Positions 1-64,000 of a DNA stretch of 64,000 nt are shown here, one piece after another. How positions within the stretch are numbered: position 1 is the stretch's first letter; the number at the start of each line of letters is the position of its first letter. The translations under genes were made by a program, and so were the position numbers. The notes beneath the pieces were generated by a model. That model ran no database searches. It was not told where the DNA came from and saw only the letters and a program-made list of their open reading frames with translations. This DNA is from Herbidospora yilanensis (GTDB lineage: Bacteria > Actinomycetota > Actinomycetes > Streptosporangiales > Streptosporangiaceae): NCBI RefSeq assembly GCF_001570565.1, contig NZ_BBXE01000015.1:81589-145588 (forward strand), read 5' to 3'.

Positions 1-724
1 TCGGGGTGGGGGTGGGGGACGGGGTGGTGCCGTTGATGGCGGCGGCCAGGGCCGGGTACCAGGCGTTGGCCATCTTCTGGTCGCCGGACGCGTTCGGGTG
101 CACGCCGTCGTAGGTGTCGGTGGCGGTGCTGAAGCCCGTCCACTGGTCGACGACCACGATCGGGGACTGGGCCGTGGTCCGGGCGGCGGCCCAGGCCGGG
201 ATCGCGTTGTTCAGGTTGATCGTGCGCTGGGCGCACTCGCCGCAGGTCGACGGGTTCATCGGGATGATCTTGGCGACCAGGATCTTCATCGCGGGGTTCT
301 TGGCCCGCATCTGGGTGACCAGGGTCGAGTAGGCGTCGAGGATCTGCTGGGTCGAGCGGTTGCTCCAGACGTCGTTGGTGCCGAAGTGCATGAGCACGAT
401 GTCGGGGCTGGTGGCGTTCAGCCAGCCGACGAGCTGGTTCTGCGCCGCCACGTTGGTCACCAGGTAGCCGCCGTGGCCCTCGTTGTCGCCGTCGTGGCTC
501 ACCCCGCACCCCTGCGGGCCGAGGGTGCCGACCATGTCGACCGACGTGTAGCCGGTCTGCTGCAGGCGCTGCCACAACAACGCGCGCCAGCACCCGGGAG
601 AGCCGGTGATCGAGTCGCCCAGCGGCATGATCCGCACCGTGGCCGCCTCGGCGGGCCGCGTGACGAAGAACGCGGCGAGCAGCACCAGAGCCGCCACGAG
701 GGCGCTCATCTTCGACGTCTTCAC
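1..724 (-). CDS. Secreted SGNH/GDSL hydrolase, C-terminus cut by window edge
   Basis: A probable extracellular esterase or lipase of the SGNH superfamily. The reverse-strand frame begins with a signal peptide (hydrophobic run after a short basic N-terminus, ending Arg-Pro-Ala-Glu-Ala). It then shows the GDS nucleophile block (PLGDSITG), the Gly/Asn blocks (HFGTNDVW) and the Asp-x-x-His block (DGVHPN). The last visible residues are a Thr/Pro/Ser linker, so another domain, often a carbohydrate-binding module, probably follows beyond the left edge. The start is taken as GTG at 724, which supplies the basic residues; ATG at 709 is the alternative. Family assignment is firm, substrate unknown. Confidence 0.85.
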   Translation of the reverse strand, partial: MKTSKMSALVAALVLLAAFFVTRPAEAATVRIMPLGDSITGSPGCWRALLWQRLQQTGYTSVDMVGTLGPQGCGVSHDGDNEGHGGYLVTNVAAQNQLVGWLNATSPDIVLMHFGTNDVWSNRSTQQILDAYSTLVTQMRAKNPAMKILVAKIIPMNPSTCGECAQRTINLNNAIPAWAAARTTAQSPIVVVDQWTGFSTATDTYDGVHPNASGDQKMANAWYPALAAAINGTTPSPTPTP

Positions 725-810
725 GGGGCGGATGGTAAGGAGACGGGGTGGTCAGCTCCTAGAAACTTGTTCTGACTCAGGGGCCTGACCTGGGCTGACG
801 CATGTACGTT

Positions 811-1770
811 TCACAACAGGGCGGTGAGTTCGGCGACCGGGAGGGAGCCGGGCGGGCGGGACTCCCGCGCGGCCCGGTTCGCCTCACGTCGCAACATCGT
901 GTTGACCGGGGTCGCCACGCCGTGGGCGCGTCCGAGCAGCACGATCTCGCCGTTGAGGTAGTCGGCCTCGATGGTGCCGCTGCCCTTGGCCAGGCTCTGC
1001 CACGACGAACCGCCCGGCCGGGGCACGCCGTCGATCTCGCCGTGCTCGACCAGCCGCCCGCGCCGGGCCCTCTCCTCGTCGGGGGTGGTCACGTCGATGC
1101 CGGCGGCGGCCAGAACGGCGACGCCCTCCTCGCGGGCCCGCCGGGCCAGGTCGAATCGGGCCGGGTCGGGGCCGGTCAGGGCTTCGACGGCGTTGCCGAG
1201 GTTGCCGAGCAGCTTGCCGTACTTCCAGCGCATGATCGCGGGGTCGGCCCAGGAGGCGAAGCCGCTGCGGCCGAGGTCGGCGGCGATCGTCTCGGAGAGT
1301 TTGTCCACACCCTGTGGATAACGTCCGAGGGGGAGCATGCCGGACTTTGGAGTGCCGTAGGCGACGATCGTGCCGGGCTCCAGGTGCAGGGCGGGCATCC
1401 AGACCAGCATTCCGTACACGTCGGCGAACAGGCGCAGGGCCAGGCGTTCGTTCTCGACCGCGTTCTGCGCGCAGACCACCGGCAGGCCGTCGGCGTGCGG
1501 GGCCCACGCGCTCAGGGCCGCCGCGCTGTCCTGGGTCTTGGTCGCGAGGACCAGCACGTCGCCTTCGCGCAACTCCAGGTCGGCGGGGTCGCCGACGGCC
1601 GGGATGCGAAGTGTTTCCGATCCGTTGGGAGTGATGAAACGCAGGCCGGTTGAGCGGAGCGCGGCCAGATGAGACCCTCGGGCGGACAATGTGACGTCGT
1701 GGCCACTCTGGAAGAGGCGGGCGCCGATGGTGCCCCCGATGCCGCCGGCCCCGATGATGACGTAGCGCAT
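811..1770 (-). CDS. 2-dehydropantoate 2-reductase family protein
   Basis: Ketopantoate reductase (PanE/ApbA) family, 319 residues, the usual length. The N-terminus carries the NADP-binding Rossmann motif GAGGIGGTIGARL immediately after the start Met-Arg-Tyr-Val. The C-terminal helical domain has the conserved pattern in which a Lys-Leu-Leu-Gly-Asn-Leu-Gly-Asn segment faces the active site. The family reduces ketopantoate to pantoate with NADPH in pantothenate synthesis, but many actinomycete paralogues act on other 2-keto acids, so I give no symbol. I choose ATG 1770 because the Rossmann strand begins there; upstream in-frame codons add only a non-conserved extension. Confidence 0.85.
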   Translation of the reverse strand: MRYVIIGAGGIGGTIGARLFQSGHDVTLSARGSHLAALRSTGLRFITPNGSETLRIPAVGDPADLELREGDVLVLATKTQDSAAALSAWAPHADGLPVVCAQNAVENERLALRLFADVYGMLVWMPALHLEPGTIVAYGTPKSGMLPLGRYPQGVDKLSETIAADLGRSGFASWADPAIMRWKYGKLLGNLGNAVEALTGPDPARFDLARRAREEGVAVLAAAGIDVTTPDEERARRGRLVEHGEIDGVPRPGGSSWQSLAKGSGTIEADYLNGEIVLLGRAHGVATPVNTMLRREANRAARESRPPGSLPVAELTALL

Positions 1771-1901
1771 GCGCCCGATTCTGCCCGGCTTTACAGTCAC
1801 GGAGAGTTCTGGCACCGTGACCGTGGAATATCGACTTCGGCGGATTTCGGGTCACCCAATATGCTGCGGAACAAAACCGCGGACCTACGGAAGGAAGGCT
1901 C

Positions 1902-1994
1902 ATGTACAAGGAGTTCGCGATCGAGGTCGTCGTCTGGCTGATCCCGGTCGTCATCCTGCTGGGTCTCGCCTGGCTGGTCACCGCGACGGCTTAG
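1902..1994 (+). CDS. 30-residue single-pass membrane peptide
   Basis: A very short gene encoding 30 residues: a short charged start (MYKEFAIE), then a hydrophobic stretch long enough for one membrane helix (VVVWLIPVVILLGLAWLV). It has a strong purine-rich ribosome-binding site, AAGGAAGG, spaced normally before the ATG, and ends at TAG 1992-1994. It sits alone between two reverse-strand genes. I do not recognise the family; comparable orphan membrane peptides are often missed by gene callers. Confidence 0.6.
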   Translation: MYKEFAIEVVVWLIPVVILLGLAWLVTATA

Positions 1995-1997
1995 TCC

Positions 1998-4193
1998 TCA
2001 GCGCAGCTCCAGCGCGAAGTCGCCCGCCGGGCAGCCTGAGAGCCGCCACCCGCCGGGCACCTGCCGGAACGCCACGCTGGAGATCCCCGAGGTCGTCACC
2101 GCCGGGCGGGTCGCGCCCGGCGCCCAGACGTCGAGATCGCACCGTCCGGTTCCCTTGGTTCCGGTCAGCCGCAGGTGGCGACGCTCCGGATCCGACCACA
2201 ACGAGGTGAGCCGGCCCGGCACCGCCCTCGGGTAGGCCCTGCTCACCACGTTGCTCACGGAGCGTGACGGACCCCTTTCGGCGCCGGTCGCGCAGTCGAC
2301 GGTCACCAGGTTCCCCGCGGTGGCCGGGTGGGTCCCGGCCAGGTGGGGGTCGCCGCAGGCCTGTTTCCACACCCAGAAGGCGCCGCCGATCATGGCGCTG
2401 TCCTCCGCCTTCGCGTACGCCGCCAGCCGCCCCCCGCCCCACGCGCTGGTCCACAGGGGAGTGCCGTAGCGTTCGGCCATCCGGGCCGAGAGGGCGACCG
2501 CGCGGGCCGGGTCGATCGGCAGGTCGCCGGGCTTGACGGCCAGCACGAGGCCGGGGTCGGCGGCGAAGCCGGGCCAGGGCGCCCACAGCGGGCCGGGCTC
2601 GAAGAAGATCAGGTGCCGGTGGCCGCCCGCCGAACGTTCCGCCTCCCTGATGGCGGCGACGGCGCGGGCGTAGAAGCGGCCGAGCGCGGCCGAGGAGGTC
2701 AGCGGCGGCGTCTCGCCGAGGCCGGGGCTGTTCATCAGGTCGAACCCGGCGACGGCGGTCGAGTGGGCGAACTCGCGGGCCAGCCGTCCCCATGTCGCGA
2801 CCAGCCGGGTCTGGACGCCGTCGCGGTCGGCGTAGAAGTTGCCGAAGGCGCGGTTCACCACCGGGGCCAGTTCCTTCACCAGGAACTGGCAGCGTCTGCT
2901 GCCGTCGAACGGGGTGGCCCAGCCGGGTGCGCCGTCCCAGCCGGTCAGCGGGGTGGTGCCGGTCGGGCAGGTCGAGCCCATCGGGGCGACGACGCCCCGG
3001 CCCCAGGCGTCCTGGTGCAGGTCGATGACGGTGACCATGTCGTTGGCGGCGGCCTGGTCGACGGCCCGGCGGATGCGGGCGACGTAGCCGGTGTCGAGCG
3101 TGCCGGGTGTGGGTTCGAGCAGCGACCACGAGACGGCCAGCCGGACCACCGAGAAGCCCATCTCGGCCATCCGGCGGAAGTCGTCGTCGGTGAGCGGGCG
3201 CACGGTCTCCCTGGTCGAGTCGCCGCTCCAGTAGTCGACGAGCTGGTTCACCCCGACCCCGCGTAACAACACCTGGCGGCCGTGGCCGTCGGTGATCGCC
3301 CGGTCGGGCGCCGCGGCGGCCTCGGGTGCCAACGTCATCGCCAGGGCGAGCACGGGGACGGCCGCCTTCCTCCGGCCGGGCAGCAGGATCGTGGCCGTGG
3401 CGGCGAACAACCCGATCACCGCGCCGTAGGAGGCCCCCACCGCCAGCCTGATGAACAGGGCGAACACCGGCCACAGGTCGCCCGAGAGGGCGTCGGCGGG
3501 TCCGTACGAGAAGAGGGCCGCGACACTCTGGACGAAGCCCAGGAAGAGGCCCCCGCACACGCACGCGAGCCAGCACCCGACGAACCGGCCGGGCCCGGCG
3601 ACCAGCCGCGCCGAGGCGACGTGGACGACGGCGAGGAACACCCCGAGGCCGATCAGCCCGCCCACGACCCCGGCACTCGCGGTCGGCGCGAAGAACCACC
3701 ACCCGCCCCCGAACACGTAGCCGACGGGCGAGTGCGTCCACCACTCCTGCCCGAGCACGAGCAGCCCTCCGACGCCCGCGAACGCCGCCATCACCGTGAA
3801 CTCGGGCACCGCCCGCCCGCGGGGCCGCCGGCTGCGGCGTGTCACGATCCAAGCCGGGATCGCGGCGGGCCAGCAGAGAAGTCCCAGGTAGACGCCGGTG
3901 AAGCCGGAGGCCCAGGCGGTGGTGAAAGGCCCTTCGCCCACCGGAACGGTCCCGAGGAAGCGCCCCGTGACGGCGGCCAGCACCAGCACGCCCCAGGTCG
4001 TCAGGAAGCCGCGCCGCAGCAGGTAGGAGGCGCCGAAGAAGGCCGTCACGGTCAGCGCGGCCTCGGCGCGTCCCGGGGCGAGCAGGCCGGTCGGGTCGGC
4101 CAGGTCGAAGGTCAGGAGCAGCCCGGCGAGCACGGCGGATCCGGCCCCGGCGGCGCGGAGGGCGGTGCGGTCCACGGTGACATGACGGGGCAC
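1998..4193 (-). CDS. Membrane-anchored GH5/endoglycoceramidase-like protein lacking catalytic Glu residues
   Basis: About 731 residues. The first ~270 form a polytopic membrane domain of seven or eight hydrophobic helices. From ~300 onward is a glycoside hydrolase family 5 fold of the endoglycoceramidase type (LLRGVGVNQL, VVRLAVSWSLLEP, VTVIDLHQDAWG, GFDLMN, LIFFEPGP, FWVWKQACGD). The strand-4 motif normally ending Asn-Glu-Pro (acid/base) reads Asn-Ser-Pro (Ser489), and the strand-7 Thr-Glu-Trp/Phe-Gly (nucleophile) reads Thr-Ser-Ala-Trp-Gly (Ala584). This looks like a catalytically dead, membrane-bound carbohydrate- or lipid-binding protein. The start is uncertain: GTG 4193 is used, GTG 4175 and TTG 4205 are possible. 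Confidence 0.8.
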   Translation of the reverse strand: MPRHVTVDRTALRAAGAGSAVLAGLLLTFDLADPTGLLAPGRAEAALTVTAFFGASYLLRRGFLTTWGVLVLAAVTGRFLGTVPVGEGPFTTAWASGFTGVYLGLLCWPAAIPAWIVTRRSRRPRGRAVPEFTVMAAFAGVGGLLVLGQEWWTHSPVGYVFGGGWWFFAPTASAGVVGGLIGLGVFLAVVHVASARLVAGPGRFVGCWLACVCGGLFLGFVQSVAALFSYGPADALSGDLWPVFALFIRLAVGASYGAVIGLFAATATILLPGRRKAAVPVLALAMTLAPEAAAAPDRAITDGHGRQVLLRGVGVNQLVDYWSGDSTRETVRPLTDDDFRRMAEMGFSVVRLAVSWSLLEPTPGTLDTGYVARIRRAVDQAAANDMVTVIDLHQDAWGRGVVAPMGSTCPTGTTPLTGWDGAPGWATPFDGSRRCQFLVKELAPVVNRAFGNFYADRDGVQTRLVATWGRLAREFAHSTAVAGFDLMNSPGLGETPPLTSSAALGRFYARAVAAIREAERSAGGHRHLIFFEPGPLWAPWPGFAADPGLVLAVKPGDLPIDPARAVALSARMAERYGTPLWTSAWGGGRLAAYAKAEDSAMIGGAFWVWKQACGDPHLAGTHPATAGNLVTVDCATGAERGPSRSVSNVVSRAYPRAVPGRLTSLWSDPERRHLRLTGTKGTGRCDLDVWAPGATRPAVTTSGISSVAFRQVPGGWRLSGCPAGDFALELR

Positions 4194-4558
4194 CCCGCGA
4201 TCCAACCAGCCCCACAGGGCTTCCGACTAGAGTCGCAATCTGTCATATGTCACTGCAATTAGGACCGATCCACGTATTTCGGTCAGGTGCCTACAAAAGT
4301 GTCACTCCACTGCAATCTTGATCAACGTCATTTGATCATGTGATACTGCGCCGGTGATGCCGAAGTTACGGCAAATCATCACAGTTGCGACATATGGCTA
4401 GTGAAGTAAAAAATTGGGAGGTAACCGGCACTGTGCGGACCGGAGAAACCGGTCACCGTTTCCGTCACGTACGCACGCTCTCTTGGACCTTCAAGCGCTC
4501 ATCCGCCGTGGGCGCTGTTTGTGCTGCGCAAATACATCAGTGTGGGAGCACCAAGAAA
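4194..4558. other. Divergent intergenic region upstream of the terpenoid operon
   Basis: An AT-richer gap between the reverse-strand GH5-like gene and the P450 gene. It holds two direct repeats of CACTGCAAT (near 4248 and 4311) and a pair of TTGATCA repeats (near 4318 and 4334), candidates for regulator binding. The P450 frame stays open upstream to 4385, but no family residues appear before 4559. GGGAG at about 4542 supports ATG 4559. A second in-frame start, GTG 4433, has a GGGAGG upstream and cannot be excluded. Confidence 0.4.
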
Positions 4559-5911
4559 ATGGCCGTCGAGACACCCGCGAGACCCGCCCGGACCCCGCGC
4601 AACCTGCCGATACACCGATTACTGCCCATGGTCGTCCGGGCTCCGCTCGAAGGCCTGACCGATGTGGCCAGGGACGCCGGGGGAGAGATCGTCCGGCTGG
4701 ACGTCGGGCCGTTCCGGCCCTACCTGCTGAGCCACCCCGATCACCTCCAGCACGCGCTGCGCGGCGACTGGACCAGCTACCTGCGCAAGGGCATGTTCTG
4801 GAAACCCGTCGAGCGGCTGCTCGGCGACAGCGTGATCGCGGACGGGCCGGGCTGGGCCGCCAGTCGCAAGGTGCTCCAGCCGCTCTTCACGTCGCGATAC
4901 GTGGCCTCGCTGACCGCCGACATGGCCGCCACGATCGACGAGGGTCTCGACGAGCTCACCCCCGGCGTGCCGATCGACGCGATGGACGAGATGAACCGCA
5001 TCGCCACCCGCGCGGTCATCTCGGTGCTCTTCGGCGACCGGATCTCCCCCCGCGAGGCCGAGGTCCTCGGGCCGGCGTACGCCACCGCGAACACCTCCAT
5101 GGGCTTCCGGATCGCCCTGCCGTTCGTGCCCGACCGGGTGCCGCTGCCCGGCGACAAGAGGTTCATGGGCGCGCGGCAGGTCATCGACGACGTGATCTAC
5201 CCGCTGATCCGGCAGGCCCGCAAGGAGAGGAGTGACGGGCCCGACATCATCTCGGCGCTGGTCCGCGCTCGCGACGACGAGGGTCGCGAGCTCACCGACC
5301 GCAAGCTCCGCGACGACCTGGCCAGCATCTACGGGGCCGCCACCGAGACCACCGCCGTCGCGCTGACCTGGTTGTGGCCGATCCTGCACGACCATCCCGA
5401 CGTGGCCGCGAAACTCTACGAGGAGATCGACGAGGTGACCGGCGACGGGCCGGTGGGCCCGGACGCGCTGCCGAAGCTGCGCTACCTGACCATGGTGCTG
5501 CGCGAGGCGCTGCGCCTCTACCCGGCGGGCTGGGCCATGCCGCGCCTGGTGACCAGAACCCACGAGCTCGGCGGGGTCACCATCAGGGCCGGGTCGCAGG
5601 TGCTCATCAGCCCGTACATCACCCATCGCCTGGACGCCTTCTGGCCCGACCCGCTGACCTTCGACCCGGAGAGGTTCGACCCCGAGCGGGAGGACCGCCG
5701 GCACCGCTACTCGTACCTGCCGTTCGGCGCCGGTCCGCACCTCTGTCTCGGGCAGCACCTGTTCTACATCGAGGCGCCGCTGCTCATCGCCGGGCTGCTG
5801 AAGCGGTTCCGCCCTGAGCTGGTCACCGAAGGGCCGTTCCCGGTGCAGCCCGCGGGCACGCTGCGCAGCCGCAAGAAGATCAAGATGATCCTGCGTCCGG
5901 TGACCACGTGA
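4559..5911 (+). CDS. Cytochrome P450 of a terpenoid operon
   Basis: A soluble bacterial P450 of 450 residues. Visible landmarks in order are the I-helix oxygen-activation motif YGAATETT, the K-helix ExxR (EALR), the PERF-type motif (FDPERF) and the haem loop FGAGPHLCLG with the Cys ligand near residue 396. Its stop overlaps the start of the class I cyclase gene (GTGA), so the two are translationally coupled. By context it most likely oxidises the hydrocarbon or alcohol made by the two cyclases downstream. Redox partners are not encoded nearby. The start is chosen by the GGGAG ribosome-binding site and by family similarity beginning at PARTPRNLP. Confidence 0.9.
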   Translation: MAVETPARPARTPRNLPIHRLLPMVVRAPLEGLTDVARDAGGEIVRLDVGPFRPYLLSHPDHLQHALRGDWTSYLRKGMFWKPVERLLGDSVIADGPGWAASRKVLQPLFTSRYVASLTADMAATIDEGLDELTPGVPIDAMDEMNRIATRAVISVLFGDRISPREAEVLGPAYATANTSMGFRIALPFVPDRVPLPGDKRFMGARQVIDDVIYPLIRQARKERSDGPDIISALVRARDDEGRELTDRKLRDDLASIYGAATETTAVALTWLWPILHDHPDVAAKLYEEIDEVTGDGPVGPDALPKLRYLTMVLREALRLYPAGWAMPRLVTRTHELGGVTIRAGSQVLISPYITHRLDAFWPDPLTFDPERFDPEREDRRHRYSYLPFGAGPHLCLGQHLFYIEAPLLIAGLLKRFRPELVTEGPFPVQPAGTLRSRKKIKMILRPVTT

Positions 5912-6702
5912 TCGACGCCCATGCCGCCGGCCGCGTGAGCGGGCTGGCCGCGGGTTCCGCGCGCGATCTGACCGCCCGCGCCGCCGCCCACCCCGCCCTG
6001 TTCCCGGCCAAGCCGTTCGACGCGACGCTGTTCAACGCCGTCTCGCTGGCCAACGCGTTCGGTTCGCCCGACGCCACCGTGGCCGAGCTCCGGGTGGCCA
6101 ACCGGCTGTCCCTGTGGATCTTCGCGGTCGACTGGCTGATCGACCACCGGGCGACGGAGCTCGCCGAGGTCGACACGATCGTCGAGGAGTGCCTGACCGG
6201 GACGGCCGAGAGCCCGCTGACCGCGTTCCTCGGCGAGATCCGCGACGAGGTGGCCGACGCCACCGGGTTGTTCGAGGCCGAACTGGCCCGGATGCTGCAC
6301 GCCATGCGCCGCGAGTTCGCCTGGAAGGCGAGCGGAGAACTGCCGACCTTGGAGGCCTATCTCGACAACGCGGCCAACTTCGGGTCGACCTTCGTCAACG
6401 TCGCCCACTGGACCAGGAACGGGGTCGAGGGCGTGCCCGACCTCCTCCCGGCCAGCGACGAGGTGCAGAAGGTGCTGCGCCTGCTGAACGACCTGGCCAC
6501 CCACCACCGGGACGTGAGCTGGGGCGACCTGAACGCGCTGATGCTCGGCCCGGCGCCCGACGAGGTCCGCGCCCACATCGAGACCCTGGCGGGCGGCGCC
6601 AGGAAGCTCATCGGCGACGGTCCCCAGGCCGACTACCTGGGCCGTCAGATCGGCTACAGCTCCGGCTTCTACGGGGTCGCCGACTACTGGGGGAACCGGT
6701 GA
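5908..6702 (+). CDS. Small class I terpene synthase-like protein
   Basis: 264 residues, all-helical by composition, in the middle of the P450/class II cyclase operon. It has an Asp-rich metal-binding site on the first half (D75-WLI-D79, preceded by FAV). In the second half is an NSE-like motif N194-D195-x-x-T198-x-x-x-D202, with Asp replacing the usual Glu. These are the two Mg-diphosphate sites of ionisation-dependent terpene cyclases, so the expected role is diphosphate removal and cyclisation of the class II product. Starts with GTG in a 4-nt overlap with the P450 stop. The acidic motif is not a canonical DDxxD, so exact subfamily is uncertain. Confidence 0.75.
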   Translation: MIDAHAAGRVSGLAAGSARDLTARAAAHPALFPAKPFDATLFNAVSLANAFGSPDATVAELRVANRLSLWIFAVDWLIDHRATELAEVDTIVEECLTGTAESPLTAFLGEIRDEVADATGLFEAELARMLHAMRREFAWKASGELPTLEAYLDNAANFGSTFVNVAHWTRNGVEGVPDLLPASDEVQKVLRLLNDLATHHRDVSWGDLNALMLGPAPDEVRAHIETLAGGARKLIGDGPQADYLGRQIGYSSGFYGVADYWGNR

Positions 6703-8195
6703 CGGCCGACCGGCTCGTCCGGGACCTGATGTCGCGGCCGTGGGGCGACGTGTCGCCGTCGGTCTACGAGACCGGCCGCCTGGTCACCCTCGCGCCCTGG
6801 CTGGTCGGGCACGCCGAACGTGTCGACTACCTGTGCGCCGTGCAGCGGCCCGACGGCGGTTGGGGCCTGCCCGACGGTTATGACCTGGTGCCCACCCTGT
6901 CCGCGACCGAGGGTCTGCTGTCCGCCGCCGACCGGGGGGATCCGGTGTCGGGCCGGAGCGATCCGAGGGCCGCCGCGCGGCGCGGCCTGGCCGTGCTGAC
7001 GCGCCGGCTGGTCGACGAGCCGTGGCGGCCGCTGCCCGACATGCCGGCGATCGAGCTCATCGTGCCGCACCTGATCGGCCTGATCAACGCCCGGGGCGGC
7101 GACCCGGGCCTGCCGCTCCCGCCCGGCATGAGCACGGCCCCGCTCGGCCGAATTCGCGGCTGGTTGAAATCCGGTGTGCAAGTTCCAGAGAAATTGCTCC
7201 ATGCCCTGGAAATAGCTGGGGATTCCGCGACTTTTGCGCAAACGGGCCTTACTTCCATTGGTACGGTCGGAGCCTCGCCCGCGGCGACCGCGGCCTACCT
7301 CGGAGACCGGGGGCTCATGGACGCCGGCAACCCGGCCCGCCTGCACTTGGAGGCGGTCGCCCGGCGGTTCGGCGGGCCGGTCCCGGTGGGCCTGCCGATC
7401 ACCGTCTTCGAGCGCGGGTGGGTGCTGAGCACACTGGTCAGGGCCGGTGTCCCGATCGACCCGCCGGCCGAGATGCTGGCGGATCTGGTGGCGGCCATCG
7501 GTCCCACGGGCACCCCGGCGGGTCCCGGCCTGCCGCCCGACTGCGACACCACCTCGGTGGCCCTCTACGCCCTGGGGCTGCTCGGGATCCCGTACGACCC
7601 CGAGTGCCTGCTGGCCTACGAACTCGACACGCACTTCTGCACCTGGCGGGAGGAGGAAGGGGCCTCCATCAGCACGAACGCCCACGTGCTCGACGCCCTG
7701 GGGCATCACCTGAGGCTGGTCCCGGACGCCCGCCGCTATCGGCCGAGGGTCGAGAAGGCCGTCGCGTGGCTCGTCGGGAAACAGCTCCCCGACGGCTCGT
7801 GGCACGACCGCTGGCACGCCAGCCCCCTCTACGCCACCGCCTGCGCCGCCCTGGCCCTGCACGAGTACGGCGGGCCGGCGGCCGAGGAGAGCGTGGACCG
7901 GGCGCTGCGCTGGACGCTCGCCAACCAGCGAGAGGACGGATCGTGGGGCAGGTGGGCCGGCACCCAGGAGGAGACCGCCTACGCGCTGCAGATCCTCCTG
8001 CTCGCCGGAGGCCCCCGGCACCGGGAGGCGGCGGCCCGCGGGCACGCCTTTCTGACCGACGAGGACGACATCCCGGAATGGCCGCCGCTGTGGCACGACA
8101 AGGATCTGTACCTGCCCGTTTCCATCGTCAGAGCAGCCATGATCGCGGCGCGTCATCTCACGCGACGGAATGCAGCGGCCTATCTTCAGATATGA
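6699..8195 (+). CDS. Class II diterpene cyclase (DxDTT type)
   Basis: 498 residues with the beta-gamma-like alpha-barrel repeats of copalyl-diphosphate-synthase-type enzymes (QRPDGGWG, KQLPDGSWHDRW, NQREDGSWG). The protonating acid motif is D281-C-D283-T-T. The DxDTT variant, rather than DxDDT, is also known from bacterial class II diterpene cyclases such as the mycobacterial halimadienyl diphosphate synthase. Expected reaction: protonation-initiated cyclisation of GGPP to a bicyclic diphosphate, handed to the class I partner. GTG start overlaps the upstream stop. A segment at 7149-7265 has much lower GC and different codon choice than the rest of the gene. No GGPP synthase is present in the window. 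Confidence 0.85.
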   Translation: MTADRLVRDLMSRPWGDVSPSVYETGRLVTLAPWLVGHAERVDYLCAVQRPDGGWGLPDGYDLVPTLSATEGLLSAADRGDPVSGRSDPRAAARRGLAVLTRRLVDEPWRPLPDMPAIELIVPHLIGLINARGGDPGLPLPPGMSTAPLGRIRGWLKSGVQVPEKLLHALEIAGDSATFAQTGLTSIGTVGASPAATAAYLGDRGLMDAGNPARLHLEAVARRFGGPVPVGLPITVFERGWVLSTLVRAGVPIDPPAEMLADLVAAIGPTGTPAGPGLPPDCDTTSVALYALGLLGIPYDPECLLAYELDTHFCTWREEEGASISTNAHVLDALGHHLRLVPDARRYRPRVEKAVAWLVGKQLPDGSWHDRWHASPLYATACAALALHEYGGPAAEESVDRALRWTLANQREDGSWGRWAGTQEETAYALQILLLAGGPRHREAAARGHAFLTDEDDIPEWPPLWHDKDLYLPVSIVRAAMIAARHLTRRNAAAYLQI

Positions 8196-8222
8196 GTACA
8201 TAAAGGGACACGTGTTGAGTGT

Positions 8223-8316
8223 GTTTCCCGGCATTGCTAAGGTTCCCCGGGGCGCCTGCGGCTTGCGCCCTGGAAATCCCCGCTAAGCGGTGACGGGTTA
8301 GTAATCGCCGGGAAAC
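8223..8316 (+). promoter_or_regulatory. Structured leader candidate upstream of cvnA
   Basis: A perfect 10-bp long-range stem, GTTTCCCGGC (8223-8232) with GCCGGGAAAC (8307-8316), encloses at least two inner hairpins: the 9-bp stem at 8247-8273 and CCGC-TAA-GCGG at 8279-8289. The outer stem closes only six bases before the AAGGTGG ribosome-binding site of cvnA. The arrangement resembles a multi-helix cis-regulatory RNA. I do not recognise a known riboswitch class. Confidence 0.4.
8247..8273 (+). terminator. Hairpin after the terpenoid operon
   Basis: A 9-bp stem CCGGGGCGC/GCGCCCTGG (one G-T pair) with a 9-nt loop, 51 nt after the class II cyclase stop. It may end the terpenoid transcript. It also sits inside a larger fold (8223-8316), so it could instead be part of the cvnA leader. 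Confidence 0.45.
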
Positions 8317-8333
8317 GTCCCAAGGTGGTTGAT

Positions 8334-10589
8334 ATGCGCTTCCGCAATTCCCGAGTGCGCACCAAGGTGGTGGCACTGCTGCTGTCCCTCGCGGCCCTCT
8401 GGGGGTTCGCGGCCTGGGTCACGCTCCGGGAAGGCGTCAACCTCCTGTTCGTGAACACCTTCGACCAGGGTGTCGCGCAACCCAGTGACCCGCTCGTGCT
8501 GGCTCTCCAGGACGAGCGGCGCGCGTCGGTCGTCCAGCTCGCGGCCCGCCGCCCGTCGGCCGAAATGGCCGGGCTGCGGGTCAAGACCGACCAGACCAGA
8601 GCCCACTTCGAGAGCCTGGCCAGGGGCGACGACGTCAGGTTCGCCTCCAGCCCCGACACGGTCAAGCGCCTCGACGAGCTGTTCGGCCTCCTGGCCGGCC
8701 TGACCGACATCCGCAAGGCGGTCGACCAGGGCCGGATCAACCGCGACCAGGCCGCCGAGGGCTACACCAGGGTCCTCGACGCCATCTTCCGCACGTATTT
8801 CTCGGTCGCCACCCTCGACGACGACGAAATCGCGAAGGATGCTCGCACTTACATCAGTCTTCAGCGCGCACGTGAAGTTCTTTCGCAAGAGGACGCGCTG
8901 CTGGCGGGTGCGATCGCGGCCGGCCGATTCGGCGCCGGGGAACACGCGAAATTCGTTCAGATCGTCGGGGTCCAGCGTTTCCACACCGCCGAGCAGGTCA
9001 GCGAATTGCGGCAGGCCGACCGGGGCTACTTCGAGACGCTGCTCAAGAGCGACGCGTTCACCCGGCTCCGCCAGACCGAGAACGCGGTGATGGAACGCGG
9101 CCGGACCCTGGAGGCGCCGCCCGTCACCGCCGACCAGTGGCAGCAGACCACCTCGGTCGCGCTCGGCCGGATGATGGACGAGGTCCTCGCCGGTGGTGAC
9201 CGGGTGGTCGAGCGGGCCACGCCGGTCGCGGTGGGCGTCATCGTGCGGCTCGTCCTGGCCGGCGGTCTCGGCCTCGTGGCGGTCATCGCGTCGATCATCC
9301 TGTCGATCACCACCGCCCGGCGGCTGGTCGCGCAGCTCGAGAAGCTCCGCGACGCCGCCCACCAGCTCGCCGACGAGCGGCTGCCCGGCGTCGTCGAACG
9401 GCTCGCCCACGGCGAGAAGGTCGACGTCGCCAAGGAGGCCCCGCCCCTGGAGTTCGGCGGCGACGTCATCGGACAGGTGGGCCAGGCGTTCAACGCCGTG
9501 CAGGAGACCGCGATCCGGACGGCCGTCGAGGAGGCCGAGCTCCGGCAGTCGATCCGCGACATCCTGCTCAGCCTGGCCCGGCGCACCCAGTCGCTCGTGC
9601 ACCGCCAGCTCACCCTGCTCGACGTCATGGAGCGCCGCGAGACCGACGCCGAGGAGCTCAAGGACCTGTTCCGGGTCGACCACCTCGCGACCCGCATGCG
9701 CCGCAACGCCGAGAACCTGATCGTCCTGTCGGGCGCCACCCCGGCCCGCGCCTGGCGGCGTTCGGTCCCGATGGTCGACGTGGTGCGCGGCGCGCTCGCC
9801 GAGGTCGAAGACTACACCCGGGTGACGATCATGCCGATGGGCCAGGTCGACCTCACCGGACGGGCCGTCGGCGACGTCATCCACCTGCTCGCCGAGGTGA
9901 TCGAGAACGCCGTGTCGTTCTCGCCGCCCTACACCGTCGTGCAGGTCGGCGGCCACCCGGTCGCCAGCGGCTACGCCATCGAGATCGAAGACCGGGGTCT
10001 CGGGATGACCCAGGAAGACCTCGACGAGGCCAACGCCCGCATCCTCAACCCGCCCGAGTTCAACCTGTCGAGCACCGCCCGGCTCGGCCTCTACGTGGTC
10101 AGCCGCCTGGCCGAACGCCACGGCATCCGGGTGTCGCTCAAGAGCTCCCCCTACGGCGGCACGACCGCCGTCGTGCTGCTGCCGACCGAGCTGGTCATCG
10201 ACGACCGGCCCGCCGACATCCCCCCGGCCGAGCAACTGCCCGAGGCCCTCCCGAGACTGGCCGAGGTCACGATGCTCGCCGCGCCCGTGGCGCAGCTCAC
10301 CCAGCGCCGCCCAGAGCCCGAGCAGGACACCCCTGTCGCTCCGCGCGTCCCGGAGGCCACCGTGACCGAGTTCACCCCGTCTGGTCTGCCCTTCCGTGTT
10401 CCCCAGGCGAGCATCGCCCCGTCGCTGCGCGACTCGGTCGACGACCTCGCCGAACCGGAGGAAGAAGACGACGAACGGTCACCCGAAGAGATCATGCGCA
10501 TCATGGGCTCGTTCCAGTCGGGCACCCGGCGGGGCCGGTCCGATGCGGCCCGCAAACTCCAACAGAACGAAGAAGGGGACGATCGGTGA
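8334..10589 (+). CDS. cvnA: Conservon sensor histidine kinase-like protein CvnA
   Basis: 751 residues. A membrane helix at ~9-30 is followed by an extracytoplasmic region of the nitrate/nitrite-sensing type and a second helix at ~300-325. Next comes a HAMP-like linker, an atypical phospho-acceptor region (SLVHRQLTLLDVMERRE, ~420-436), and an HATPase domain with N-box (AEVIENAVSFSPP, ~520) and G-box (DRGLGM, ~553). A Pro/Glu-rich tail follows. This is the first gene of a cvnABCD conservon, which in actinomycetes acts as a membrane-associated, G-protein-like signalling complex. ATG 8334 is chosen for its AAGGTGG site. The stop overlaps cvnB by 4 nt. A low-GC stretch lies around 8829-8975. Confidence 0.92.
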   Translation: MRFRNSRVRTKVVALLLSLAALWGFAAWVTLREGVNLLFVNTFDQGVAQPSDPLVLALQDERRASVVQLAARRPSAEMAGLRVKTDQTRAHFESLARGDDVRFASSPDTVKRLDELFGLLAGLTDIRKAVDQGRINRDQAAEGYTRVLDAIFRTYFSVATLDDDEIAKDARTYISLQRAREVLSQEDALLAGAIAAGRFGAGEHAKFVQIVGVQRFHTAEQVSELRQADRGYFETLLKSDAFTRLRQTENAVMERGRTLEAPPVTADQWQQTTSVALGRMMDEVLAGGDRVVERATPVAVGVIVRLVLAGGLGLVAVIASIILSITTARRLVAQLEKLRDAAHQLADERLPGVVERLAHGEKVDVAKEAPPLEFGGDVIGQVGQAFNAVQETAIRTAVEEAELRQSIRDILLSLARRTQSLVHRQLTLLDVMERRETDAEELKDLFRVDHLATRMRRNAENLIVLSGATPARAWRRSVPMVDVVRGALAEVEDYTRVTIMPMGQVDLTGRAVGDVIHLLAEVIENAVSFSPPYTVVQVGGHPVASGYAIEIEDRGLGMTQEDLDEANARILNPPEFNLSSTARLGLYVVSRLAERHGIRVSLKSSPYGGTTAVVLLPTELVIDDRPADIPPAEQLPEALPRLAEVTMLAAPVAQLTQRRPEPEQDTPVAPRVPEATVTEFTPSGLPFRVPQASIAPSLRDSVDDLAEPEEEDDERSPEEIMRIMGSFQSGTRRGRSDAARKLQQNEEGDDR

Positions 10590-10999
10590 CCGCCGCCGAC
10601 CTCGCCTGGCTCCTCGACGACCTGGTCGGCAACGTCCGGGAGGTTCGGCACGGCATCGTGTTGTCCTCCGACGGGCTGTTGCTCGCGAGCTCACGAGACC
10701 TGGAGATATCCAGCGCAGAGCACCTGTCGGCGGTGGCCGCCGGCGTGCAGTCGCTGGCCCGCGGCGTGAGCGAACGGTTCGAGGGCGGAGCCGTCCGGCA
10801 GACCATCATCGAGATGCGGTCGGCCTACCTGGTGGTCACCGTCGCCGGTCACGGCGCCTGCCTCGCAGTGCTCTGCGAGGAGGACGCCGACGTCGGCCTC
10901 GTCGCCTACGAGATGGCGATGCTGGTGGTCCGCGTCGGCCAGTATCTGACGTCTCCCGCACGGTCCGCGGCGTCTTCTACGGGCAGGAGCGACCCGTGA
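10586..10999 (+). CDS. cvnB: Roadblock/LC7 protein CvnB
   Basis: 137 residues of the roadblock/LC7 fold (LAWLLDDLVGNVREVRHGIVLSSDGLLLA, ending in a helix). In conservons this protein is the presumed GTPase-activating or scaffold partner of CvnD. Start GTG overlaps the cvnA stop, and its own stop overlaps the cvnC start (GTGA), so the operon is translationally coupled. Length and domain match the family; a Ser/Thr-rich C-terminal tail is short. Confidence 0.92.
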   Translation: MTAADLAWLLDDLVGNVREVRHGIVLSSDGLLLASSRDLEISSAEHLSAVAAGVQSLARGVSERFEGGAVRQTIIEMRSAYLVVTVAGHGACLAVLCEEDADVGLVAYEMAMLVVRVGQYLTSPARSAASSTGRSDP

Positions 11000-11355
11000 A
11001 TCCAGACGAGCAGCTGTACGACGAGCAGGTCGTCCGTCCCTACGTCATCTCGCGCGGCCGGACCGAGGCCCGCGCGAACCTCGACCTGATCTCCCTGGCG
11101 GTCGCCATCAGGCAGCCGACCGGGCTGGAGGTCGGGCTCGACCCCGAGCACCTGGCGATCGTGCGGTTGTGCCGCCGGCCGCTGTCGGTGGCCGAGATCG
11201 CCGCCGCCCTCGACCTGCCCGCGGGCACGGTCCGGGTGCTGCTCGGCGACCTCCTCGACTCGGGCTTCGTGGCGGTCCAGGACCCGCAGCCCGAGGTGGA
11301 TGTACTCGACGAGCGAATGTATAGGGCGGTGCTCGATGGCCTCCGTGCCCTCTGA
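10996..11355 (+). CDS. cvnC: DUF742 protein CvnC
   Basis: 119 residues, DUF742 family. The central region looks like a winged helix-turn-helix (SVAEIAAALDLPAGTVRVLLGDLLDSGFV), and the C-terminal residues match conservon CvnC proteins. Starts with GTG overlapping cvnB by 4 nt and overlaps the start of cvnD by 20 nt. The third member of conservons; its molecular role is not settled. Confidence 0.92.
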   Translation: MNPDEQLYDEQVVRPYVISRGRTEARANLDLISLAVAIRQPTGLEVGLDPEHLAIVRLCRRPLSVAEIAAALDLPAGTVRVLLGDLLDSGFVAVQDPQPEVDVLDERMYRAVLDGLRAL

Positions 11356-11920
11356 CAAGGTCCGCATGCCCACCCCCGTGAAGCTGCTCATCGCGGGCGG
11401 CTTCGGGGTGGGCAAGACGACGATGGTCGGCGCGGTCTCCGAGATCAAGCCGCTGCGGACCGAAGAGGTGCTGACCGACCGCAGCGTCGGCGTCGACGAC
11501 CTGTCGGGCGTCGAACGGAAGACCACCACCACGGTGGCCATGGACTTCGGCCGGATCAGCGTCGGCGACGACTACGTGCTCTACCTGTTCGGCACCCCCG
11601 GCCAGGAGCGTTTCTGGTTCGTCTGGGACGAGCTGGCCAAGGGCGCCCTGGGCGCCGTCGTGCTCGCCGACACCCGCCGTCTCTCCGACTGCTTCCCGTC
11701 GGTCGACTACTTCGAGCGGCGCGGCACCCCGTTCGTCGTCGCCGTCAACTGCTTCGAGGGCGCCCCGGTCTACGACCTGGCCGAGGTGAAGATGGCGCTC
11801 AGCCTGCCGCCGGACATCCCCGTACTGCTGTGCGACGCCCGCCGCCGCGCCTCCGGCAAGGAAGTGCTGATCACCCTCGTCCAGCACGCCTACAGCAGGC
11901 GGCCGGTCGCCAAGGTCTGA
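11336..11920 (+). CDS. cvnD: Ras-like GTPase CvnD
   Basis: 194 residues of the MglA/CvnD small GTPase family. It shows the P-loop GGFGVGKTT near residue 20 and the G3 motif FGTPGQERF. The G4 region reads VAVNCFEG, as in other CvnD proteins rather than the canonical NKxD. AGGGCGG precedes ATG 11336. The last ten codons and the stop lie inside a 46-bp sequence that is repeated 89 bp downstream, where it encodes the tail of the convergent menD on the other strand. Confidence 0.92.
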   Translation: MASVPSDKVRMPTPVKLLIAGGFGVGKTTMVGAVSEIKPLRTEEVLTDRSVGVDDLSGVERKTTTTVAMDFGRISVGDDYVLYLFGTPGQERFWFVWDELAKGALGAVVLADTRRLSDCFPSVDYFERRGTPFVVAVNCFEGAPVYDLAEVKMALSLPPDIPVLLCDARRRASGKEVLITLVQHAYSRRPVAKV

Positions 11921-12055
11921 GACACCGCCTCCTGGATGCGGCCATCAGACAGGTGCCGCTTGTTCGTCGCACCCGCGGTCACAGCAGGCGGCCGGTCGCC
12001 AAGGTCTGAGACACCGCCTCCTGGATTCGCCGCCGGACCGCCGCTTGTTCGTCGC
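11892..12055. repeat. Tandem duplication at the cvnD/menD 3' junction
   Basis: A 46-bp sequence at 11892-11937 recurs without mismatch at 11981-12026. A further 16-bp match, GCCGCTTGTTCGTCGC, is found at 11955-11970 and 12040-12055. Copy 1 contains the cvnD stop (TGA 11918-11920). On the reverse strand it also preserves the last menD codons followed by a TAG at 11890-11892. Copy 2 carries the menD tail in use and a dead copy of the cvnD tail. The unit is about 89 bp, with the flanks diverging by a small indel. Confidence 0.9.
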
Positions 12056-13628
12056 GTTCGGTGACGACCTCGACCACCCACAGGCCCGTGCTGGGCTGCA
12101 TCTCGTTCACGCCGTTGACGCGCGCGTACGGGATCTGGGCCATCGCGGCGACGTCGCGGGCGCTGACGCCGTGGGGTGTGCCGAAGAGGCGCTCGAACTC
12201 CGGCCGGCCGGCCGGTTCGAGGGTCGAGAAGATGCCGCCGCCGTCGTTGTTGACGACCACGATCGTCAGGTCGGGCCGGGGCTCCATCGGGCCCATGACC
12301 AGGCCGTTCTGGTCGTGGATGAGCGACAGGTCGCCGATCAGGGCGTAGGAGGGGCCGTCGTGGGCCAGCGCCGCGCCGATCGCCGACGACACCAGGCCGT
12401 CGATGCCCGACGCGCCCCGGTTCGCCAGGATCCGCACGCCCTCGCGCGGCCGCATCGCCAGGTCGAGGTCGCGGATCGGCATGCTCGAACCGGCGAACAG
12501 CAGCGCGTTCGACGGCAGCGCCGCGACCAGGTCGCGGGCCAGCCTCGGCTCGCTCACCGGGATGGCGTCGAGCAGCAGGTCGATCGCGTCGCGGGCACGT
12601 TTCTCGGCCTCGTGCCAGGTGGCCGTCCAGTCGGTCGGGCCGGTCGCCTCGCCGGCGCGCACCGACGGGACGACCGCCATCGCCGTGCGGGTCGGGTCGG
12701 GGTGGCGGGCGGCACGCGAGACCACGACGTGGCGTTCGGCCGACCGGATGTAGGCCAGCGCCGCGCGTGACAACCCCACCCGGCCGGAGGTGACGACCAG
12801 GCCGGGCCGGAACACCCGGGCGAACGCCGGGTCGCCGAGCAGGCTGCGGTAGGTCGAGACGGCCGCCGGGCCGCTGCGGTGACCGCTCGTCGGCTCGGCC
12901 AGGATCGGCCAGCCGGTGGCCTCGGCCAGGCCCTCCCAGTCGTCGTCTTCGGCGCCGTCGCCGAGCACGATGACGCCGCGCTCCTCGGCCGGGAGCTCGA
13001 CCGGGTCGAGGACCGGCGCGGGCGGCGTCATGGCCGTCCACGGGCGGCGGTCGGCGCGGCCCTCCAGCAGCTTGTCGGCGTCGCCCGACGGGATCAGCGG
13101 GTCGCGGAAGGCCAGGTTGACGTGGACCGGCCCCGGGTCGGGGTGCAGCATGGCCGACCAGGCCCGGTCGATCGTGGTCCGCCAGTAGGGCATCTGACCC
13201 GGTTCGGCCGCGCCCATCTCGCAGAACCAGCGCACGTGGCCGCCGTAGAGCTTGATCTGGTCGATCGTCTGGTTGGCCCCGGTAGCCCGCAGCTCAGGCG
13301 GCCGGTCGGCCGTCAGCAGCAGCAACGGGATGCCCGACTCGGCGGCCTCGACCACGGCGGGCAGGTAGTTGGCGGCGGCGGTGCCGGACGTACAGACGAG
13401 AGCGACCGGGCGGCCCGACCGCCGGGCCAGGCCCAGCGCCAGGAACGCGGCCGAACGTTCGTCGACCCGGACGTGCAGCCGCACGTGCTCGTTGTTGTGG
13501 AAGGCCAGCGCCAGGGCCGTCGACCGCGAGCCGGGTGAGAGGACGACCTCGGCCAGCCCGCAGCGGGCCAGTTCGTCGACGACCACCCCGGCCAGCGCGG
13601 TGGAGCCGTTCCCGCTCAGAAGTGCCAT
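11979..13628 (-). CDS. menD: Menaquinone synthesis: SEPHCHC synthase MenD
   Basis: 549 residues, the usual size. Thiamine-diphosphate enzyme that adds 2-oxoglutarate-derived succinic semialdehyde to isochorismate, giving 2-succinyl-5-enolpyruvyl-6-hydroxy-3-cyclohexene-1-carboxylate. Visible motifs are SPGSRSTALALAF, VDERSAAFLALG, CTSGTAAANY, TADRPPELR, GANQTIDQ, NRGASGIDG and the ThDP/Mg motif around GDLSLIHDQNG with VVVNNDGGG. ATG 13628 overlaps the menB stop by 13 nt, so it is coupled to menB. The last residues (VSQTLATGRLL) are encoded in the second copy of the tandem repeat shared with cvnD. Confidence 0.95.
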   Translation of the reverse strand: MALLSGNGSTALAGVVVDELARCGLAEVVLSPGSRSTALALAFHNNEHVRLHVRVDERSAAFLALGLARRSGRPVALVCTSGTAAANYLPAVVEAAESGIPLLLLTADRPPELRATGANQTIDQIKLYGGHVRWFCEMGAAEPGQMPYWRTTIDRAWSAMLHPDPGPVHVNLAFRDPLIPSGDADKLLEGRADRRPWTAMTPPAPVLDPVELPAEERGVIVLGDGAEDDDWEGLAEATGWPILAEPTSGHRSGPAAVSTYRSLLGDPAFARVFRPGLVVTSGRVGLSRAALAYIRSAERHVVVSRAARHPDPTRTAMAVVPSVRAGEATGPTDWTATWHEAEKRARDAIDLLLDAIPVSEPRLARDLVAALPSNALLFAGSSMPIRDLDLAMRPREGVRILANRGASGIDGLVSSAIGAALAHDGPSYALIGDLSLIHDQNGLVMGPMEPRPDLTIVVVNNDGGGIFSTLEPAGRPEFERLFGTPHGVSARDVAAMAQIPYARVNGVNEMQPSTGLWVVEVVTERDEQAAVRRRIQEAVSQTLATGRLL

Positions 13629-14494
13629 GGGAACGGGCTCCAATCGGGTGAACGTTTCTCCAGGAACGAGTCGCGGCCTTCGGCCGCCTCGTCGGTCATG
13701 TACGCCAGCCGCGTCGCCTCCCCGGCGAACACCTGCTGGCCCACGAGGCCGTCGTCGATGAGGTTGAACGCGTATTTGAGCATGCGCTGCGCGGTCGGGC
13801 TCTTGGCGTTGATCTTGCGGGCCCATTCGAGCGCGACGACCTCAAGCTCCTCGTGGGGCACCACCGCGTTGACCATGCCCATCCGGTGGGCGGCCTCGGC
13901 GTCGTAGGTGTCGCCCAGGAAGAAGATCTCGCGGGCGAACTTCTGCCCCACCTGGCGGGCCAGGTAGGCGCTGCCGAAGCCGCCGTCGAAGCTGGCGACG
14001 TCGGCGTCGGTCTGCTTGAACCGGGCGTGCTCACGGCTGGCGAGGGTCAGGTCGGCCACCACGTGGAGACTGTGCCCGCCACCCGCCGCCCAGCCCGGCA
14101 CCACGCAGATGACGACCTTGCCCATGAAGCGGATCTGCCGCTGCACCTCCAGGATGTGGAGGCGGCCGGTGGCCGGGGTGCCGTCGGCGTACTGGTAGCC
14201 GTCTTTGCCCCTGATGCGCTGGTCGCCGCCCGAGCAGAAGGCCCAGCCGCCGTCGCGCGGCGAGGGCCCGTTGCCGGTCAGCAGCACACACCCGACGTCG
14301 ACCTGCTGCCGGGCGTGGTCGAACGCCTGGAAGAGTTCGTCGACCGTCTGCGGGCGGAACGCGTTGCGCACCTCGGGACGGTTGAAGGCGATCCGAACCG
14401 TGCCCTGGTCAACCGCGCGGTGGTAGGTGATGTCGGCGAAGTCGAAGCCCTCGACGGGGCGCCACGCCTTCTCGTCGAACAGTTCAGAAACCAT
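13616..14494 (-). CDS. menB: 1,4-dihydroxy-2-naphthoyl-CoA synthase MenB
   Basis: 292 residues of the crotonase superfamily, closing the naphthoquinone ring from o-succinylbenzoyl-CoA. Landmarks: FNRPEVRNAFRP, the oxyanion and substrate-binding run FCSGGDQRIRG, PGWAAGGGHSLHVVADLT, the active-site region DADVASFDGGFGSAYLAR, and the C-terminal SPDWSPFPWHF diagnostic of MenB. It lies six bases after menF and overlaps menD, all on the reverse strand. menC and menE are not in the window. Confidence 0.96.
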   Translation of the reverse strand: MVSELFDEKAWRPVEGFDFADITYHRAVDQGTVRIAFNRPEVRNAFRPQTVDELFQAFDHARQQVDVGCVLLTGNGPSPRDGGWAFCSGGDQRIRGKDGYQYADGTPATGRLHILEVQRQIRFMGKVVICVVPGWAAGGGHSLHVVADLTLASREHARFKQTDADVASFDGGFGSAYLARQVGQKFAREIFFLGDTYDAEAAHRMGMVNAVVPHEELEVVALEWARKINAKSPTAQRMLKYAFNLIDDGLVGQQVFAGEATRLAYMTDEAAEGRDSFLEKRSPDWSPFPWHF

Positions 14495-14500
14495 GCTGTC

Positions 14501-15685
14501 TCACTTTACGCAGGTGGGTTCGGCGAACAGATCCCGGATGGCGCCGAGCTTCGCCTCGGTCTCGTGCCACTCCGAGGTCGGGTTCGAGTCGCCGACGATG
14601 CCGCATCCGGCGAACAGCCGCAGGTTGGGGCCCGTCACCTCGGCGCAGCGCAGCGCGATGCACCATTCGCCGTCGCCGCGCGCGTCCTGCCAGCCGACAG
14701 GGCCGGCGTAGCGTCCCCGGTCGAGGTTCTCCAGTTCGCGCAGTAGCGCCAGGGCCTCCCGGAACGGGGTGCCGCAGACGGCGGCGGTCGGATGGAGCCG
14801 CGAGGCCAGGGTGAGCGCGTCGACGTTGTGCCGGAGCGTGCCGCTGATGCGGGTCGCCAGGTGGGTGACGTTGGCCAGTTGCAGTTCGTGCGGTTCGTGC
14901 ACGTCGAGCTCCGAGCAGTGCGCGCGCAGCACGTCCTCGGCGGAGTCGGCGGCCAGTTCGTGCTCGACCGCGGTCTTCTCGGTGCCGAGGCCGATCGCGC
15001 CGCCGGGCCAGTCGGTGCCGGCCAGCACCAGCGACTTCACCATCCGCCCGAACCGGCCGGTCAGCAACTCGGGCGAGGCGCCGACGAGCCCGTCGACGGC
15101 GAACGTCCAGCAGCCGGGGAAGCGGTCGTGCAGCCGCGAGACCGCCATGCGCGGGTCGAAGGGCCCGCCGAGCAGCCCCCGCACGTCTCTGGCCAGCACG
15201 ACCTTGTGCAGCCGTCCCGACCTGATGTCGTCGACCGCCCGGGACACCTGCTTGTGCCAGCGCTCCTCGGCGTCGGGCTCGGCCAGCCACCGCACGTTCG
15301 GCAGCGGGTCTGGGACCGTTCCATCGGGATGGCAGGGGTCGCCCACGGTCGTCATCCAGGACGCGCCGCCGCGCCGGGCGATCAGCACCTGCGGGATGAC
15401 GAACACCGACCGTCCGGGCCCGTGGTCGAAGGTGAAGCTGCCGAAGGCGACCGGCCCCGAGCCCGGCAGGCCCACGCGGTCGTCGACGTTGCGCTGGGCC
15501 AGCCAGCGCCGGAACCAGCGGCGGGCGTGCTCGAACCGGCCGGGCCCGCTCACCTCGAACCGGGCCGCGATGCCCCACCCGGCCATGCCCTCGTCGCCGT
15601 GCAGCCAGAGCAGGCTGTCGGCGAACGGCGCGGCGGCGATCAGCGGGCCGGGATCCTGGATCGGAACCGTCCGCACCAGCTCCAT
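14501..15685 (-). CDS. menF: Isochorismate synthase MenF
   Basis: 394 residues, chorismate-binding fold. The C-terminal catalytic half shows KVVLARDVRG, the LVGASPELL motif, GTEKTAVEHEL, HLATRISGTL, HPTAAVCGTP, and GRYAGPVGWQDARGDGEWCIALRC ending with the Mg-binding EWHETEAKLG. It converts chorismate to isochorismate as the entry step to menaquinone. A siderophore-type isochorismate synthase is the alternative, but linkage to menB and menD makes MenF the better call. ATG overlaps the preceding methyltransferase stop by one base (TGATG). Confidence 0.93.
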   Translation of the reverse strand: MELVRTVPIQDPGPLIAAAPFADSLLWLHGDEGMAGWGIAARFEVSGPGRFEHARRWFRRWLAQRNVDDRVGLPGSGPVAFGSFTFDHGPGRSVFVIPQVLIARRGGASWMTTVGDPCHPDGTVPDPLPNVRWLAEPDAEERWHKQVSRAVDDIRSGRLHKVVLARDVRGLLGGPFDPRMAVSRLHDRFPGCWTFAVDGLVGASPELLTGRFGRMVKSLVLAGTDWPGGAIGLGTEKTAVEHELAADSAEDVLRAHCSELDVHEPHELQLANVTHLATRISGTLRHNVDALTLASRLHPTAAVCGTPFREALALLRELENLDRGRYAGPVGWQDARGDGEWCIALRCAEVTGPNLRLFAGCGIVGDSNPTSEWHETEAKLGAIRDLFAEPTCVK

Positions 15686-16488
15686 CAGGTCTCCTCGGGC
15701 CGGCGCGCCAGCACCGAGTGGACGGTGAAGGACACCGCGCGGAAGCCCGGGTCGGCCATCACGGCGCGCACCTCGTCGAGCTGGTCCTTCGTCAGCCCGG
15801 TGGCCAGGAAGTGGTCTTCCAGGTGGAAGCTGTTGCTGGTGAGCAGTTCAAGGCCGGGCGACTTCGGTCCCCACACCTCGACGTGGCACCACGGGTCGAT
15901 CTGGGTGAACCCGGCCTGGGCGATCTCCTGCGCGGCCGAGCGTCCCCACGTCGGGTCGCTGCCCACGCCGACGAGCACCGAGGCCATCGCGTGCAGGAAC
16001 GTCTCGTAGAGCTCGCGGGAGCCGTGGTCGGGCGTCAGCAGGGCGGGCCAGTGGGTGACGTCGATCTCGTCGACCTGCAACCAGCCGCCGGGCCGCAGCG
16101 CGTCGCGCAGCCGGGCCAGCACCGCCGCCCGCTCGGGCAGGTGGCTGAGCACCAGCCGGGCGTGCACCAGGTCGAACGCCGCCGACGGCAGCGGGTCGTG
16201 CACGATGTCGTGCTTCGTGACGGTCAGCCCGTCGTGGGCCGGGATGCGGCCCGGCTTGATGTCGGTGGCGAAGACGTGGCCGCGGGGCGCGACCCGGTCG
16301 GCCAGCCACCGCGCGACGCTGCCGCCGCCCGCCCCGATCTCCAGGCAGTTCCAGCCGTCGCCGACGCCCGTCTGGGCGAGCCGGCCGAACGTGAGCGGGT
16401 CGAGCAGGTCGGCCAGGCATCGATGCTGGTCGGCCGAGTGGTCTCCGTCGTTGTCGAACACATATTGATGAGCGAGCGCATGCGTCAC
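15685..16488 (-). CDS. Class I SAM-dependent methyltransferase, first gene of the men operon
   Basis: 267 residues with the Rossmann SAM site LEIGAGGGSVARWLA, the acidic loop ATDIKPGRI, and the post-II motif RDALRPGGWLQVDEID. It is joined to menF by a one-base stop/start overlap, so it is probably co-expressed with menaquinone genes. The final methylation of demethylmenaquinone is normally done by MenG, and this sequence is not obviously MenG, so the substrate is open. GTG 16488 is preferred over ATG 16530 because only it has a G-rich ribosome-binding site. Confidence 0.8.
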   Translation of the reverse strand: MTHALAHQYVFDNDGDHSADQHRCLADLLDPLTFGRLAQTGVGDGWNCLEIGAGGGSVARWLADRVAPRGHVFATDIKPGRIPAHDGLTVTKHDIVHDPLPSAAFDLVHARLVLSHLPERAAVLARLRDALRPGGWLQVDEIDVTHWPALLTPDHGSRELYETFLHAMASVLVGVGSDPTWGRSAAQEIAQAGFTQIDPWCHVEVWGPKSPGLELLTSNSFHLEDHFLATGLTKDQLDEVRAVMADPGFRAVSFTVHSVLARRPEET

Positions 16489-16592
16489 TGGATTTCCCCC
16501 CCGGGAAAGACAAGCAGTCCGGTTCCGCATGCTAGGGCGTGATTACATCAGGACATCGGCAGACACTCAGAGTGATGAGCCGTTCCGGGGGG

Positions 16593-16862
16593 CTACTCGG
16601 TGATGGGGATTCTCAGCGAGACCGAGCCGCGCAGGTCGAGCCAGGCGTCCTTCGGCCCGCGCACGAAGGTCAGCACGACCTCCTCACACCCCGGGCAGCG
16701 GGCGACCAGCCCGGGTTCGGGCCCGTAGACGCGCAGTTCGGCCAGCGCGCCGCGCCGGCCGCAGCCCGCGCAGGTGCCCTGTGCCACGGTGACGTCGAAG
16801 GTGAAGATCTCGCTCAGCGGACCGGCGAGGGCGTTGCCGTCCTGGTAGTCCAGGTGTTCCAT
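16593..16862 (-). CDS. Zinc-ribbon protein (DUF6510-like)
   Basis: 89 residues with two CxxC knuckles (CAGCGR and CPGCEE) that should bind one zinc. It follows the FAD reductase by three bases. The same trio of YedY-like molybdoenzyme, FAD/NAD reductase and this small protein recurs in actinomycetes, so a maturation or electron-transfer accessory role is likely but unproven. Confidence 0.8.
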   Translation of the reverse strand: MEHLDYQDGNALAGPLSEIFTFDVTVAQGTCAGCGRRGALAELRVYGPEPGLVARCPGCEEVVLTFVRGPKDAWLDLRGSVSLRIPITE

Positions 16863-16865
16863 GGG

Positions 16866-17588
16866 TCAGCCTCCGGTCGGTCCGAAACGCTCGGTCTTGA
16901 TCTTCGCCGGGTCGTGGCCCAGCCCGGTCAGCAGGTCGGCGGCGGCCTCGACGAAGCCCGTCGGCCCGCAGACGAAGACGTCGGGGGCGGTCTCCGGCGG
17001 CCAGCCGTAGGCGATCAGGTCGGCCGCCCGGATCCGCCCGGGGGCCCGGCCCGCGTCGGGCGGGGCGGTCCGGGTGTAGAGGTAGGCCACCTCGACCCCC
17101 GCCATCACCTTCTCCAGTTCGCCCGCGTAGAAGAGCTGGCCGGGGTCGCGCAGGGAGTAGAGCAGCCGGAACGGCGTGTCGGACTTCCCGCGCGACCGGA
17201 TCATCGCCATCAGCGGCACGATGCCCGACCCGCCGCCGATCAGCAGCACCGGCGGGGAGGAGTGGGGACGCCACACGAACCAGCCGCCGACCGGGCCGCG
17301 CAGCTCGATCTGGTCGCCCACCTCCAGCACCTCGGTCAGGTAGGGCGACACCTCGCCGTCGCCGACCCGCTGGACGGTGAGTTCGACGCGTTCGCCGTCG
17401 TCGCCGTTGGCGACCGAGTAGCTGCGCTGGGCGCTGTAGCCGTCGTCGGCGGTGAGCTTCACGTCGACGTGCTGGCCGGGGAGGTGGCCGGGCCAGCCGG
17501 GCACGTCGAAGACCAGCGTGCGGGCCGTCGGGGTCTCCTGGCGGATCTCGGTGACCGTGGCCACCCGCCAGGTCAGCCGCTTAATCAC
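16866..17588 (-). CDS. FAD/NAD(P)-binding oxidoreductase
   Basis: 240 residues of the ferredoxin-NADP reductase family. The FAD-binding barrel has RSYSVAN (Arg-x-Tyr-Ser) and the flavin phosphate loop region. The NAD(P) domain has GGGSGIVPLMAMIR and the C-terminal FVCGPTGFVEAA. No 2Fe-2S domain is attached. Overlaps the upstream molybdoenzyme gene by 8 nt, so it probably passes electrons to or from that enzyme. Confidence 0.88.
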   Translation of the reverse strand: MIKRLTWRVATVTEIRQETPTARTLVFDVPGWPGHLPGQHVDVKLTADDGYSAQRSYSVANGDDGERVELTVQRVGDGEVSPYLTEVLEVGDQIELRGPVGGWFVWRPHSSPPVLLIGGGSGIVPLMAMIRSRGKSDTPFRLLYSLRDPGQLFYAGELEKVMAGVEVAYLYTRTAPPDAGRAPGRIRAADLIAYGWPPETAPDVFVCGPTGFVEAAADLLTGLGHDPAKIKTERFGPTGG

Positions 17589-18180
17589 CCTGGTAGCGCT
17601 GCTCGCGCCACGGGTCGCCGTAGTTGTGGTAGCCCGCCGTCTCCCAGAAGCCCGGCCAGTCTTCGTTCAGCAACCGGATCCCCTTGACCCACTTGGCCGA
17701 CTTCCACAGGTAGAGGTGGGGCACCAGCAACCGGGCCGGGCCGCCGTGGGCGGGGGCCAGTTCCTCGCCGTCGAACTCGTACACGATCCAGGCCTTGCCG
17801 TCGAGCAGGTCCTCCAGCGGCAGGTTGGTCGTGTAGCCGCCGTGGCTGTAGGCCAGGGCGTACTCGGCGGCCGACTCGACGTCCTCCATCAGGACGTCGA
17901 GGCTGACGCCCTTCCACTCGGTGCCGAACTTCGACCACTTGGTCACGCAGTGCAGGTCGACGGTCGGGGTCTCCTGCGGCAGGGCCTGGAACTCCTCCCA
18001 CGACCAGCGGTGCACCTCGCCCTCGGGGGTGTCGATGGCGAACTCCCACCGGTCGAGCGGGACCCGCGGAGTGGGCCCGGCCGACAGGACCGGGAAGTCG
18101 TGGACGAGGTACTGCCCCGGTGGGAGCTTCTCGTCGTGGTCTCTCGGGCGGCCCTGGAAGGCGCGCGAAATGATCCCCAT
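17581..18180 (-). CDS. Sulfite-oxidase-like (YedY-type) molybdopterin oxidoreductase
   Basis: 199 residues, the sulfite oxidase molybdopterin domain alone. The molybdenum-ligating Cys is in DLHCVTKWSKFGTEW. Other family blocks are HGGPARLLVPHLYLWKSAKWV and the terminal EDWPGFWETAGYHNYGDPW. No Tat or Sec signal is seen, so it should be cytoplasmic. It is part of a five-gene reverse-strand run with gaps or overlaps of -8 to 13 nt. Substrate unknown. ATG 18180 has an AGGAC site and starts just before the conserved region. Confidence 0.88.
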   Translation of the reverse strand: MGIISRAFQGRPRDHDEKLPPGQYLVHDFPVLSAGPTPRVPLDRWEFAIDTPEGEVHRWSWEEFQALPQETPTVDLHCVTKWSKFGTEWKGVSLDVLMEDVESAAEYALAYSHGGYTTNLPLEDLLDGKAWIVYEFDGEELAPAHGGPARLLVPHLYLWKSAKWVKGIRLLNEDWPGFWETAGYHNYGDPWREQRYQGD

Positions 18181-18190
18181 AACTGGCGTC

Positions 18191-18991
18191 CTACCCCTTT
18201 TGCAGGAGGTTGTTGAGTTCACCGTAGGGGAGACCCTCGGCGATCGAGGTGTACGTCCCCTCGCCGAGCAACTCCCTGGTCGCGGCCTGCGCCACGGCGT
18301 AGGCGGCCGAGGCGACCGAGGAGCCCAGGCTGATCCGGGCCACCCCGGCGTCGGCGAACGCCCTGACGGGAGGGGCCCCCGGCCCGAGCAGCATGTTCAC
18401 CGGCGCGTCGATCTCCTTGACGAGCTGGGCCGCCAGGCCGGGGCCGCGGACCCCCGGGACGAAGATCCCGGTCGCGCCCGCCTCAAGGAACGCCGAGGCC
18501 CGCCGCAGGACGTCGGCCAGGTCGTCGCCGCCCCGGAGGTAGGTGTCGATGCGCGCGTTGATGTAGAGCGGGACCCCGAAGTCGTCGGCGCTCTGCCGGG
18601 CCGCGGCCAGCCGGGCCGACTGGTCGGCGAGGTCCCGGGGGCCGTCTTCGATGTTGACGCCCACGGCGCCCGCTTCGAGGATCCGGGTGACCGTCACGGC
18701 GACCTCGTCGGGCGTGGCGCCGAACCCGCCCTCGATGTCGGCGGTGACCGGCACCCCGACCACTTCGGTGACCCGCCTGACCGCCTCGGCGGCGCGGTCG
18801 CGGCCGAGATGGTCGCCGTCGGGCACGCCCAGGCTCCAGGCCACGCCCGCGCTCGTGGTGGCGACCGCTTTGGCCCCCGCCGCCTCGGTCAGCAGGGCGC
18901 TGGCCACGTCCCAGGCGTTGGGCAGCAGCAGCGGGTCGCCGGAGACGTGGAGCGACCGGAAGAGACGTGCTTTCTCCGTGAGAGAGGACAT
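18191..18991 (-). CDS. Isocitrate lyase/PEP mutase family protein
   Basis: 266 residues, (beta/alpha)8 enzyme of the PEP mutase/isocitrate lyase superfamily. Visible are LLPNAWDVASA, the metal and substrate site VTADIEGGFG, VNIEDG, YINARIDTYL and GVARISLGSS. The Cys loop of isocitrate lyase (KKCGH) is absent, which fits the PEP-mutase-like group with unknown C-C or C-P substrates. ATG 18991 is chosen; the open frame upstream adds non-conserved residues. Confidence 0.87.
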   Translation of the reverse strand: MSSLTEKARLFRSLHVSGDPLLLPNAWDVASALLTEAAGAKAVATTSAGVAWSLGVPDGDHLGRDRAAEAVRRVTEVVGVPVTADIEGGFGATPDEVAVTVTRILEAGAVGVNIEDGPRDLADQSARLAAARQSADDFGVPLYINARIDTYLRGGDDLADVLRRASAFLEAGATGIFVPGVRGPGLAAQLVKEIDAPVNMLLGPGAPPVRAFADAGVARISLGSSVASAAYAVAQAATRELLGEGTYTSIAEGLPYGELNNLLQKG

Positions 18992-19004
18992 ACGGCTCAG
19001 TAGA

Positions 19005-19919
19005 TCAGGTTTGCAGCATCTCTTGTGAGACGTACCAGAGCCGCATGGCGAGCTCCGGATCGACCGCATAGGGCGCGTAGCCGCGCCTCGGGCCGGTGCC
19101 CGGGTAGGGCTCGGCCTCGTTGCAATCCTCGAAGTAGCGGCCGGTGACCCCGTCGAGGAGTGGAGAGGTCGCCACCAGGACGCTGGTCGCGGCGCCCTGC
19201 GGGATGGTCTTGCCCTGCGGGCGGCCGGTGTTGTCCATCAGGGTCTGGAAGTCCTCGTCGGTGAAGTAACGCTGGATGCCGGTGCGGATCACCCCGGGCA
19301 TCACCGCGTTCACCATGATCCCGTCGCCCGCCCAGCGTCCGGCCGCGCCGACCGCGAACAGCGCGTTGGCGGTCTTCGACTGGCCGTAGGCCTCCATCGG
19401 GTCGTACTCGCGGCGCAGGTAGTGGATGTCGTCGAAGACGACCGGCGAACGCAGGTTCGCCACCGAGCTCAGCACCACCACACGCGCTCCCGGCCGCATG
19501 GCCAGCGCCTCGTGCAGGCCCGTGGTCAGCGTGAAGTGGCCGAGGTGGTTGGTGGCGAACTGCAGCTCCCAGCCCTCGGGGGTCCGGGTCAGCGGGATCG
19601 CCGAGATGCCCGCGTTGTTCACCAGGATGTCGAGCGGCCCGGCCCACCCGGCGACGAAGTCGCGGACCGAGGTCTGGTCGGAGAGGTCCAGGTGGGCGAT
19701 GGCGACCTTGCCGCCGATCTCGTCGGCGGCGCGGATGCCGGCGTCGACGTCGCGGACCGCGAGCATGACCTCGGCGCCCGCGTCGGCCAGCACCCGCGCG
19801 GTCTCCAGGCCGATGCCGGAGTTGGCGCCGGTGACGATGGCGCGTTTGCCGCCGAGGTCGATGCCTTCGATGACCTCACTCGCCGTGGAATCAGCCCCAA
19901 AAGGCGTTTTAACGGTCAT
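19005..19919 (-). CDS. Short-chain dehydrogenase/reductase
   Basis: 304 residues of the SDR superfamily, resembling WW-domain oxidoreductase/retinol-dehydrogenase-like members. NAD(P) motif TGANSGIG, structural NNAG, catalytic Ser in VLSSVAN and YGQSK (Tyr-x-x-x-Lys). The C-terminal region EAEPYPGTGPRRGYAPYAVDP is shared with actinomycete homologues. First gene of the reverse-strand redox run; the next gene starts 13 nt later. Substrate unknown. Confidence 0.9.
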   Translation of the reverse strand: MTVKTPFGADSTASEVIEGIDLGGKRAIVTGANSGIGLETARVLADAGAEVMLAVRDVDAGIRAADEIGGKVAIAHLDLSDQTSVRDFVAGWAGPLDILVNNAGISAIPLTRTPEGWELQFATNHLGHFTLTTGLHEALAMRPGARVVVLSSVANLRSPVVFDDIHYLRREYDPMEAYGQSKTANALFAVGAAGRWAGDGIMVNAVMPGVIRTGIQRYFTDEDFQTLMDNTGRPQGKTIPQGAATSVLVATSPLLDGVTGRYFEDCNEAEPYPGTGPRRGYAPYAVDPELAMRLWYVSQEMLQT

Positions 19920-19955
19920 GGCTCCGAAAGTAGCGAGTGAGCCGTCAACGTCCGG

Positions 19956-20333
19956 TCAAGGCAGGGGCACGGCCACCGGTTCCCGCTGACCCTCCCAGGT
20001 CAACCAGATCACCGACGGGTGCCGGGCCGCCGGGCGCAGCAGGAACTGCCAGCTCGACCCCGGTCCGATCGCCACCTGCGCCGGCAGGTCGCCGAGGCCG
20101 GGCCCGGCCTTGCGCCAGTCGGCCGTCACGGACAGGGCACGGTCGGTGCCGGTGTTGGTCAGCCAGCACAACGACTGGGTGCCGCGCACCCGTGCGATCC
20201 GCCACGCCACCGGGGGCGGGCCCGGCTCGTCGAGGGTGCGCCGGTTCACCCACAGGCCGACCATGCTCAGGCCCAGCCCGCCGACCCCGACCGCCGCGCC
20301 GAGGGCGAGGTCTCCGCTCGTCAATGCGTTCAC
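19956..20333 (-). CDS. Small membrane-anchored protein of unknown function
   Basis: About 125 residues. One hydrophobic helix near the N-terminus (DLALGAAVGVGGLGLSMVGLWV) is followed by a beta-rich soluble part with two Trp-rich strands and no catalytic motif I recognise. GTG 20333 is used; GTG 20363 is also in frame and neither has a clear ribosome-binding site. Divergent from the TSUP gene. Confidence 0.6.
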   Translation of the reverse strand: MNALTSGDLALGAAVGVGGLGLSMVGLWVNRRTLDEPGPPPVAWRIARVRGTQSLCWLTNTGTDRALSVTADWRKAGPGLGDLPAQVAIGPGSSWQFLLRPAARHPSVIWLTWEGQREPVAVPLP

Positions 20334-20488
20334 GCGGCCGACATTAGGAAGGCGCGGGACCACGAGCCGGGCTAGTGGCGAGACCCTTACCTCTACCTGG
20401 CCTTATGCGGATGGCACAGAACGGCGGTTTCATCGCGGAAAGCTCATCATTTAACCTAGGGGCAAAGTAGGAATCGAAGGGAGATGCC

Positions 20489-21385
20489 GTGCGGTCATTG
20501 ATCTTGCTCGGGCTCGTCGGGTTCGCGGCTCAACTCGTGGACGGCAGCCTCGGCATGGCTTACGGCGTCACCTCCACGACTCTGTTGCTGGCGATCGGCA
20601 CCAACGCCGCCGCCGCGTCGGCCACCGTGCACCTCGCCGAGATCGGCACCACCCTCGCCTCGGGCGTCGCGCACTGGCGGTTCAACAACATCGACTGGAA
20701 GGTCGTCGCGAAGATCGGCATCCCGGGCGCCATCGGGGCCTTCGCGGGCGCGACCTTCCTGTCGAGCATCTCGACCGAGTCGGGCGCTCCGATCATGTCG
20801 CTGATCCTGCTCACGCTCGGCCTCTACATCCTGATCCGCTTCACCGCCTTCGGCCTGCCCAAGGGGCAACTCGGCAAGCCGATGCGCAAGCGGTTCCTGG
20901 CCCCGCTCGGGCTGTTCGCCGGATTCGTCGACGCGACCGGCGGCGGTGGCTGGGGGCCGGTCGGCACCCCGGCGATCCTGGCCAGCGGCCGGATGGAGCC
21001 GCGCAAGGTCATCGGCTCCATCGACGCCAGCGAGTTCCTCGTCGCCATCGCCGCCTCGCTCGGCTTCCTGTTCGGCATCGGCTCGGAGAACATCGACTTC
21101 GCCTGGGTCGGCGTGCTGCTCCTCGGCGGCGTCATCGCCGCGCCGATCGCCGCCTGGCTGGTGCGGCACGTGCCGCCGCGCATCCTCGGCTCCGCCGTCG
21201 GCGGCCTGATCATCATCACCAACGTGCGCACTCTGCTGCGCAGTGAGTGGGTCGCCGCCTCCGGTCCGGTCCAGACGGTCGTGTACGTCGTCCTCGCGCT
21301 CGTCTGGGTCGGGTCGATCGTCTACTCGGTCGGCGAGCACCGCAAGACGAAGGCCGCCGAGGCGGAACTGACCCCGGCGGCCTGA
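20489..21385 (+). CDS. TSUP-family (TauE/SafE) anion exporter
   Basis: 298 residues with about eight membrane helices and the two family repeats, recognisable by GFAAQLVDGSLGMAYGV and GLFAGFVDATGGGGWGPVGTP. The family exports sulfite, sulfoacetate or related anions. A role with the sulfite-oxidase-like enzyme nearby is possible but they are on opposite strands 2.3 kb apart. GTG start follows GGGAG. Its stop is only three bases from the convergent PepSY gene stop, with no terminator between them. Confidence 0.9.
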   Translation: MRSLILLGLVGFAAQLVDGSLGMAYGVTSTTLLLAIGTNAAAASATVHLAEIGTTLASGVAHWRFNNIDWKVVAKIGIPGAIGAFAGATFLSSISTESGAPIMSLILLTLGLYILIRFTAFGLPKGQLGKPMRKRFLAPLGLFAGFVDATGGGGWGPVGTPAILASGRMEPRKVIGSIDASEFLVAIAASLGFLFGIGSENIDFAWVGVLLLGGVIAAPIAAWLVRHVPPRILGSAVGGLIIITNVRTLLRSEWVAASGPVQTVVYVVLALVWVGSIVYSVGEHRKTKAAEAELTPAA

Positions 21386-21388
21386 CGC

Positions 21389-22777
21389 CTAAGCGGTCAC
21401 CTTCTGCACGATCCGGTCGATCACCAGCATCGCCACCATCGTCAGCCCGGCCAGCGGGAACAGAATCCCCAGCACGGCGAGCAGGACCACCACGCCCCAC
21501 GTGGTGCGCCCGTTCGCCGGGCGGCGGGGGGCGCCGACCGAGCCCTTCGGGCGCCGCTTCCACCACATCCAGACGCCGGTCACGATCAGCGCGATCAGCG
21601 CCAGGCACGCCCCGAGCATCACCAGCAGGTTCAGCACGCCGTATCGGCGGCCCTCGTGGATCGCGATGCCCAGTTCGACGGCCTTGGCCAGCACGCCGTA
21701 CTCGTTCCAGCCGTAGTCGGTGAGGATCTTCCCGCTGTACTGGTCGACGTGCAGGGTCTGCCCGGCCGACGGGTCGCGGTAGTGGTCGGTGACGACCGTG
21801 TAGACGCCGGTCGGCTCGGCCGGTAGCAGCATCTTCAGGTCACACTGGCCCGGCGGGCAGTCCCGGATCGCCGGGCGGGCCGCCGCCAGCGCCGCCTCCA
21901 GCGCGATCGCGCCCGGCTGGAGCACGCCCCCGCCACCGCCGTGGTGCGCCTCCGACTCCGGCACGGGCAGGTTGGCCGCCGCCCACGGCACCTTCGCGTC
22001 GGGGTGGTGCGACAGGTCGCCGCTGAGCGTCGAGGTCGAGGTCACCTCGGGGTAGCCGGAGTCGAAGTAGGCCTGGGCCTTGTTCACGTAGTCGCCCCAG
22101 AAGCCCGACCAGGGCAGGCCCGACAACACCAGGAACACGATCGCCACCCCGGCGCCGACGCCGGTCCACATGTGCAGGCGGCGCAGCGAGGCGCGGGTCC
22201 TCTTCTTCGGGGCGGCGCGTCTCCTGGTCGTCCACCACATGTAGGCGCCGGTCGCGACCAGGATCAGCGACCAGCACGCGGCCGTCTCCACGATCCGGTC
22301 GCCGACGACCCCGGCCATCAGTTCGCCGTGGATCTTGCGGATCGCGGCCATGAACGTGCCGGCGTCGTCGACCACGCCCAGGACCTCGCCGTCGCCCGGG
22401 TTGACATAGACGGAGATCCCGTCGGCGAACGGCCCCGGGTCGGCGCCCTGGAAGATGATCCGCGTGGACCGCTCGGGCCCCGAGGGCGGGATCACCGCCC
22501 TGATGTCGACGCCCGGCTTGACCGCCTGCGCCGCGGCGACCTGGTCGGCCAGCGGCACCGGGTTCGCGACCGCGGCCACCTCCCGCACGTCCCGCTGCGA
22601 CCAGGCCTCGAAGGGCTGCTTGAACAGGTAGACGGAGCCGGTCACGGCCATCACGAACAGGATCGGGGCGACGAACACCCCGGCGTAGAAGTGCCACCGC
22701 CACAACAGACGGTAGTTGTGCGTTGACGCCTTGGGGTCGGAATCGGGCGTCGTCGGACGCACGTCGATCGAGGTCAT
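21389..22777 (-). CDS. PepSY-associated membrane protein
   Basis: 462 residues with four main membrane helices and two extracytoplasmic PepSY-type regions. Characteristic features are HFYAGVFVAPILFVMAVTGSVYLF at the N-terminus, the paired WW motif YMWWTTRRR, HMWTGVGAG, LHVDQYSGKIL, and the final GVWMWWKRRP. Such proteins often accompany metal (iron or copper) handling and some act as ferric reductases; no cofactor motif other than conserved His residues is visible. A His/Gly-rich loop (SEAHHGGGGG) could bind metal. Followed closely by a small membrane protein gene upstream on the same strand. Confidence 0.85.
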   Translation of the reverse strand: MTSIDVRPTTPDSDPKASTHNYRLLWRWHFYAGVFVAPILFVMAVTGSVYLFKQPFEAWSQRDVREVAAVANPVPLADQVAAAQAVKPGVDIRAVIPPSGPERSTRIIFQGADPGPFADGISVYVNPGDGEVLGVVDDAGTFMAAIRKIHGELMAGVVGDRIVETAACWSLILVATGAYMWWTTRRRAAPKKRTRASLRRLHMWTGVGAGVAIVFLVLSGLPWSGFWGDYVNKAQAYFDSGYPEVTSTSTLSGDLSHHPDAKVPWAAANLPVPESEAHHGGGGGVLQPGAIALEAALAAARPAIRDCPPGQCDLKMLLPAEPTGVYTVVTDHYRDPSAGQTLHVDQYSGKILTDYGWNEYGVLAKAVELGIAIHEGRRYGVLNLLVMLGACLALIALIVTGVWMWWKRRPKGSVGAPRRPANGRTTWGVVVLLAVLGILFPLAGLTMVAMLVIDRIVQKVTA

Positions 22778-22808
22778 CGTTTTTCTCCGGGGTGAGAGGT
22801 CGACGGGT

Positions 22809-23348
22809 TCAGCGGGCGGGCTGAACCGGTGGACCCCTCCGCCGCACGACGGAGGTGAGCAACCGCTCGTCCGGGACGGCTTCCGCCGCGCCCCGGAACC
22901 GCACGACCCCGACGGCCGGGATCCGGGGCCGCGACAACACCAGGAGCCGCGCCGCCAGCAGGTGGAGCAGCTCCGCCAGGGCGCTCTCGCCCCGCGACAA
23001 CCAGGCCGCCGAGAGCACCGCCACCACGCCGTGGGCGACGACCATGCCGAACACGGCCGCCGCGCCGCCGGTGTGGTGGTCGGCCGGCGGGGTCACCGCT
23101 CCCAGGGCGAAGAGGTGGTGCATGCCGTACTGGAACAGGAAACAGAACCCGAGCAGGACCGGGCCCGAGAGACGGCGGCGGGCCAGCGCGAACGCGACGC
23201 ACCCGGTCGCGAGGGCGGCGGCGCCGACCAGCGGGAGACGGACCGGGGAGCCCCCGGCCAGCAGGTGCATGGCGAGGGACGCGAGCACGCACACGACGGC
23301 GAACAGCGCCGCGCGTGCGACGCGTAATCCGGGCCCGCCGATGTCCAC
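22809..23348 (-). CDS. Polytopic membrane protein, possible partner of the PepSY protein
   Basis: 179 residues with four predicted helices. Histidines lie at helix ends (YGMHHLFAL, PPADHHTGG), which could be metal-related. A basic cytoplasmic C-terminal tail follows. The gene starts with GTG, and its stop is 31 bases before the PepSY gene start on the same strand, so the two are likely one transcript. I do not recognise a named family. Confidence 0.65.
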   Translation of the reverse strand: MDIGGPGLRVARAALFAVVCVLASLAMHLLAGGSPVRLPLVGAAALATGCVAFALARRRLSGPVLLGFCFLFQYGMHHLFALGAVTPPADHHTGGAAAVFGMVVAHGVVAVLSAAWLSRGESALAELLHLLAARLLVLSRPRIPAVGVVRFRGAAEAVPDERLLTSVVRRRGPPVQPAR

Positions 23349-23688
23349 GACCGCAATGCTCCCAGAAACGATCAGAGAGGCAAGGCCTCAAGGGCTCACG
23401 CCCGGAGATACGCGACGGACAGCCTGGCCGTTCATCATCGGACATGCGGTCGGACGCACAAGGAAGGCGGGCGGCCCCGGCTCGCCTCCCCGCCGCTCGA
23501 TGAAACCTTCACCGTCAGTGCGACCAGCCGACGCCGAAGACAGGGCATCGGGTCGGTGACAACATGAACGTCGTCATCACCATCCATGTCAGGACGAACC
23601 GCCGAGGTGAAGGTCAAGGCCAGAAGATGGCCCGCGGCACCATGAGCACCGAGGCACCAGCTTCAACAAGGTCACCGGTGACCCGCCT
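23349..23688. other. Intergenic region with no supported gene
   Basis: Between the divergently read membrane-protein gene and the end of the DUF3800 gene. Short open frames exist on both strands but have no family similarity, unusual composition and no convincing ribosome-binding site. GC falls toward the DUF3800 side. I see no repeat or RNA structure worth naming. Confidence 0.5.
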
Positions 23689-24558
23689 TCATGGGGCGAA
23701 AAGCAATGAACCCGGACGTTTGCCGATGGCGTCGCTCACGGTGATACCGCCACGCCAATGTCCCATTTCGTCACGGTATCGGAATTGCAAATCCTTGATT
23801 CTCTCGGCCGAACGGCGCGCGGATTCGCCGATCGTCTCGCTCCCTATTCCGGCATAGCGGTTGACGGCCGCCGTGTGGGCATTGCGCGGATCGCGGGCGC
23901 AATAGGCGCCGATGGCCATGGGAAAGACGAGGGTCGAGGCGATCAGATCGGCGATCTGCAGCCCGGCGTGATTGTCGCTGCAGGCGAACAACGGGACGTC
24001 GCGCAGAGCAGGATAGGGGTCCCCCGCCGACCGCCACTTCTGAGTGAAGATCGAATGAGCCACCCTGCGATTGGTGTGGGACTGACGGCTGTCCGCGATC
24101 ACCATGCCGATATCGCTTCTGACCTGCATGTACTGGTTGAAGTGCGTGGTGATGAGCTGAACGGCCGAACAGTAACTCCCATCGGGGGACATCGACCGGC
24201 CGGGTTCTTTGATCCACACCCGCCCGAGTAACCGGCAGCCATGAGCCTCGACGAGATCGAGCAGCGCGCCCCGGAAGCGGGTCGCGACCCGCCTTTTGTT
24301 CCGCGAATCGCTGCGCGTCATCTGGAGGATCTCACTGCCCTTGATCTCCACCAGGATGTGGTCGAGCGCCCGGCGCCCATCGAACCGGTTGGGGAAATAC
24401 TGCCGCTTCAGCGCGAGAAAGTCCCGCGTCAGAAGGGGAATGGACGCGGCATTCACCACCAGTCCGAGAATGACCATGGCTGGAGTGGCGGCGGGGGAAA
24501 GGTCGGGAGGCTCGCAACCGCCGGCCTCGTCGAGGTAGCAGAATTGCACCCGGGTCAC
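23689..24558 (-). CDS. DUF3800 protein
   Basis: 289 residues. The N-terminal FCYLDEAG is the DUF3800 acidic motif, and the later blocks VIADSRQSHTNRR and LFACSDNHAGLQIADLIAS fit the same family, thought to have an RNase H-like fold. Such genes are frequent in mobile and defence-rich DNA. GC and codon use differ from neighbours, suggesting acquisition. The only start that keeps the acidic motif is GTG 24558 (or GTG 24549). It begins eight bases after a perfect 13-bp hairpin, leaving no room for a normal ribosome-binding site, so a leaderless transcript is plausible. Confidence 0.8.
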   Translation of the reverse strand: MTRVQFCYLDEAGGCEPPDLSPAATPAMVILGLVVNAASIPLLTRDFLALKRQYFPNRFDGRRALDHILVEIKGSEILQMTRSDSRNKRRVATRFRGALLDLVEAHGCRLLGRVWIKEPGRSMSPDGSYCSAVQLITTHFNQYMQVRSDIGMVIADSRQSHTNRRVAHSIFTQKWRSAGDPYPALRDVPLFACSDNHAGLQIADLIASTLVFPMAIGAYCARDPRNAHTAAVNRYAGIGSETIGESARRSAERIKDLQFRYRDEMGHWRGGITVSDAIGKRPGSLLFAP

Positions 24559-24565
24559 AATAGCG

Positions 24566-24594
24566 CTAAGGCCGCCCCACCGGGGCGGCCTTAG
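24566..24594 (-). terminator. Perfect 13-bp hairpin before the DUF3800 gene
   Basis: CTAAGGCCGCCCC pairs without mismatch with GGGGCGGCCTTAG across a three-base loop. It lies between the NmrA relic and DUF3800, both reverse strand, so it would end transcription coming from the relic. It has no long T run, as is usual in high-GC actinomycetes. Confidence 0.7.
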
Positions 24595-24693
24595 GATGTG
24601 GTGTTCGGGTTTCCCCTAGGCACCTGAAGAATTTTCTACCCTCAGTTAAGCACAGCGCATTGCCATGCGGCAAAGCAGTGAGCAAAGACTTGT

Positions 24694-25005
24694 CAGGCTG
24701 TGAAGGCCCCGGCGTGCTCGTGTGCCCAGTCGGCGAACGTGCGGGCGGGCCGCCCGGTCACCTCTTCCACCGTCGGCAGCACCGTCCGCCCCTGGATCGG
24801 GGGGCGGTGCGGACCTGGAGCATGAAGGCGACATCTGGTCGGTGGTGAGCTCCTCGAAGCGGATCTCGCGGTCCAGGACCTTCGACAACACCGCCACCTT
24901 CTCCGGGGCGGTCAGCGCCTCCGGGCCGGTGAGCCAGTACTCCCTGCCCTGGTGGCCGTCCTCCGTCAGGGCGCGGGCGGCGACCGTCACCAGGATGCGT
25001 GTCAT
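24694..25005 (-). pseudogene. NmrA-type NAD(P)-binding protein, internally deleted relic
   Basis: Three parts of an NmrA-like protein survive. The first residues MTRILVT join directly to the late-middle region (ALTEDGHQGREYWLTGPEALTAPEKVAVLSKVLDREI, given here as two adjacent blocks), so roughly the dinucleotide-binding and substrate core is missing. After FEELTTDQ the frame is lost. The expected C-terminus, TVEEVTGRPARTFADWAHEH, is found in a different frame and ends at TGA 24694-24696. Two deletions therefore removed most of the gene. An intact paralogue is at 46827-47663. Confidence 0.8.
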
Positions 25006-25044
25006 GCCGCCGACCCTGGGAATCCATGCGGCCAGGTCATGTCC

Positions 25045-25935
25045 TCAAACGGACTCGGCCCGGCCCTTGCGCCAGTAGCCCATGAACGCCACCGCCTTCC
25101 GGTCGAGCCCTCGCTCGCCCACGAGGTGCCGCCGCAGCGTCTTGACCACCGCGGCCTCCCCGGCCAGCCACACGTAGCAGGCCGCCGGGGGCGCCTCGGG
25201 GATCTCCCACAGGATGTCCTCGTCGACGTCGACGTCCTCCACCTGCGCGGGGGCGGCCGGCGGGATGAGGCGGGCCGCCGCGGCCCGCACCTCGTCGATC
25301 AGCAGGGAGCCGTGGACGGCGCCGTTGCGGGGGAGCCAGGTGACCCGCATTCCGGCGGGCGCGGTCTCCTTCTGTACGTCGGCCGTCTCCGGCACCTCCA
25401 TCAGCGCCTCCCCGGTGAAGTGCGGGGGGAGTTGCTCCAGGATGCGGGTGATGGCGGGCACCGCCGTCTCGTCGCCCGCCAGCAGCAGGGTCCCCCCGTC
25501 GGCGGGCAGCTTGAACTCCAGCCCGCCGTAGGGGCCGCCGTGCCGGGAGTCGGGGCCCCACAGGGCGCAGCGGTCGTCCTCCCGCACGTCGGCGGCCCAG
25601 CGGGCGGCCGGGCCCAGGTGGCCGTCGTCGGGGTGCAGGACGATGTCCACGTCGACCTCCGCCACCGAGGGGCGCACGGCGCGGACGGTGTAGGTCCGGA
25701 TCGGGTTCTTCCGGTCGTCGGGGAGGGCGCGGTAGCGGGCGTACCAGTCGGGGCCGTCGGGGAACAGCAGGGTGCCGTGCTCGGGGATCGGGACGACCAG
25801 TTTGATCCGCTGGTCGTAGCCGGGGTCGGCGAAGTGTGCCAGGTCGTCGCCGGTGAAGGTGACGCGCAGGAACGCCGGGCTCAGCCGCTCGACACGGCGG
25901 ACGCGCACCTGGAAGACGTGCCACGGGTCGTGCAT
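25045..25935 (-). CDS. Siderophore-interacting protein (ferric-siderophore reductase)
   Basis: 296 residues of the SIP family, flavin-dependent reductases that release iron from imported ferric siderophores. It shows the FAD motif RTYTVRAVR, GPAARWA, and the NAD(P) region LLAGDETAVPAITRILEQL, then the C-terminal VWLAGEAAVVKTLRRHL and FMGYWRKGRAE typical of SIPs. ATG 25935 lies one base after the permease stop, placing it last in the iron-uptake operon. Confidence 0.93.
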   Translation of the reverse strand: MHDPWHVFQVRVRRVERLSPAFLRVTFTGDDLAHFADPGYDQRIKLVVPIPEHGTLLFPDGPDWYARYRALPDDRKNPIRTYTVRAVRPSVAEVDVDIVLHPDDGHLGPAARWAADVREDDRCALWGPDSRHGGPYGGLEFKLPADGGTLLLAGDETAVPAITRILEQLPPHFTGEALMEVPETADVQKETAPAGMRVTWLPRNGAVHGSLLIDEVRAAAARLIPPAAPAQVEDVDVDEDILWEIPEAPPAACYVWLAGEAAVVKTLRRHLVGERGLDRKAVAFMGYWRKGRAESV

Positions 25936-25936
25936 G

Positions 25937-27990
25937 TCAGGACTCCTGTCCCGCTCGTGACCGCCACAGCAGCCAGACGAAATACGGTGTGCCGAGCATG
26001 GCGGTGACCAGTCCGGCGGGGATCTGGGCGGGCGCGATGGCCGTCCGGCCCAGGGTGTCGGCGAGGCTGACCAGCAGCGCGCCCAGCAGGGCGGCGACCG
26101 GCAGGACCCGGCTGTGCCCGCCGCCCACGAGGGCGCGGGCGGCGTGCGGGGCGACGAGGCCGACGAAGCCGACCACGCCGATCGCCGAGACGGCGGTCGC
26201 GGTCAGCAGCACCGCGCCCGCCAGGGCGGTGAGGCGGGCCCGTTCCACCGGCACCCCCAGGATGCGCGGGGTGTGCTCGTCGAGCGAGAGCAGGTCGAGT
26301 TCCCTGCGCTGCGCGGCCACGAGCGGCACGACGACCGCCAGCGCGACCGCCACCGGCAGCAGTTGCAGCGGGGTGCGGCCGTAGGTGGAGCCGGACAACC
26401 ACGTCAGCGCCGTGGCGGTGTTCCACGGGTCGGTCTCCACGATGATCAGCACGGTGAGCGCCGTGCCGGCCGAGGCGACCGCGAAGCCCATCAGCACCAG
26501 CCGGTCGGAGCTCAGGCCGCCCTTCCACGCCAGGCCGTAGACCAGCGCGAACGACACGAGCGCGCCCAGCCCGGCCGCGCCGGTGACGGCCCACAACCCG
26601 GCGGCGGGGGCGAACGAGATGATCGAGATCGCGCCGACCCCGGCGCCCGAGGTGATGCCGAGCACGCCCGGTTCCGCCAGCGGGTTGCGGCAGACCGCCT
26701 GGATGATCGTGCCGGCCACCGCGAGCGCGGCCCCGGCCAGCACCGCCGCCAGAACGCGGGGGTAACGCTGGTCGAGCACGAACGTGATGCCCATGTTCGT
26801 GCGGCCCCGCAACCACAGGCCCACGTCGCCGGTCCGCAGGAAGGTGTCGCCGAGCAGCATGCCGAGCACGACCGCCCCCGCGAGCAGGGCCGTGCCGCCG
26901 AGGACGAAGGCCGCGAAGACGGCGCGGGACCGGTGGGCGGCCCGGACGCCGGGCGGGCGGCGGGCCGGCCAGCCGTCGCGGTGCCGCCGGGCCAGATAGA
27001 CCATGACCGCGGCCCCGACCAGCGCCGTCACCACGCCGGGCGGCACGTCGACCCCCGACTGGCCGCCGAACAGTGCCCGCAGCGACACGTCGGCGGCCAG
27101 CACCACCAGCACTCCGGCCAGGCCGGAGAGCGGGACCAGGAGCCGGTGGGCCAGCAGGCCGGGCGCCCACCGCCCGGCCAGCCGCACGACCACCGGCGCG
27201 CACAACCCGACGAACCCGATCGGGCCGGCGATCACGACCGCCGCCGTGGCCAGCAGCACGGCGAGCAGGGTCACCCAGAACCGCAGCCGGCGCACGTTCA
27301 CGCCGAGCACGGTCGCGCCCTCGTCGCCGAGCCCGAGCACGTCGAGCCGGGGCCCGAGCAGCACCGCGGCGGCCAGCGCGACCACGATGACCGGCCCGAC
27401 CTGCGTCACGACCGACAGGTCCTTCTGCGTCAGCGCGCCCGAACCCCAGGCGTACAGGCCCGTCGTCTCCTGCTGGAACAGGATCATCATCAGGTTGGTC
27501 AGCGCCGTGAACGCGAGCGCCGCCGCCGACCGGCCAGGATCAGCCGGGTGGTGCCGCTGCGCCCGCCCGCCGACACGGCCATGACCAGCCCGGCCGCCGC
27601 GAGGCCGCCGAGGAACGCCAGCCCGCCCGACGGCAGGGTCGGCAGGTTGAGGCCCAGCGCGGCGGCGGCCACCACGGCGAGATAGGCGCCGGAGGAGACG
27701 GCCAGGGTGTCGGGGGAGGCGAGCGGGTTGCGCGAGATCGACTGGAGCAGCGCGCCCGACGTGCCGAGCGCCAGCCCGACCGCGATCGCGGCGAGCAGGC
27801 GCGGCAACCGGGAGGCCAGGAGCACGCGCATGGCCTCGTCGCCCGTGTCGAGCAGGTCGAACAGGCCGACGGAGGAGGTGCCCTGGGTGAGGTGCACCGC
27901 CGCGACCACGACGATCGCGGCGACGGCGGCGGTGAAGACGCCCGCCACCCCGAGGCGCGGGACGGCGGGGGTCACGACGGTGGTGGTCAA
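25937..27990 (-). pseudogene. Fused double FecCD siderophore permease with one frameshift
   Basis: An FhuB-like permease made of two FecCD units in one chain. The first half (SRLPRLLAAIAVGLALGTSGALLQSISRNPLASPD, two adjacent blocks) starts at TTG 27990, overlapping the binding-protein stop. The second half carries QRYPRVLAAVLAGAALAVAG and NPLAEPGVLGITSGAG, and the domain end PHAARALVG. The reading frame changes near 27529-27534: the first half runs into a stop at 27499, while the remaining ~517 residues continue in another frame. Adding one base there restores a continuous chain. It may be a real mutation or a base lost in a GC-rich run during sequencing. Confidence 0.85.
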
Positions 27991-28970
27991 GCCGTGTAGG
28001 CCTTCACGAGCGCGTCGGCGTACTGGGCCACCGAGAGGGGGCCGCCGAACGTCCAGATGCCGTCGGGCAACTTGGTGACCTGGCCGTTCTTCACGAAGGG
28101 CAGGGAGGTCCAGATGGCGTTGTTCTTGAGGTCGTCGGCGAAGACGTCGGCGCCGTCGCTGGCGTTGTAGAAGAAGCGGATCTTCTCGTCCTTGAGCGGC
28201 GACAGGCCCTCGACGTCGGTGGTGCCCAGGCCCCAGTCGGGGTCGACCTCGCCCGTCCAGGCGTTGCGCAGGCCGATGGCCTCGGCGGTCTCGGAGACCA
28301 GGGCGCCCTTGCCGAACATGCGGATCGACACGCTGCCGCCCTCGGACCAGCCGTCGGCCATGGCGAACGGGCTGCCGGCGTGCCCGGCGGCCTCGATGGC
28401 CGACTTGGCGGTGGCGAACCCGGCGTCCATGTCGGCGAGCAGCCTGTCGGCCTCGGCCTCCTTGCCGACGGCGGTCGCGATCATCTTCAGGTCGGCGCGC
28501 ATGCGGCCCAGGTTGTCGGTGGCCGACGAACCCTTGGGCACCAGCACCGGGACGAACTTCTCCAACTGCGCCACCAGCGGGCTGTTGGCCGCGGCCTCCA
28601 TCACGATCAGGTCGGGCTGCAGGGCCACGATGGAGTCGACGCTGGGCTCGCCGCGCGTGCCGACGTCCTTGACCGACGGGTCGAGCGGCGCGGCGGTGAC
28701 CCAGGTGGCGTATCCCTTGACGTCGGCCGCGCCGACCGGCATCACGCCGAGGCCGACGAGCATCTCGATCTCGCCCCACTCCAGGCCGACCACCCGGGTG
28801 GCGGGCTTGGCCAGCGTGACCTCACGGCCGAGGGAGTCGGTGATGGTGATCGCCTGAGCCGGGCTCCCGGAGGCGGCGGCGGGGGCGGGGGCTGCGGCGG
28901 GCTCGGTCGTGCCGCACGCGCCCAATCCCAGGACGGCGGCGATGAGGAGCGCGGTGCGCAGGGGCTTCAT
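27987..28970 (-). CDS. Iron-siderophore substrate-binding lipoprotein
   Basis: 327 residues. A lipoprotein signal with lipobox LGLGAC is followed by an Ala/Pro linker and a class III periplasmic-binding fold (ITITDSLGREVTL, VVGLEWGEIEMLVGLG, LQPDLIVMEA). It captures ferric siderophore outside the membrane for the FecCD permease and ATPase beside it. Its stop overlaps the permease start; 12 bases separate it from the ATPase gene. Confidence 0.93.
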   Translation of the reverse strand: MKPLRTALLIAAVLGLGACGTTEPAAAPAPAAASGSPAQAITITDSLGREVTLAKPATRVVGLEWGEIEMLVGLGVMPVGAADVKGYATWVTAAPLDPSVKDVGTRGEPSVDSIVALQPDLIVMEAAANSPLVAQLEKFVPVLVPKGSSATDNLGRMRADLKMIATAVGKEAEADRLLADMDAGFATAKSAIEAAGHAGSPFAMADGWSEGGSVSIRMFGKGALVSETAEAIGLRNAWTGEVDPDWGLGTTDVEGLSPLKDEKIRFFYNASDGADVFADDLKNNAIWTSLPFVKNGQVTKLPDGIWTFGGPLSVAQYADALVKAYTA

Positions 28971-28982
28971 TGAACGTCTTCC

Positions 28983-29792
28983 TTAAATGGTGCTTTTCGA
29001 ATGACGGCCGACCGGACGGGTCCGGATCGTCGCGCCGTCGTGGGTCACTTCGACCCGGATGCCGTAGGCCTCGGTCAGCAGGGCCTCGGTGAGGACCTCG
29101 GCGGGGGCGCCGACGGCCGTGACCCGGCCGCCGTGCAGCAGCACGACCTCGTCGGCGACGGCGGCGGCCTGGTCGAGGTCGTGCAGCACGACGCCGACGG
29201 CGACGTCGTGGTGGTCGGCCAGATCGCGGACCAGGTCGAGCAGTTCGACCTGGTAGCGCAGGTCCAGGAACGTGGTGGGCTCGTCCAGCAGCAGCACGCC
29301 GGTCTGCTGCGCCAGGCAGGTGGCGAGCCAGACCCGCTGGAGTTCGCCGCCGGACAGTTCGTCGGCGGGACGGTCGGCCATCGCGGTCGTCCCGGTCAGG
29401 TCCATGGCACGCGCCACCGCCGCCGCGCCCCCGGCGTCTGCGGCCCGCCAGCGTCCCCGGTGGGGGTGGCGGCCGTACGCCACCACGTCCCGCACCAGCA
29501 CGCCGGAGGGCGTCGGCCGTGACTGGGAGAGCAGCGTGACCTTCCTGGCGAACTCGCGGGGGGCGAGGTCGAAGGCCGAGGTGTCGTCGCCGAGCCGTAC
29601 CGAACCGGAAACGGGCTCGTGGAGACGGGCCAGCGCGCGCAGCAGGGTCGACTTGCCGCTGCCGTTGGGGCCGACGAGCGCGGTCACCCGGCCGGCACGC
29701 AGCACGATCCCGGCGTCGTGGACGACGGGGACGCCTTGGTAAGCGAGGGACAGGCCGGAGCCGCGCAACGCGAGAGTTTCGGTCACGTGCAC
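28983..29792 (-). CDS. ABC transporter ATPase for ferric siderophore uptake
   Basis: 269 residues of the FecE/FhuC family. Walker A GPNGSGKST, signature LSGGELQRVWLA, Walker B VLLLDEPTTFLD and the switch His in VVLHDLDQAA. First gene of the operon ATPase - binding protein - permease - SIP. The iron box begins one base upstream of GTG 29792; GTG 29786 is also in frame. There is no separate ribosome-binding site, suggesting a leaderless or very short-leader transcript. Confidence 0.93.
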   Translation of the reverse strand: MHVTETLALRGSGLSLAYQGVPVVHDAGIVLRAGRVTALVGPNGSGKSTLLRALARLHEPVSGSVRLGDDTSAFDLAPREFARKVTLLSQSRPTPSGVLVRDVVAYGRHPHRGRWRAADAGGAAAVARAMDLTGTTAMADRPADELSGGELQRVWLATCLAQQTGVLLLDEPTTFLDLRYQVELLDLVRDLADHHDVAVGVVLHDLDQAAAVADEVVLLHGGRVTAVGAPAEVLTEALLTEAYGIRVEVTHDGATIRTRPVGRHSKSTI

Positions 29793-29811
29793 TTAGGTTA
29801 GGCTAACCTTC
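29793..29811. promoter_or_regulatory. IdeR/DtxR iron box
   Basis: TTAGGTTAGGCTAACCT matches the first 17 positions of the 19-bp actinobacterial iron-box palindrome; only the last two bases deviate. It touches the start codon of the siderophore ATPase gene and lies 70 bases before the divergent YdeI-like gene. Iron-loaded IdeR/DtxR/DmdR bound here should repress the uptake operon. Confidence 0.9.
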
Positions 29812-29880
29812 GCCAACCTTCAATATCGGGTAAAAGGGACACCCCGTTAGATCGCCCTCCCTGGAGGCAGACTCCCCGCC

Positions 29881-30264
29881 ATGGAGCGGAACGAGTCCGA
29901 CGGATTCCTGATCATCCCGTTCGCCTCCGCCGAGGCGTTCGACGACTGGCTGGAGAAGAACCACGCCCACGAGCCCGGCCTGTGGCTGAAGTTCGCGAAG
30001 AAGGGGCGCGGGATCCCGACGATCACCTTCGAGGAGGCCCTGGAGACCTCGGCCTGCTACGGCTGGGTCGACTCGAAGATGTACCGCTACGACGACGACT
30101 ACTACATCCTCCGCTACCAGCCGAGGAAGAAGACCTCCAAGTGGTCGCCCCGCAACAGCGACCTGGCGCAGCGGCTCATCGACGAGGGCCGGATGCGCCC
30201 CGCCGGGCAGGCGCAGGTCGACGAGGCGAAGGCCGACGGCCGCTGGCCGGGCGTCAAGGGCTGA
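29881..30264 (+). CDS. YdeI/OmpD-associated family protein
   Basis: 127 residues. FDDWLEKNHAHEPGLWLKFAKK and the block ALETSACYGWVDSKMYRYDDDYY (read as two adjacent parts) match the YdeI/OmpD-associated family, whose molecular role is poorly known. ATG 29881 follows TGGAGG. It ends eight bases before the convergent FhuF-like gene. Being divergent from the iron box it could also be iron-regulated, but this is inference. Confidence 0.85.
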   Translation: MERNESDGFLIIPFASAEAFDDWLEKNHAHEPGLWLKFAKKGRGIPTITFEEALETSACYGWVDSKMYRYDDDYYILRYQPRKKTSKWSPRNSDLAQRLIDEGRMRPAGQAQVDEAKADGRWPGVKG

Positions 30265-30272
30265 GCCCCGGG

Positions 30273-30848
30273 TCAGCGCACGGCGGTGAGCACGCAGTCG
30301 CCGCAGATGCCGCCCACCCGGTAGTAGAGGCAACACGACCGGCGGACGCCCCGCCGGTCGAGCGTGCCGGTCAGCGGCCCGTCGTTCAGATATTCCCGCC
30401 GCAACGCCTCGGCCCGCGACGCGTGTTCCGGCCGGGCCCGGGAGAACACGCCCGCCGCTCCGGTCAGCGCCGAGGCCGCGTTGCCGTAGAGGACCTTGGG
30501 CGACACCCACGGCAACGCCGCCACCAGCGGTTCGAGCGCGAACCTCGGCCCTTCGCGCAGCTCCGGCACCCGCACCCCGTCGTCGTCCCAGCGCGCGTCG
30601 GACAGGTCGATCGAGATGCCGTGGGCGGCCCGCAGGCCGACGTACGGAGACCACAACCGCGCCAGCGCCCCCTGGAACAGGATGGACGCCGCCGCCCTGC
30701 GGTCGAGGGTGAGCAGCCGCTTCGCCGTCGCGTCGATGACCGCGTCGTCGGCCAGCCGCTCGACGAGCGGGACCCCGCCGCCGACGCCGAGCGCGAAGAA
30801 GGTGTTCACCCCTGCCACGTCGGCGACGGCGGCCTCGATGGTCGTCAT
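30273..30848 (-). CDS. FhuF-like siderophore-iron reductase
   Basis: 191 residues. The C-terminal Cys pattern CCLYYRVGGICGDC (C-C-x9-C-x2-C) is the 2Fe-2S ligand set of the FhuF family, which reduces ferric siderophores in the cytoplasm. Its place just beside the siderophore operon fits. ATG 30848 starts the conserved region. No iron box of its own is visible. Confidence 0.88.
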   Translation of the reverse strand: MTTIEAAVADVAGVNTFFALGVGGGVPLVERLADDAVIDATAKRLLTLDRRAAASILFQGALARLWSPYVGLRAAHGISIDLSDARWDDDGVRVPELREGPRFALEPLVAALPWVSPKVLYGNAASALTGAAGVFSRARPEHASRAEALRREYLNDGPLTGTLDRRGVRRSCCLYYRVGGICGDCVLTAVR

Positions 30849-30871
30849 TCCGCCGATTATCGGGGAACCGC

Positions 30872-31273
30872 TCAGATGTAGGTGACCGTGCAGGGCACCC
30901 CGTTGAGGGTGATGCCGGTCGGGTTCACGTAGGTCCCCGTGTACGTCGCCACGAAGCCGATGGGCGCCGAGGTGGTGCCCGGCGCGATCGACGGCGCCCA
31001 GACGGGGTTGACCGCCTGGAGGCTCGGGGGAGTCTGGGTCCACGTGGCCGACCAGCCGGAGCTCATCGTCTCGTCCCCGGCGAAGACGATCTGCAGGAGC
31101 CAGGGGGAGAAGGTGGACGTGCCGGTGTTCTCGACGGTGATGGACGCGACGAAGCCGCCGGTCCAGACGCTGGTGTCGTAGGTGACGTCGCAGGAGTACG
31201 TCATCGCGCGGGCGGGAGCGGAGATGCCGAGCACGAGGGCTGCGGCGACGGCGAGGGCGGTCAGGATCCTCAT
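30872..31273 (-). CDS. Secreted stand-alone CBM2-type cellulose-binding protein
   Basis: 133 residues: signal peptide ending ARA, then about 110 residues of a family 2 carbohydrate-binding module. The two terminal Cys are in YSCDVTY and VPCTVTYI, with exposed Trp positions (SPWLL, SGWSATW, NPVWAPSI). No enzyme domain is attached. It could be an expansin-like or adhesion factor for cellulose or chitin. It is 23 bases upstream of the FhuF-like gene on the same strand. Confidence 0.8.
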   Translation of the reverse strand: MRILTALAVAAALVLGISAPARAMTYSCDVTYDTSVWTGGFVASITVENTGTSTFSPWLLQIVFAGDETMSSGWSATWTQTPPSLQAVNPVWAPSIAPGTTSAPIGFVATYTGTYVNPTGITLNGVPCTVTYI

Positions 31274-31330
31274 GGGCGGATGGTCCGGCGAGGACCGTTC
31301 CCGGTCAACGAAAGGGCACGTCACCGCAGT

Positions 31331-31609
31331 TCAGCGCGATGAATCTTTCACGTGCCAGGGCCGGTCGGGCTGGGTCGGCGTGGTGCCGCGCGCGACCTGG
31401 ACGCCGTAGACGTGGTCGCCGACCACGCCGAGGTAGCCGTGACCGGTCAGGTGGCACCACGCCGGGAGGTCGATGGGCGCGGCCGGGTCGGTGGCGCGGA
31501 GGTGGACGACCGTCCCCGGGTCGAGCGAGTCGACGAGCCCGCGCAGCTCGATCAGGAGCAGCACGCAGCGCCGATCGCCGCCGTCGAGCACCACCGGTTC
31601 GTTCGCCAT
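31331..31609 (-). CDS. TusA-like sulfur-carrier family protein lacking the CPxP motif
   Basis: 92 residues. The pattern of a Cys after the first strand and helix, LDPGTVVHLRATDPAAPIDLPAWC (two adjacent parts) and GHGYLG fits the TusA/SirA fold. The usual Cys-Pro-x-Pro is CVLL, keeping the Cys but losing both prolines. ATG 31609 has GGGGAGA upstream. Function in sulfur relay is therefore uncertain. Confidence 0.7.
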   Translation of the reverse strand: MANEPVVLDGGDRRCVLLLIELRGLVDSLDPGTVVHLRATDPAAPIDLPAWCHLTGHGYLGVVGDHVYGVQVARGTTPTQPDRPWHVKDSSR

Positions 31610-31753
31610 GGGACAAGTCTCCCCCAACCAGGTCAAGCGAGTGGGCGGCGGGATCATGCTTTAGTCCATACATGAACGGGATTTTCAGCGGCAAAACGTA
31701 ACAAATGGCGTATTGCTAGCGTGGCCGGGTCCAGTCGATGTCAGGGGGACGAT

Positions 31754-32587
31754 ATGGGCAAGGTCACCGTAGGCCGGGAGAACAGCGACACGATCGACAT
31801 CCACTACGAAGACCACGGGTCCGGGCGGCCCGTCGTGTTGATCCACGGCTATCCGCTCAACGGCGCGTCCTGGGAGAAGCAGCAGCGGGTGCTCCTCGAC
31901 GCCGGCTTCCGGGTCATCACCTACGACCGGCGCGGCTGGGGCAAGTCCAGCCAGCCCGCCCAGGGTCACGACTACGACACCTACGCCCACGACCTCAAGA
32001 TCCTTCTCGACCACCTCGACCTGCCGGAGGTCGACCTGGTCGGCTTCTCGATGGGCACCGGCGAGGTCACCCGCTACCTTGCCAAATACGGCAACGACCG
32101 GGTCCGCCGCGCGGTCCTGCTGGGCGCGATCCCGCCGTTCCTGCTCAAGACCGCCGACAACCCGGAAGGCGTCGACAAGTCGGTCTTCGACGGCATCAAG
32201 GAAGCCGTCGCCCACGACCGCCCGGCCTACTTCCGGAAGTTCCTGGACGACTTCTTCAACGTCGACATGTACGACGGCACCCGCATCAGCCGGGAGGCCT
32301 ACCAGAACTGCTTCATCGCGGCCTGCCTGGGCAGCCCCTACTCGGCGTACAAGTGCGTCGACACCTGGCTGGAGGACTTCCGTGACGACCTGCCGAAGAT
32401 CGACGTGCCGATCCTGCTGGTCCACGGCGACCAGGACCGCATCCTGCCCTACGCCAGCACCGCCGCGCGCCTGCCCGGCCTGATCAAGGACCTGACCTTC
32501 GTCACCATCGAGGGCGGCCCGCACAACATCGGCTGGACCCACCCGGAAGAGGTCAACAAGGAACTCCTCGACTTCCTGGAGCGCTAG
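31754..32587 (+). CDS. Alpha/beta hydrolase of the cofactor-free haloperoxidase group
   Basis: 277 residues with a complete triad: Ser99 in GFSMG, Asp228 in HGDQDRILP, His257 in GGPHNI. The oxyanion region is HGYPLNG and the family motif TYDRRGWGKSSQP. Cofactor-free haloperoxidases are really esterases or perhydrolases. ATG 31754 has GGGGGA upstream. No signal peptide. Substrate unknown. Confidence 0.9.
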   Translation: MGKVTVGRENSDTIDIHYEDHGSGRPVVLIHGYPLNGASWEKQQRVLLDAGFRVITYDRRGWGKSSQPAQGHDYDTYAHDLKILLDHLDLPEVDLVGFSMGTGEVTRYLAKYGNDRVRRAVLLGAIPPFLLKTADNPEGVDKSVFDGIKEAVAHDRPAYFRKFLDDFFNVDMYDGTRISREAYQNCFIAACLGSPYSAYKCVDTWLEDFRDDLPKIDVPILLVHGDQDRILPYASTAARLPGLIKDLTFVTIEGGPHNIGWTHPEEVNKELLDFLER

Positions 32588-32597
32588 CGCTGCAGCC

Positions 32598-32612
32598 GCC
32601 CGCAAGGCGGGC
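32598..32612 (+). terminator. Short hairpin after the hydrolase gene
   Basis: GCCCGC and GCGGGC pair across a three-base loop, ten bases after the hydrolase stop. A six-base stem is weak but well placed. Confidence 0.4.
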
Positions 32613-32640
32613 ACAAGAGGGCCGCCCGACGCTGGGCCTC

Positions 32641-33180
32641 ATGAACTCACGCCTGTTCAGAGGTCTCGCCGGGGTGGCCCTCGTCGCGTCCGCGGTCTTA
32701 CCCGCCACCCCCGCGCTCGCGGAGCCCGCCCCGTATGTGCGGGTCATCCTCGACTCGATCGTCGCCCACTCGACCCAGGAGGGCGGCGGGGACGAGATCA
32801 GACTCAAGGTCAAGGGGCCGGGGATCGTGCCGTTCAGCAGCCGTACGGTGCAGATCTGGCCCGCCAACGAGTGGTATCCGCCGGTGGGCGTCCGGACCGG
32901 GGTCTGCTACAGCCCCGACAACGTCGCCTGCCCGCCGGGGATGCCGGTCCAGACGAACGGCGGCGGCACCCCGAACCGCCCGGCCTTCCCCGCGACGGGC
33001 GCTCTCGCGTACATCGACCTGTGGGAGATCGACGACTTCGACCCCGACGACCTGATCCTGGGCGGCTCGGTCCGGCTGACCCCCAGAGAGGGCTTCTCCC
33101 GCCAGACGATCCGCATGAGGACCGGCGACGCCGACTACGAGGTGACCTTCACCCTGGCGCCGAGCGAGACCCCGCTCTGA
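32641..33180 (+). CDS. Secreted protein of unknown function, DE(I/L)R family
   Basis: 179 residues with a signal peptide ending ALA, then a beta-rich secreted domain with one Cys pair (CYSPDNVACP). The segment SIVAHSTQEGGGDEIRLKV resembles SIYANNVDETDGRDELRFL in the secreted protein at 56346-56822, and both end in a strand of type YEV. The two seem to be distant relatives. Exported; role unknown. Confidence 0.7.
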   Translation: MNSRLFRGLAGVALVASAVLPATPALAEPAPYVRVILDSIVAHSTQEGGGDEIRLKVKGPGIVPFSSRTVQIWPANEWYPPVGVRTGVCYSPDNVACPPGMPVQTNGGGTPNRPAFPATGALAYIDLWEIDDFDPDDLILGGSVRLTPREGFSRQTIRMRTGDADYEVTFTLAPSETPL

Positions 33181-33245
33181 GGCCGGCGCGGTACCGCATG
33201 CCGTGGGCCTCGCCTGTGCGGTCTCCGCGAGGCGGTCTTGTGAGG

Positions 33246-33503
33246 TTACGCGGCGTGCGGGGCCGGTCGGGTGGAGGCGGCCTGGGGGTCCACGACGATG
33301 CCCGGTACGCCGACGTCCCCCAGGAGGGAGCGCAGGGCCGGTTCGCTGAGCCGGATCCAGGGCTGGTCGGCGCCGAGCACCAGGGCGAGCCGGACCGGAG
33401 AGGTGAAGGCCACCGCCGTGCGGGCTCCGCCCGGGGTGCGGAAGACCCGGAGAGCGTCGGCGCAGCCGGTCTTCCGGACCGGCACGAATAGCGGCACGTC
33501 CAT
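33246..33503 (-). CDS. SAV_915-family small protein
   Basis: 85 residues beginning MDVPLFVPVRKTG and carrying the SseB-like block RTAVAFTSPVRLALVLG and WIRLSEPALRSLL, as in the actinomycete SAV_915 family. Function unknown. ATG 33503 is preferred because GGAAGGG precedes it; an upstream ATG is in frame eight codons earlier. Confidence 0.75.
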   Translation of the reverse strand: MDVPLFVPVRKTGCADALRVFRTPGGARTAVAFTSPVRLALVLGADQPWIRLSEPALRSLLGDVGVPGIVVDPQAASTRPAPHAA

Positions 33504-33711
33504 CGTCGTATTCCCTTCCACGTTCACGGCATCGACGTTAGGGGCCGGAGAAAGGCCGTGGGGGTTTCCCTACGGCGATCCGACGCGTGCGCCGCGAATG
33601 CTGACGCCGCCTTTACGCGTGGTCATCGCGTCAAGGCGGCGTAGGAATGACATCAATATGGCCCGTCGCGGCCCCTTGTGCTTGTTGGATATGAGCGGAA
33701 GGGGGCGGGAA

Positions 33712-34122
33712 ATGGTTTCTCGGCATGGCGCGCCATTGGAGTTGCTCATTCCGTGTGCCGCCGTGATGGCGGTCGGGGCGGTGGCCGTGGTGGCCGTGGC
33801 CGTACCGGACGTGTCTGGGCGGGTCGCCGCGATGGCCGGGCTGACGGCGGTGATCGGGCTGGTCGTGCGGCGTCCGGTGGCGGCGGGGGCGGCCGGGGTG
33901 ATCGGGTGGTTCCTGACGACGGGATTCCTGGTGAACGGGCTCGGCGAGCTGACGTTCACGACGGCCGACTGGCTGCGGCTGGGGCTGCTGACCGGGGCCG
34001 GGCCGGTGGGCGCGGCGATGCGGCTGCCGATGCCGCTGCGGGTTTCTGCCCCCGCGAGGATTCCGGTCGTCACCGAATATCGGCGTATAGACCGATTTGC
34101 GCATCATAAGACTTTGTCCTGA
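33712..34122 (+). CDS. Small membrane protein with three helices
   Basis: 136 residues with three or four hydrophobic helices ([55 protein letters not shown]) and a basic tail. The arrangement resembles the DUF4118 membrane module of KdpD-type sensors but without a kinase. ATG 33712 has GGGGGCGGG upstream. Confidence 0.65.
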
Positions 34123-34168
34123 ATTAGCGTTGGCCGGGGCTGACGTCAGAATCCATGCGGGTATTTTG

Positions 34169-34197
34169 CGACCGGACACCTCCGTGGTGTTCGGTCG
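34169..34197 (+). terminator. Hairpin between the membrane protein and collagen-like genes
   Basis: CGACCGGACACC pairs with GGTGTTCGGTCG (12 bp, one G-T) across a five-base loop, followed by TTT. It is 46 bases after the upstream stop and about 30 before the collagen-like gene start. It is a likely terminator, or a 5' leader element of the next gene. Confidence 0.6.
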
Positions 34198-34228
34198 TTT
34201 CACAATTACAACTCGCATGGAAGTGCAT

Positions 34229-35809
34229 ATGCATACGCGTGCCAACAAATGGAGCCTGGGGCTGACGGGTGTACTCGCCGCCGCCCTGGTGACCTTGACC
34301 GGGGCGACCGCCTCGGCCCAGGTCAACCCCATCGACCCACCCATCCAGCCGGTCCCGGCGGCGCAGACCGTCCCGGGCACGGCGGGCGCCGAGAAGTCGG
34401 CCAAGAAGGCCGCCGCCAGAGCCGCCAAGAAGGCCACCGCCCTCCTGGCCCTCGCCTCGGCGACCCAGGCCACGAAGAGCGACGACCCCATCCCGGCCGC
34501 GCCGGCCAAGCCTGCCGCCTCGGCTCCGGCTAAGCCCACCACCCCGGCTTCAGCGAAGCCTGTCCCTCCGGCTCCGGCTCAGCCGGGGAGCCCGGCTTCG
34601 GCTAAGCCTGTGCCCCCGCCTCCGGCGAAGGTCGCCGCCCCGGCTCCGGCCAAGCCTGTCGCTGCGGCTCCGGCGAAGGTCGCCGCTCTGGCTCTGGCTC
34701 TGGCTCAGCCTGTCAGCTCGGCTTCGGCTAAGCCTGTGCCCCCGCCTCCGGCGAAGGTTGCCTCTCCGGCTTCGCCCAAGCCTGTCGCCCCGGTGCCGGC
34801 GGAGGTTGCCGGCCCGGCTGCTCCGGTTGCGGCTTCGGCGCCCGTCGCCTCGGCCGCTCTGGCCAAGCCTGCCGCCTCGGCTGAGGCCGTCGCCGCGCAG
34901 GTCGTGCTGGTCGAGAAGGCCGGAGCCGAGCGGGCCGAGGCGATGCAGCAGGCCGCCGTCAAGCGCGTCGAGATGATGCGGAAGGCCGCTCTCAAGCGGG
35001 CCGAGATGATGCAGAAGGCCGCCGCCAAGCGGACCGAGATGATGCGGAAGCTGGCCGAGATGCGCGCGGCCGCCGCGATCAAGGCCGCTCTGGCCGCGAG
35101 GGGCCTCACTCCGATGGCGACCGTCGACACCCCGGACGCCAAGGCCACCGCCCCGGCCGCAGTCAAGGCCGCCGTGCCCGCCGCCCAGGTGGCGAAGCCG
35201 GTCCCTGCTCCGACGAAGACCGCGACCCCGCAGGTCAAGAAGCCCGCCCCCGCCGTCGCCCCGGCCGCTCCGGTGCAGGCCGCTCCAGTGCAGGCTGGTT
35301 CCGCGCAGGCCGCTCCGGCGCAGATCCGTTCCGCCCAGGTTGCTCCCGTGCAGGCCGCTCCGGTTCAGGAGGAGGCGCTGTCCGCCGTTCAGGTCGCGGC
35401 GGGACTGGCCGAGGCTCATCCGTGTTGCAAGGGGCCGCGTGGTCCGCGTGGCCCGATGGGGCCGCCCGGACCTCCCGGGCCGCCCGGGTTCCCCGGCGTC
35501 CCCGGTCCGATGGGCCCGCTGGGCGCGACCGGTCCGGCCGGCGCGCCGGGGCTGGCCGGCGTCTCGGGCTACGAGATCGTCAACGGGCTGCCCGTCACCT
35601 GTGAGCCCGGCACCGAGTGCGCCGGTCAGGCGATCTGCCCGCTCGGCAAGCGGGCCGTCGGCGGCGGCTACTCGCTGGAGTCGGCCGGCCAGCCGGCCGT
35701 CAACACGGGCCCGAACCCGTCGGGTCTCTCGTGGGACGTGACCGTTTTCAACGGCGGCCTGCTGCCGCTGGAGTTGGTCCCCAGGGCGGTCTGCGTCACC
35801 GCCCTCTAG
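34229..35809 (+). CDS. Secreted collagen-like protein with Ala/Pro/Lys-rich stalk
   Basis: 526 residues in five parts. A signal peptide (ending ASA) comes first. A long Ala/Pro/Lys stalk built of AKP-type repeats spans ~40-230. A charged helical block of Met/Lys/Arg heptad-like repeats ([15 protein letters not shown]) lies near 240-300, and a second Ala/Pro/Val stalk reaches ~395. Then comes Cys-Cys-Lys and fifteen uninterrupted Gly-x-y triplets (~402-447; [13 protein letters not shown]). A compact C-terminal domain with four Cys (448-526; [12 protein letters not shown]) is of the kind found behind bacterial collagen-like repeats. Probably a trimeric cell-surface fibre. ATG 34229 has GGAAG upstream. 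Stalk coding DNA contains a 126-bp-period repeat. Confidence 0.85.
34593..34758 (+). repeat. 126-bp-period repeat in the stalk of the collagen-like gene
   Basis: A 40-bp sequence at 34593-34632 recurs exactly at 34719-34758, a shift of 126 bp or 42 codons, keeping the frame. Each copy encodes [12 protein letters not shown]. Shorter degenerate copies of the same AKP unit surround them, so the stalk is likely to vary in length by recombination. Confidence 0.8.
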
Positions 35810-35815
35810 AACCGT

Positions 35816-35850
35816 GGAACGCCGTCCCGTGACACGCGGGACGGCGTTCC
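35816..35850. terminator. Bidirectional terminator between the collagen-like gene and lysA
   Basis: A perfect 14-bp stem, GGAACGCCGTCCCG with CGGGACGGCGTTCC, and a seven-base loop. It sits six bases after one stop and four bases from the convergent stop, so it serves both genes. Confidence 0.85.
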
Positions 35851-35854
35851 GCCG

Positions 35855-37057
35855 TCAGCGGCCGACGTCGCGCCGCATCAGGTCGGCGGGCTCCTCGCGC
35901 CGGACGATCAACCGCGCCGCCCCGCCCCGCACGGCGACCACCGGAGGACGGCACGTCAGGTTGTACGACGACCCCATCGCGTGGTGGTAGGCCCCGGTCA
36001 CCCGCACGACCACCAGGTCCCCGGGCCGGGCGTCCCCGGCGGGCACGTCCTCGGCGATCACGTCGCCGGCCTCGCAGTGCCGCCCCACGATCGTCACGGG
36101 TTCCCCGGAGCGTCCGGGCACCGAGACCGAATAGCGTGCCCCGTAGAGCGCCGGGCGGGGGTTGTCGCTCATTCCGCCGTCGACGGCGACGAAGGTCCGG
36201 CCGCCCTGCCGCTTGACCGAGATCACCCGGTAGAGGGTCACCCCGGCGGCGGCCACGATGGCCCGGCCCGGCTCGACCACCAGCCTCGGTTCGGGCAGCC
36301 GGAGTTCGCGGCAGCGTTCGGCGACCACCTTCGGCACGGACGTCCCGAAGTGTGCCAGGTCGAGGCCCTGCTCGTCGTCGAGGTAGGCGACGCCGTGGCC
36401 GCCTCCGAGGTCGAGTTCGGGCAGTGTGGTCGCGAACCGCTCCCGGACCATGGCGAGCTGGTCGACCATGATCCGGGCCGCCGTCTCGAACGGCGTGACC
36501 GAGGTGATCTGCGATCCGATGTGACAGTGCAGCCCGGCCAGCCGCAGTTCGGGCCGGCTCAGCACCCGCCCGACGGCGTCGGGGAGCCCGGCGAGCGGGA
36601 TGCCGAACTTCTGCCCCTCCGAGCCGGTGCGGATCGCCGCGTGCCCTCCGGCCTCGATCCCCGGCGTGACGCGCAGGTAGACGTCCTGCCGCGGCCCGAG
36701 CGGCACCAGCGCCGCCAGCCGGTGGATCTCGGCCACGTTGTCGGTGACGACGCGCCCGACCCCGACGGCGTCGCGCAGTTCGCCGGGGGTCTTGGCGTTG
36801 CCGTGGAAGATGATCCGGGACGCCGGGAACCCGACCGACCGGGCGAGCGTGAGCTCTCCGCCGGAGCAGACGTCCAGGGAGAGCCCTTCTTCCGCCACCC
36901 ACGACGCCATGGCCTGGGTGAGGAACGCCTTCCCGGCGTAGGCCACCGTCGCCGACGGCAACGCGGCGAGGTATTCGCGGCAGCGGGCCCGGACGGCGTC
37001 CTCGTCCACGACGTACGCGGGGGTCCCGAATCGACGGGCGATATCAGCCAAATCCAT
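35855..37057 (-). CDS. lysA: Diaminopimelate decarboxylase LysA
   Basis: 400 residues, PLP-dependent fold-III decarboxylase making lysine from meso-diaminopimelate. It shows the PLP-Lys motif VAYAGKAFLT, LDVCSGGEL, FHGNAKTP, HIGSQI, the phosphate-binding DLGGGHGVAY, VEPGRAIVA and the C-terminal Cys/Tyr region CEAGDVIAEDV and GAYHHAMGSSYN. Slightly shorter than the average LysA and not next to other lysine genes (thrA or hom), so a second, pathway-specific decarboxylase of the same family is possible. Confidence 0.9.
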   Translation of the reverse strand: MDLADIARRFGTPAYVVDEDAVRARCREYLAALPSATVAYAGKAFLTQAMASWVAEEGLSLDVCSGGELTLARSVGFPASRIIFHGNAKTPGELRDAVGVGRVVTDNVAEIHRLAALVPLGPRQDVYLRVTPGIEAGGHAAIRTGSEGQKFGIPLAGLPDAVGRVLSRPELRLAGLHCHIGSQITSVTPFETAARIMVDQLAMVRERFATTLPELDLGGGHGVAYLDDEQGLDLAHFGTSVPKVVAERCRELRLPEPRLVVEPGRAIVAAAGVTLYRVISVKRQGGRTFVAVDGGMSDNPRPALYGARYSVSVPGRSGEPVTIVGRHCEAGDVIAEDVPAGDARPGDLVVVRVTGAYHHAMGSSYNLTCRPPVVAVRGGAARLIVRREEPADLMRRDVGR

Positions 37058-37120
37058 AAAACGACACTAAGCACCCAAATAGCTATAAATAGGGATCTAT
37101 ATGTCGTTCTCGCGTATTTC

Positions 37121-37501
37121 CTACGCCGTATTGACGGGGTCGTAACTGCCCACGCTCCACACGTGCCCTTCGGGGTCGCGGATCGTGTACCCCCGCCCGC
37201 CGTAGTCCTCTGACCGGAGTTCCCGGATCACCTCCACGCCGGCGGCCTTCGCGATCTCGTACAGGGCGTCGATCTCCATGTCGTCGACCACGACATACGT
37301 GCTCGCGGGCCCGGTCACCACGTCGAGCCCGTGCCCGACGGAGCCCAGCATGACCATGCCGTTTCCCCGGCTGAGCTGGGCGTGGACGACCACGCCGTCG
37401 TCGGAGCGGTAGACCTCCGGCGAGGTGAAGCCCAGGACGGCGGTCAGCCACGCCAGGGCCTTGTCGGCGTCGTGATAGCGAATCGTCGGAATGACTGTCA
37501 T
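37121..37501 (-). CDS. VOC-family (glyoxalase/bleomycin-resistance fold) protein
   Basis: 126 residues. The betaalphabetabetabeta repeat pattern is clear (IPTIRYHDADKALAWLTAVLGF and RGYTIRDPEGHVWSVGSYDP, the latter the usual metal-site strand). Substrate unknown; many such proteins give resistance to small electrophiles or antibiotics. ATG 37501 is divergent from the sigma factor gene across 140 bases. Confidence 0.85.
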   Translation of the reverse strand: MTVIPTIRYHDADKALAWLTAVLGFTSPEVYRSDDGVVVHAQLSRGNGMVMLGSVGHGLDVVTGPASTYVVVDDMEIDALYEIAKAAGVEVIRELRSEDYGGRGYTIRDPEGHVWSVGSYDPVNTA

Positions 37502-37641
37502 GGCGTACCTTTGCCCGGAAAGTCGTAGGGACCTACCCCGGCCGGGCACGGTCGAAGACGCGGCCTGCCGCGGATCCGCCGTCCATCTTGCGGAGTTCCC
37601 GGCGTCTCAACCTTCCGTCCCCCGCCGGAGTCCTTAGGGCG

Positions 37642-38124
37642 ATGTACGACGCAGAGGGATTCCGGAAGTTCGTGGCCGTACGCGGCCGCGCGCTGTCGCG
37701 TGCCGCCTACCTCCTCACCGGCGACCACGCCAAGGCCGAGGACCTCATGCAGGAGACCCTGGCCAAGGCCGCGGCCAAGTGGCGGCGGATCTCGGCCGCC
37801 GACGACCCCGAGGCGTACCTGAAGACCATGATGATCAACCAGTTACGGACCTGGCACCGCCCCCGCAGCCTGGTCTTCTTCCCGACCTCCCAGCCCCCGG
37901 ACACCGCCGCGCCCCCGCCCGACACCGAACTGAAGATCGTGCTCCGGCACGCCCTGACCACCCTCACCGCGAAACAGCGCATCGTCCTCTACCTGCGCTT
38001 CTACGAAGACCTGCCCGAGGCGCAGATCGCCGCCCGGCTCGGCTGCTCGGTCGGCACGGTCAAGCGGCACACGCACGACGCCCTGAAGCGGCTGAGAAAG
38101 GCAGGCATCCATGAACCCGCGTGA
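37642..38124 (+). CDS. SigE-family ECF sigma factor
   Basis: 160 residues. Region 2 (FVAVRGRALSRAAYLLTGDHAKAEDLMQETLAKA) and region 4 (LTAKQRIVLYLRFYEDLPEAQIAARLGCSVGTVKRHTHDAL) match the actinomycete SigE-family of extracytoplasmic-function sigma factors. It overlaps by 14 nt a gene for a membrane-anchored propeller protein, the position usually held by an anti-sigma or signal-receiving partner. Residue runs here are given as adjacent parts of the two regions. Confidence 0.9.
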   Translation: MYDAEGFRKFVAVRGRALSRAAYLLTGDHAKAEDLMQETLAKAAAKWRRISAADDPEAYLKTMMINQLRTWHRPRSLVFFPTSQPPDTAAPPPDTELKIVLRHALTTLTAKQRIVLYLRFYEDLPEAQIAARLGCSVGTVKRHTHDALKRLRKAGIHEPA

Positions 38125-39088
38125 GGCCTACCGCGACCTCGCCGACGACGCCCGCGACTACGGCGACCCCGACCGGGCCATCGACACCGCCGGACGCCGC
38201 CGGGCCGCCCGCTGGAGCGCCGTGGCCGTCGCGGCCGTGGTGATCGCCGTGTTCACGTGGCTCCGCCCCCAGCCGGAGCCGGCGACCGTCTTCCACAAGC
38301 CGCCGTACGCGAGCGCGCGGGCCCATTCCCTCTACTCCGCCTGCCGCACCGGTTGTTCGACCATGCTGCGGCTGACCGACGGCCGCGACATCGAGATCGG
38401 GATCGACACGATCCACCCACCCGGCAACTACACCATCTCCCCGGACGGCCGCTGGCTCGGCGTCCCCGACGGAGGCGGCTACCTGCTGAGCGACCTGCTC
38501 GGCGGCCCGGACCTCCGGATCCCCGCCGAACTGAGCGGCGTCTACGGCCCCTGGGTGTGGGCGGCCGACTCAAGCCGGATCATCCTGGCCAACCACCGGG
38601 ACGGCGACGTCTTCCACTACCTCGACGTCGACCTGCGCACCGGCCAGGTGACCCGTCCGGTCGTCCCGGAGGGCAACGAGATCGTCGGCCTGACCGGCGG
38701 CGGCGACCTGATCCTCCTGCCGCCCCAGAAGGTCACCGACGAGCTCACCCTGACCGTCGCCGGACGCTCAGTCGTCTTCCGCGCCCAGTCCGGCCCGTTC
38801 GCCGACGAGGACCACGGGTTGTGGGTCCAGTCCCGGGGCGATCAGCTCTACCTCCACGAATACGGCGAGAAGCCCGTCGTCCAGATGTTCAGCCCCGACG
38901 GCCGGGCCGACGCCTACCTGGGGCTCCCGGACGGCCGCTACGCGGTGGGCCCGACCGCGACCGGATACGTCGTGGTCGAGCCCGGAAACCAGGCGCAGCG
39001 CCTCTACGAGATCGGGCAAGAGGAGAAGTTCGTCGGCGAATATCCGCCCCAGGCCGGAATCGTCATCCCGGGCCTGGCCCGCCACTAG
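38111..39088 (+). CDS. Membrane-anchored beta-propeller-like partner of the sigma factor
   Basis: 325 residues. About 35 cytoplasmic residues (no zinc-binding anti-sigma motif), one membrane helix (WSAVAVAAVVIAVFTWL), then an extracytoplasmic region of repeated strands with WD/TolB-like units (YTISPDGRWLGVPDGG, VWAADSSRIILAN). Overlap with the sigma factor gene suggests a regulator or sensor for it. The stop codon lies in a 12-bp tandem repeat shared with the convergent HAD gene. Confidence 0.75.
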   Translation: MNPREAYRDLADDARDYGDPDRAIDTAGRRRAARWSAVAVAAVVIAVFTWLRPQPEPATVFHKPPYASARAHSLYSACRTGCSTMLRLTDGRDIEIGIDTIHPPGNYTISPDGRWLGVPDGGGYLLSDLLGGPDLRIPAELSGVYGPWVWAADSSRIILANHRDGDVFHYLDVDLRTGQVTRPVVPEGNEIVGLTGGGDLILLPPQKVTDELTLTVAGRSVVFRAQSGPFADEDHGLWVQSRGDQLYLHEYGEKPVVQMFSPDGRADAYLGLPDGRYAVGPTATGYVVVEPGNQAQRLYEIGQEEKFVGEYPPQAGIVIPGLARH

Positions 39089-39100
39089 GCCCGCCACTAG
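39077..39100. repeat. 12-bp tandem duplication carrying both convergent stop codons
   Basis: GCCCGCCACTAG occurs twice in direct succession (39077-39088 and 39089-39100). The first copy ends with the TAG of the propeller gene. The second contains CTA 39097-39099, the reverse-strand TAG of the HAD gene. With one copy the two stops would share the palindrome CTAG. Confidence 0.85.
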
Positions 39101-39744
39101 GCCAGCCGCGCCACCGTTTCGGGCGTGAGCTCGGCCAGGTCGGTCAGCACCAGCGACGCCCCGGCCAGCGCGTCGTCGTCGGGCGGATAGGCCTCCTGCG
39201 GCACGGCGACCACGATCAGCCCGGCCGCCGCGGCCGACCGCAGCCCGTTGCTGGAGTCCTCCACCGCGACACACCGTCCGGCGGTGACCCCGAGCCGCTC
39301 GACGACGGCCAGATAGACGTCGGGGGCCGGCTTGCCGCGCTTGATGGTCTCGGTGGAGATCGCCACCCGGACGTCCACGTCGAGGGCGGTCAGGACGGTG
39401 TCGATCAGCGCGGCGGGGGAGGAGCTGGCCACCCCGATCGGCCACTGGTCGGCGATGGCGCGCATGGTCGCGGCGGCGTGCGGGAGCAGGGGCAGGTGGT
39501 GGCGGTAGCGTTCGGCCATGCGCTCGACGACCGTCGCGGCGGTCTCGTCGGGGGAGAGCCAGACCCCCAGCTCGCCGGTCAGGTAGTCGGCCCACTCGGG
39601 GGTGCTCATGCCCATCAGGCGTTTCTGGGTGTCGGGCATCCAGGTGCCGCCGAACTCGGCGACGACGCCCCGGCGGACCTCTTCCCAGACGGGCTCGGAG
39701 TCGATGACGACTCCGTCGAGGTCGAAAACGACTGCTTCGATCAT
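39097..39744 (-). CDS. HAD-superfamily phosphatase (beta-phosphoglucomutase-like)
   Basis: 215 residues. Motif I FDLDGVVIDSE with the nucleophile Asp, motif II SSSP, the Lys in TIKRGKPAPD and motif IV AVEDSSNGLRSA place it among beta-phosphoglucomutase-like HAD enzymes. Substrate unknown. ATG 39744 begins MIEAVVFDLDG. It starts 24 bases downstream of the second peptide terminator, on the same strand as the peptide genes, but is probably expressed separately. Confidence 0.9.
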   Translation of the reverse strand: MIEAVVFDLDGVVIDSEPVWEEVRRGVVAEFGGTWMPDTQKRLMGMSTPEWADYLTGELGVWLSPDETAATVVERMAERYRHHLPLLPHAAATMRAIADQWPIGVASSSPAALIDTVLTALDVDVRVAISTETIKRGKPAPDVYLAVVERLGVTAGRCVAVEDSSNGLRSAAAAGLIVVAVPQEAYPPDDDALAGASLVLTDLAELTPETVARLA

Positions 39745-39767
39745 GCGTACAGCCTGACATGCGAGAA

Positions 39768-39791
39768 GGGGCCGTCCCGAAGGACGGCCCC
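39768..39791 (-). terminator. Terminator of the downstream peptide gene (A)
   Basis: A perfect 10-bp stem GGGGCCGTCC/GGACGGCCCC with loop CGAA, 14 bases after the stop of the peptide gene at 39806. Confidence 0.8.
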
Positions 39792-39805
39792 GTTCCACCC
39801 CCTGG

Positions 39806-39937
39806 TTACGGCAGGGAGTAGATCACGGCGTCGCGCCAGTCGTAGTTCATCCAGTCGTAGTTCGGGTACATGCCGCCGGTGACGTCGGCGAGCTCGGTGT
39901 CGGCGAGCTCCTCGGCGGTGCTCTCGAAGTTGTTCAT
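39806..39937 (-). CDS. Double-glycine leader peptide precursor A
   Basis: 43 residues. The leader (MNNFESTAEELADTELADV) is acidic and ends in Thr-Gly-Gly, the cleavage signal for C39 peptidases. The predicted 21-residue core begins MYPNYDWMNYDW and ends RDAVIYSLP, with a repeated Asn-Tyr-Asp-Trp unit. No Cys, and only one Ser after the leader, so lanthionine formation is unlikely. AAGGGGG precedes the ATG by a good distance. It is the second of two tandem copies downstream of the peptidase-transporter gene. Probable bacteriocin or signalling peptide; modification, if any, would need enzymes elsewhere. Confidence 0.8.
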   Translation of the reverse strand: MNNFESTAEELADTELADVTGGMYPNYDWMNYDWRDAVIYSLP

Positions 39938-40038
39938 GACAACCCCCTTCGTTCGTGAACCTTGCGGAAACACAGTCGCAGGGGGCACTTGGCTATCACT
40001 TGTGCGCGACTCCGAGCGGTCTCCAAGTCGGATACGCG

Positions 40039-40067
40039 TCGGGGCCGCCCCGCAGGGACGGCCCCGA
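40039..40067 (-). terminator. Terminator of the upstream peptide gene (B)
   Basis: TCGGGGCCG pairs with CGGCCCCGA, extended by CCC/GGG with a one-base bulge around a CGCA loop, 14 bases after the stop of peptide B. It corresponds to the terminator after peptide A, so each duplicated unit keeps its own. Confidence 0.7.
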
Positions 40068-40081
40068 ATCTCACCCCGTGG

Positions 40082-40213
40082 TTACGGCAGCGCCTCGATC
40101 ACCGCGTCGCGCCAGTCGTAGTTCGCCCAGTCGTAGTTCCAGGGCAGACCGCCGGTGACGTCGGCGAGCTCGGTCTCGGTGAGCTCGTTCGCGGTGCTCT
40201 CGAAGTTGTTCAT
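40082..40213 (-). CDS. Double-glycine leader peptide precursor B
   Basis: 43 residues, too short for most gene callers. The leader MNNFESTANELTETELADV ends with the same Thr-Gly-Gly. The core begins LPWNYDWANYDW and ends RDAVIEALP, sharing NYDW-x-NYDWRDAVI and the final Leu-Pro with peptide A. The upstream 35 bases, including AAGGGGG, are nearly identical between copies. The start is 31 bases after the transporter gene stop, so it is co-transcribed with it. Leader positions are better conserved than the first core residues, as expected for a precursor family. Confidence 0.8.
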   Translation of the reverse strand: MNNFESTANELTETELADVTGGLPWNYDWANYDWRDAVIEALP

Positions 40214-40244
40214 GACAACCCCCTTCGTTCGTGAACCTTGCGAA

Positions 40245-42404
40245 TCAAGAGTCGCAGGGGAGACTTGGCGGGATCTTGGCGCTGATTGGGGCGTTCGCTT
40301 GGTGCGCCACCAAGCGCGCGTAATGGCCGCCGAGTTCCACCAGCTCGTCGTGGGTGCCCTGCTCGACGACGCGGCCGTCGTCGACGACCGCGATCAGGTC
40401 GGCGTCGCGGACCGTGCTGAGCCGGTGGGCGATCACGATGCGGGTCTGGGTCAGAGCGGCGAGGTTGCGCTCGATGGCGGCCTCGGTGACCGTGTCGAGG
40501 TGGCTGGTGGCCTCGTCGAACAGCAGCACCTTCGGCCGCCCGAGCACCGCCCTGGCCAGCGCCAGCCGCTGCTTCTGCCCGCCCGACAGGCCCATGCCCT
40601 CCGACAGGTTGGTCTCGTAGCCCATGGGCATCGCCATGATCTCGTCGTGTACGCAGGCCGTCTTCGCCGCCCGCACGATCTCCTGCGGCGTGGCCCCCGG
40701 CCGGCCCAGGGCGATGTTCTCCCTGATGGTGCCGGTGAACAGGTGGGCCTCCTGGGTGACCACCCCGAAGTGGCGCCGCAGGGAGGAGCGCTGGAGGGCC
40801 TCCATCCGGACCGAGTCGTAGCTGACGGTGCCGAAGGTGGGTTCGTACAGGCCGACCATGATGCGCGCGAGGGTGCTCTTGCCCGAGCCGCTCCCGCCGA
40901 CGAGGGCGATCTTCTGGCCCCGGCCGATGGTCAGCGAGATCTTCCACAGGATCCACGGCCCGTTCGGGGCGTGCCGGAACGACACGTCGCGGAGTTCGAT
41001 CTGCCCGCGCAGGTGGCCGACCTGGACCTCGCCGTAGGGCTCGGGGGTGAACTCCAGGATGTCGGCCAGCCGTTCGATGTGGGTGCCCGCTTCCTGGAGG
41101 ACGCGGACCGTCCCCACCAGCGACAGGATCGGCGTCAGGGCCGCTCCCGCCAGCGCGACCAGCGTCAGCGTCTGGCCGAGCGGACGGCCGTCCAGCACCT
41201 CCCAGCCGCCGGTCCAGAGCAGCGCCGCCGGGGCGGCCAGGCGCATGCTGTCGAGGACCGAGGTGACCAGGTTCTCCATGCGCCCCTGCCGCGCGTCGGC
41301 CTTCAACTGGTCGAGGAAGAGCTGCGACCAGCGGCTCAGCGCGGCGTCCTCCAGCGCCCCGGCCTTGAGGATCTCCACTCCCTTGATGGCCTCCATGAGC
41401 TGCCCCTGCGTCTGCACCTGCGCCGACAGCGCCGCCAGGTTCAGGTCGGCCCGCCGCCGCCGGGTGAGGAGCAGCAGCACGGCCTGGACCGCCGCCAGCG
41501 CGAGCAGGCACAACCCCAGTGGCACCGACGACCACAACACGATCGTCACGTAGCCGATCGCGAGCGGCCCGTCGAGCAGCGCCGTCGTGATCGGCCCGGA
41601 GATGAGCTGCCGCAACCGGCTCACGCTGGCGCTGCGCTGGGCCAGATCCCCGGCGCCCCGGGTGGCGAAGTAGCGGTAGGGGAGCCGGAACAGATGGCCG
41701 ACCACCTCCGACGTCAGCAGCCGGTCGGCGCGCAACCGCAGCTTGAGCACGGTCGCCGCGCGGAAATAGGTGAGCCCGAGGTGGACGGCGCCGGCCGCCG
41801 CCAGCGCCAGGCCCAGGGAGGCCAGCAGCGAGGAGTCCTTGGTGGGGAGCACACCGTCGACCAGGATGCCCGAGAACGTCTGCACCCCCAGCCCGAGGAT
41901 CTGCAGCAGCAGCGACGCCAGGAGGATGCGCGCGATGAGGCCCTTCTGCAGCGCGGTTCTGGCGAGCGGGCCGACCCACGTCCGGCGGGCCCGTTTCCGG
42001 GGCTGGAAGGTCTCGCCCGGCTTGAAGGTGAGCAGCACGCCCGAGTAGCCCTCGGCGAACTCGTCCCGGGTCAGCCTGCGGCGGCCGGCCGCCGGGTCGA
42101 CGACGTCGACGTGGCGGGCGGTCTGCCGTTCGACGACCACGAAGTGGTTGCGCCGCCAGTGGGCGACCGCCGGGAGGGGCGCGTCGGTGACGGTCTCGGC
42201 CTTGTAGGCGGTCGCGGTGAGCCCGTAGCCGCGCGCCGCCTTGACGATCGCCAGTGCCGAGAGTCCGTCGCGGCCGACCCCGCACTGCTCGGACACCTCG
42301 CGGACCCCGGTGTGGCGGCCGTGGTGGCTCAGCACCATGGCCAGACAGGCGGCCCCGCATTCGGCCAGGCCCGACTGGAGGCGGACCGGTACTCTCACGT
42401 TCAC
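40245..42404 (-). CDS. Peptidase-containing ABC transporter (C39 peptidase, PCAT)
   Basis: 719 residues. N-terminal C39 peptidase with Cys16 (AECGAACLAMV), His87 (RRNHFVVVE) and Asp103 (VDPAAG). This is followed by a six-helix exporter domain (~150-450) and an ATPase domain (Walker A VGGSGSGKST, signature LSGGQKQRLALARA, Walker B VLLFDEATSHLD, H-loop IVIAHRLST). Such proteins cut the leader after Gly-Gly and export the core. The two precursors immediately downstream are the obvious substrates. GTG 42404 is preferred; the frame is open to 42482, but that stretch holds a terminator hairpin of the preceding gene. Confidence 0.93.
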   Translation of the reverse strand: MNVRVPVRLQSGLAECGAACLAMVLSHHGRHTGVREVSEQCGVGRDGLSALAIVKAARGYGLTATAYKAETVTDAPLPAVAHWRRNHFVVVERQTARHVDVVDPAAGRRRLTRDEFAEGYSGVLLTFKPGETFQPRKRARRTWVGPLARTALQKGLIARILLASLLLQILGLGVQTFSGILVDGVLPTKDSSLLASLGLALAAAGAVHLGLTYFRAATVLKLRLRADRLLTSEVVGHLFRLPYRYFATRGAGDLAQRSASVSRLRQLISGPITTALLDGPLAIGYVTIVLWSSVPLGLCLLALAAVQAVLLLLTRRRRADLNLAALSAQVQTQGQLMEAIKGVEILKAGALEDAALSRWSQLFLDQLKADARQGRMENLVTSVLDSMRLAAPAALLWTGGWEVLDGRPLGQTLTLVALAGAALTPILSLVGTVRVLQEAGTHIERLADILEFTPEPYGEVQVGHLRGQIELRDVSFRHAPNGPWILWKISLTIGRGQKIALVGGSGSGKSTLARIMVGLYEPTFGTVSYDSVRMEALQRSSLRRHFGVVTQEAHLFTGTIRENIALGRPGATPQEIVRAAKTACVHDEIMAMPMGYETNLSEGMGLSGGQKQRLALARAVLGRPKVLLFDEATSHLDTVTEAAIERNLAALTQTRIVIAHRLSTVRDADLIAVVDDGRVVEQGTHDELVELGGHYARLVAHQANAPISAKIPPSLPCDS

Positions 42405-42452
42405 TTTCGTGATCGTGGCAGCCCCGACTTGGACCTCACTTGCCCATGATTT

Positions 42453-42480
42453 GAGGACCCGGCGAATCCGCCGGATCCTC
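42453..42480 (-). terminator. Terminator between the DJ-1-like and transporter genes
   Basis: GAGGACCCGGCG and CGCCGGATCCTC pair at 11 of 12 positions around an AATC loop, 14 bases after the DJ-1-like gene stop. It insulates the peptide-export operon and argues for the shorter transporter start. Confidence 0.75.
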
Positions 42481-42493
42481 AAAGGCGGATCGG

Positions 42494-43036
42494 TCAGGCG
42501 AAGGCGTCGAGCGTGGCCTCGCAGAAGGCCTTCAGGTCATCCGGCATGCGGCTGGTGACCAGGGTCGACGGGCCTTCGGTGCAGACCACGACCTCCTTGT
42601 CCTGCCAGGTCGCCCCCGCGTTGCGCAGGTCGGTCTGGAGGCTCGGCCAGGAGGTCATGGTGCGGTCACGGACGACGCCGGCCTCGATCAGCGTCCACGG
42701 CGCGTGGCAGATCGCCGCCACCGGCTTGCCCGTGTCGAAGAACTCGCGCACGAACCTGACCGCCTTCGGATTCATCCGCAGGAAGTCGGGGTTGGCGACC
42801 CCGCCGGGCAGCACCAGTCCGTCGAAGTCGGCCGCCTGGGCCTGGCCGACGGTGGCGTCGATCGGGAACCTGTCTCCCTTGTCGAGGTGGTCGAACGCCT
42901 GGATCTCCCCTTCCTTCGTGGAGATCAGTTTCGGCGTGCCACCGGCGTCCTTGATCGCCTTCCAGGGTTCGGTGAGCTCCACCTGCTCGACGCCCGCCGG
43001 TGCGGCGAGGAAGGCTATGGTCTTGCCTTCGAGCAT
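42494..43036 (-). CDS. DJ-1/PfpI family protein
   Basis: 180 residues. Nucleophile-elbow Cys in AAICHAPWTL and the conserved acidic residue on the first strand region (GVEQVEL) mark the PfpI/YhbO/DJ-1 group (class I glutamine-amidotransferase fold; proposed protease, deglycase or chaperone). GGGGAGA precedes ATG 43036. Single-gene unit closed by the hairpin at 42453-42480. Confidence 0.9.
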   Translation of the reverse strand: MLEGKTIAFLAAPAGVEQVELTEPWKAIKDAGGTPKLISTKEGEIQAFDHLDKGDRFPIDATVGQAQAADFDGLVLPGGVANPDFLRMNPKAVRFVREFFDTGKPVAAICHAPWTLIEAGVVRDRTMTSWPSLQTDLRNAGATWQDKEVVVCTEGPSTLVTSRMPDDLKAFCEATLDAFA

Positions 43037-43082
43037 GTCAGTCTCCCCTCTGAGCGGTGCGGACTCTTCCCCTGCCCAGTCC

Positions 43083-44330
43083 TTACGGGACCAACCGGAA
43101 CGATTGTGCGGCCGTGCCGTTGCAGGCGTACTGGACGAGCTGCACCGAGTCGGCCGTGGAGGCGGCCGGGACGTCCAGGCACTTGCCGCTGCCCCGGTTC
43201 ACGAAGTGGTAGTAGCCGTCGCCCTCGGCGACCGGGAGCCACTGCTGGTTGTTGCCGCCGCCGTAGGTCCAGGTCTGGACGGGGGCGTTGTCGGCGGTCG
43301 AGACGTTGGTCACGTCGAGGGCCTGGGCGGGGTTGCCCTGGCCGGAGATCCGGTGATAGCCGCCGCTGGTCGGGGTGAACTGGTAGCGCTGGGCGGCGGT
43401 GCCGTTGCAGGTGTACTGCTGGATCGCGGTGCCGTTGACCGTGCCGGCCGCGCGGGCGTCGACACACTTGGCGCTGTTCTCGTTCACGACGGTGTACCAG
43501 GTGGTGGGGGAGATCGGCCCGGTGGGCGGCGGGGTGGTGCCGCCCTCTCCGGCCAGCCAGCGGATGCCCTGGATGAGCCACTGGTTCTGCTGGGCGCTGG
43601 CGAAGGTCGAGGAGGTTCGGGTGTTGGTGGAGTAGTTCATCCCGTTGTGGCCGAAGTTGGTGTAGAGCATCTTGTACTTCGTGTTCGTCCACATGATCGG
43701 GTAGAACCCGCTGCGCCACTGCTGGTTGGGGTCGGTGCCGACCGGGAAGCTGGCGGCGTCGATCGAGGCCAGGATGTTGATGTCGGGGTTCTGCCGCAGG
43801 TCACGGCTCCACGAGTACCACTCGCTGACCGACGACTGGATCGTGGCGGGCAGCCCCGCGGTCGACGGGTGGTCGCGGTTCTCGATCTTCAGCGTCTCCG
43901 CCGTCGGCAACCAGGTGTTCGTGGCGAACGCCCCCGACCCGAGGAACGTGTTGTAGTACCAGCTCCAGGAGTTGGGGTCGGTGGTGAAGGCGCTGACGTG
44001 GAAGCCCAGCCACGCCCCGCCGTTGTTCATGTAGTTCTGGAACGCCTGGCGCTGGCTGACCGGCGGGGCGTCGTCGAGGAACATGACCACCTTGTACTGG
44101 GAGATCGTCGACGAGCTCAGCCGTGACCAGTCGGTCGTCGCCTCCCAGGTGAACCCGTTCTGGGCCGCGGCCGACGGGAACCACTCCTTGGCGTCCTTGG
44201 TGAAGTCGATGTGGGCGGCGTCCCACGTGCCGTTGTAGAAGGCGAGCACCTTGAACGGCGCGGCCTGCGCGGGCGGGCTGAGCACGGCGATCAGTACGAG
44301 GCCGAGTAAGGAGGCGAAGAGACGTTTCAC
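43083..44330 (-). CDS. Secreted ThuA-like protein with ricin-type lectin domain
   Basis: 415 residues: signal peptide ending AQA, then a ThuA (trehalose-utilisation-like, class I amidotransferase-like) domain (FKVLAFYNGTWDAAHIDFTK, VVMFLDDAPP, GGAWLGFHVSAF, WTNTKYKMLYTNFGHNG), a Pro/Thr linker, and a C-terminal beta-trefoil lectin with three QxW-type repeats (QRYQFTP, NNQQWLPV, QSFRLVP). Exported carbohydrate-active or -binding protein; the ThuA domain's chemistry is not established. GTG 44330 lies after AAGGCAGG. A palindromic operator candidate sits 56 bases upstream. Confidence 0.88.
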   Translation of the reverse strand: MKRLFASLLGLVLIAVLSPPAQAAPFKVLAFYNGTWDAAHIDFTKDAKEWFPSAAAQNGFTWEATTDWSRLSSSTISQYKVVMFLDDAPPVSQRQAFQNYMNNGGAWLGFHVSAFTTDPNSWSWYYNTFLGSGAFATNTWLPTAETLKIENRDHPSTAGLPATIQSSVSEWYSWSRDLRQNPDINILASIDAASFPVGTDPNQQWRSGFYPIMWTNTKYKMLYTNFGHNGMNYSTNTRTSSTFASAQQNQWLIQGIRWLAGEGGTTPPPTGPISPTTWYTVVNENSAKCVDARAAGTVNGTAIQQYTCNGTAAQRYQFTPTSGGYHRISGQGNPAQALDVTNVSTADNAPVQTWTYGGGNNQQWLPVAEGDGYYHFVNRGSGKCLDVPAASTADSVQLVQYACNGTAAQSFRLVP

Positions 44331-44385
44331 GGGATACCTGCCTTGAACCGTGGGGGGTGGCCGCCGGCGCCGCGTGGCCATTTTC

Positions 44386-44402
44386 TTAAGAAAGTTTCCT
44401 AA
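44386..44402. promoter_or_regulatory. Inverted-repeat operator candidate upstream of the ThuA-ricin gene
   Basis: TTAAGAAAGTTTCCTAA, a near-perfect palindrome (TTAGGAAA-C-TTTCTTAA on the coding strand) in AT-rich DNA. Similar A/T-rich palindromes precede secreted carbohydrate-active genes in actinomycetes and are bound by ROK- or LacI-type regulators; the specific regulator is inference. Confidence 0.5.
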
Positions 44403-44503
44403 CAAATGACCACACCTGTCAATGATCTGGAAAATCGTGCGTCATGCACGACGAAGACGGCACCGTGCCGGTCCTCCAGCACGATGCCGTCGAAGACGCC
44501 GTC

Positions 44504-46267
44504 CTAGAAGACGGGCACGCCCGCGCGCACCAGCCTCCAGTTGACGTCGGCGAAGTCGGCCGGGTCGATCGTGCCCGACGCCGTCGCGGCGTCGATCAGC
44601 GCCTGGCGGATCTCCACCTGCCCGTTGTAGACCACGGGGGCCGTGGTGACGTGCGGGAAGCCGCCGCCGCCCGACTGACGGTAGTTGTTGATCGCCACCA
44701 CGAACTGCTGGTCGGGGGTGACCGGGTTGCCGTCGTGGCTGAGGCCGACGATGCGCGACCCGACCGGCTGAGAGATGTCGACGTCGTAGTCGACGCCCGC
44801 GAGCTGGTCGTAGTTGTAGTCGGGCGTGCCGCCGGCGTTGGTCAGCGCGGCCAGGTCGATCGGCGCTCCGGGGGCGACCTGGGCGAAGTACTTGGCGGAG
44901 TACTCCAGGAAGTCCTTCACCTGGGCGCCGGTCAGCTTGATGCCGAGCAGGGTGTTGTCGTAGACGTACAGGCCCGCCATGTCGCGCACGCTCACCGGCC
45001 CGGCCGGGAACACCGCGCTCCGGCTGAACGGCGCCGCGATCGACAACACCGGCAGCGCCGCGTCGGGCGTGCCGGCCACGGCCGCCTTCACCACGTCGGT
45101 CTGCACCTTCTGGATGTAGTCGAGGATCGGCGTGTCCTTGTAGGGCGACTCCACCGCCGCCAGCTGCTCCTTCGACTGCGCGACGACCTGGTTCACGTAG
45201 GCGACCGTGGTGTCGTGCTGCGGCTTAATCAGCTTGACGATCTTCGGGTCCTCGGCGACCGTGTTGGCGTTCAGCGTGGTCGACGCCTTGCCGGTGACCC
45301 GCCACTCGCCGCGCTGCTTGGCCAGAGTGAAGTCGACGACCGAGAGCCGCTGCCCCCACCGCCCCGGCTCGGTCAGCAGCACCTGCTCGCCGGTGACCTT
45401 GTTGGTCACGAACCGCTGCGGCACGTCGTTGTGGGCGTGCCCGAAGAGGACGGCGTCGATGCCGGGCACCTGCTCGGCCACCATCGCCGAGGCGTTCTCC
45501 ACCGGCAGCTCCGACCCGTAGGACGACAGGCCGTTGTCGCCGGCGTGGGCCGTGACGAGCACGACGTCGGCGCCCTTGGCGCGCAGGACCGGCACGTACT
45601 TCCTGGCCGTCTCGACCAGGTCGAGGAACTTCAGCCTGCCCTCGACGTTGGCCTTGTCCCAGATGGCGCTGCCCGGGTTGGTGAGCCCGAGGACGCCGAC
45701 CTTGACCGGCTTCTCGCCGCGGACCTTCATCGTCTTGATGACGTAGGGCTCGTAGGCGGGCCGGCCCGTCGTCGCCGACACCGCGTTGGCCGCCAGGACC
45801 GGGGCCTTCATCTGCTTCACCCAGGTGGCGAGCAGCGGGATGCCGTAGTTGAACTCGTGGTTGCCGAGGGTCACGGCGTCGTACCCGATGGCGTTCATGG
45901 CCTTCGCGATCGGGTGGACGGCCCCCGTCTCGGTGATGGGCTCGACCTTGGCGTAGTAGTAGGCCAGCGGGGTGCCCTGGATGGTGTCGCCCGAGTCGAA
46001 CAGCAGTGTCCTGTCCGCTCCCCGGTCACGGCGGATCTGGTTCACCAGGGTGGAGATCTTGGCCAGGCCGACGTCGTTGCGGGCGTTGTCGTCGTATTCG
46101 GCGTTCTTGAAGTAATCCCAGTTGAGGGCGTTCCCGTGGATGTCGGAGCTCGCCATGACGGTGACCGTGACCTCGTGGTCGCGGTCGGCGTTCGCCGGGA
46201 CTGCGGGTGCGAGGGCCACGGCGGCGAGGGTGATCGCGCCGAGAGCCCGTGCTGTTAAGGAGAACAT
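44504..46267 (-). CDS. Secreted 5'-nucleotidase/metallophosphatase
   Basis: 587 residues with signal peptide (ending ANA), an N-terminal calcineurin-like phosphatase domain (SSDIHGN, FDSGDTIQG, TLGNHEFNYG, VTAHAGDNG, FGHAHND) and the C-terminal 5'-nucleotidase substrate domain (VYDNTLLGIKLTGAQVKDFLEYS; NNYRQSGGGGFPH). It probably hydrolyses extracellular nucleotides for phosphate or nucleoside scavenging. Single gene; the stop is followed by 170 bases before the ThuA-ricin gene. Confidence 0.93.
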   Translation of the reverse strand: MFSLTARALGAITLAAVALAPAVPANADRDHEVTVTVMASSDIHGNALNWDYFKNAEYDDNARNDVGLAKISTLVNQIRRDRGADRTLLFDSGDTIQGTPLAYYYAKVEPITETGAVHPIAKAMNAIGYDAVTLGNHEFNYGIPLLATWVKQMKAPVLAANAVSATTGRPAYEPYVIKTMKVRGEKPVKVGVLGLTNPGSAIWDKANVEGRLKFLDLVETARKYVPVLRAKGADVVLVTAHAGDNGLSSYGSELPVENASAMVAEQVPGIDAVLFGHAHNDVPQRFVTNKVTGEQVLLTEPGRWGQRLSVVDFTLAKQRGEWRVTGKASTTLNANTVAEDPKIVKLIKPQHDTTVAYVNQVVAQSKEQLAAVESPYKDTPILDYIQKVQTDVVKAAVAGTPDAALPVLSIAAPFSRSAVFPAGPVSVRDMAGLYVYDNTLLGIKLTGAQVKDFLEYSAKYFAQVAPGAPIDLAALTNAGGTPDYNYDQLAGVDYDVDISQPVGSRIVGLSHDGNPVTPDQQFVVAINNYRQSGGGGFPHVTTAPVVYNGQVEIRQALIDAATASGTIDPADFADVNWRLVRAGVPVF

Positions 46268-46278
46268 GGGACGGGACG

Positions 46279-46734
46279 CTACCTGACGCCCGTCTGCCGT
46301 TCGGCGACGAGCTGGAAGACCCGCTTGAACTCCGCGTACGCCTCCTCTCCCACCGCGCGCGCGTGCTCGGCCTCCATCTCCACGAGGACGGCGTCGGACT
46401 TCTCCATGTGGTCGAGGCCCAGTTCGGTGGGCACGACGAGCTTGGCCCGGCGGTCGGCCGGGTCGGGGCGGCGTTCGACGTACCCGAGTGCCACCAGTTC
46501 GTCGACCAGGGTGCCGATCACCTGCTTGTGCTGGCCCGACTGCGCGGCCAGGTCGGAGGCCCGGCTGCCCTCGACGTCGAGGTAGGCCAGCACGGCGCCG
46601 TGCCGCGGCCTGACCTGGGCGTGGCCCATCGTGGACAGGCGCGTGAACAGCTCCTTCTGCAGGCTGAACAGCGTGCGGCCGGACAGGATCCCCAGGTCGG
46701 GCCGCTCGCGCTTGCGCTCACTCCGTCGCACCAC
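46279..46734 (-). CDS. MarR-family regulator
   Basis: 151 residues of winged-helix MarR fold (VRPRHGAVLAYLDVEGSRASDLA, HKQVIGTLVDELVALGYVERRPDPADRRAKLV, C-terminal dimer helices). Divergent from the NmrA-like gene across 92 bases, and therefore its likely repressor. No Cys suited to redox sensing is present, so a small-molecule ligand is expected. Confidence 0.9.
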   Translation of the reverse strand: MVRRSERKRERPDLGILSGRTLFSLQKELFTRLSTMGHAQVRPRHGAVLAYLDVEGSRASDLAAQSGQHKQVIGTLVDELVALGYVERRPDPADRRAKLVVPTELGLDHMEKSDAVLVEMEAEHARAVGEEAYAEFKRVFQLVAERQTGVR

Positions 46735-46748
46735 AGGCCTCCAATTTA

Positions 46749-46774
46749 GTCACTTATTTTGACCGTCACTATTT
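46749..46774. promoter_or_regulatory. Direct-repeat operator candidate in the MarR/NmrA intergenic region
   Basis: GTCACTTATTT at 46749 and GTCACTATTT at 46765, 16 bases apart in the most AT-rich part of the divergent promoter region. A plausible site for the MarR regulator or overlapping promoters. Confidence 0.35.
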
Positions 46775-46826
46775 CTTACTATATGGTCGAGCACGACAAC
46801 GTTCGCAGGAACAGGGGGAGATCGCG

Positions 46827-47663
46827 ATGACCATTCTGATCACCGGAGCCACCGGCACCGTCTCCAGGGAGGTGCTGAACTCGCTCCAGGGCACCGATGA
46901 CCTGCGGGTGCTGGTGCGCGACCGCGACAGGGCGCCGGCGGGGGTCGAGGCGGTGGTCGGCGACCTGCACCACCCCGAGACGCTCGAACCGGCGTTCAAG
47001 GGCGTCGACACGGTGTGGCTGCTCACCGCCATGGGCCCCGACGCCACCCACGCCAGCAGCAACGCGCTCTGGGCGGCCAGGCAGGCGGGGGTGGGCCACG
47101 TCGTCCGCATGTCGGCCATCGGCGCCGGACACGACGCCCCGACCCGCAACGGGCGGCTGCACGCCCTGTCCGACCTCGAACTCGCGGCCTCCGGCCTCGG
47201 CTGGACGGTCCTGCGCCCGGCGTACTTCATGCAGAACATTCTCGGCTCGGTCGGCGGCGGCACCTTCTACGGGGCGCCGGGGGAGGGCCGGGTCGGCATG
47301 ATCGACGTGCGCGACATCGCCGACTTCGCCGCCACCGTGCTCCGCGACCCCGCGCCGCACCACGGCCAGACCTACACCCTCACCGGGCCGGAGTCGCTCC
47401 GGCTGCGCGACGTGACCGGCGCGCTCGCCGAGGCGTCCGGCGGGCCGCTCGCCTACCAGCCGATGAGCCCCGACGACGCCTACCCCGTGCTGGTGAACGC
47501 CGGGATGAAGGAGTGGGACGCGGCCGTCACGGCGGAATACCTGAAGGCCTACGACGCGGGCTGGGGCGACTACACCACCCCCACGTTCAGCGACGTGACC
47601 GGACGGCCGGGCCGGACCTTCACCGAGTTCGCCCGCGACTACGCCGACCGGATCGGCGGCTGA
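46827..47663 (+). CDS. NmrA-like NAD(P)-binding protein
   Basis: 278 residues of the atypical SDR/NmrA group: ILITGATGTVSREVL, TVWLLTAMGPD, HVVRMSAIGAG, WTVLRPAYFMQN, MIDVRDIADFAATVL, TYTLTGPE and the C-terminal GRPGRTFTEFARDYAD. Likely a redox sensor or quinone-type reductase, controlled by the divergent MarR gene. Complete relative of the relic at 24694-25005. Its 3' end overlaps the convergent response regulator gene by 25 nt. ATG follows GGGGAGA. Confidence 0.9.
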   Translation: MTILITGATGTVSREVLNSLQGTDDLRVLVRDRDRAPAGVEAVVGDLHHPETLEPAFKGVDTVWLLTAMGPDATHASSNALWAARQAGVGHVVRMSAIGAGHDAPTRNGRLHALSDLELAASGLGWTVLRPAYFMQNILGSVGGGTFYGAPGEGRVGMIDVRDIADFAATVLRDPAPHHGQTYTLTGPESLRLRDVTGALAEASGGPLAYQPMSPDDAYPVLVNAGMKEWDAAVTAEYLKAYDAGWGDYTTPTFSDVTGRPGRTFTEFARDYADRIGG

Positions 47664-48319
47664 GAACCGCGCGGGGCGACCAGCCCCGACTCGTAGGCGA
47701 CGATCACGAGCTGGGCGCGGTCGCGCGCGTGGAGCTTGGTCATGGCCCGGTTGACGTGGGTCTTGGCGGTCAGGGGGCTGATCGCCATCCGCTCGGCGAT
47801 CTGGTCGTTCGACAGGCCCCGCGCGACCAGGACGACCGCCTCGCGTTCCCGGTTGGTCAGCTCGTCCGGCGTGGCGACCTGGGCCGGGGGCGGCTGGGTG
47901 ACGAAGTTGTCGATGAGCTTTCGGGTGATCGACGGGGCCAGCAGCGCGTCACCCCGGGCGGCCACCCGCACGGCGTGCAGGAAGTCCTCCGGCACGATGT
48001 CCTTGACGAGGAACCCGGCCGCCCCGGCGCGCAGCGCGGCGAAGACGTGCTCGTCGAAGCCGTAGTTGGTCAGGATCACGACGTGCACCCCCGCCAGGGC
48101 GGGGTCGGCGGCGATGCGCCGGGTCGCCTCGATGCCGTCCAGTACCGGCATCTGGATGTCGAGCAGCACGACATCGGGCACGAACTCCCTGACCAGAGCC
48201 ACCCCGGCCAGCCCGTCGGCGGCCTCGCCCACGACCTCGATGTCGTCTTCGAGATCGAGCAGCGCCCGGAACCCGCCGCGCAGCAACGGCTGGTCGTCGA
48301 CCAGCAGCACCCTGATCAC
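47639..48319 (-). CDS. NarL/FixJ-type response regulator
   Basis: 226 residues: receiver domain with Asp in VLLDIQMPVLDGIE and Lys in GFLVKDIVPE, then a LuxR helix-turn-helix (LTNREREAVVLVARGLSNDQIAERMAISPLTAKTHVNRAM, two adjacent parts). Overlaps the kinase gene stop by four bases (ATGA), so they form a two-component pair. The C-terminal codons overlap the convergent NmrA-like gene. Confidence 0.93.
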   Translation of the reverse strand: MIRVLLVDDQPLLRGGFRALLDLEDDIEVVGEAADGLAGVALVREFVPDVVLLDIQMPVLDGIEATRRIAADPALAGVHVVILTNYGFDEHVFAALRAGAAGFLVKDIVPEDFLHAVRVAARGDALLAPSITRKLIDNFVTQPPPAQVATPDELTNREREAVVLVARGLSNDQIAERMAISPLTAKTHVNRAMTKLHARDRAQLVIVAYESGLVAPRGSQPPIRSA

Positions 48320-49419
48320 GACGACTCGTCCACCGGAAGCTCCGCCTGGACGGTGAAGCCCCCGCCACCACGCGGCTCCGCCCGCAACCGTCCGCCGAGC
48401 GCGGTGACCCGCTCGCGCATGCCGAGCAGCCCCACCCCCGGAACCGGCGCGGTCTCGGGGGTGGCCCGGCCGTCGTCGTCGACCCGGACGACCAGCGCGC
48501 CGGGCCGGTGGTCGATCAGCACCGACGCCGTCGCCGCGGCGGCGTGCCGGGCGACGTTGGTCAGCGACTCCTGGACGATCCGGTAGGCCGTCCGCCCCAC
48601 CGCCACCGGCACGTCCGCGGGCCGCCCCTCGATCGTCAGCCGTGCGTCCAGGCCCGTCGTGCGCGCGCGTTCCACCAGTTCCGGTACGTCGTCGAGCCCG
48701 CGCGGCGGACTCTTCCCGTCGTCGCGCAGCGCCTCCAGGGTCGCGCGCAACTCCCGCGACGCCTCACGACCGGCCTCCCGGATCACCAGCAGCGACTCGG
48801 GCACCTGCTCACCGCGCTTGCGCGCGACGTGCACGGCCACCTCGGCCTGCAGCTTGATGACCGAGATCTGGTGGGTGAGCGAATCGTGCAGCTCCCGCGC
48901 GATGTGCAGCCGCTCCTGGTCGGCCCGCCGCCGCGCCGTCTCCTCGCGGGTGCGCTCCGCCTCGTCGGCCCGCCGCTCGGCCTGCCGCAACGCCTCACCC
49001 GCGGCGCCGGCCGCGACCAGCCAGGCGAGTTCGAGCGCGCCCCGCGCCTGGGCGAAGGCCTCGCCCGTGTCATGCAGCCCCGAGGCCAGGGCGGCGAGGG
49101 GAAGCGCGGCCAGCATGAGCACACTGGCGACCACGGTGACGGCACGGTGCCCGGCCCGGACGGCGGCGTACACGGCGAACAGGAAGGCGACGGCCGGCAC
49201 GTCGAAACCCGCCGCCTGGTAACCGACCGCGCACACCCCCGTGACGACCAGCACCGCGACGGGCGCGCGGCGACGCGCGGCCAGCGCGAGCCCGCCCGCC
49301 ACCAGCGGCACGTAACCGACACCGGCCGCGTCCTGCTCCGACAACCCGGTGACGAGCAGCGCCGTCGCGACGCAGACGGCGATCGCCCCGTCGACGACCG
49401 CGGCCCGCCGTGTGTCCAT
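48316..49419 (-). CDS. Sensor histidine kinase (HisKA_3 type)
   Basis: 367 residues. Four to five N-terminal membrane helices (to ~150), a coiled linker, then the dimer/phospho-acceptor helix with His in RELHDSLTHQISVIKLQ and an HATPase domain (RIVQESLTNVARHA, VDDDGRATP, GLLGMRERVTALGG). NarX/DesK-like, cognate to the response regulator just downstream. Signal unknown; no large sensor domain. Confidence 0.93.
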   Translation of the reverse strand: MDTRRAAVVDGAIAVCVATALLVTGLSEQDAAGVGYVPLVAGGLALAARRRAPVAVLVVTGVCAVGYQAAGFDVPAVAFLFAVYAAVRAGHRAVTVVASVLMLAALPLAALASGLHDTGEAFAQARGALELAWLVAAGAAGEALRQAERRADEAERTREETARRRADQERLHIARELHDSLTHQISVIKLQAEVAVHVARKRGEQVPESLLVIREAGREASRELRATLEALRDDGKSPPRGLDDVPELVERARTTGLDARLTIEGRPADVPVAVGRTAYRIVQESLTNVARHAAAATASVLIDHRPGALVVRVDDDGRATPETAPVPGVGLLGMRERVTALGGRLRAEPRGGGGFTVQAELPVDESS

Positions 49420-49614
49420 GCGCGCACCCTAACCCGGTTGCCGCCGGTGGCGACTCCTGCGGACGGATGACCGGGAACTACGGCGTCTGCGGTATTCGCG
49501 CCTGTTTCCGAGGCGTCGGCGGCAGGGCGGGTGGCCTGCGGGGGGTGGACGACAGGAGGTGGTCTCCGCGGACATGATCCGGCTCATCCAGTTCGTTTCG
49601 GAGGAGCGTGTCAC

Positions 49615-49929
49615 ATGTCAGTCCCGATCATGGTCACTGAGGTCGCGCCGGTCTACGGCCTCACCGGCGGGCGCGTGGTGTCGTTGGTGGCCGCGCTCGC
49701 GGCACTGGCCGGAGTGGGGTTCGGCGGGATGGCCCTCTTCCGCTTCGTCCGGCGGCGAGCGGTCATCGCACTGGCCGCCGGGGCGGTGGGGGTGGCCGGC
49801 GGCGGGTGGGTCGTGGCCGTCGCCGAGGGCGGGCCCGGCACCGGGGCGGGAATCGTCGGCGGGCTGGTGGCGCTGGTCTTCGGGCTGGTCGCCCTGGCCC
49901 TGGGCGGGATGGCGCTGAAGCAGTCATGA
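49615..49929 (+). CDS. Small membrane protein (DUF6223-like)
   Basis: 104 residues with three hydrophobic helices; begins MSVPIMVTEVAPVYGLTGGR, then Gly/Ala-rich helices (RVVSLVAALAALAGVGFGG) and ends GLVALALGGMALKQS. Resembles the actinomycete DUF6223 family; function unknown. GGAGGAG precedes ATG 49615. Confidence 0.75.
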   Translation: MSVPIMVTEVAPVYGLTGGRVVSLVAALAALAGVGFGGMALFRFVRRRAVIALAAGAVGVAGGGWVVAVAEGGPGTGAGIVGGLVALVFGLVALALGGMALKQS

Positions 49930-50031
49930 CCCATCACCGGGCTTCTGCCGCTGACCCGGAGTGTCGTCGCGCACGGCGCCGGCGGTGAGGATCGCCGCCA
50001 ACTTCCCGACCCGGTGGCGCGTCTCACCTTC

Positions 50032-51060
50032 ATGGGCATTCTGCTTCGAGTCACCGCCGCGGCCGTCGCCTTGTTCGCCGCCGCGGAACCGGCCGCCGCC
50101 GCGGCGTCGGCCGATCAGTGGAAGGTGGTCCGTCAGGACCGCCGCGACACCTACGACGCGGTGACGGTGACACCCGGCGGAGCGGTCTGGGTCGCCGGGA
50201 CGAGCGGCACCAAGCCGGTCCTGCTGAAGGGCCGCACCACCTTCAGGCGGGTCACCGGCCCCGGCTTCCGGGTGAAACGGCTGGCCTCGGCGTCCGACAC
50301 CAGGGTGTGGGCGTTCGGCACGTCGAAGTACGCCCGATGGGACGGCAAACGCTGGCAGGTCAAGCCCTGGAGCCACGGCCGGGTCGACCGGGCCTACTCC
50401 ATCGGCAAGAACCTGTGGGTCGTCGAGAACACGAACACCTTCTCCACGGCCGGCGGCGCCGGCTGGAAGGCCCGGTCCACGCTGCGACGCCTGACCGGGT
50501 CGACGTGGCGCAAGGTCCCGACGCCGATCGTGGTCAAGGGCCTCGACGGCACGTGGGCGGCCGGCTCGGCGCACGGCAAGGCGGCTCTGGCCCGCTGGAC
50601 CGGCACGGCCTGGCGCGCGGTCGCACTCCCCGCGATCCCGGCCGCGCACCCGGGCCAGATCTCGGAGCTGACGGACGTGGCCGTCGACGGGGAGACCGGC
50701 AGGGTGATGGCCGTGGGCTGGGTCGCCTGGCCGTGCGGCGCGGGGAACTGCGGTGAGACCCTGCTGCTGTCCGGGTATCTGGGCGGGTTCGTTTTCGAGC
50801 TCCGCGCCGGTCTGGGTGTCCAGCCACGCGCCCAGGCGGAACCCGACGGAAGGGGCGGGGCCTGGATCGTCCACCCCGCCAAGGGCGGCGGCAGCGCATA
50901 CCTGCACATCGGCGCCGACAACGTCGAGACGGGCACCTTCCCGGCTCCCTCGAAGCAGTCCGTGCGCGACCTCGCGATCCAGGTGGAAAGCCGCTCCATC
51001 TGGGCGGTGGGCGCGACGCCTTCCGGCGGCAACGGCGTGATCTGGGCGAACGGCCGCTGA
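50032..51060 (+). CDS. Secreted beta-propeller-like protein
   Basis: 342 residues. Signal peptide ending AAA, then repeated four-strand units of the kind VWVAGTSGTKPVLLKG, VWAFGTSKYARWDGKRW, TWAAGSAHGKAALARWTG, IWAVGATPSGGNGVIW, as in exported WG/Kelch-like propellers of actinomycetes. No catalytic motif. ATG 50032 gives the best signal peptide; GTG 50014 is also in frame. Confidence 0.75.
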   Translation: MGILLRVTAAAVALFAAAEPAAAAASADQWKVVRQDRRDTYDAVTVTPGGAVWVAGTSGTKPVLLKGRTTFRRVTGPGFRVKRLASASDTRVWAFGTSKYARWDGKRWQVKPWSHGRVDRAYSIGKNLWVVENTNTFSTAGGAGWKARSTLRRLTGSTWRKVPTPIVVKGLDGTWAAGSAHGKAALARWTGTAWRAVALPAIPAAHPGQISELTDVAVDGETGRVMAVGWVAWPCGAGNCGETLLLSGYLGGFVFELRAGLGVQPRAQAEPDGRGGAWIVHPAKGGGSAYLHIGADNVETGTFPAPSKQSVRDLAIQVESRSIWAVGATPSGGNGVIWANGR

Positions 51061-51184
51061 GCCGGGCGCGGGCCGTCGTTTCCGTACAAGACGGGTGTTG
51101 CGGGGCCTCCTAGCATGGGTGTGGCCCAACACTTCGTCGATCGACGCGGCGACCCCCGTCGCCCGGCAATGAGGAGAACAGCAC

Positions 51185-51760
51185 ATGCGTGAGTTGGTCT
51201 ACACCGGGTTCGTCTCGCTCGACGGCGTTCTCGATTCCCCGGGCGGACCGGCCGAGGGGCACCGCAGCGGCGGCTGGGTGGTCAAGGACATCGAGTTCCT
51301 CCCCGAGGCGTTCTCGCTCAAGGGCGAGGAACTCGAAGACACGACGGCCCTGATGTTCGGCCGCCACAGCTACGAGGCGTTCGCGCCGGTCTGGCCCGGC
51401 TCCGACGACCACGCCTCCTACAAGGACCTGCCCAAGTACGTGGTCTCGTCCACGCTGTCCGACGACGCCCTCGTCGACGGCTGGGGCGAGATGACGATCC
51501 TGCGCTCGACCGAAGACGTCGCCGAGCTCAAGAAGGGCGAAGGCGGCGCGATCTTCATCCACGGGAGCGCCGAACTCGCCCGGCGCCTGTCCGACGCGGG
51601 CCTGATCGACCGCTACAACCTGCTCGTCTTCCCGGTGCTGCTCGGAGCCGGCAAGAGCCTGTTCAGCAGGGCCGACAAGGACAAGCAGACCCTCCGCCTC
51701 CGGACCTCCGAGGCCTACCCGAACGGCATCGTCAAGATGATCTACGACGTCGTCGGCTGA
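51185..51760 (+). CDS. Dihydrofolate-reductase-like (RibD C-terminal) protein
   Basis: 191 residues. VYTGFVSLDGVLDSPGG, MFGRHSYEAFAPVWPG, KYVVSSTL and the dinucleotide loop IFIHGSAELARRL match the RibD-C/YyaP dihydrofolate-reductase superfamily, common in actinomycetes with unknown substrates. GAGGAGA precedes ATG 51185. Its last 19 bases overlap the convergent AraC-type gene. Confidence 0.88.
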   Translation: MRELVYTGFVSLDGVLDSPGGPAEGHRSGGWVVKDIEFLPEAFSLKGEELEDTTALMFGRHSYEAFAPVWPGSDDHASYKDLPKYVVSSTLSDDALVDGWGEMTILRSTEDVAELKKGEGGAIFIHGSAELARRLSDAGLIDRYNLLVFPVLLGAGKSLFSRADKDKQTLRLRTSEAYPNGIVKMIYDVVG

Positions 51761-52452
51761 TCGAGATCCAGCGCGATCGCCCCACCGGCCCCCTCGCGCA
51801 ACTGCCGCGCCGTCCGCCCGACATATCTCCGCAGCGCCCGCGCGAGGTGCGGCTCGTCGAAGTAGTCGAGCTTCGTGACGACCTCGGCGACCGGCGTGCC
51901 GGAAGCGAGCAGCGCCGAGGCCGTGCGGACCCGCTCGATCTGCCGCACGGCCCCCTGAGTGAACCCGGTCGCCGCCCGGAACCGGCGCTCGACCGTGCGC
52001 CCCGACACGTCTGGACGCCCACCCCGGAGAACCTCGGCCACGAGCGGGTCACGGACGACGGCCCCGGCCCGCACCAGCCGCTCGACCAGGGCCTCGGCGT
52101 CGTCAGGACCGGGCGTCTCCCAGCGCAGACCGTCGAGCTCGAAACTCCCGCGCGTGACGTCGGGAAGCACGAGACCACCGTCGACGAGATCGGCCGTGGG
52201 CACGACCCGGAGCGAGGTGCCCACGGCGAACTGGATGCCGACGAAGCTGGCGCCCTCGGGGACCGGCGCGGTGGCGGTTCCGGTCTCGGGGCCGGTGACG
52301 CTCACGTGTGCCGTGCCTTCGCGCTCCCAGAACACCAGGCCCCAGCACGGGGTGGCCACCGAGGTCATCTCGGTGACGCGCCGGCTGGTGCAGGTCCAGA
52401 CGGAGTCGACCCAGGGCGAGTCGGACGCGCGAATGTCGAACCGCAGTGCCAC
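51742..52452 (-). CDS. AraC-family regulator
   Basis: About 236 residues. The N-terminal cupin-like sensing region includes WGLVFWEREGTAHV and a DUF6597-like fold. The C-terminal double helix-turn-helix is VSGRTVERRFRAATGFTQGA and TPVAEVVTKLDYFDEPHLARALRRY. Convergent with, and overlapping, the DHFR-like gene. GTG 52452 chosen; GTG 52521 is also open. Confidence 0.85.
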   Translation of the reverse strand: MALRFDIRASDSPWVDSVWTCTSRRVTEMTSVATPCWGLVFWEREGTAHVSVTGPETGTATAPVPEGASFVGIQFAVGTSLRVVPTADLVDGGLVLPDVTRGSFELDGLRWETPGPDDAEALVERLVRAGAVVRDPLVAEVLRGGRPDVSGRTVERRFRAATGFTQGAVRQIERVRTASALLASGTPVAEVVTKLDYFDEPHLARALRRYVGRTARQLREGAGGAIALDLDQPTTS

Positions 52453-52550
52453 GGGAGAAGGATAGGTGCGGATCGTCGTACACCCAATCGAATTGCCTGC
52501 CGGACTCGCCCATGGGTCCACTTGATGATTACATGATTACGGAGGTAGTC

Positions 52551-53294
52551 GTGATCGTTGAGTACGTTCGATATCGGGTGCCCGACCCGGAGGGATTCGA
52601 GGCCGCCTACCGCCGGGCCGCGGTGCCTCTCGGGGCGGCGCCGGAATGCCTGGACTTCGAGCTGTCGCGGTGCGTCGACGAGCCGGAGTGCTACATCCTG
52701 CGCATCGAATGGACGTCGGCGCAGGGTCACCTGCAGGGCTTCCGGAACAGTGAGCGGTTCCAGGAATTCTTCGCCGAGATCAGGCCGTATGCGGCCGGCA
52801 TCGAGGAGATGCGCCACTACGAGCAGGTGATCACCAAGACCGAGCCCACGATGTACGACTGGGCGGGGGGAAGCGAGGCGTTCGAGCGGCTCACCGAGGT
52901 CTTCTACGACAACGTGATCAGAGACGACCTGCTCGGACCGATCTTCGCCCACATGGACGGGGAACATCCCCGATTCGTGGCGATGTGGCTGAGCGAGGTC
53001 TTCGGCGGCCCCGACCGCTACACGCGCGAGCGCGGCGGCTACCCGCACATGCTCGCCCAGCACGTCGGCAAGCACATCAAGGAGGCCCAGCGGCGCCGAT
53101 GGGTGAGCCTGCTGATGGACGCCGCCGACGAGGCCGGACTGCCCCGCGACCCCGAATTCCGGGCGGCGTTCGCGAGTTACGTCGAGTGGGGCAGCCGCCT
53201 GGCGGTGGAGAACTCCGCACCCGGCGCGACACCACCGGCCAAGGCGCCGGTGCCTCGCTGGGGGTGGGGGGTCGCGCCGCCGTACACGCCTTGA
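52551..53294 (+). CDS. ABM domain-truncated haemoglobin chimera
   Basis: 247 residues. The first ~95 form an antibiotic-biosynthesis-monooxygenase-like ferredoxin fold (VEYVRYRVPDPEGFEAAYRR; HLQGFRNSERFQEFFAEI). The rest is a group II truncated haemoglobin (YDWAGGSEAFERLTEVFYDN, proximal His in HMLAQHVGKHIKE, RRRWVSLLMDAADEAGLP). The same fusion has been described in Streptomyces. A role in NO or peroxide chemistry, or in quinone oxidation, is plausible. GTG 52551 follows GGAGG. The Pro-rich tail is species-specific. Confidence 0.92.
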   Translation: MIVEYVRYRVPDPEGFEAAYRRAAVPLGAAPECLDFELSRCVDEPECYILRIEWTSAQGHLQGFRNSERFQEFFAEIRPYAAGIEEMRHYEQVITKTEPTMYDWAGGSEAFERLTEVFYDNVIRDDLLGPIFAHMDGEHPRFVAMWLSEVFGGPDRYTRERGGYPHMLAQHVGKHIKEAQRRRWVSLLMDAADEAGLPRDPEFRAAFASYVEWGSRLAVENSAPGATPPAKAPVPRWGWGVAPPYTP

Positions 53295-53625
53295 CGCGAG
53301 CGTCCTGGTTGCGTGGATATGCCGTTTTCCTCTTACGACCCCGAACTCCATATAGGGCCTTAATCCTGCCGCTGATTTACCCCACGACCTTCTCGTTATG
53401 GGTTTAGCACCTCGATACCCAGCATCGCCCGAACCTCGCCAATTAGACCGGGCGGGGCAGACGTTGCCACCGCCGTACGCGACCGCAGTCAATTCCGGTC
53501 ACCCGAATTCCGGGTTCGAGGTAATCGCCCTGTTTCGGCCTCCCGGCGTGGCCAATTGCCGGAAAAACATCATCTTGTCGATGTTTGCCGGTAGCCTTCC
53601 GCCCAAGGACGTCAAAAGGATGGCA
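53295..53625. other. Promoter region of the TerB-like two-gene system
   Basis: A 331-base, AT-richer gap before the two-gene membrane system. The reading frame of the first gene is open through much of it, but without the coiled-coil or TerB signature. The AAAGGA at 53614-53619 favours ATG 53626 (or 53620). No repeats or clear operators were found. Confidence 0.45.
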
Positions 53626-54807
53626 ATGGACCCTCGTGAACTTGGGTTTGGGCGGCTGAAGAGCGTTGCCGACGCGGCTGGACGGATGGTTGCCGACAGC
53701 ACGAACGCCGCGATGAAACTCGTGGCCGATGCCGCCGGCGATGCCGAGGAGATAGTGAGGCAGTCCGCCGAGCAGGTGAGGGCGAAGGTCGCAGAAGTAA
53801 AGGACAGCCTGTCGGCGAGTTCGTCCCCCGGCGACGCCAATTCCGCTGACTTGTCCGCTCTCAGTCCCGATGCGAAGTTGCTCTATTGCCGGGTGTTGGT
53901 GAGCCTGGCACTGGTCGACGGACTTCTCGATCCTCGCGAGATCGCGAATCTGTACTTGTTCGCATCGACCATCGGCCTCGATGGTGAAGCACGATCCAAG
54001 CTGCGCGGTGAGATGACCGGCGCACGACGCGATGCGGCGAGCGGCGCAGGGGCACTCGACGCCACGGTGGAGCTGGCCGGGGAATTGCGCGACCTCCTCG
54101 AAGAAGATAAGCGGGACCCGGTGTTCACGGCGCTGATACGCGATCTGGTGCGAATCTCGCGTGCTGACAGGCACGCTGCGGATATCGAGCGTGAGCGAAT
54201 CGTGCTGGTCGCCGAACTCGTGTTTCCCGAGTCGGCTGACGAGGTCGTACAGGCGACCGAACGGCTTGTGGTCGCCGAAGAGGAATTCGCCTCGGGCAAT
54301 ATCACGACCAGCCAGCTTGAGACCACTACCAAAGACATCGCTGCCAAGGCGGCTGCTTTCGGCGTCCCGATCGCCGCGGTCAGTCTCGCCGGAAGCGTCT
54401 CCGGCCTCAGCGCGGCGGGAATCACCTCGGGTCTGGCGGCCCTGGGGTTCGGCGGCCTGCTGGGACTGAGCGCGATGGTCACCGGCATCGGCACCGTGGT
54501 GATTCTCGGGGTCGTCGTTCATCAGGGGGCGCGCTACATGCTGACCGCCAACGAGCGTGAACGGGAGAACCGGCGCGAGCATCTGATCCAGCAGGTCATC
54601 AAGAATCACCAGGAGGCGATGGCCGAGCTCACCGACGACATCGCGGGGCTCGCGCACCGGATGGAGTCCCACCTCAGCCAGACCACGAGGAACGAAGAGC
54701 GACTCGCCGCACTCCGGGCTGAGCTGGCCGCCTTCCAGCTCGCCTTGGTGAACCTGCAGAACAGTCAGGAGGCCTTCGAACGGCGGGAGCCGCTCAGTGC
54801 CGGATGA
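53626..54807 (+). CDS. TerB-like, coiled-coil membrane protein (first gene of a two-gene system)
   Basis: About 393 residues. An amphipathic helical region (~10-55) is followed by a TerB-like helical domain (~80-130; LLYCRVLVSLALVDGLLDPREI). Further helices lead to a long Gly/Ala/Ser-rich hydrophobic hairpin (~245-310; SGLSAAGITSGLAALGFGGL and TGIGTVVILGVVVHQG), then a C-terminal coiled coil (~325-385). GC and codon use are lower than in surrounding genes. The gene overlaps the next by 11 nt. Membrane-inserting hairpins next to TerB-like domains are known in stress and phage-defence contexts. I know no named system with this pair, so function is open. Confidence 0.7.
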   Translation: MDPRELGFGRLKSVADAAGRMVADSTNAAMKLVADAAGDAEEIVRQSAEQVRAKVAEVKDSLSASSSPGDANSADLSALSPDAKLLYCRVLVSLALVDGLLDPREIANLYLFASTIGLDGEARSKLRGEMTGARRDAASGAGALDATVELAGELRDLLEEDKRDPVFTALIRDLVRISRADRHAADIERERIVLVAELVFPESADEVVQATERLVVAEEEFASGNITTSQLETTTKDIAAKAAAFGVPIAAVSLAGSVSGLSAAGITSGLAALGFGGLLGLSAMVTGIGTVVILGVVVHQGARYMLTANERERENRREHLIQQVIKNHQEAMAELTDDIAGLAHRMESHLSQTTRNEERLAALRAELAAFQLALVNLQNSQEAFERREPLSAG

Positions 54808-56224
54808 CCAGCTTTCGGCTGCCGCCATAGTCGTGGCTTACCAGGCCGTCACGCTGACCGAACTTCGGGATTTGTTCGACCAGGTGGAATTCGACCTCAA
54901 GGACGTCCTGGAACGCGAACTTCGGGTCAGCCACACCCTGGACTCGGTCGAATCCGAATTCGACGTGGTGCGCGCCCGTCTCGAAGCGATGGGCGTGCTC
55001 ATATCCACCCAAGAATCACCGTCGGACACGGTGACCACCGTGGGTGCCGAGACACCGGGCCGTCCGCGTTACGCCGTGCCCGTCGTTCCGGCTGACGGCG
55101 ATTTCGATGAGCTCGCCAGACTCGCCGGAGCCCGGTTGGATCGGCTGGGGATCGATCTGACCCGTGACCCGCTCCAGCAGGTCCTTCCCACCGGCCAGAT
55201 AGCTCGCAGCCTGCGCGGATACGCCGCGGAACACGGTGACGTCAGCTGGGATGAGACCGACTGGACGGTCGTTCTGATGGCCGGAGTCGTCGCGACCTTC
55301 CTTGATGTCACCCTCGTCCGAATCCCCAAGGATTCCACGTTCCTGGGCGAGGAATACCCGGGATCACCTCTCACCAAGTGGCTCCAGGACCGTGACCGCG
55401 CGAAACGCATCTACCAGCGTTTCTTCAAAGGGTTTGAGAAGCGGTCCAAAGTGCCCTACGACGCCCCTACCACCTGGGCAACCGAGGGCCTGGTCAGCGG
55501 CATGGGACCGAAGACCCATCGGCTCCAGAGCCCCGGCCACGATCCGGCCCTCGGTTTCCTCATCGGCGTGGCGGATCTCATGCACGGCAGCGGCACCTAC
55601 ATCGACGGGGCAGGGCGACTGGTCCAGGTCGCAACCGACGCGACCCCGGAAGGCCTGATCACCGCTCTCATCACCCAGATACGCCATCTGCTCTCGGACG
55701 TCTACACCCCTGCCGGCCTCCCGCCCCCGTTGTTCAGCCTGCTCCAGCTCGGCCGGCTCGACTCCCCGTTCGCACTGGATAGCTCAGGCGTCAAAGTGCC
55801 CTGGACCGACGTCGCCCGCTACATGTATATGAACGGCTACGACCTGCGGCATTTCTTCACGATGGGCATCACCCCTGGCGTCGTGTCCGCGATCATCCGC
55901 GGATACTGGCTGCTCAAGAGCTATGCCACCGGCGGCACCGCGGCGCAACGGAAACTGGAGCACGCCAAACTCACCTCCATGCTGCTACTTGGGCACACCA
56001 TCGCCACGTCAGGCACTCTTCTCAAGACGGGGTTGCTGTTCGGCATGAACCCGGCAGCTCTCAACTACAACCAGATTCTCGCCATGGCGCCCGCCACCAT
56101 CGCCTGGTTCAAAGAAGCCATCGCGCGTGACCACCGAATCAATCAGGCCTTGGATACGGAATGGGAATCGCTCCTCAGGCAATCCGAGAAACGATCGTCT
56201 CCGGTTACATCGGCTCTCATCTAG
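54797..56224 (+). CDS. Polytopic partner protein of the TerB-like gene
   Basis: 475 residues. An N-terminal coiled-coil segment (~15-75; LRDLFDQVEFDLKDVLERE) precedes a membrane segment at ~155-175 (WTVVLMAGVVATFLDVTLV) and a central region with the striking motif GHDPALGFLIGVADLMHGSG (~250-270). The C-terminal half has three or four helices (FTMGITPGVVSAIIRGYWLL; LLLGHTIATSGTLLKTGLLF; a last near AMAPATIAWF). Start overlaps the TerB-like gene, so the two are coupled. No family recognised; the motif is polar and Gly-rich like a metal or nucleotide site. Confidence 0.7.
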   Translation: MPDDQLSAAAIVVAYQAVTLTELRDLFDQVEFDLKDVLERELRVSHTLDSVESEFDVVRARLEAMGVLISTQESPSDTVTTVGAETPGRPRYAVPVVPADGDFDELARLAGARLDRLGIDLTRDPLQQVLPTGQIARSLRGYAAEHGDVSWDETDWTVVLMAGVVATFLDVTLVRIPKDSTFLGEEYPGSPLTKWLQDRDRAKRIYQRFFKGFEKRSKVPYDAPTTWATEGLVSGMGPKTHRLQSPGHDPALGFLIGVADLMHGSGTYIDGAGRLVQVATDATPEGLITALITQIRHLLSDVYTPAGLPPPLFSLLQLGRLDSPFALDSSGVKVPWTDVARYMYMNGYDLRHFFTMGITPGVVSAIIRGYWLLKSYATGGTAAQRKLEHAKLTSMLLLGHTIATSGTLLKTGLLFGMNPAALNYNQILAMAPATIAWFKEAIARDHRINQALDTEWESLLRQSEKRSSPVTSALI

Positions 56225-56258
56225 TGCTCCGCCGATCCCTGACCGCTCCGAGCAAATA

Positions 56259-56301
56259 ACGCCTGCCCCGCCCATATTGGGAGCAGGGCCAGAACAGGCG
56301 T
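56259..56301. terminator. Possible terminator after the two-gene system
   Basis: ACGCCTG and CAGGCGT enclose a 29-base loop that itself contains a GCCC/GGGC pairing. Lies between convergent genes (stops at 56224 and 56346). Confidence 0.4.
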
Positions 56302-56345
56302 CGAGGAAAGCCGCCCGGGGCGGTTCGGGCGGCCCTGTGCCCCGG

Positions 56346-56822
56346 TCAGATCGCGGTGACCTCAAGCTTGACCTCGTACGAGTACCACGTCGAGTTCGAG
56401 CCGCTGATGAACTGGGTCGGCAGGATCAGCGACTGGCCCACGTTCAGACCCGAGCAGTTGCTGCCGGTGGCGACCGCCGAGCCCAGAGCCGTGCCCGAGC
56501 CGGGGGACGGGAGCGTCACCTCGCGCAGGGAGAACGACACCGACCCGCCCGTGGAGGTGATCACCGAGCTCGGGTTCTCGAAGGAGGCCCCGTACGCGAT
56601 GTCACCGGTGACCATCTTCACGTGGTTGGAGTTGACCCTCGGGTAGAGGTTGCCGCCGACCAGGAAGCGGAGCTCGTCCCTGCCGTCCGTCTCGTCCACG
56701 TTGTTGGCGTAGATGGAATAGAGCTCCACGCGGCAGGGGACGGCCGCGTGGGCCGGCGCCGCGACCGCGACGGGGGCCACCAGGGCGGTGCTCAGGGCGA
56801 GGACGCCGAAGAGTTTGCGCAT
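56346..56822 (-). CDS. Secreted protein of unknown function, DE(I/L)R family
   Basis: 158 residues with a clear signal peptide (ending AHA). The mature domain begins VPCRVELYSIYANNVDE and has a second Cys in GSNCSGL. The stretch with DGRDELRFLVGGNLYP resembles GGGDEIRLKVKGPGIVP in the secreted protein at 32641-33180, and both close with YEVKL/YEVTF. Probably a small, disulfide-linked exported beta-sandwich. AAGGAG stands ahead of ATG 56822. Confidence 0.75.
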   Translation of the reverse strand: MRKLFGVLALSTALVAPVAVAAPAHAAVPCRVELYSIYANNVDETDGRDELRFLVGGNLYPRVNSNHVKMVTGDIAYGASFENPSSVITSTGGSVSFSLREVTLPSPGSGTALGSAVATGSNCSGLNVGQSLILPTQFISGSNSTWYSYEVKLEVTAI

Positions 56823-56971
56823 GATCGGTCACTCCTTGGGACTGGACGCCCGCGACCGTCGCGAGCGCCGCCCCAGGCTGCGGGGACCACCGTGAGCACA
56901 CCGTTAAGGCCCAGCTACGCGCACTTTCACGCATGGACCGCCGGGGCGCCCCGACGTACGCTCCCCCTGTC

Positions 56972-59900
56972 ATGGGGGACGAATTCACTCTTCTGTTGCT
57001 CGGCCCTCCGTACCTGGCGATCGGGGAGACGCCTGTCGCGGTCCGGTCGGCCAAGAGCCGGGCGCTGCTGTGTTACCTGGCCGCCGTGCCGGGGCCGCGG
57101 CCGAGGGCCGAACTCGCCGGGTTGTTGTGGGGTGAGCGCCCGGACGCGCATGCCCGGGGCAGCCTGCGGCTGGCGCTGTCGGAGTTGCGCAAGGAGGTCG
57201 GCGGGTGGCTCGACATCACCCGTGAGCAGGTGGGCTTCCGCGCCGACCGCCCCCGCTACGTCGACCACGACCGGCTCGCCCAGGCCACCACCATCGGCGA
57301 CGCGCTGCCGCTGTGGCGCGGGGAGTTCCTCGACGGCGTCGCCTTCGTCGACGCCCCGGCCTTCGCGGAGTGGCTCGCCGCCGAACGCCTGCGGGTCCGC
57401 TCACTCTTCCGAGACCTTCTGGTACGTCAGGCGGGCTCCGCCCACGAGATCGTCAGGCTGGCCAGGCTGCTGGGCGAACTCGATCCGTACGACGAGGAGG
57501 TGCACCGCCTCCTCATCTCCTCCCTGGCGGGGACCGGCAACCGCGCCGCCGCCCTGCTCGTCTACGCGGAGCTGCGCGACCGCCTGGCGGCCGACCTCGG
57601 CGTGGAGCCCTCCGCCGAAACACGGGCCACACGTGAGGCGCTGGGCCCGCAGAGAAAGGTGGCCGCCCCGCCCGTGCCCAGCACACCGCTCGTCGGCCGC
57701 AAGGCGGAAGTCGACCAGGTGGCGGCCCTGCTGGAACGGGAGCGGATCGTCACGCTGCTCGGACCGGGCGGAGTGGGCAAGACCCGGCTGGCGCTGGCCG
57801 CCGCCGCGCGCGTGCCGGGCGCGGCGTTCGTCACGTTCGCCGGCGTGGGCCCGGACGCCGCGGTCACCACCGTGGCCCGGCGGCTCGGAATGGATCTGTC
57901 GTCGCCCCGCCCCGCCAGAGAGGTGCTGTTCGAGACCCTCGCCGAACGTTGTCTCCTGCTCGTGCTCGACAACCTGGAGCATCTGCCGGCGTTCGACGCG
58001 GTGATCGGCGACCTGCTCGCCGCCTGCCCCGACGTCCGCGTCCTGGCCACCAGCAGGCGGCGCCTGAGCCTGCCCGGCCCCAGCGTCGTGGTGGAGGGCC
58101 TCACCGCCCCGGCGGCCGAGGAACTGTTCGCCGTCAGGGCCCGGACCGTCCAGCCGGCCTTCGACCCCGGACACGAGGCCGCACTGGTGGCCGGAATCTG
58201 CGCCGCCACCCGCGGCCTGCCGCTCGCGATCGAACTGGCCGCCAGCCTGCTGCGCGCCCTGTCCTGCGCCGACCTCGCCGGCCATCTCGACACCGGTCTG
58301 CTCGGAGCCGACGGCCCCGCCCCCCGGCCGAGGCACGCCACGATGCGCCGGGTGTTCGAGACGTCGTGGACGCTCCTCACCGAGGAGGGACGCCGCGTCC
58401 TGCCGATACTGTCCGCGTTCGGCGGCGGCTTCACCTTGGAGGCCGCCCTCGACGTCGCCGAGACCACGCCCGAGGTGCTCGTCCACCTGGTCGACCACAG
58501 CATGATCACGTTCCAGCCGCCGGGCCGCTACCTCATGCACCCGCTCATCCAGGCCTTCGCGGCCCAGCACCTCACGGCAGAGCAGCCCGTACGCCAGCGT
58601 CACGCCGGCTACTTCGCCGCCCTGCTCGACGCGCACGCCCGAGGCATCCGCGACGCGACCGACGACCGCGCCCCCCTCCTGTTGGGCGCCGAGCTCGACA
58701 ACATCCGCCTGGCCTGGGCACACGCCCCCGAGCCAGACTTCCTCGACCATTACTGGACGTTGTGCCTGCGCCTCGGCCTGTACGAGGAGTCGGCGGCCGT
58801 GGTGGAAGACAGCCTGGCGGGTGACTCCCTCACCGGGGAACCGCGAGCCAGACGACTGCGCATGGCAGCGGTCAGCTACTACCAACTGGCCAAGGAGCGG
58901 CGCGCCCTGCGCCTCGCCGAAGAGGCACTCGAAGCACTGGGCCGGCCACTGCCGTCCGGATGGCGTCGCGCGCTCGTACGCCGGATCGGGCAGATGTTCT
59001 CACCCGCCCGCCGAGACCCGCGCGAGGCGGAGGTGGCCCAGGCCCTGTCCATGATCGCCGTGTTCGCCTACTACCGGCAGGACCTCCCCACGATGTTGTC
59101 GGCCACGTTGCAGCAGCTCAACGCCGTGGACCGAGCCGGCGTCCCCGAACTGCGCGCGGAAGCCTACGCGAACGTCGCCACCGCCGTACGGATCGCCGGC
59201 CGATCACGCCTGGCCGGCCGCTACGCGCGGCGAGCCGACGACGCGCTGGCCTCGCTCCCCCGCACGCACGTTAGCGAGGCCGCGAACCGGGCCCGGCTGG
59301 CACGGGGTGTCGACCAGCTTTCCTGCGGGGCGTTGGAGGCGGCGTGGCGCTCCTTCACCGAAGCCCGGTCGCGGACGCTGGAACCGAGGCTGGCCGAGGT
59401 CTGCACGGGCCTGCTCGCGGAAGCCTCGGTCCTGCGAGGCGAGTTCGGCCGCGCCGCCGAACTGTTCGTGGTGACCGGCGAACTGTCCGCCCGCCGGGTC
59501 GGCGGCGACGACATCGGCCGCTACTGGTGCCTGACCGGGCAGGCGGAGGCGCTGCTGCGTCTGGACGGGGTGCCGTCGGCGCGAATACGGGAGGTGCTGA
59601 CGGCCGCGCTTGCCGCCACGGACCGGCGCCGTGCGCTGGAGCAGGAGTTCGGGCTGCGGAACGGGCCCATCGTCGAGGTGATCCAGCGGATGCGGCTGCT
59701 CACGGGGTTTGCCCGGACGGACCTGCTCGATCGGCGGCCCGAGCGGGCTGCATCGGCCGTACCGGAGATCGTGGCGCTGGCCGGGAGGTTGCCGTCGGCG
59801 CAGCCTGGCATGGTGGAGTGTTGGGCGGGGTTGGCTGAGTTGCTGTGGGAGCTGCGATGGCGTCATCCTGCCACGCTGCGGGCGGTGCTTCGGGGGATGC

Positions 59901-60088
59901 GCCGGTATGTGGCGCGGTATCCGGGGGCGGCGGCGCGGCTGGGGTGGGGGGAAGTGCTGGTGCGGGTTACGGCGGGGATGGCCGTACGGGAGGCGGTTCG
60001 TGAGGCGGGGCGGGCGGCGGATCGGGTGGGGGTGGCCTACGACATCCGGCGAGCGGCGGAGGCGGCCGTTGAGGCTGCAGCTACGTGA
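56972..60088 (+). CDS. AfsR/SARP-type regulator with BTAD, NTPase and helical repeats
   Basis: 1038 residues: a winged-helix DNA-binding domain (~1-80), BTAD (~90-235), an NB-ARC/STAND ATPase (Walker A GPGGVGKTR near 265; Walker B LVLDNLEHL near 330; TSRRRLSL; GLPLAIELAASLLR), and a C-terminal array of TPR-like helices (~550-1038). Such large SARPs control secondary metabolism or stress genes. No biosynthetic cluster lies next to it, but the terpenoid operon is 50 kb away and the unassigned two-gene system immediately upstream. Start ATG 56972 begins the conserved domain; no clear ribosome-binding site, so a leaderless transcript is possible. Confidence 0.9.
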   Translation: MGDEFTLLLLGPPYLAIGETPVAVRSAKSRALLCYLAAVPGPRPRAELAGLLWGERPDAHARGSLRLALSELRKEVGGWLDITREQVGFRADRPRYVDHDRLAQATTIGDALPLWRGEFLDGVAFVDAPAFAEWLAAERLRVRSLFRDLLVRQAGSAHEIVRLARLLGELDPYDEEVHRLLISSLAGTGNRAAALLVYAELRDRLAADLGVEPSAETRATREALGPQRKVAAPPVPSTPLVGRKAEVDQVAALLERERIVTLLGPGGVGKTRLALAAAARVPGAAFVTFAGVGPDAAVTTVARRLGMDLSSPRPAREVLFETLAERCLLLVLDNLEHLPAFDAVIGDLLAACPDVRVLATSRRRLSLPGPSVVVEGLTAPAAEELFAVRARTVQPAFDPGHEAALVAGICAATRGLPLAIELAASLLRALSCADLAGHLDTGLLGADGPAPRPRHATMRRVFETSWTLLTEEGRRVLPILSAFGGGFTLEAALDVAETTPEVLVHLVDHSMITFQPPGRYLMHPLIQAFAAQHLTAEQPVRQRHAGYFAALLDAHARGIRDATDDRAPLLLGAELDNIRLAWAHAPEPDFLDHYWTLCLRLGLYEESAAVVEDSLAGDSLTGEPRARRLRMAAVSYYQLAKERRALRLAEEALEALGRPLPSGWRRALVRRIGQMFSPARRDPREAEVAQALSMIAVFAYYRQDLPTMLSATLQQLNAVDRAGVPELRAEAYANVATAVRIAGRSRLAGRYARRADDALASLPRTHVSEAANRARLARGVDQLSCGALEAAWRSFTEARSRTLEPRLAEVCTGLLAEASVLRGEFGRAAELFVVTGELSARRVGGDDIGRYWCLTGQAEALLRLDGVPSARIREVLTAALAATDRRRALEQEFGLRNGPIVEVIQRMRLLTGFARTDLLDRRPERAASAVPEIVALAGRLPSAQPGMVECWAGLAELLWELRWRHPATLRAVLRGMRRYVARYPGAAARLGWGEVLVRVTAGMAVREAVREAGRAADRVGVAYDIRRAAEAAVEAAAT

Positions 60089-60262
60089 GGGCGAGGCGGC
60101 TTTGGGCTTGGGCCTTGGCTCACGCTCTACGGGAGAGAATGGCTGACGTTCTTGGGCGTGGGCCTCGGGGGCTCGATCTCGCCGGGATGGCGCCGAGTCG
60201 ACTCCTGCCGACGAGGTCAATAGACGTTTATGAACTCTGCGTCGCCGGGCCGACGGGGAGTG

Positions 60263-60296
60263 GGAAGAGAGCGCGGCATGATGCCTGCGCTCTTCC
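60263..60296. terminator. Hairpin downstream of the SARP gene
   Basis: GGAAGA-GAGCGC and GCGCTC-TTCC pair with a small bulge, and the inner part GGCATGATGCC folds again. It lies 175 bases after the SARP stop and can act on either strand. Confidence 0.55.
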
Positions 60297-60308
60297 GAAT
60301 ATCTCCGC

Positions 60309-60329
60309 ACGGGGCGTTGCAGGCCCCGT
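60309..60329 (-). terminator. Hairpin where a tRNA terminator would lie
   Basis: ACGGGGC and GCCCCGT pair perfectly around a seven-base loop. On the reverse strand it follows the tRNA 3' fragment by about 57 bases, the place expected for the terminator of the original tRNA gene. Confidence 0.5.
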
Positions 60330-60386
60330 CGCTGTCATCTGCGCCTTGGCTGGATGCCGATGGAGGTATTTGTGCTGGTTGATTAC

Positions 60387-60432
60387 GGTGTCCTCGGTAG
60401 GAATCGAATCTACGACACCAGGTTTAGGAAGC
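60387..60432 (-). other. 3' half of a tRNA-Arg(CCU) gene, probable attachment site
   Basis: Reading the reverse strand, the anticodon loop TTCCTAA (CCU) is followed by a variable region, a T-arm with TTCGATT loop (GTAGA/CCTAC, one mismatched pair), and the acceptor strand CGAGGAC, the discriminator A and CC. The expected 5' acceptor partner and D-arm are not found upstream, and the anticodon stem does not pair. This is how the leftover 3' tRNA end looks after an element integrates at a tRNA gene. The element would lie to the right, with the restored tRNA at its far end. Confidence 0.5.
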
Positions 60433-60626
60433 AGGCCGACATGCAGGCGGGGTGCTACCGCTGACCTGCGGATACGGCTCGGCCCCTCATGGGCGGACGC
60501 CTATGAGGGAAGACATGGGGAAATCGCACCTTCAGCCTGACGGTGATCTTTCCCGATGGCCGCGACACCACATGCGTTATGCAGCGATGTGCTTCTAGGG
60601 CTGCCGTTGGACGCATCCCGCTTCGT

Positions 60627-61136
60627 CTAGTCCATCCTTGGATATCTTCTATTGTGGGCTTCACGGCTGATCTCCTTGTAGAGGCCGTCCGTTTTTTGAT
60701 ACAAGTCCCACTTGGTTTGGTATTCGAGGCTGTTCTCTTGGCCCTGCTCTTCAAGTTCATCTAATTCGTCAAGCAGCCTCGAGCATTCCTGCTTCACCCT
60801 TGATGCTTCCATTTCGAGACTTTGTAAGTCGCGAATTTCTGAGGCTGCCTTGGCTAGATCCTCTAGTGTGACACCCTTTAATCCTGCAAGCTGTATCGCG
60901 TATGTCTCGCGTAGCTTTATTCCGATAGTTTCGTAGTCATGCAGGTCTCTTGGCTGTAAGGGCATGGCTGCCTGTATTGCAATATTCCAGGCGTAGTTTC
61001 GTATTTCGAGGACCTGTGCGGGTGTCGCTTTTTGCTTCAGTTGGCCGCGTTGCCTCACGGCTGCCCAGAAGCTTCGTTCTATGGCGTTCTCCCATTGGCG
61101 ATTTCTCATCCGCCTGAAGAACCCTGGAGATCCCAT
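60627..61136 (-). CDS. Coiled-coil protein of unknown function
   Basis: 169 residues. The N-terminal basic segment (GFFRRMRNRQWENAIER) is followed by helices and a long acidic coiled coil (~100-150; RVKQECSRLLDELDELEEQG). No known domain. ATG 61136 has GAGGG upstream; TTG 61148 is also in frame. AT-rich codons and position inside the presumed element suggest acquired DNA. It may act with the FtsK-like protein upstream on the same strand. Confidence 0.6.
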   Translation of the reverse strand: MGSPGFFRRMRNRQWENAIERSFWAAVRQRGQLKQKATPAQVLEIRNYAWNIAIQAAMPLQPRDLHDYETIGIKLRETYAIQLAGLKGVTLEDLAKAASEIRDLQSLEMEASRVKQECSRLLDELDELEEQGQENSLEYQTKWDLYQKTDGLYKEISREAHNRRYPRMD

Positions 61137-61470
61137 GTCTGCCCTCAACCTTCAGCTAGGTCTGAGGGATTCTATAGAGGTTAGTAGGGTCAATCGAAGA
61201 TCTAAGCCTTAACGGAGTGATTACGATCATCGGCATTTCGGAGACGATTGCACACCTTCAGGTAGCAGCAAATAGACAAGTCCCTCACTCGTCAGCGGAG
61301 GAAAGCCTGGTTGCTGCAGAGCCAGCCCGTGATCACGCAAATGATCTAGGGCAGGCGATCGAGCGTTAGCGAGGTGGTGTCGTGTGCGCTCTCCTGATTG
61401 GATCGCGTTGTGTTTGGATCGCTAGACGGTCAGGTTGGCGACGCTTCTCGTCGTAGTTGCAGAAGCCGCC
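61137..61470. other. Intergenic region inside the presumed element
   Basis: 334 bases between the coiled-coil and FtsK-like genes, both reverse strand. Low GC, no open frame with recognisable similarity, no clear hairpin. Probably holds the promoter of the coiled-coil gene. Confidence 0.45.
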
Positions 61471-64000
61471 CTAGCTTCCGTCGTAGGCCACTTGTAGTCG
61501 TATGGTGCCTTTAGCCGTGTGCAGAAAAGCATCGCCGTGTCCGGCCAGAGCTTCGGCCCCGGTCTCGTCCAGGATGATACGACTATCGGTCGCAGTTTTG
61601 ACCCGTAGGGCGAGCTGGGCGGGAAAATTGGAGCGGATTGTCGTCGAGATGACGTCGGCGCTCGGGCGCTGCGTGGCTGCGATGACGTGGATGCCCGCGG
61701 CGCGTGCTTTCTGCGTGAGGCGCTTGAGGAGCGCCTCAATCTGCTTCTTCTCTTCGGGGTCGCTCGTGAGGTCGGCGTACTCGTCCAGGACGACGACTAT
61801 CCATGGCTTTCGGTCTACTCTGTCGACCTTGGAGTTGTACTCGACGAGCTTGCGTGCGCGGATCTCCTTCATGTCCTTATAGCGTTTCTCCATCTCTCCA
61901 ACGGTTTCCTCAAGTATCTCGATCGCATCGGCGGCATCCATGCCGATCATGCCATCAAGGTGAGGGTCGTCCTCGAAGTCCACGAGCTCGGTGCCTTTGG
62001 GATCAACGAGACGGAGTCGCAGGGCACTCCTGTCGTACCGGATCAAGCCCTTGAGGATCGTGTCCAGGGCTACGGATTTTCCTGATCCGGTGGTGCCGGC
62101 CACCAGCAAGTGCGGTGAGTCCGCGGACGAGAGGTCAATGGTGACCGGGTTGCCTTCGATGTCGGCGCCCAGCGGGGTGATGAGGCTCTCGGAATCAATG
62201 GGGACTTGCTGCCACAGCGCTTTTGCGCTGACTCCGTACATTTCGTCGTCGATCTTGGGGATTTCGAAAAGTACGGAGCCGCGATCGCTGCGGGTCCGGA
62301 TGCTGAACCCGGAGGGCAGCTCGAGAGCCAGGAAGATCTCGTCTCGCCGGTTGGTCAGTTTGTCGACGGTGACCCCAGGATTCGGGATGAAGCGGAAGAT
62401 GTAAAAGCCGGGCCCTTCCTGCCACCGACCGACCTCCGGGGAGATGACCGTGACCTTGTGACGGGCGAAGACGTCAAGGACCTTGTTGTATCGGAGCCGC
62501 AGCTCCTCCTCGGAGAGCCCACCGTGATGAGCTTTCGAAGAGATCAAATCCGCCTCTGTGGCAGAGTGGCGCGCAACTACTACTCTCGGCGAGGTCCTTG
62601 GAGCAACCGTTTCGCCAACCTCGGCAGATGCCGTCGGTTCTCCGGGCGTTGGCATTTCTTCTGAGGTGGTCAGAGCGGCGGAGCCAGAGACCTGCACGAT
62701 CCTACTGGGGCCCCTAAAGGAAACAAGGGGGTCTGCATTGACAGGGTCTTGATTTGCTCGCAGAGCGCCGATGAGGTTCAGCAGCTCGTGTTTGTTCAGC
62801 CTCACCAGGATGTGCTTGCCGAGGCTTCCAACCATGGGAGCCGGCTGGTCGTCCTCGGCTGAGATAGCCACGGCAACGCCAGTGACCTGGCCGAGTCGGA
62901 CATGCTCGGAGCGGAGGGCGTCAAGGACCTTCGCCTCAATCCGACGGTGCTCGTCGTTGCCGATCACGGTGCGAGCCGGTAGATCGGCACTCTTCAGGAC
63001 GTTTCCACTGGTCTGAGCAATCGCGGCGGCAAGCTCGTCCAGCCAGAAGGGCCGGTCGTGGCGAACCTCGCCGTCCGAGCGAAAGGCATCCTGGCACAGG
63101 TCAGTGGTGCGGTTAAGTTGTTCCTCGGCCGACCCGACGTCGAAGGTCTGGCGGAACTTGGACTCGGCGACCAGGATATCCAGGCGAACCGTGCCGTCAT
63201 CCTGAACGGTCAGCACGAAGCGGCCCAGATCGGCACGAGTCTTGTGTCCCCGGCCGAACCAGCGGTGGTGCTCATCGAAGCTGATCCATGTGACCAGACT
63301 CGTGCCCTGCTGAGGGACGGGGAACTGCTGATCAATGACGAATCGGGTGGCGACCAGGCCGACGACTTCGTTGACCGTGGTGCCGATGCCGAGTGAGCGC
63401 AGCACAGCGCCAGGGGCCACATTGCGGCCTACCTCGTAGATCCGCTTAGCCGTACTCTCGGAGTCCTTCGGAGAAACGACGCCGATCTGCTCCAGCCGAC
63501 GCCGCAGTCGTTGGACGACGAACTGCTGGCCGGTCTGTGAGCTGACGATAAGGGTGTAGGACTCGTTCTTGCCGACGCTTGGCTTGACGAGGATGACGTC
63601 CGGGCGGTTACGCAGAGCATCGATCTGCTCGCGTCCGATGAAGCTGTCGAGGGTGACGACCCAGTGGGCCACGCGATGCAGGGTGGTGAACAAGTCTTGG
63701 TGCTGGTCGAACTGCACCTGCATCTCGAAGTAGTCGATGCCGTCGACGCTCTCTCTTGAGACCGGGGAACGGCGGTCGTAGCGAACGCACAGGGTAGACC
63801 AGGACTCAAGTGTCTCGTCGGAGGTCTCGGGTAAAAGCGCCCTTACGACGTTCTCGCTAGTTTGCGCCAAATTGTGAGAGGCCGGGTGCTTCCAGGAGTT
63901 GAAGGAGCCCGATAAGGATTCCTTCTTGGTGCTCTCCTTAATACTGGTCTGGGTGCCGAACAGCGCCGGGGCCAGGGCGAGATCAATGGTGTCTTCCAAC
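61471..64000 (-). CDS. Large FtsK/SpoIIIE-HerA-like ATPase with nuclease-like N-terminal region (partial)
   Basis: At least 842 residues, truncated at the right edge. The C-terminal ~250 residues are a FtsK/SpoIIIE motor: Walker A GTTGSGKSVALD, RLRLVDPKGTELVDFEDDPH, Walker B VVVLDEYADLTSD, and HVIAATQRPSADVISTTIR. Just before it is an FtsK-type alpha/beta module (NPGVTVDKLTNRRDEIFLAL). About 300 residues from the visible N-terminal end is the block RLDILVAESKFRQTF, a D-x4-ExK arrangement like PD-(D/E)xK nucleases. This layout suggests a DNA-processing or defence ATPase (DptH-like, inference) rather than chromosome-segregation FtsK, which has membrane helices and a gamma domain. Confidence 0.8.
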   Translation of the reverse strand, partial: LEDTIDLALAPALFGTQTSIKESTKKESLSGSFNSWKHPASHNLAQTSENVVRALLPETSDETLESWSTLCVRYDRRSPVSRESVDGIDYFEMQVQFDQHQDLFTTLHRVAHWVVTLDSFIGREQIDALRNRPDVILVKPSVGKNESYTLIVSSQTGQQFVVQRLRRRLEQIGVVSPKDSESTAKRIYEVGRNVAPGAVLRSLGIGTTVNEVVGLVATRFVIDQQFPVPQQGTSLVTWISFDEHHRWFGRGHKTRADLGRFVLTVQDDGTVRLDILVAESKFRQTFDVGSAEEQLNRTTDLCQDAFRSDGEVRHDRPFWLDELAAAIAQTSGNVLKSADLPARTVIGNDEHRRIEAKVLDALRSEHVRLGQVTGVAVAISAEDDQPAPMVGSLGKHILVRLNKHELLNLIGALRANQDPVNADPLVSFRGPSRIVQVSGSAALTTSEEMPTPGEPTASAEVGETVAPRTSPRVVVARHSATEADLISSKAHHGGLSEEELRLRYNKVLDVFARHKVTVISPEVGRWQEGPGFYIFRFIPNPGVTVDKLTNRRDEIFLALELPSGFSIRTRSDRGSVLFEIPKIDDEMYGVSAKALWQQVPIDSESLITPLGADIEGNPVTIDLSSADSPHLLVAGTTGSGKSVALDTILKGLIRYDRSALRLRLVDPKGTELVDFEDDPHLDGMIGMDAADAIEILEETVGEMEKRYKDMKEIRARKLVEYNSKVDRVDRKPWIVVVLDEYADLTSDPEEKKQIEALLKRLTQKARAAGIHVIAATQRPSADVISTTIRSNFPAQLALRVKTATDSRIILDETGAEALAGHGDAFLHTAKGTIRLQVAYDGS

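Follow-up and report, generated by a model that had tools for sequence, protein, structure and literature searches.

The locus of Herbidospora yilanensis described here raises the question of which kind of peptide is produced by a cassette in which a peptidase-containing ABC transporter (PCAT) is accompanied by two tiny double-glycine precursors and no recognisable maturase. The window analysed comprises the whole stretch of 64,000 nucleotides; within it, the cassette (PCAT, precursor A and precursor B) lies entirely on the minus strand and spans positions 39768-42404, from the hairpin 3' of precursor B up to the PCAT start. The features are the following:

42412..42442, minus strand: promoter site before the PCAT gene, CAAGTGAGGTCCAAGTCGGGGCTGCCACGAT
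40245..42404, minus strand: PCAT, C39 peptidase plus ABC permease/ATPase, 719 aa, GTG start at 42404, stop at 40245
40248..40278, minus strand: promoter site preceding precursor A and located within the PCAT gene, at its 3' end, CAAGATCCCGCCAAGTCTCCCCTGCGACTCT
40213-40082, minus strand: precursor A, 43 aa, Gly-Gly leader; leader/core MNNFESTANELTETELADVTGG/LPWNYDWANYDWRDAVIEALP
40072..40269, unstranded: tandem duplication copy 2 (precursor unit A), 198 bp, 87% identity to copy 1
40039..40067, minus strand: GC-rich hairpin 3' of precursor A, 13-nt arms, 92% paired, no T-run
39972..40002, minus strand: promoter site before precursor B, CAAGTGATAGCCAAGTGCCCCCTGCGACTGT
39937-39806, minus strand: precursor B, 43 aa, Gly-Gly leader; leader/core MNNFESTAEELADTELADVTGG/MYPNYDWMNYDWRDAVIYSLP
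39796..39993, unstranded: tandem duplication copy 1 (precursor unit B), 198 bp
39768..39791, minus strand: GC-rich hairpin 3' of precursor B, 10-nt arms, perfect, no T-run

The transporter was identified by its Pfam domains Peptidase_C39 (E 3.5e-33), ABC_membrane and ABC_tran, the peptidase being fused to the ABC exporter. Its open frame extends 5' to 42482, beyond GTG-42404; counted from that GTG, the catalytic residues Cys16, His87 and Asp103 are intact, as stated in the original prediction, and the triad is kept in all 27 PCATs compared. The top-ranked PDB matches were ABCB-type exporters aligned over the ABC part only, and further matches were the bacteriocin transporter 4ry2 (E 3e-105, residues 36-726) and ComA, 8hf7 (E 3.7e-101, residues 36-725). 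The cassette thus resembles the PCAT1/ComA double-glycine systems in its Gly-Gly leaders and in a C39-ABC architecture over the whole chain, with short Gly-Gly precursors adjoining the PCAT, but it differs from them by a distinct NYDW core family, the lack of a recognised immunity partner and an actinomycete SARP-like promoter. Both 43-residue precursors were found as originally described, their leaders ending in Thr-Gly-Gly and their cores sharing the pattern NYDW-x-NYDWRDAVI...LP. No T-tailed terminator was detected in the cassette region.

Precursor homologues occur in every one of the six further Herbidospora genomes searched, with best E values between 4e-25 and 5e-17, as well as in Acrocarpospora, Microbispora and Nonomuraea, amounting to 31 NYDW precursor genes in 16 Streptosporangiaceae genomes, including 7/7 Herbidospora. 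This conservation, which extends to the core, rules out chance open reading frames and confirms real coding peptides. Two peptide patterns were run against a collection with one genome for each of 84,980 species, in line with the pattern search proposed originally; this yielded 20 loci in four Streptosporangiaceae genera, and the PCAT was the most widely shared neighbour (7 of the 12 precursor loci compared). In a class-wide survey, 4 of 394 genomes matched at E <= 0.001, every one from the Streptosporangiaceae, and neither this survey nor the one-genome-per-species collection contained a convincing precursor match outside this family; a match at E 0.008 in genome G136 from another bacterial family was set aside because of its poor alignment. 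The cassette occupies the same chromosomal place in 7/7 Herbidospora genomes. A mobile origin was also considered and rejected, as plasmid and phage collections gave no match. The literature searched held no description of such peptides, and no title among the 'NYDW' matches listed concerns them. Judged by sequence, the precursors of Herbidospora and its relatives apparently form a family of very small peptides, so far undescribed, that are exported by a PCAT of their own.

The strength of selection on the core was evident from six precursor A orthologues, in which pairwise comparison of the core gave a mean of 2.2 synonymous and no non-synonymous differences, while their leaders differed by 5.4 non-synonymous substitutions; core A is therefore under strong purifying selection in these orthologues. 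Over all paralogue pairs, pN/pS of the core (0.67) was hardly under that of the leader (0.76). These counts cover 26 precursors, excluding L046, L050, L057 and L058 (indels or frameshift) and G298. The core is nearly invariant across genera; the window's core B differs from the B core of the genus, and one core contains only a single NYDW unit. A third paralogue is encoded elsewhere in the window's genome. Because the genomes contain one to four paralogues with near-identical cores, and several have a single precursor, the 'two-component' nature suggested originally is unsupported. Class IIb two-peptide bacteriocins share the tandem pair of Gly-Gly precursors and a weak leader similarity, but they consist of two different complementary peptides that always occur paired, and the class IIb model TIGR03949 gave 15.0 and 14.6 bits against a cut-off of 21.5.

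Core A contains no Ser, Thr, Cys or Lys, and core B has a single Ser and no Cys. The claimed absence of Cys is thus correct for both window cores, but does not extend to the third Herbidospora paralogue, whose core ends with ...DAVMCALP, or to the A. catenulata copy L051. No maturase was recognised in the 17 window frames scanned or among the neighbours shared between genera (9 Pfam-scanned frames), in agreement with the prediction. The window cores accordingly look neither like lanthipeptides nor like disulfide bacteriocins. A narrow-range bacteriocin, i.e. an unmodified linear peptide killing close relatives, has to be considered, since a PCAT, Gly-Gly leaders and tandem precursors are the usual bacteriocin layout; NCBIfam matches of the precursors also include class II bacteriocin leaders, all weak and under the cut-off. 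However, typical membrane-active bacteriocins differ from these cores, which carry a computed net charge of about -3 and no notable helical moment, and neither the almost invariant core, the constant chromosomal place in Herbidospora nor the lack of any recognised immunity gene among neighbours common to several genera fits such a function, so that we consider it unlikely. An AlphaFold model of precursor A was of low confidence (pLDDT 69.9, pTM 0.31), with helices at residues 13-20 and 34-41. The calculated monoisotopic neutral masses of the unmodified cores are 2606.223 (A), 2711.182 (B) and 2522.078 (third paralogue).

A common promoter motif, CAAG-N7-CAAG-N7-TG-N-nAnnnT, precedes the PCAT and the precursors, its 11-bp repeats being phased onto an extended -10 element. 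The GTG of the PCAT gene lies 7 nt past the -10-like hexamer, and therefore the PCAT mRNA is probably leaderless; eight PCATs of other loci show the same layout, with the site ending at -6 or -7. The precursor sites end 34-42 nt upstream of the start, and 30 scanned precursors had 25 exact sites, 3 with one and 2 with two mismatches; the 31st, that of G298, was found to be exact in a separate search. As a control, none of 276 non-PCAT genes had the promoter at 0-1 mismatch. Exact sites number 32 in the seven Herbidospora genomes, and all but one of them are located before PCAT (7), NYDW precursor (17) or DUF5685 genes (7); the reversed pattern matched once in total. Allowing two mismatches in the window's own genome was uninformative (14 matches vs. 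45 in the reversed control), and the cassette region yielded no sigma-70 promoter having a -35 box. Sites with one mismatch also precede unrelated genes, such as those for Spo0M, a LuxR-type regulator and secreted proteins, suggesting that the regulon may be broad. An extra one-mismatch site in the window's own genome (G000:C13), located just past an AfsR-like gene and just ahead of a 232-aa frame, recurs by sequence in 7/7 Herbidospora. Two further exact sites were observed in Acrocarpospora (G033:C154 and G169:C36).

SARP sites have been characterised as repeats of a heptamer that cover the -35 region, with a classical spacing of 11 bp (PMC10972967). The sites observed here share with SARP-controlled promoters, as described there, the 11-bp direct repeats overlapping the -35 region and phased to the -10, a resemblance at the level of sequence, but are distinguished by a CAAG repeat core and an extended -10. 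From this architecture, we infer an activator of the SARP/OmpR type. AfsR-like regulators, which are candidates only, adjoin the H. galbida sister PCAT and are also encoded in the window (a BTAD regulator at 56933-60088).

The promoter also bears on whether the cores are modified. We take W-x-N and W-R-D in the core to resemble three-residue cyclophane motifs, which would fit a RiPP with Tyr/Trp cross-links introduced by a radical SAM or P450 enzyme from another locus. Yet neither enzyme was recognised beside the precursor loci among the neighbours common to several genera, and no exact promoter site precedes a radical SAM or P450 gene in the seven Herbidospora genomes. We consider this modification possible but improbable. 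The nearest relatives of the PCAT (16 retrieved, 15 with 46-57% identity and one with 33%) lead to another option, because several of them adjoin maturases and several sit in ATP-grasp (graspetide) clusters with TIGR04500, some with the CAAG promoter at 0-1 mismatch. These Streptosporangiaceae clusters share Gly-Gly leaders with the NYDW loci, but no ATP-grasp or TIGR04500 gene was recognised with the NYDW peptides, including the 17 window frames and the 9 cross-genus frames for ATP-grasp; of the Lys/Ser/Thr that a graspetide core would link to its acidic residues, core A has none and core B one Ser. An ATP-grasp enzyme acting in trans was rejected, as TIGR04500 scores above the cut-off in only 2/7 Herbidospora, with weaker TIGR04500-like matches in 7/7.

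Alternatively, the cassette might be the relic of a former graspetide cluster that lost its maturase. Decay is indeed seen in M. amethystogenes and in A. pleiomorpha, where the precursor core is frameshifted. At L049, the precursor has lost its ATG and only the ATPase half of a PCAT remains beside it. No NYDW-type PCAT adjoins L046, L048, L050 (N. antri, of which only the surroundings of the precursor were read), L057 or the third Herbidospora paralogue (L025, L034-L038), and probably none adjoins the G298 precursor; these precursors must be served by another PCAT, or some are relics. For the family as a whole, decay has a slim chance of being the explanation, given the purifying selection on the core, the intact triad and promoter, and the retention in 7/7 Herbidospora.

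The shared promoter further leads to the gene for a DUF5685 protein with a Cys-rich tail and conserved HLCGLC and TNYDGL motifs, which is unlinked to the cassette and preceded by the exact site in 7/7 Herbidospora, A. corrugata and A. macrocephala. It may be a trans partner, the only candidate found via the promoter. DUF5685 could modify or chaperone the NYDW cores before export, which would agree with the service of several sister PCATs to ATP-grasp peptides and with A. pleiomorpha, which combines a frameshifted precursor with no DUF5685 match. Where DUF5685 carries the promoter (<=1 mismatch), the genome contains a PCAT in 5/5 genera, compared to 7/19 genera without it (Fisher p 0.037; 30 DUF5685 loci with upstream DNA, presuming that the PCAT and DUF5685 surveys cover the same 120 relatives). 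Upstream DNA of four more loci was included in a separate reading. On the other hand, A. catenulata has an intact cassette and a divergent DUF5685 gene without the promoter (3 mismatches), which weakens the partnership. M. amethystogenes, M. siamensis and G298 likewise have DUF5685 genes without the promoter, and the family occurs in 42 of 120 relatives, mostly without NYDW peptides. PDB searches gave nothing significant and no known enzyme fold. Asp-rich motifs, presumably hinting at an isoprenoid-synthase fold, were not substantiated (PDB match at E 0.12; polyprenyl synthetase profile comparison at 0.1% probability with a shallow template). We therefore regard trans-maturation by DUF5685 as quite unlikely. 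The more general version, a dispersed pathway whose precursors, PCAT and trans DUF5685 are wired solely by the SARP-type promoter, DUF5685 being a new maturase or carrier for NYDW and perhaps other PCAT peptides, seems distinctly doubtful; if true, the widespread DUF5685 family would gain its first function.

We tentatively prefer, at a little less than an even chance, that a SARP-type regulon produces an acidic, aromatic peptide for export; this peptide would probably be unmodified, and a signal-like role is more likely than that of a bacteriocin. An activator binding the 11-bp CAAG direct repeats would turn on three transcription units here, namely the leaderless PCAT mRNA, precursor A and precursor B, together with the unlinked genes for the third precursor and DUF5685. 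By analogy to its family, the C39 domain should cleave after Thr-Gly-Gly (Asn-Gly-Gly in some relatives) and the permease export the 21-residue core, probably released without major modification. Outside the cell, the product would then serve as a conserved signal made by the producer itself or as a developmental peptide, instead of as a diversifying bacteriocin; no receptor or kinase tied to the cassette across genera was found. This proposal is built on genes, conservation, promoter motif and phylogeny, from which regulator, promoter activity, cleavage, the unmodified state of the core and function are predicted.

Genome mining that relies on a maturase next to the precursor would overlook the NYDW family, and promoter footprinting can point to distant genomic partners of such orphan peptides. 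DUF5685 thereby gains a testable physiological context, and PCAT-exported peptides of actinomycetes are now linked to an antibiotic-type regulator architecture.

The NYDW system comprises a small set of genes that are conserved among related actinomycetes and carry a common promoter motif. In the window, the cassette consists of three genes on the minus strand:

42404-40245, minus strand: PCAT (C39 peptidase and ABC transporter), first gene of the cassette
40213-40082, minus strand: precursor A, next after the PCAT
39937-39806, minus strand: precursor B, next after precursor A

The PCAT contains the Pfam domains Peptidase_C39, ABC_membrane and ABC_tran and the catalytic triad Cys16/His87/Asp103 (numbered from the GTG at 42404), and its solved whole-chain relatives include the bacteriocin transporter 4ry2 and ComA 8hf7 (PDB). 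Both precursors have 43 residues with a leader ending in ELADVTGG; their units represent a 198-bp tandem duplication of 87% identity, and a GC-rich hairpin lacking a T-run lies after each.

Searching 149 related genomes with precursor A, we obtained matches in all seven Herbidospora genomes (two to four per genome), one Acrocarpospora and one Microbispora; a tenth matching genome, from another family, was set aside as weak (E 0.008). A profile search across the bacterial family identified 14 positives among 297 genomes, a pattern scan of a one-genome-per-species collection yielded 20 loci in Herbidospora, Acrocarpospora, Microbispora and Nonomuraea, and 4 of the 394 genomes in a class-wide sample matched, every one from the same family. 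Merged by contig and position, the searches resulted in 31 NYDW precursor genes in 16 genomes.

NYDW precursor genes per taxon
Herbidospora: 21 genes, seven genomes
Acrocarpospora: 5 genes, four genomes
Microbispora: 2 genes, two genomes
Nonomuraea antri: 1 gene; Nonomuraea spiralis: 1 gene
Genus g4 (genome G298): 1 gene

The A. pleiomorpha precursor is frameshifted, and that of M. amethystogenes lacks an ATG. A third paralogue, present in six of the seven Herbidospora, reads MSDFASS...ITGGHAPDYNWAEYDWRDAVMCALP in the window's genome and lies elsewhere in it, at G000:C28, close to genes for MTHFR and polyprenyl synthetase and with no PCAT. Because the N. spiralis core has a single NYDW unit, the repeat is a five-residue unit of variable number. 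N. spiralis also contains a second Gly-Gly peptide frame (...LVSGGMRMQRCYGTNGNPPTDWVSDY; L057 3942-4107), some 4 kb away from the NYDW precursor.

The core of six A orthologues showed 0 non-synonymous vs. 2.2 synonymous differences per pair, compared to 5.4 vs. 1.3 in the leader. Core values were pN 0.027 vs. pS 0.098 in the B group, within which the window's own B core is an outlier, and pN 0.035 vs. pS 0.179 in the C group. With every pairing of the 26 precursors included, core and leader contrasted weakly (pN/pS 0.67 in the core vs. 0.76 in the leader).

The PCAT was the most widely shared neighbour of the precursors (7 of 12 loci compared), and the remaining frames shared between genera each occurred at no more than four. 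It is complete beside the precursors in all seven Herbidospora and at four Acrocarpospora loci, is reduced to its ATPase half in M. amethystogenes, and was not found within 8 kb of the precursor at L046, L048, L050 (N. antri) and L057 (N. spiralis). Only sister-type PCATs (best identity 51-53%) are present in M. siamensis, M. amethystogenes, N. spiralis (G356) and G298, and A. catenulata has an NYDW-type PCAT (77%) at its other locus. Two Microbispora loci and that of N. antri have a TetR regulator in common, a few kb from the precursor (L048 6862-7530, L049 4163-4831, L050 9234-10037). Other shared frames code for a cellulose-binding secreted protein, an alcohol dehydrogenase, and NAD-binding and short-chain dehydrogenases, and some had no Pfam match. 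Pfam scans detected no maturase domain in nine frames shared between genera, nor a maturase among 17 frames covering part of the window's genes (two of them probably not genes). The Herbidospora cassettes are surrounded by genes for a HAD hydrolase, a DJ-1/PfpI protein and a ThuA-lectin protein; the HAD and DJ-1 genes flank the cassette in all seven genomes and were not found near the NYDW loci of other genera. At 37549-37588, the window lacks an 892-894 aa gene (start MALFDRL...) which the other six Herbidospora (L026-L031) have between glyoxalase-like and ECF sigma genes.

The precursors share the upstream motif CAAG-N7-CAAG-N7-TG-N-nAnnnT, which was exact at 25 of 30 scanned, with one mismatch at three and two mismatches at two, and in every case ended 34-42 nt ahead of the start. 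An exact site also precedes the G298 precursor, and at the window's PCAT the motif ends 7 nt before the start. Among 284 control genes (at least 150 aa, from the window and 20 loci), eight carried the exact motif, all of them PCATs, and none of the other 276 had it at 0-1 mismatch. The window contains three exact sites, all within the cassette, and 60 trials with first-order Markov sequences of 64 kb yielded none. In seven whole Herbidospora genomes, the 32 exact sites belong to 17 NYDW precursors, seven PCATs, seven DUF5685 genes and one secreted protein; seven genomes of other genera contained 16, including eight precursors, four PCATs and two DUF5685 genes, with two unassigned. The reversed pattern matched once in each set. 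Published SARP sites consist of heptamer repeats that lie across the -35 region, classically at a spacing of 11 bp (PMC10972967), and the CAAG motif resembles this layout. A search of the region for sigma-70 promoters with a -35 box found none. At the gene of a secreted-looking 179-aa protein (32641-33180), a site with two mismatches ends 7 nt ahead of the start, the same leaderless layout as at the PCATs.

In a comparison of 27 PCATs, the 11 of the NYDW type grouped together (100/100). Several sister clusters contain an ATP-grasp protein and a TIGR04500 protein; the four ATP-grasp proteins tested were all closest to TIGR04187 without reaching its cut-off, and the one TIGR04500 protein tested exceeded its own. 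No ATP-grasp was seen in other clusters, e.g., L203 and L204. The CAAG promoter occurred at 0-1 mismatch at 6 of 16 fetched PCAT loci, and Gly-Gly precursors such as ...EVAGGRMSVSWKIGGKPAEWVIS lie behind it in relatives' PCAT clusters, several with ATP-grasp genes.

PCAT clusters of relatives with the CAAG promoter (0-1 mismatch) before Gly-Gly precursors
L196: 3170-3377
L200 (reversed): 3381-3597
L203 (reversed): 5536-5877
L208
L209

The unlinked gene behind this promoter belongs to PF18937, DUF5685 (E 2.5e-26), and its product in the window's genome has 356 aa. Conserved parts of the protein are HLCGLC, TNYDGL, KDH and Asp-rich stretches, and most DUF5685 proteins terminate in a Cys-rich, metallothionein-like tail that differs between species (L111 8639-9709). 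The promoter of the gene matches exactly in seven Herbidospora and two Acrocarpospora, has one mismatch in three more genera (G021, G049, G063), all with PCATs, and at least two at all other loci read. DUF5685 is far more widespread than the NYDW peptides, since it was found in 42 of 120 relatives. It co-occurs with PCATs above expectation (21/36 vs. 21/84 genomes, p 0.0007), an excess that kinship inflates. A role as required partner is disfavoured because A. catenulata, whose cassette is complete, has no promoter-linked DUF5685, and a peptide-specific role because the one-mismatch motif recurs before Spo0M, LuxR-type and secreted-protein genes. We consider it improbable that DUF5685 acts in trans as maturase of the NYDW peptides.

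One-mismatch sites outside the peptide genes recur by sequence in two to seven of the seven Herbidospora. CAAG-type sites precede genes for Spo0M (L220), a LuxR-type regulator (L216), an I36/crystallin-like secreted protein (L214/L118) and a trypsin-like protein (L219), read in the window's genome except for L118 (G001); the L118 site is exact and most others have one mismatch. A candidate activator is the AfsR/SARP-like protein encoded at 56933-60088, about 14.5 kb from the cassette, with a BTAD domain (PF03704, E 8e-20); an AfsR-like SARP gene also adjoins the sister PCAT of H. galbida.

Our preferred reading is a SARP-type regulon whose products would make, cut and export acidic aromatic 21-mers, which are probably unmodified. 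A conserved signalling or developmental role of the NYDW 21-mer is more likely than a killing one. The genes, their conservation and the promoter motif are observed directly, and this reading infers the regulator, the cleavage, the chemistry and the role. Given the recurring sites before Spo0M, LuxR-type regulator and secreted-protein genes, control by this regulator may extend more broadly to development, and the CAAG sites possibly mark a wider developmental regulon.
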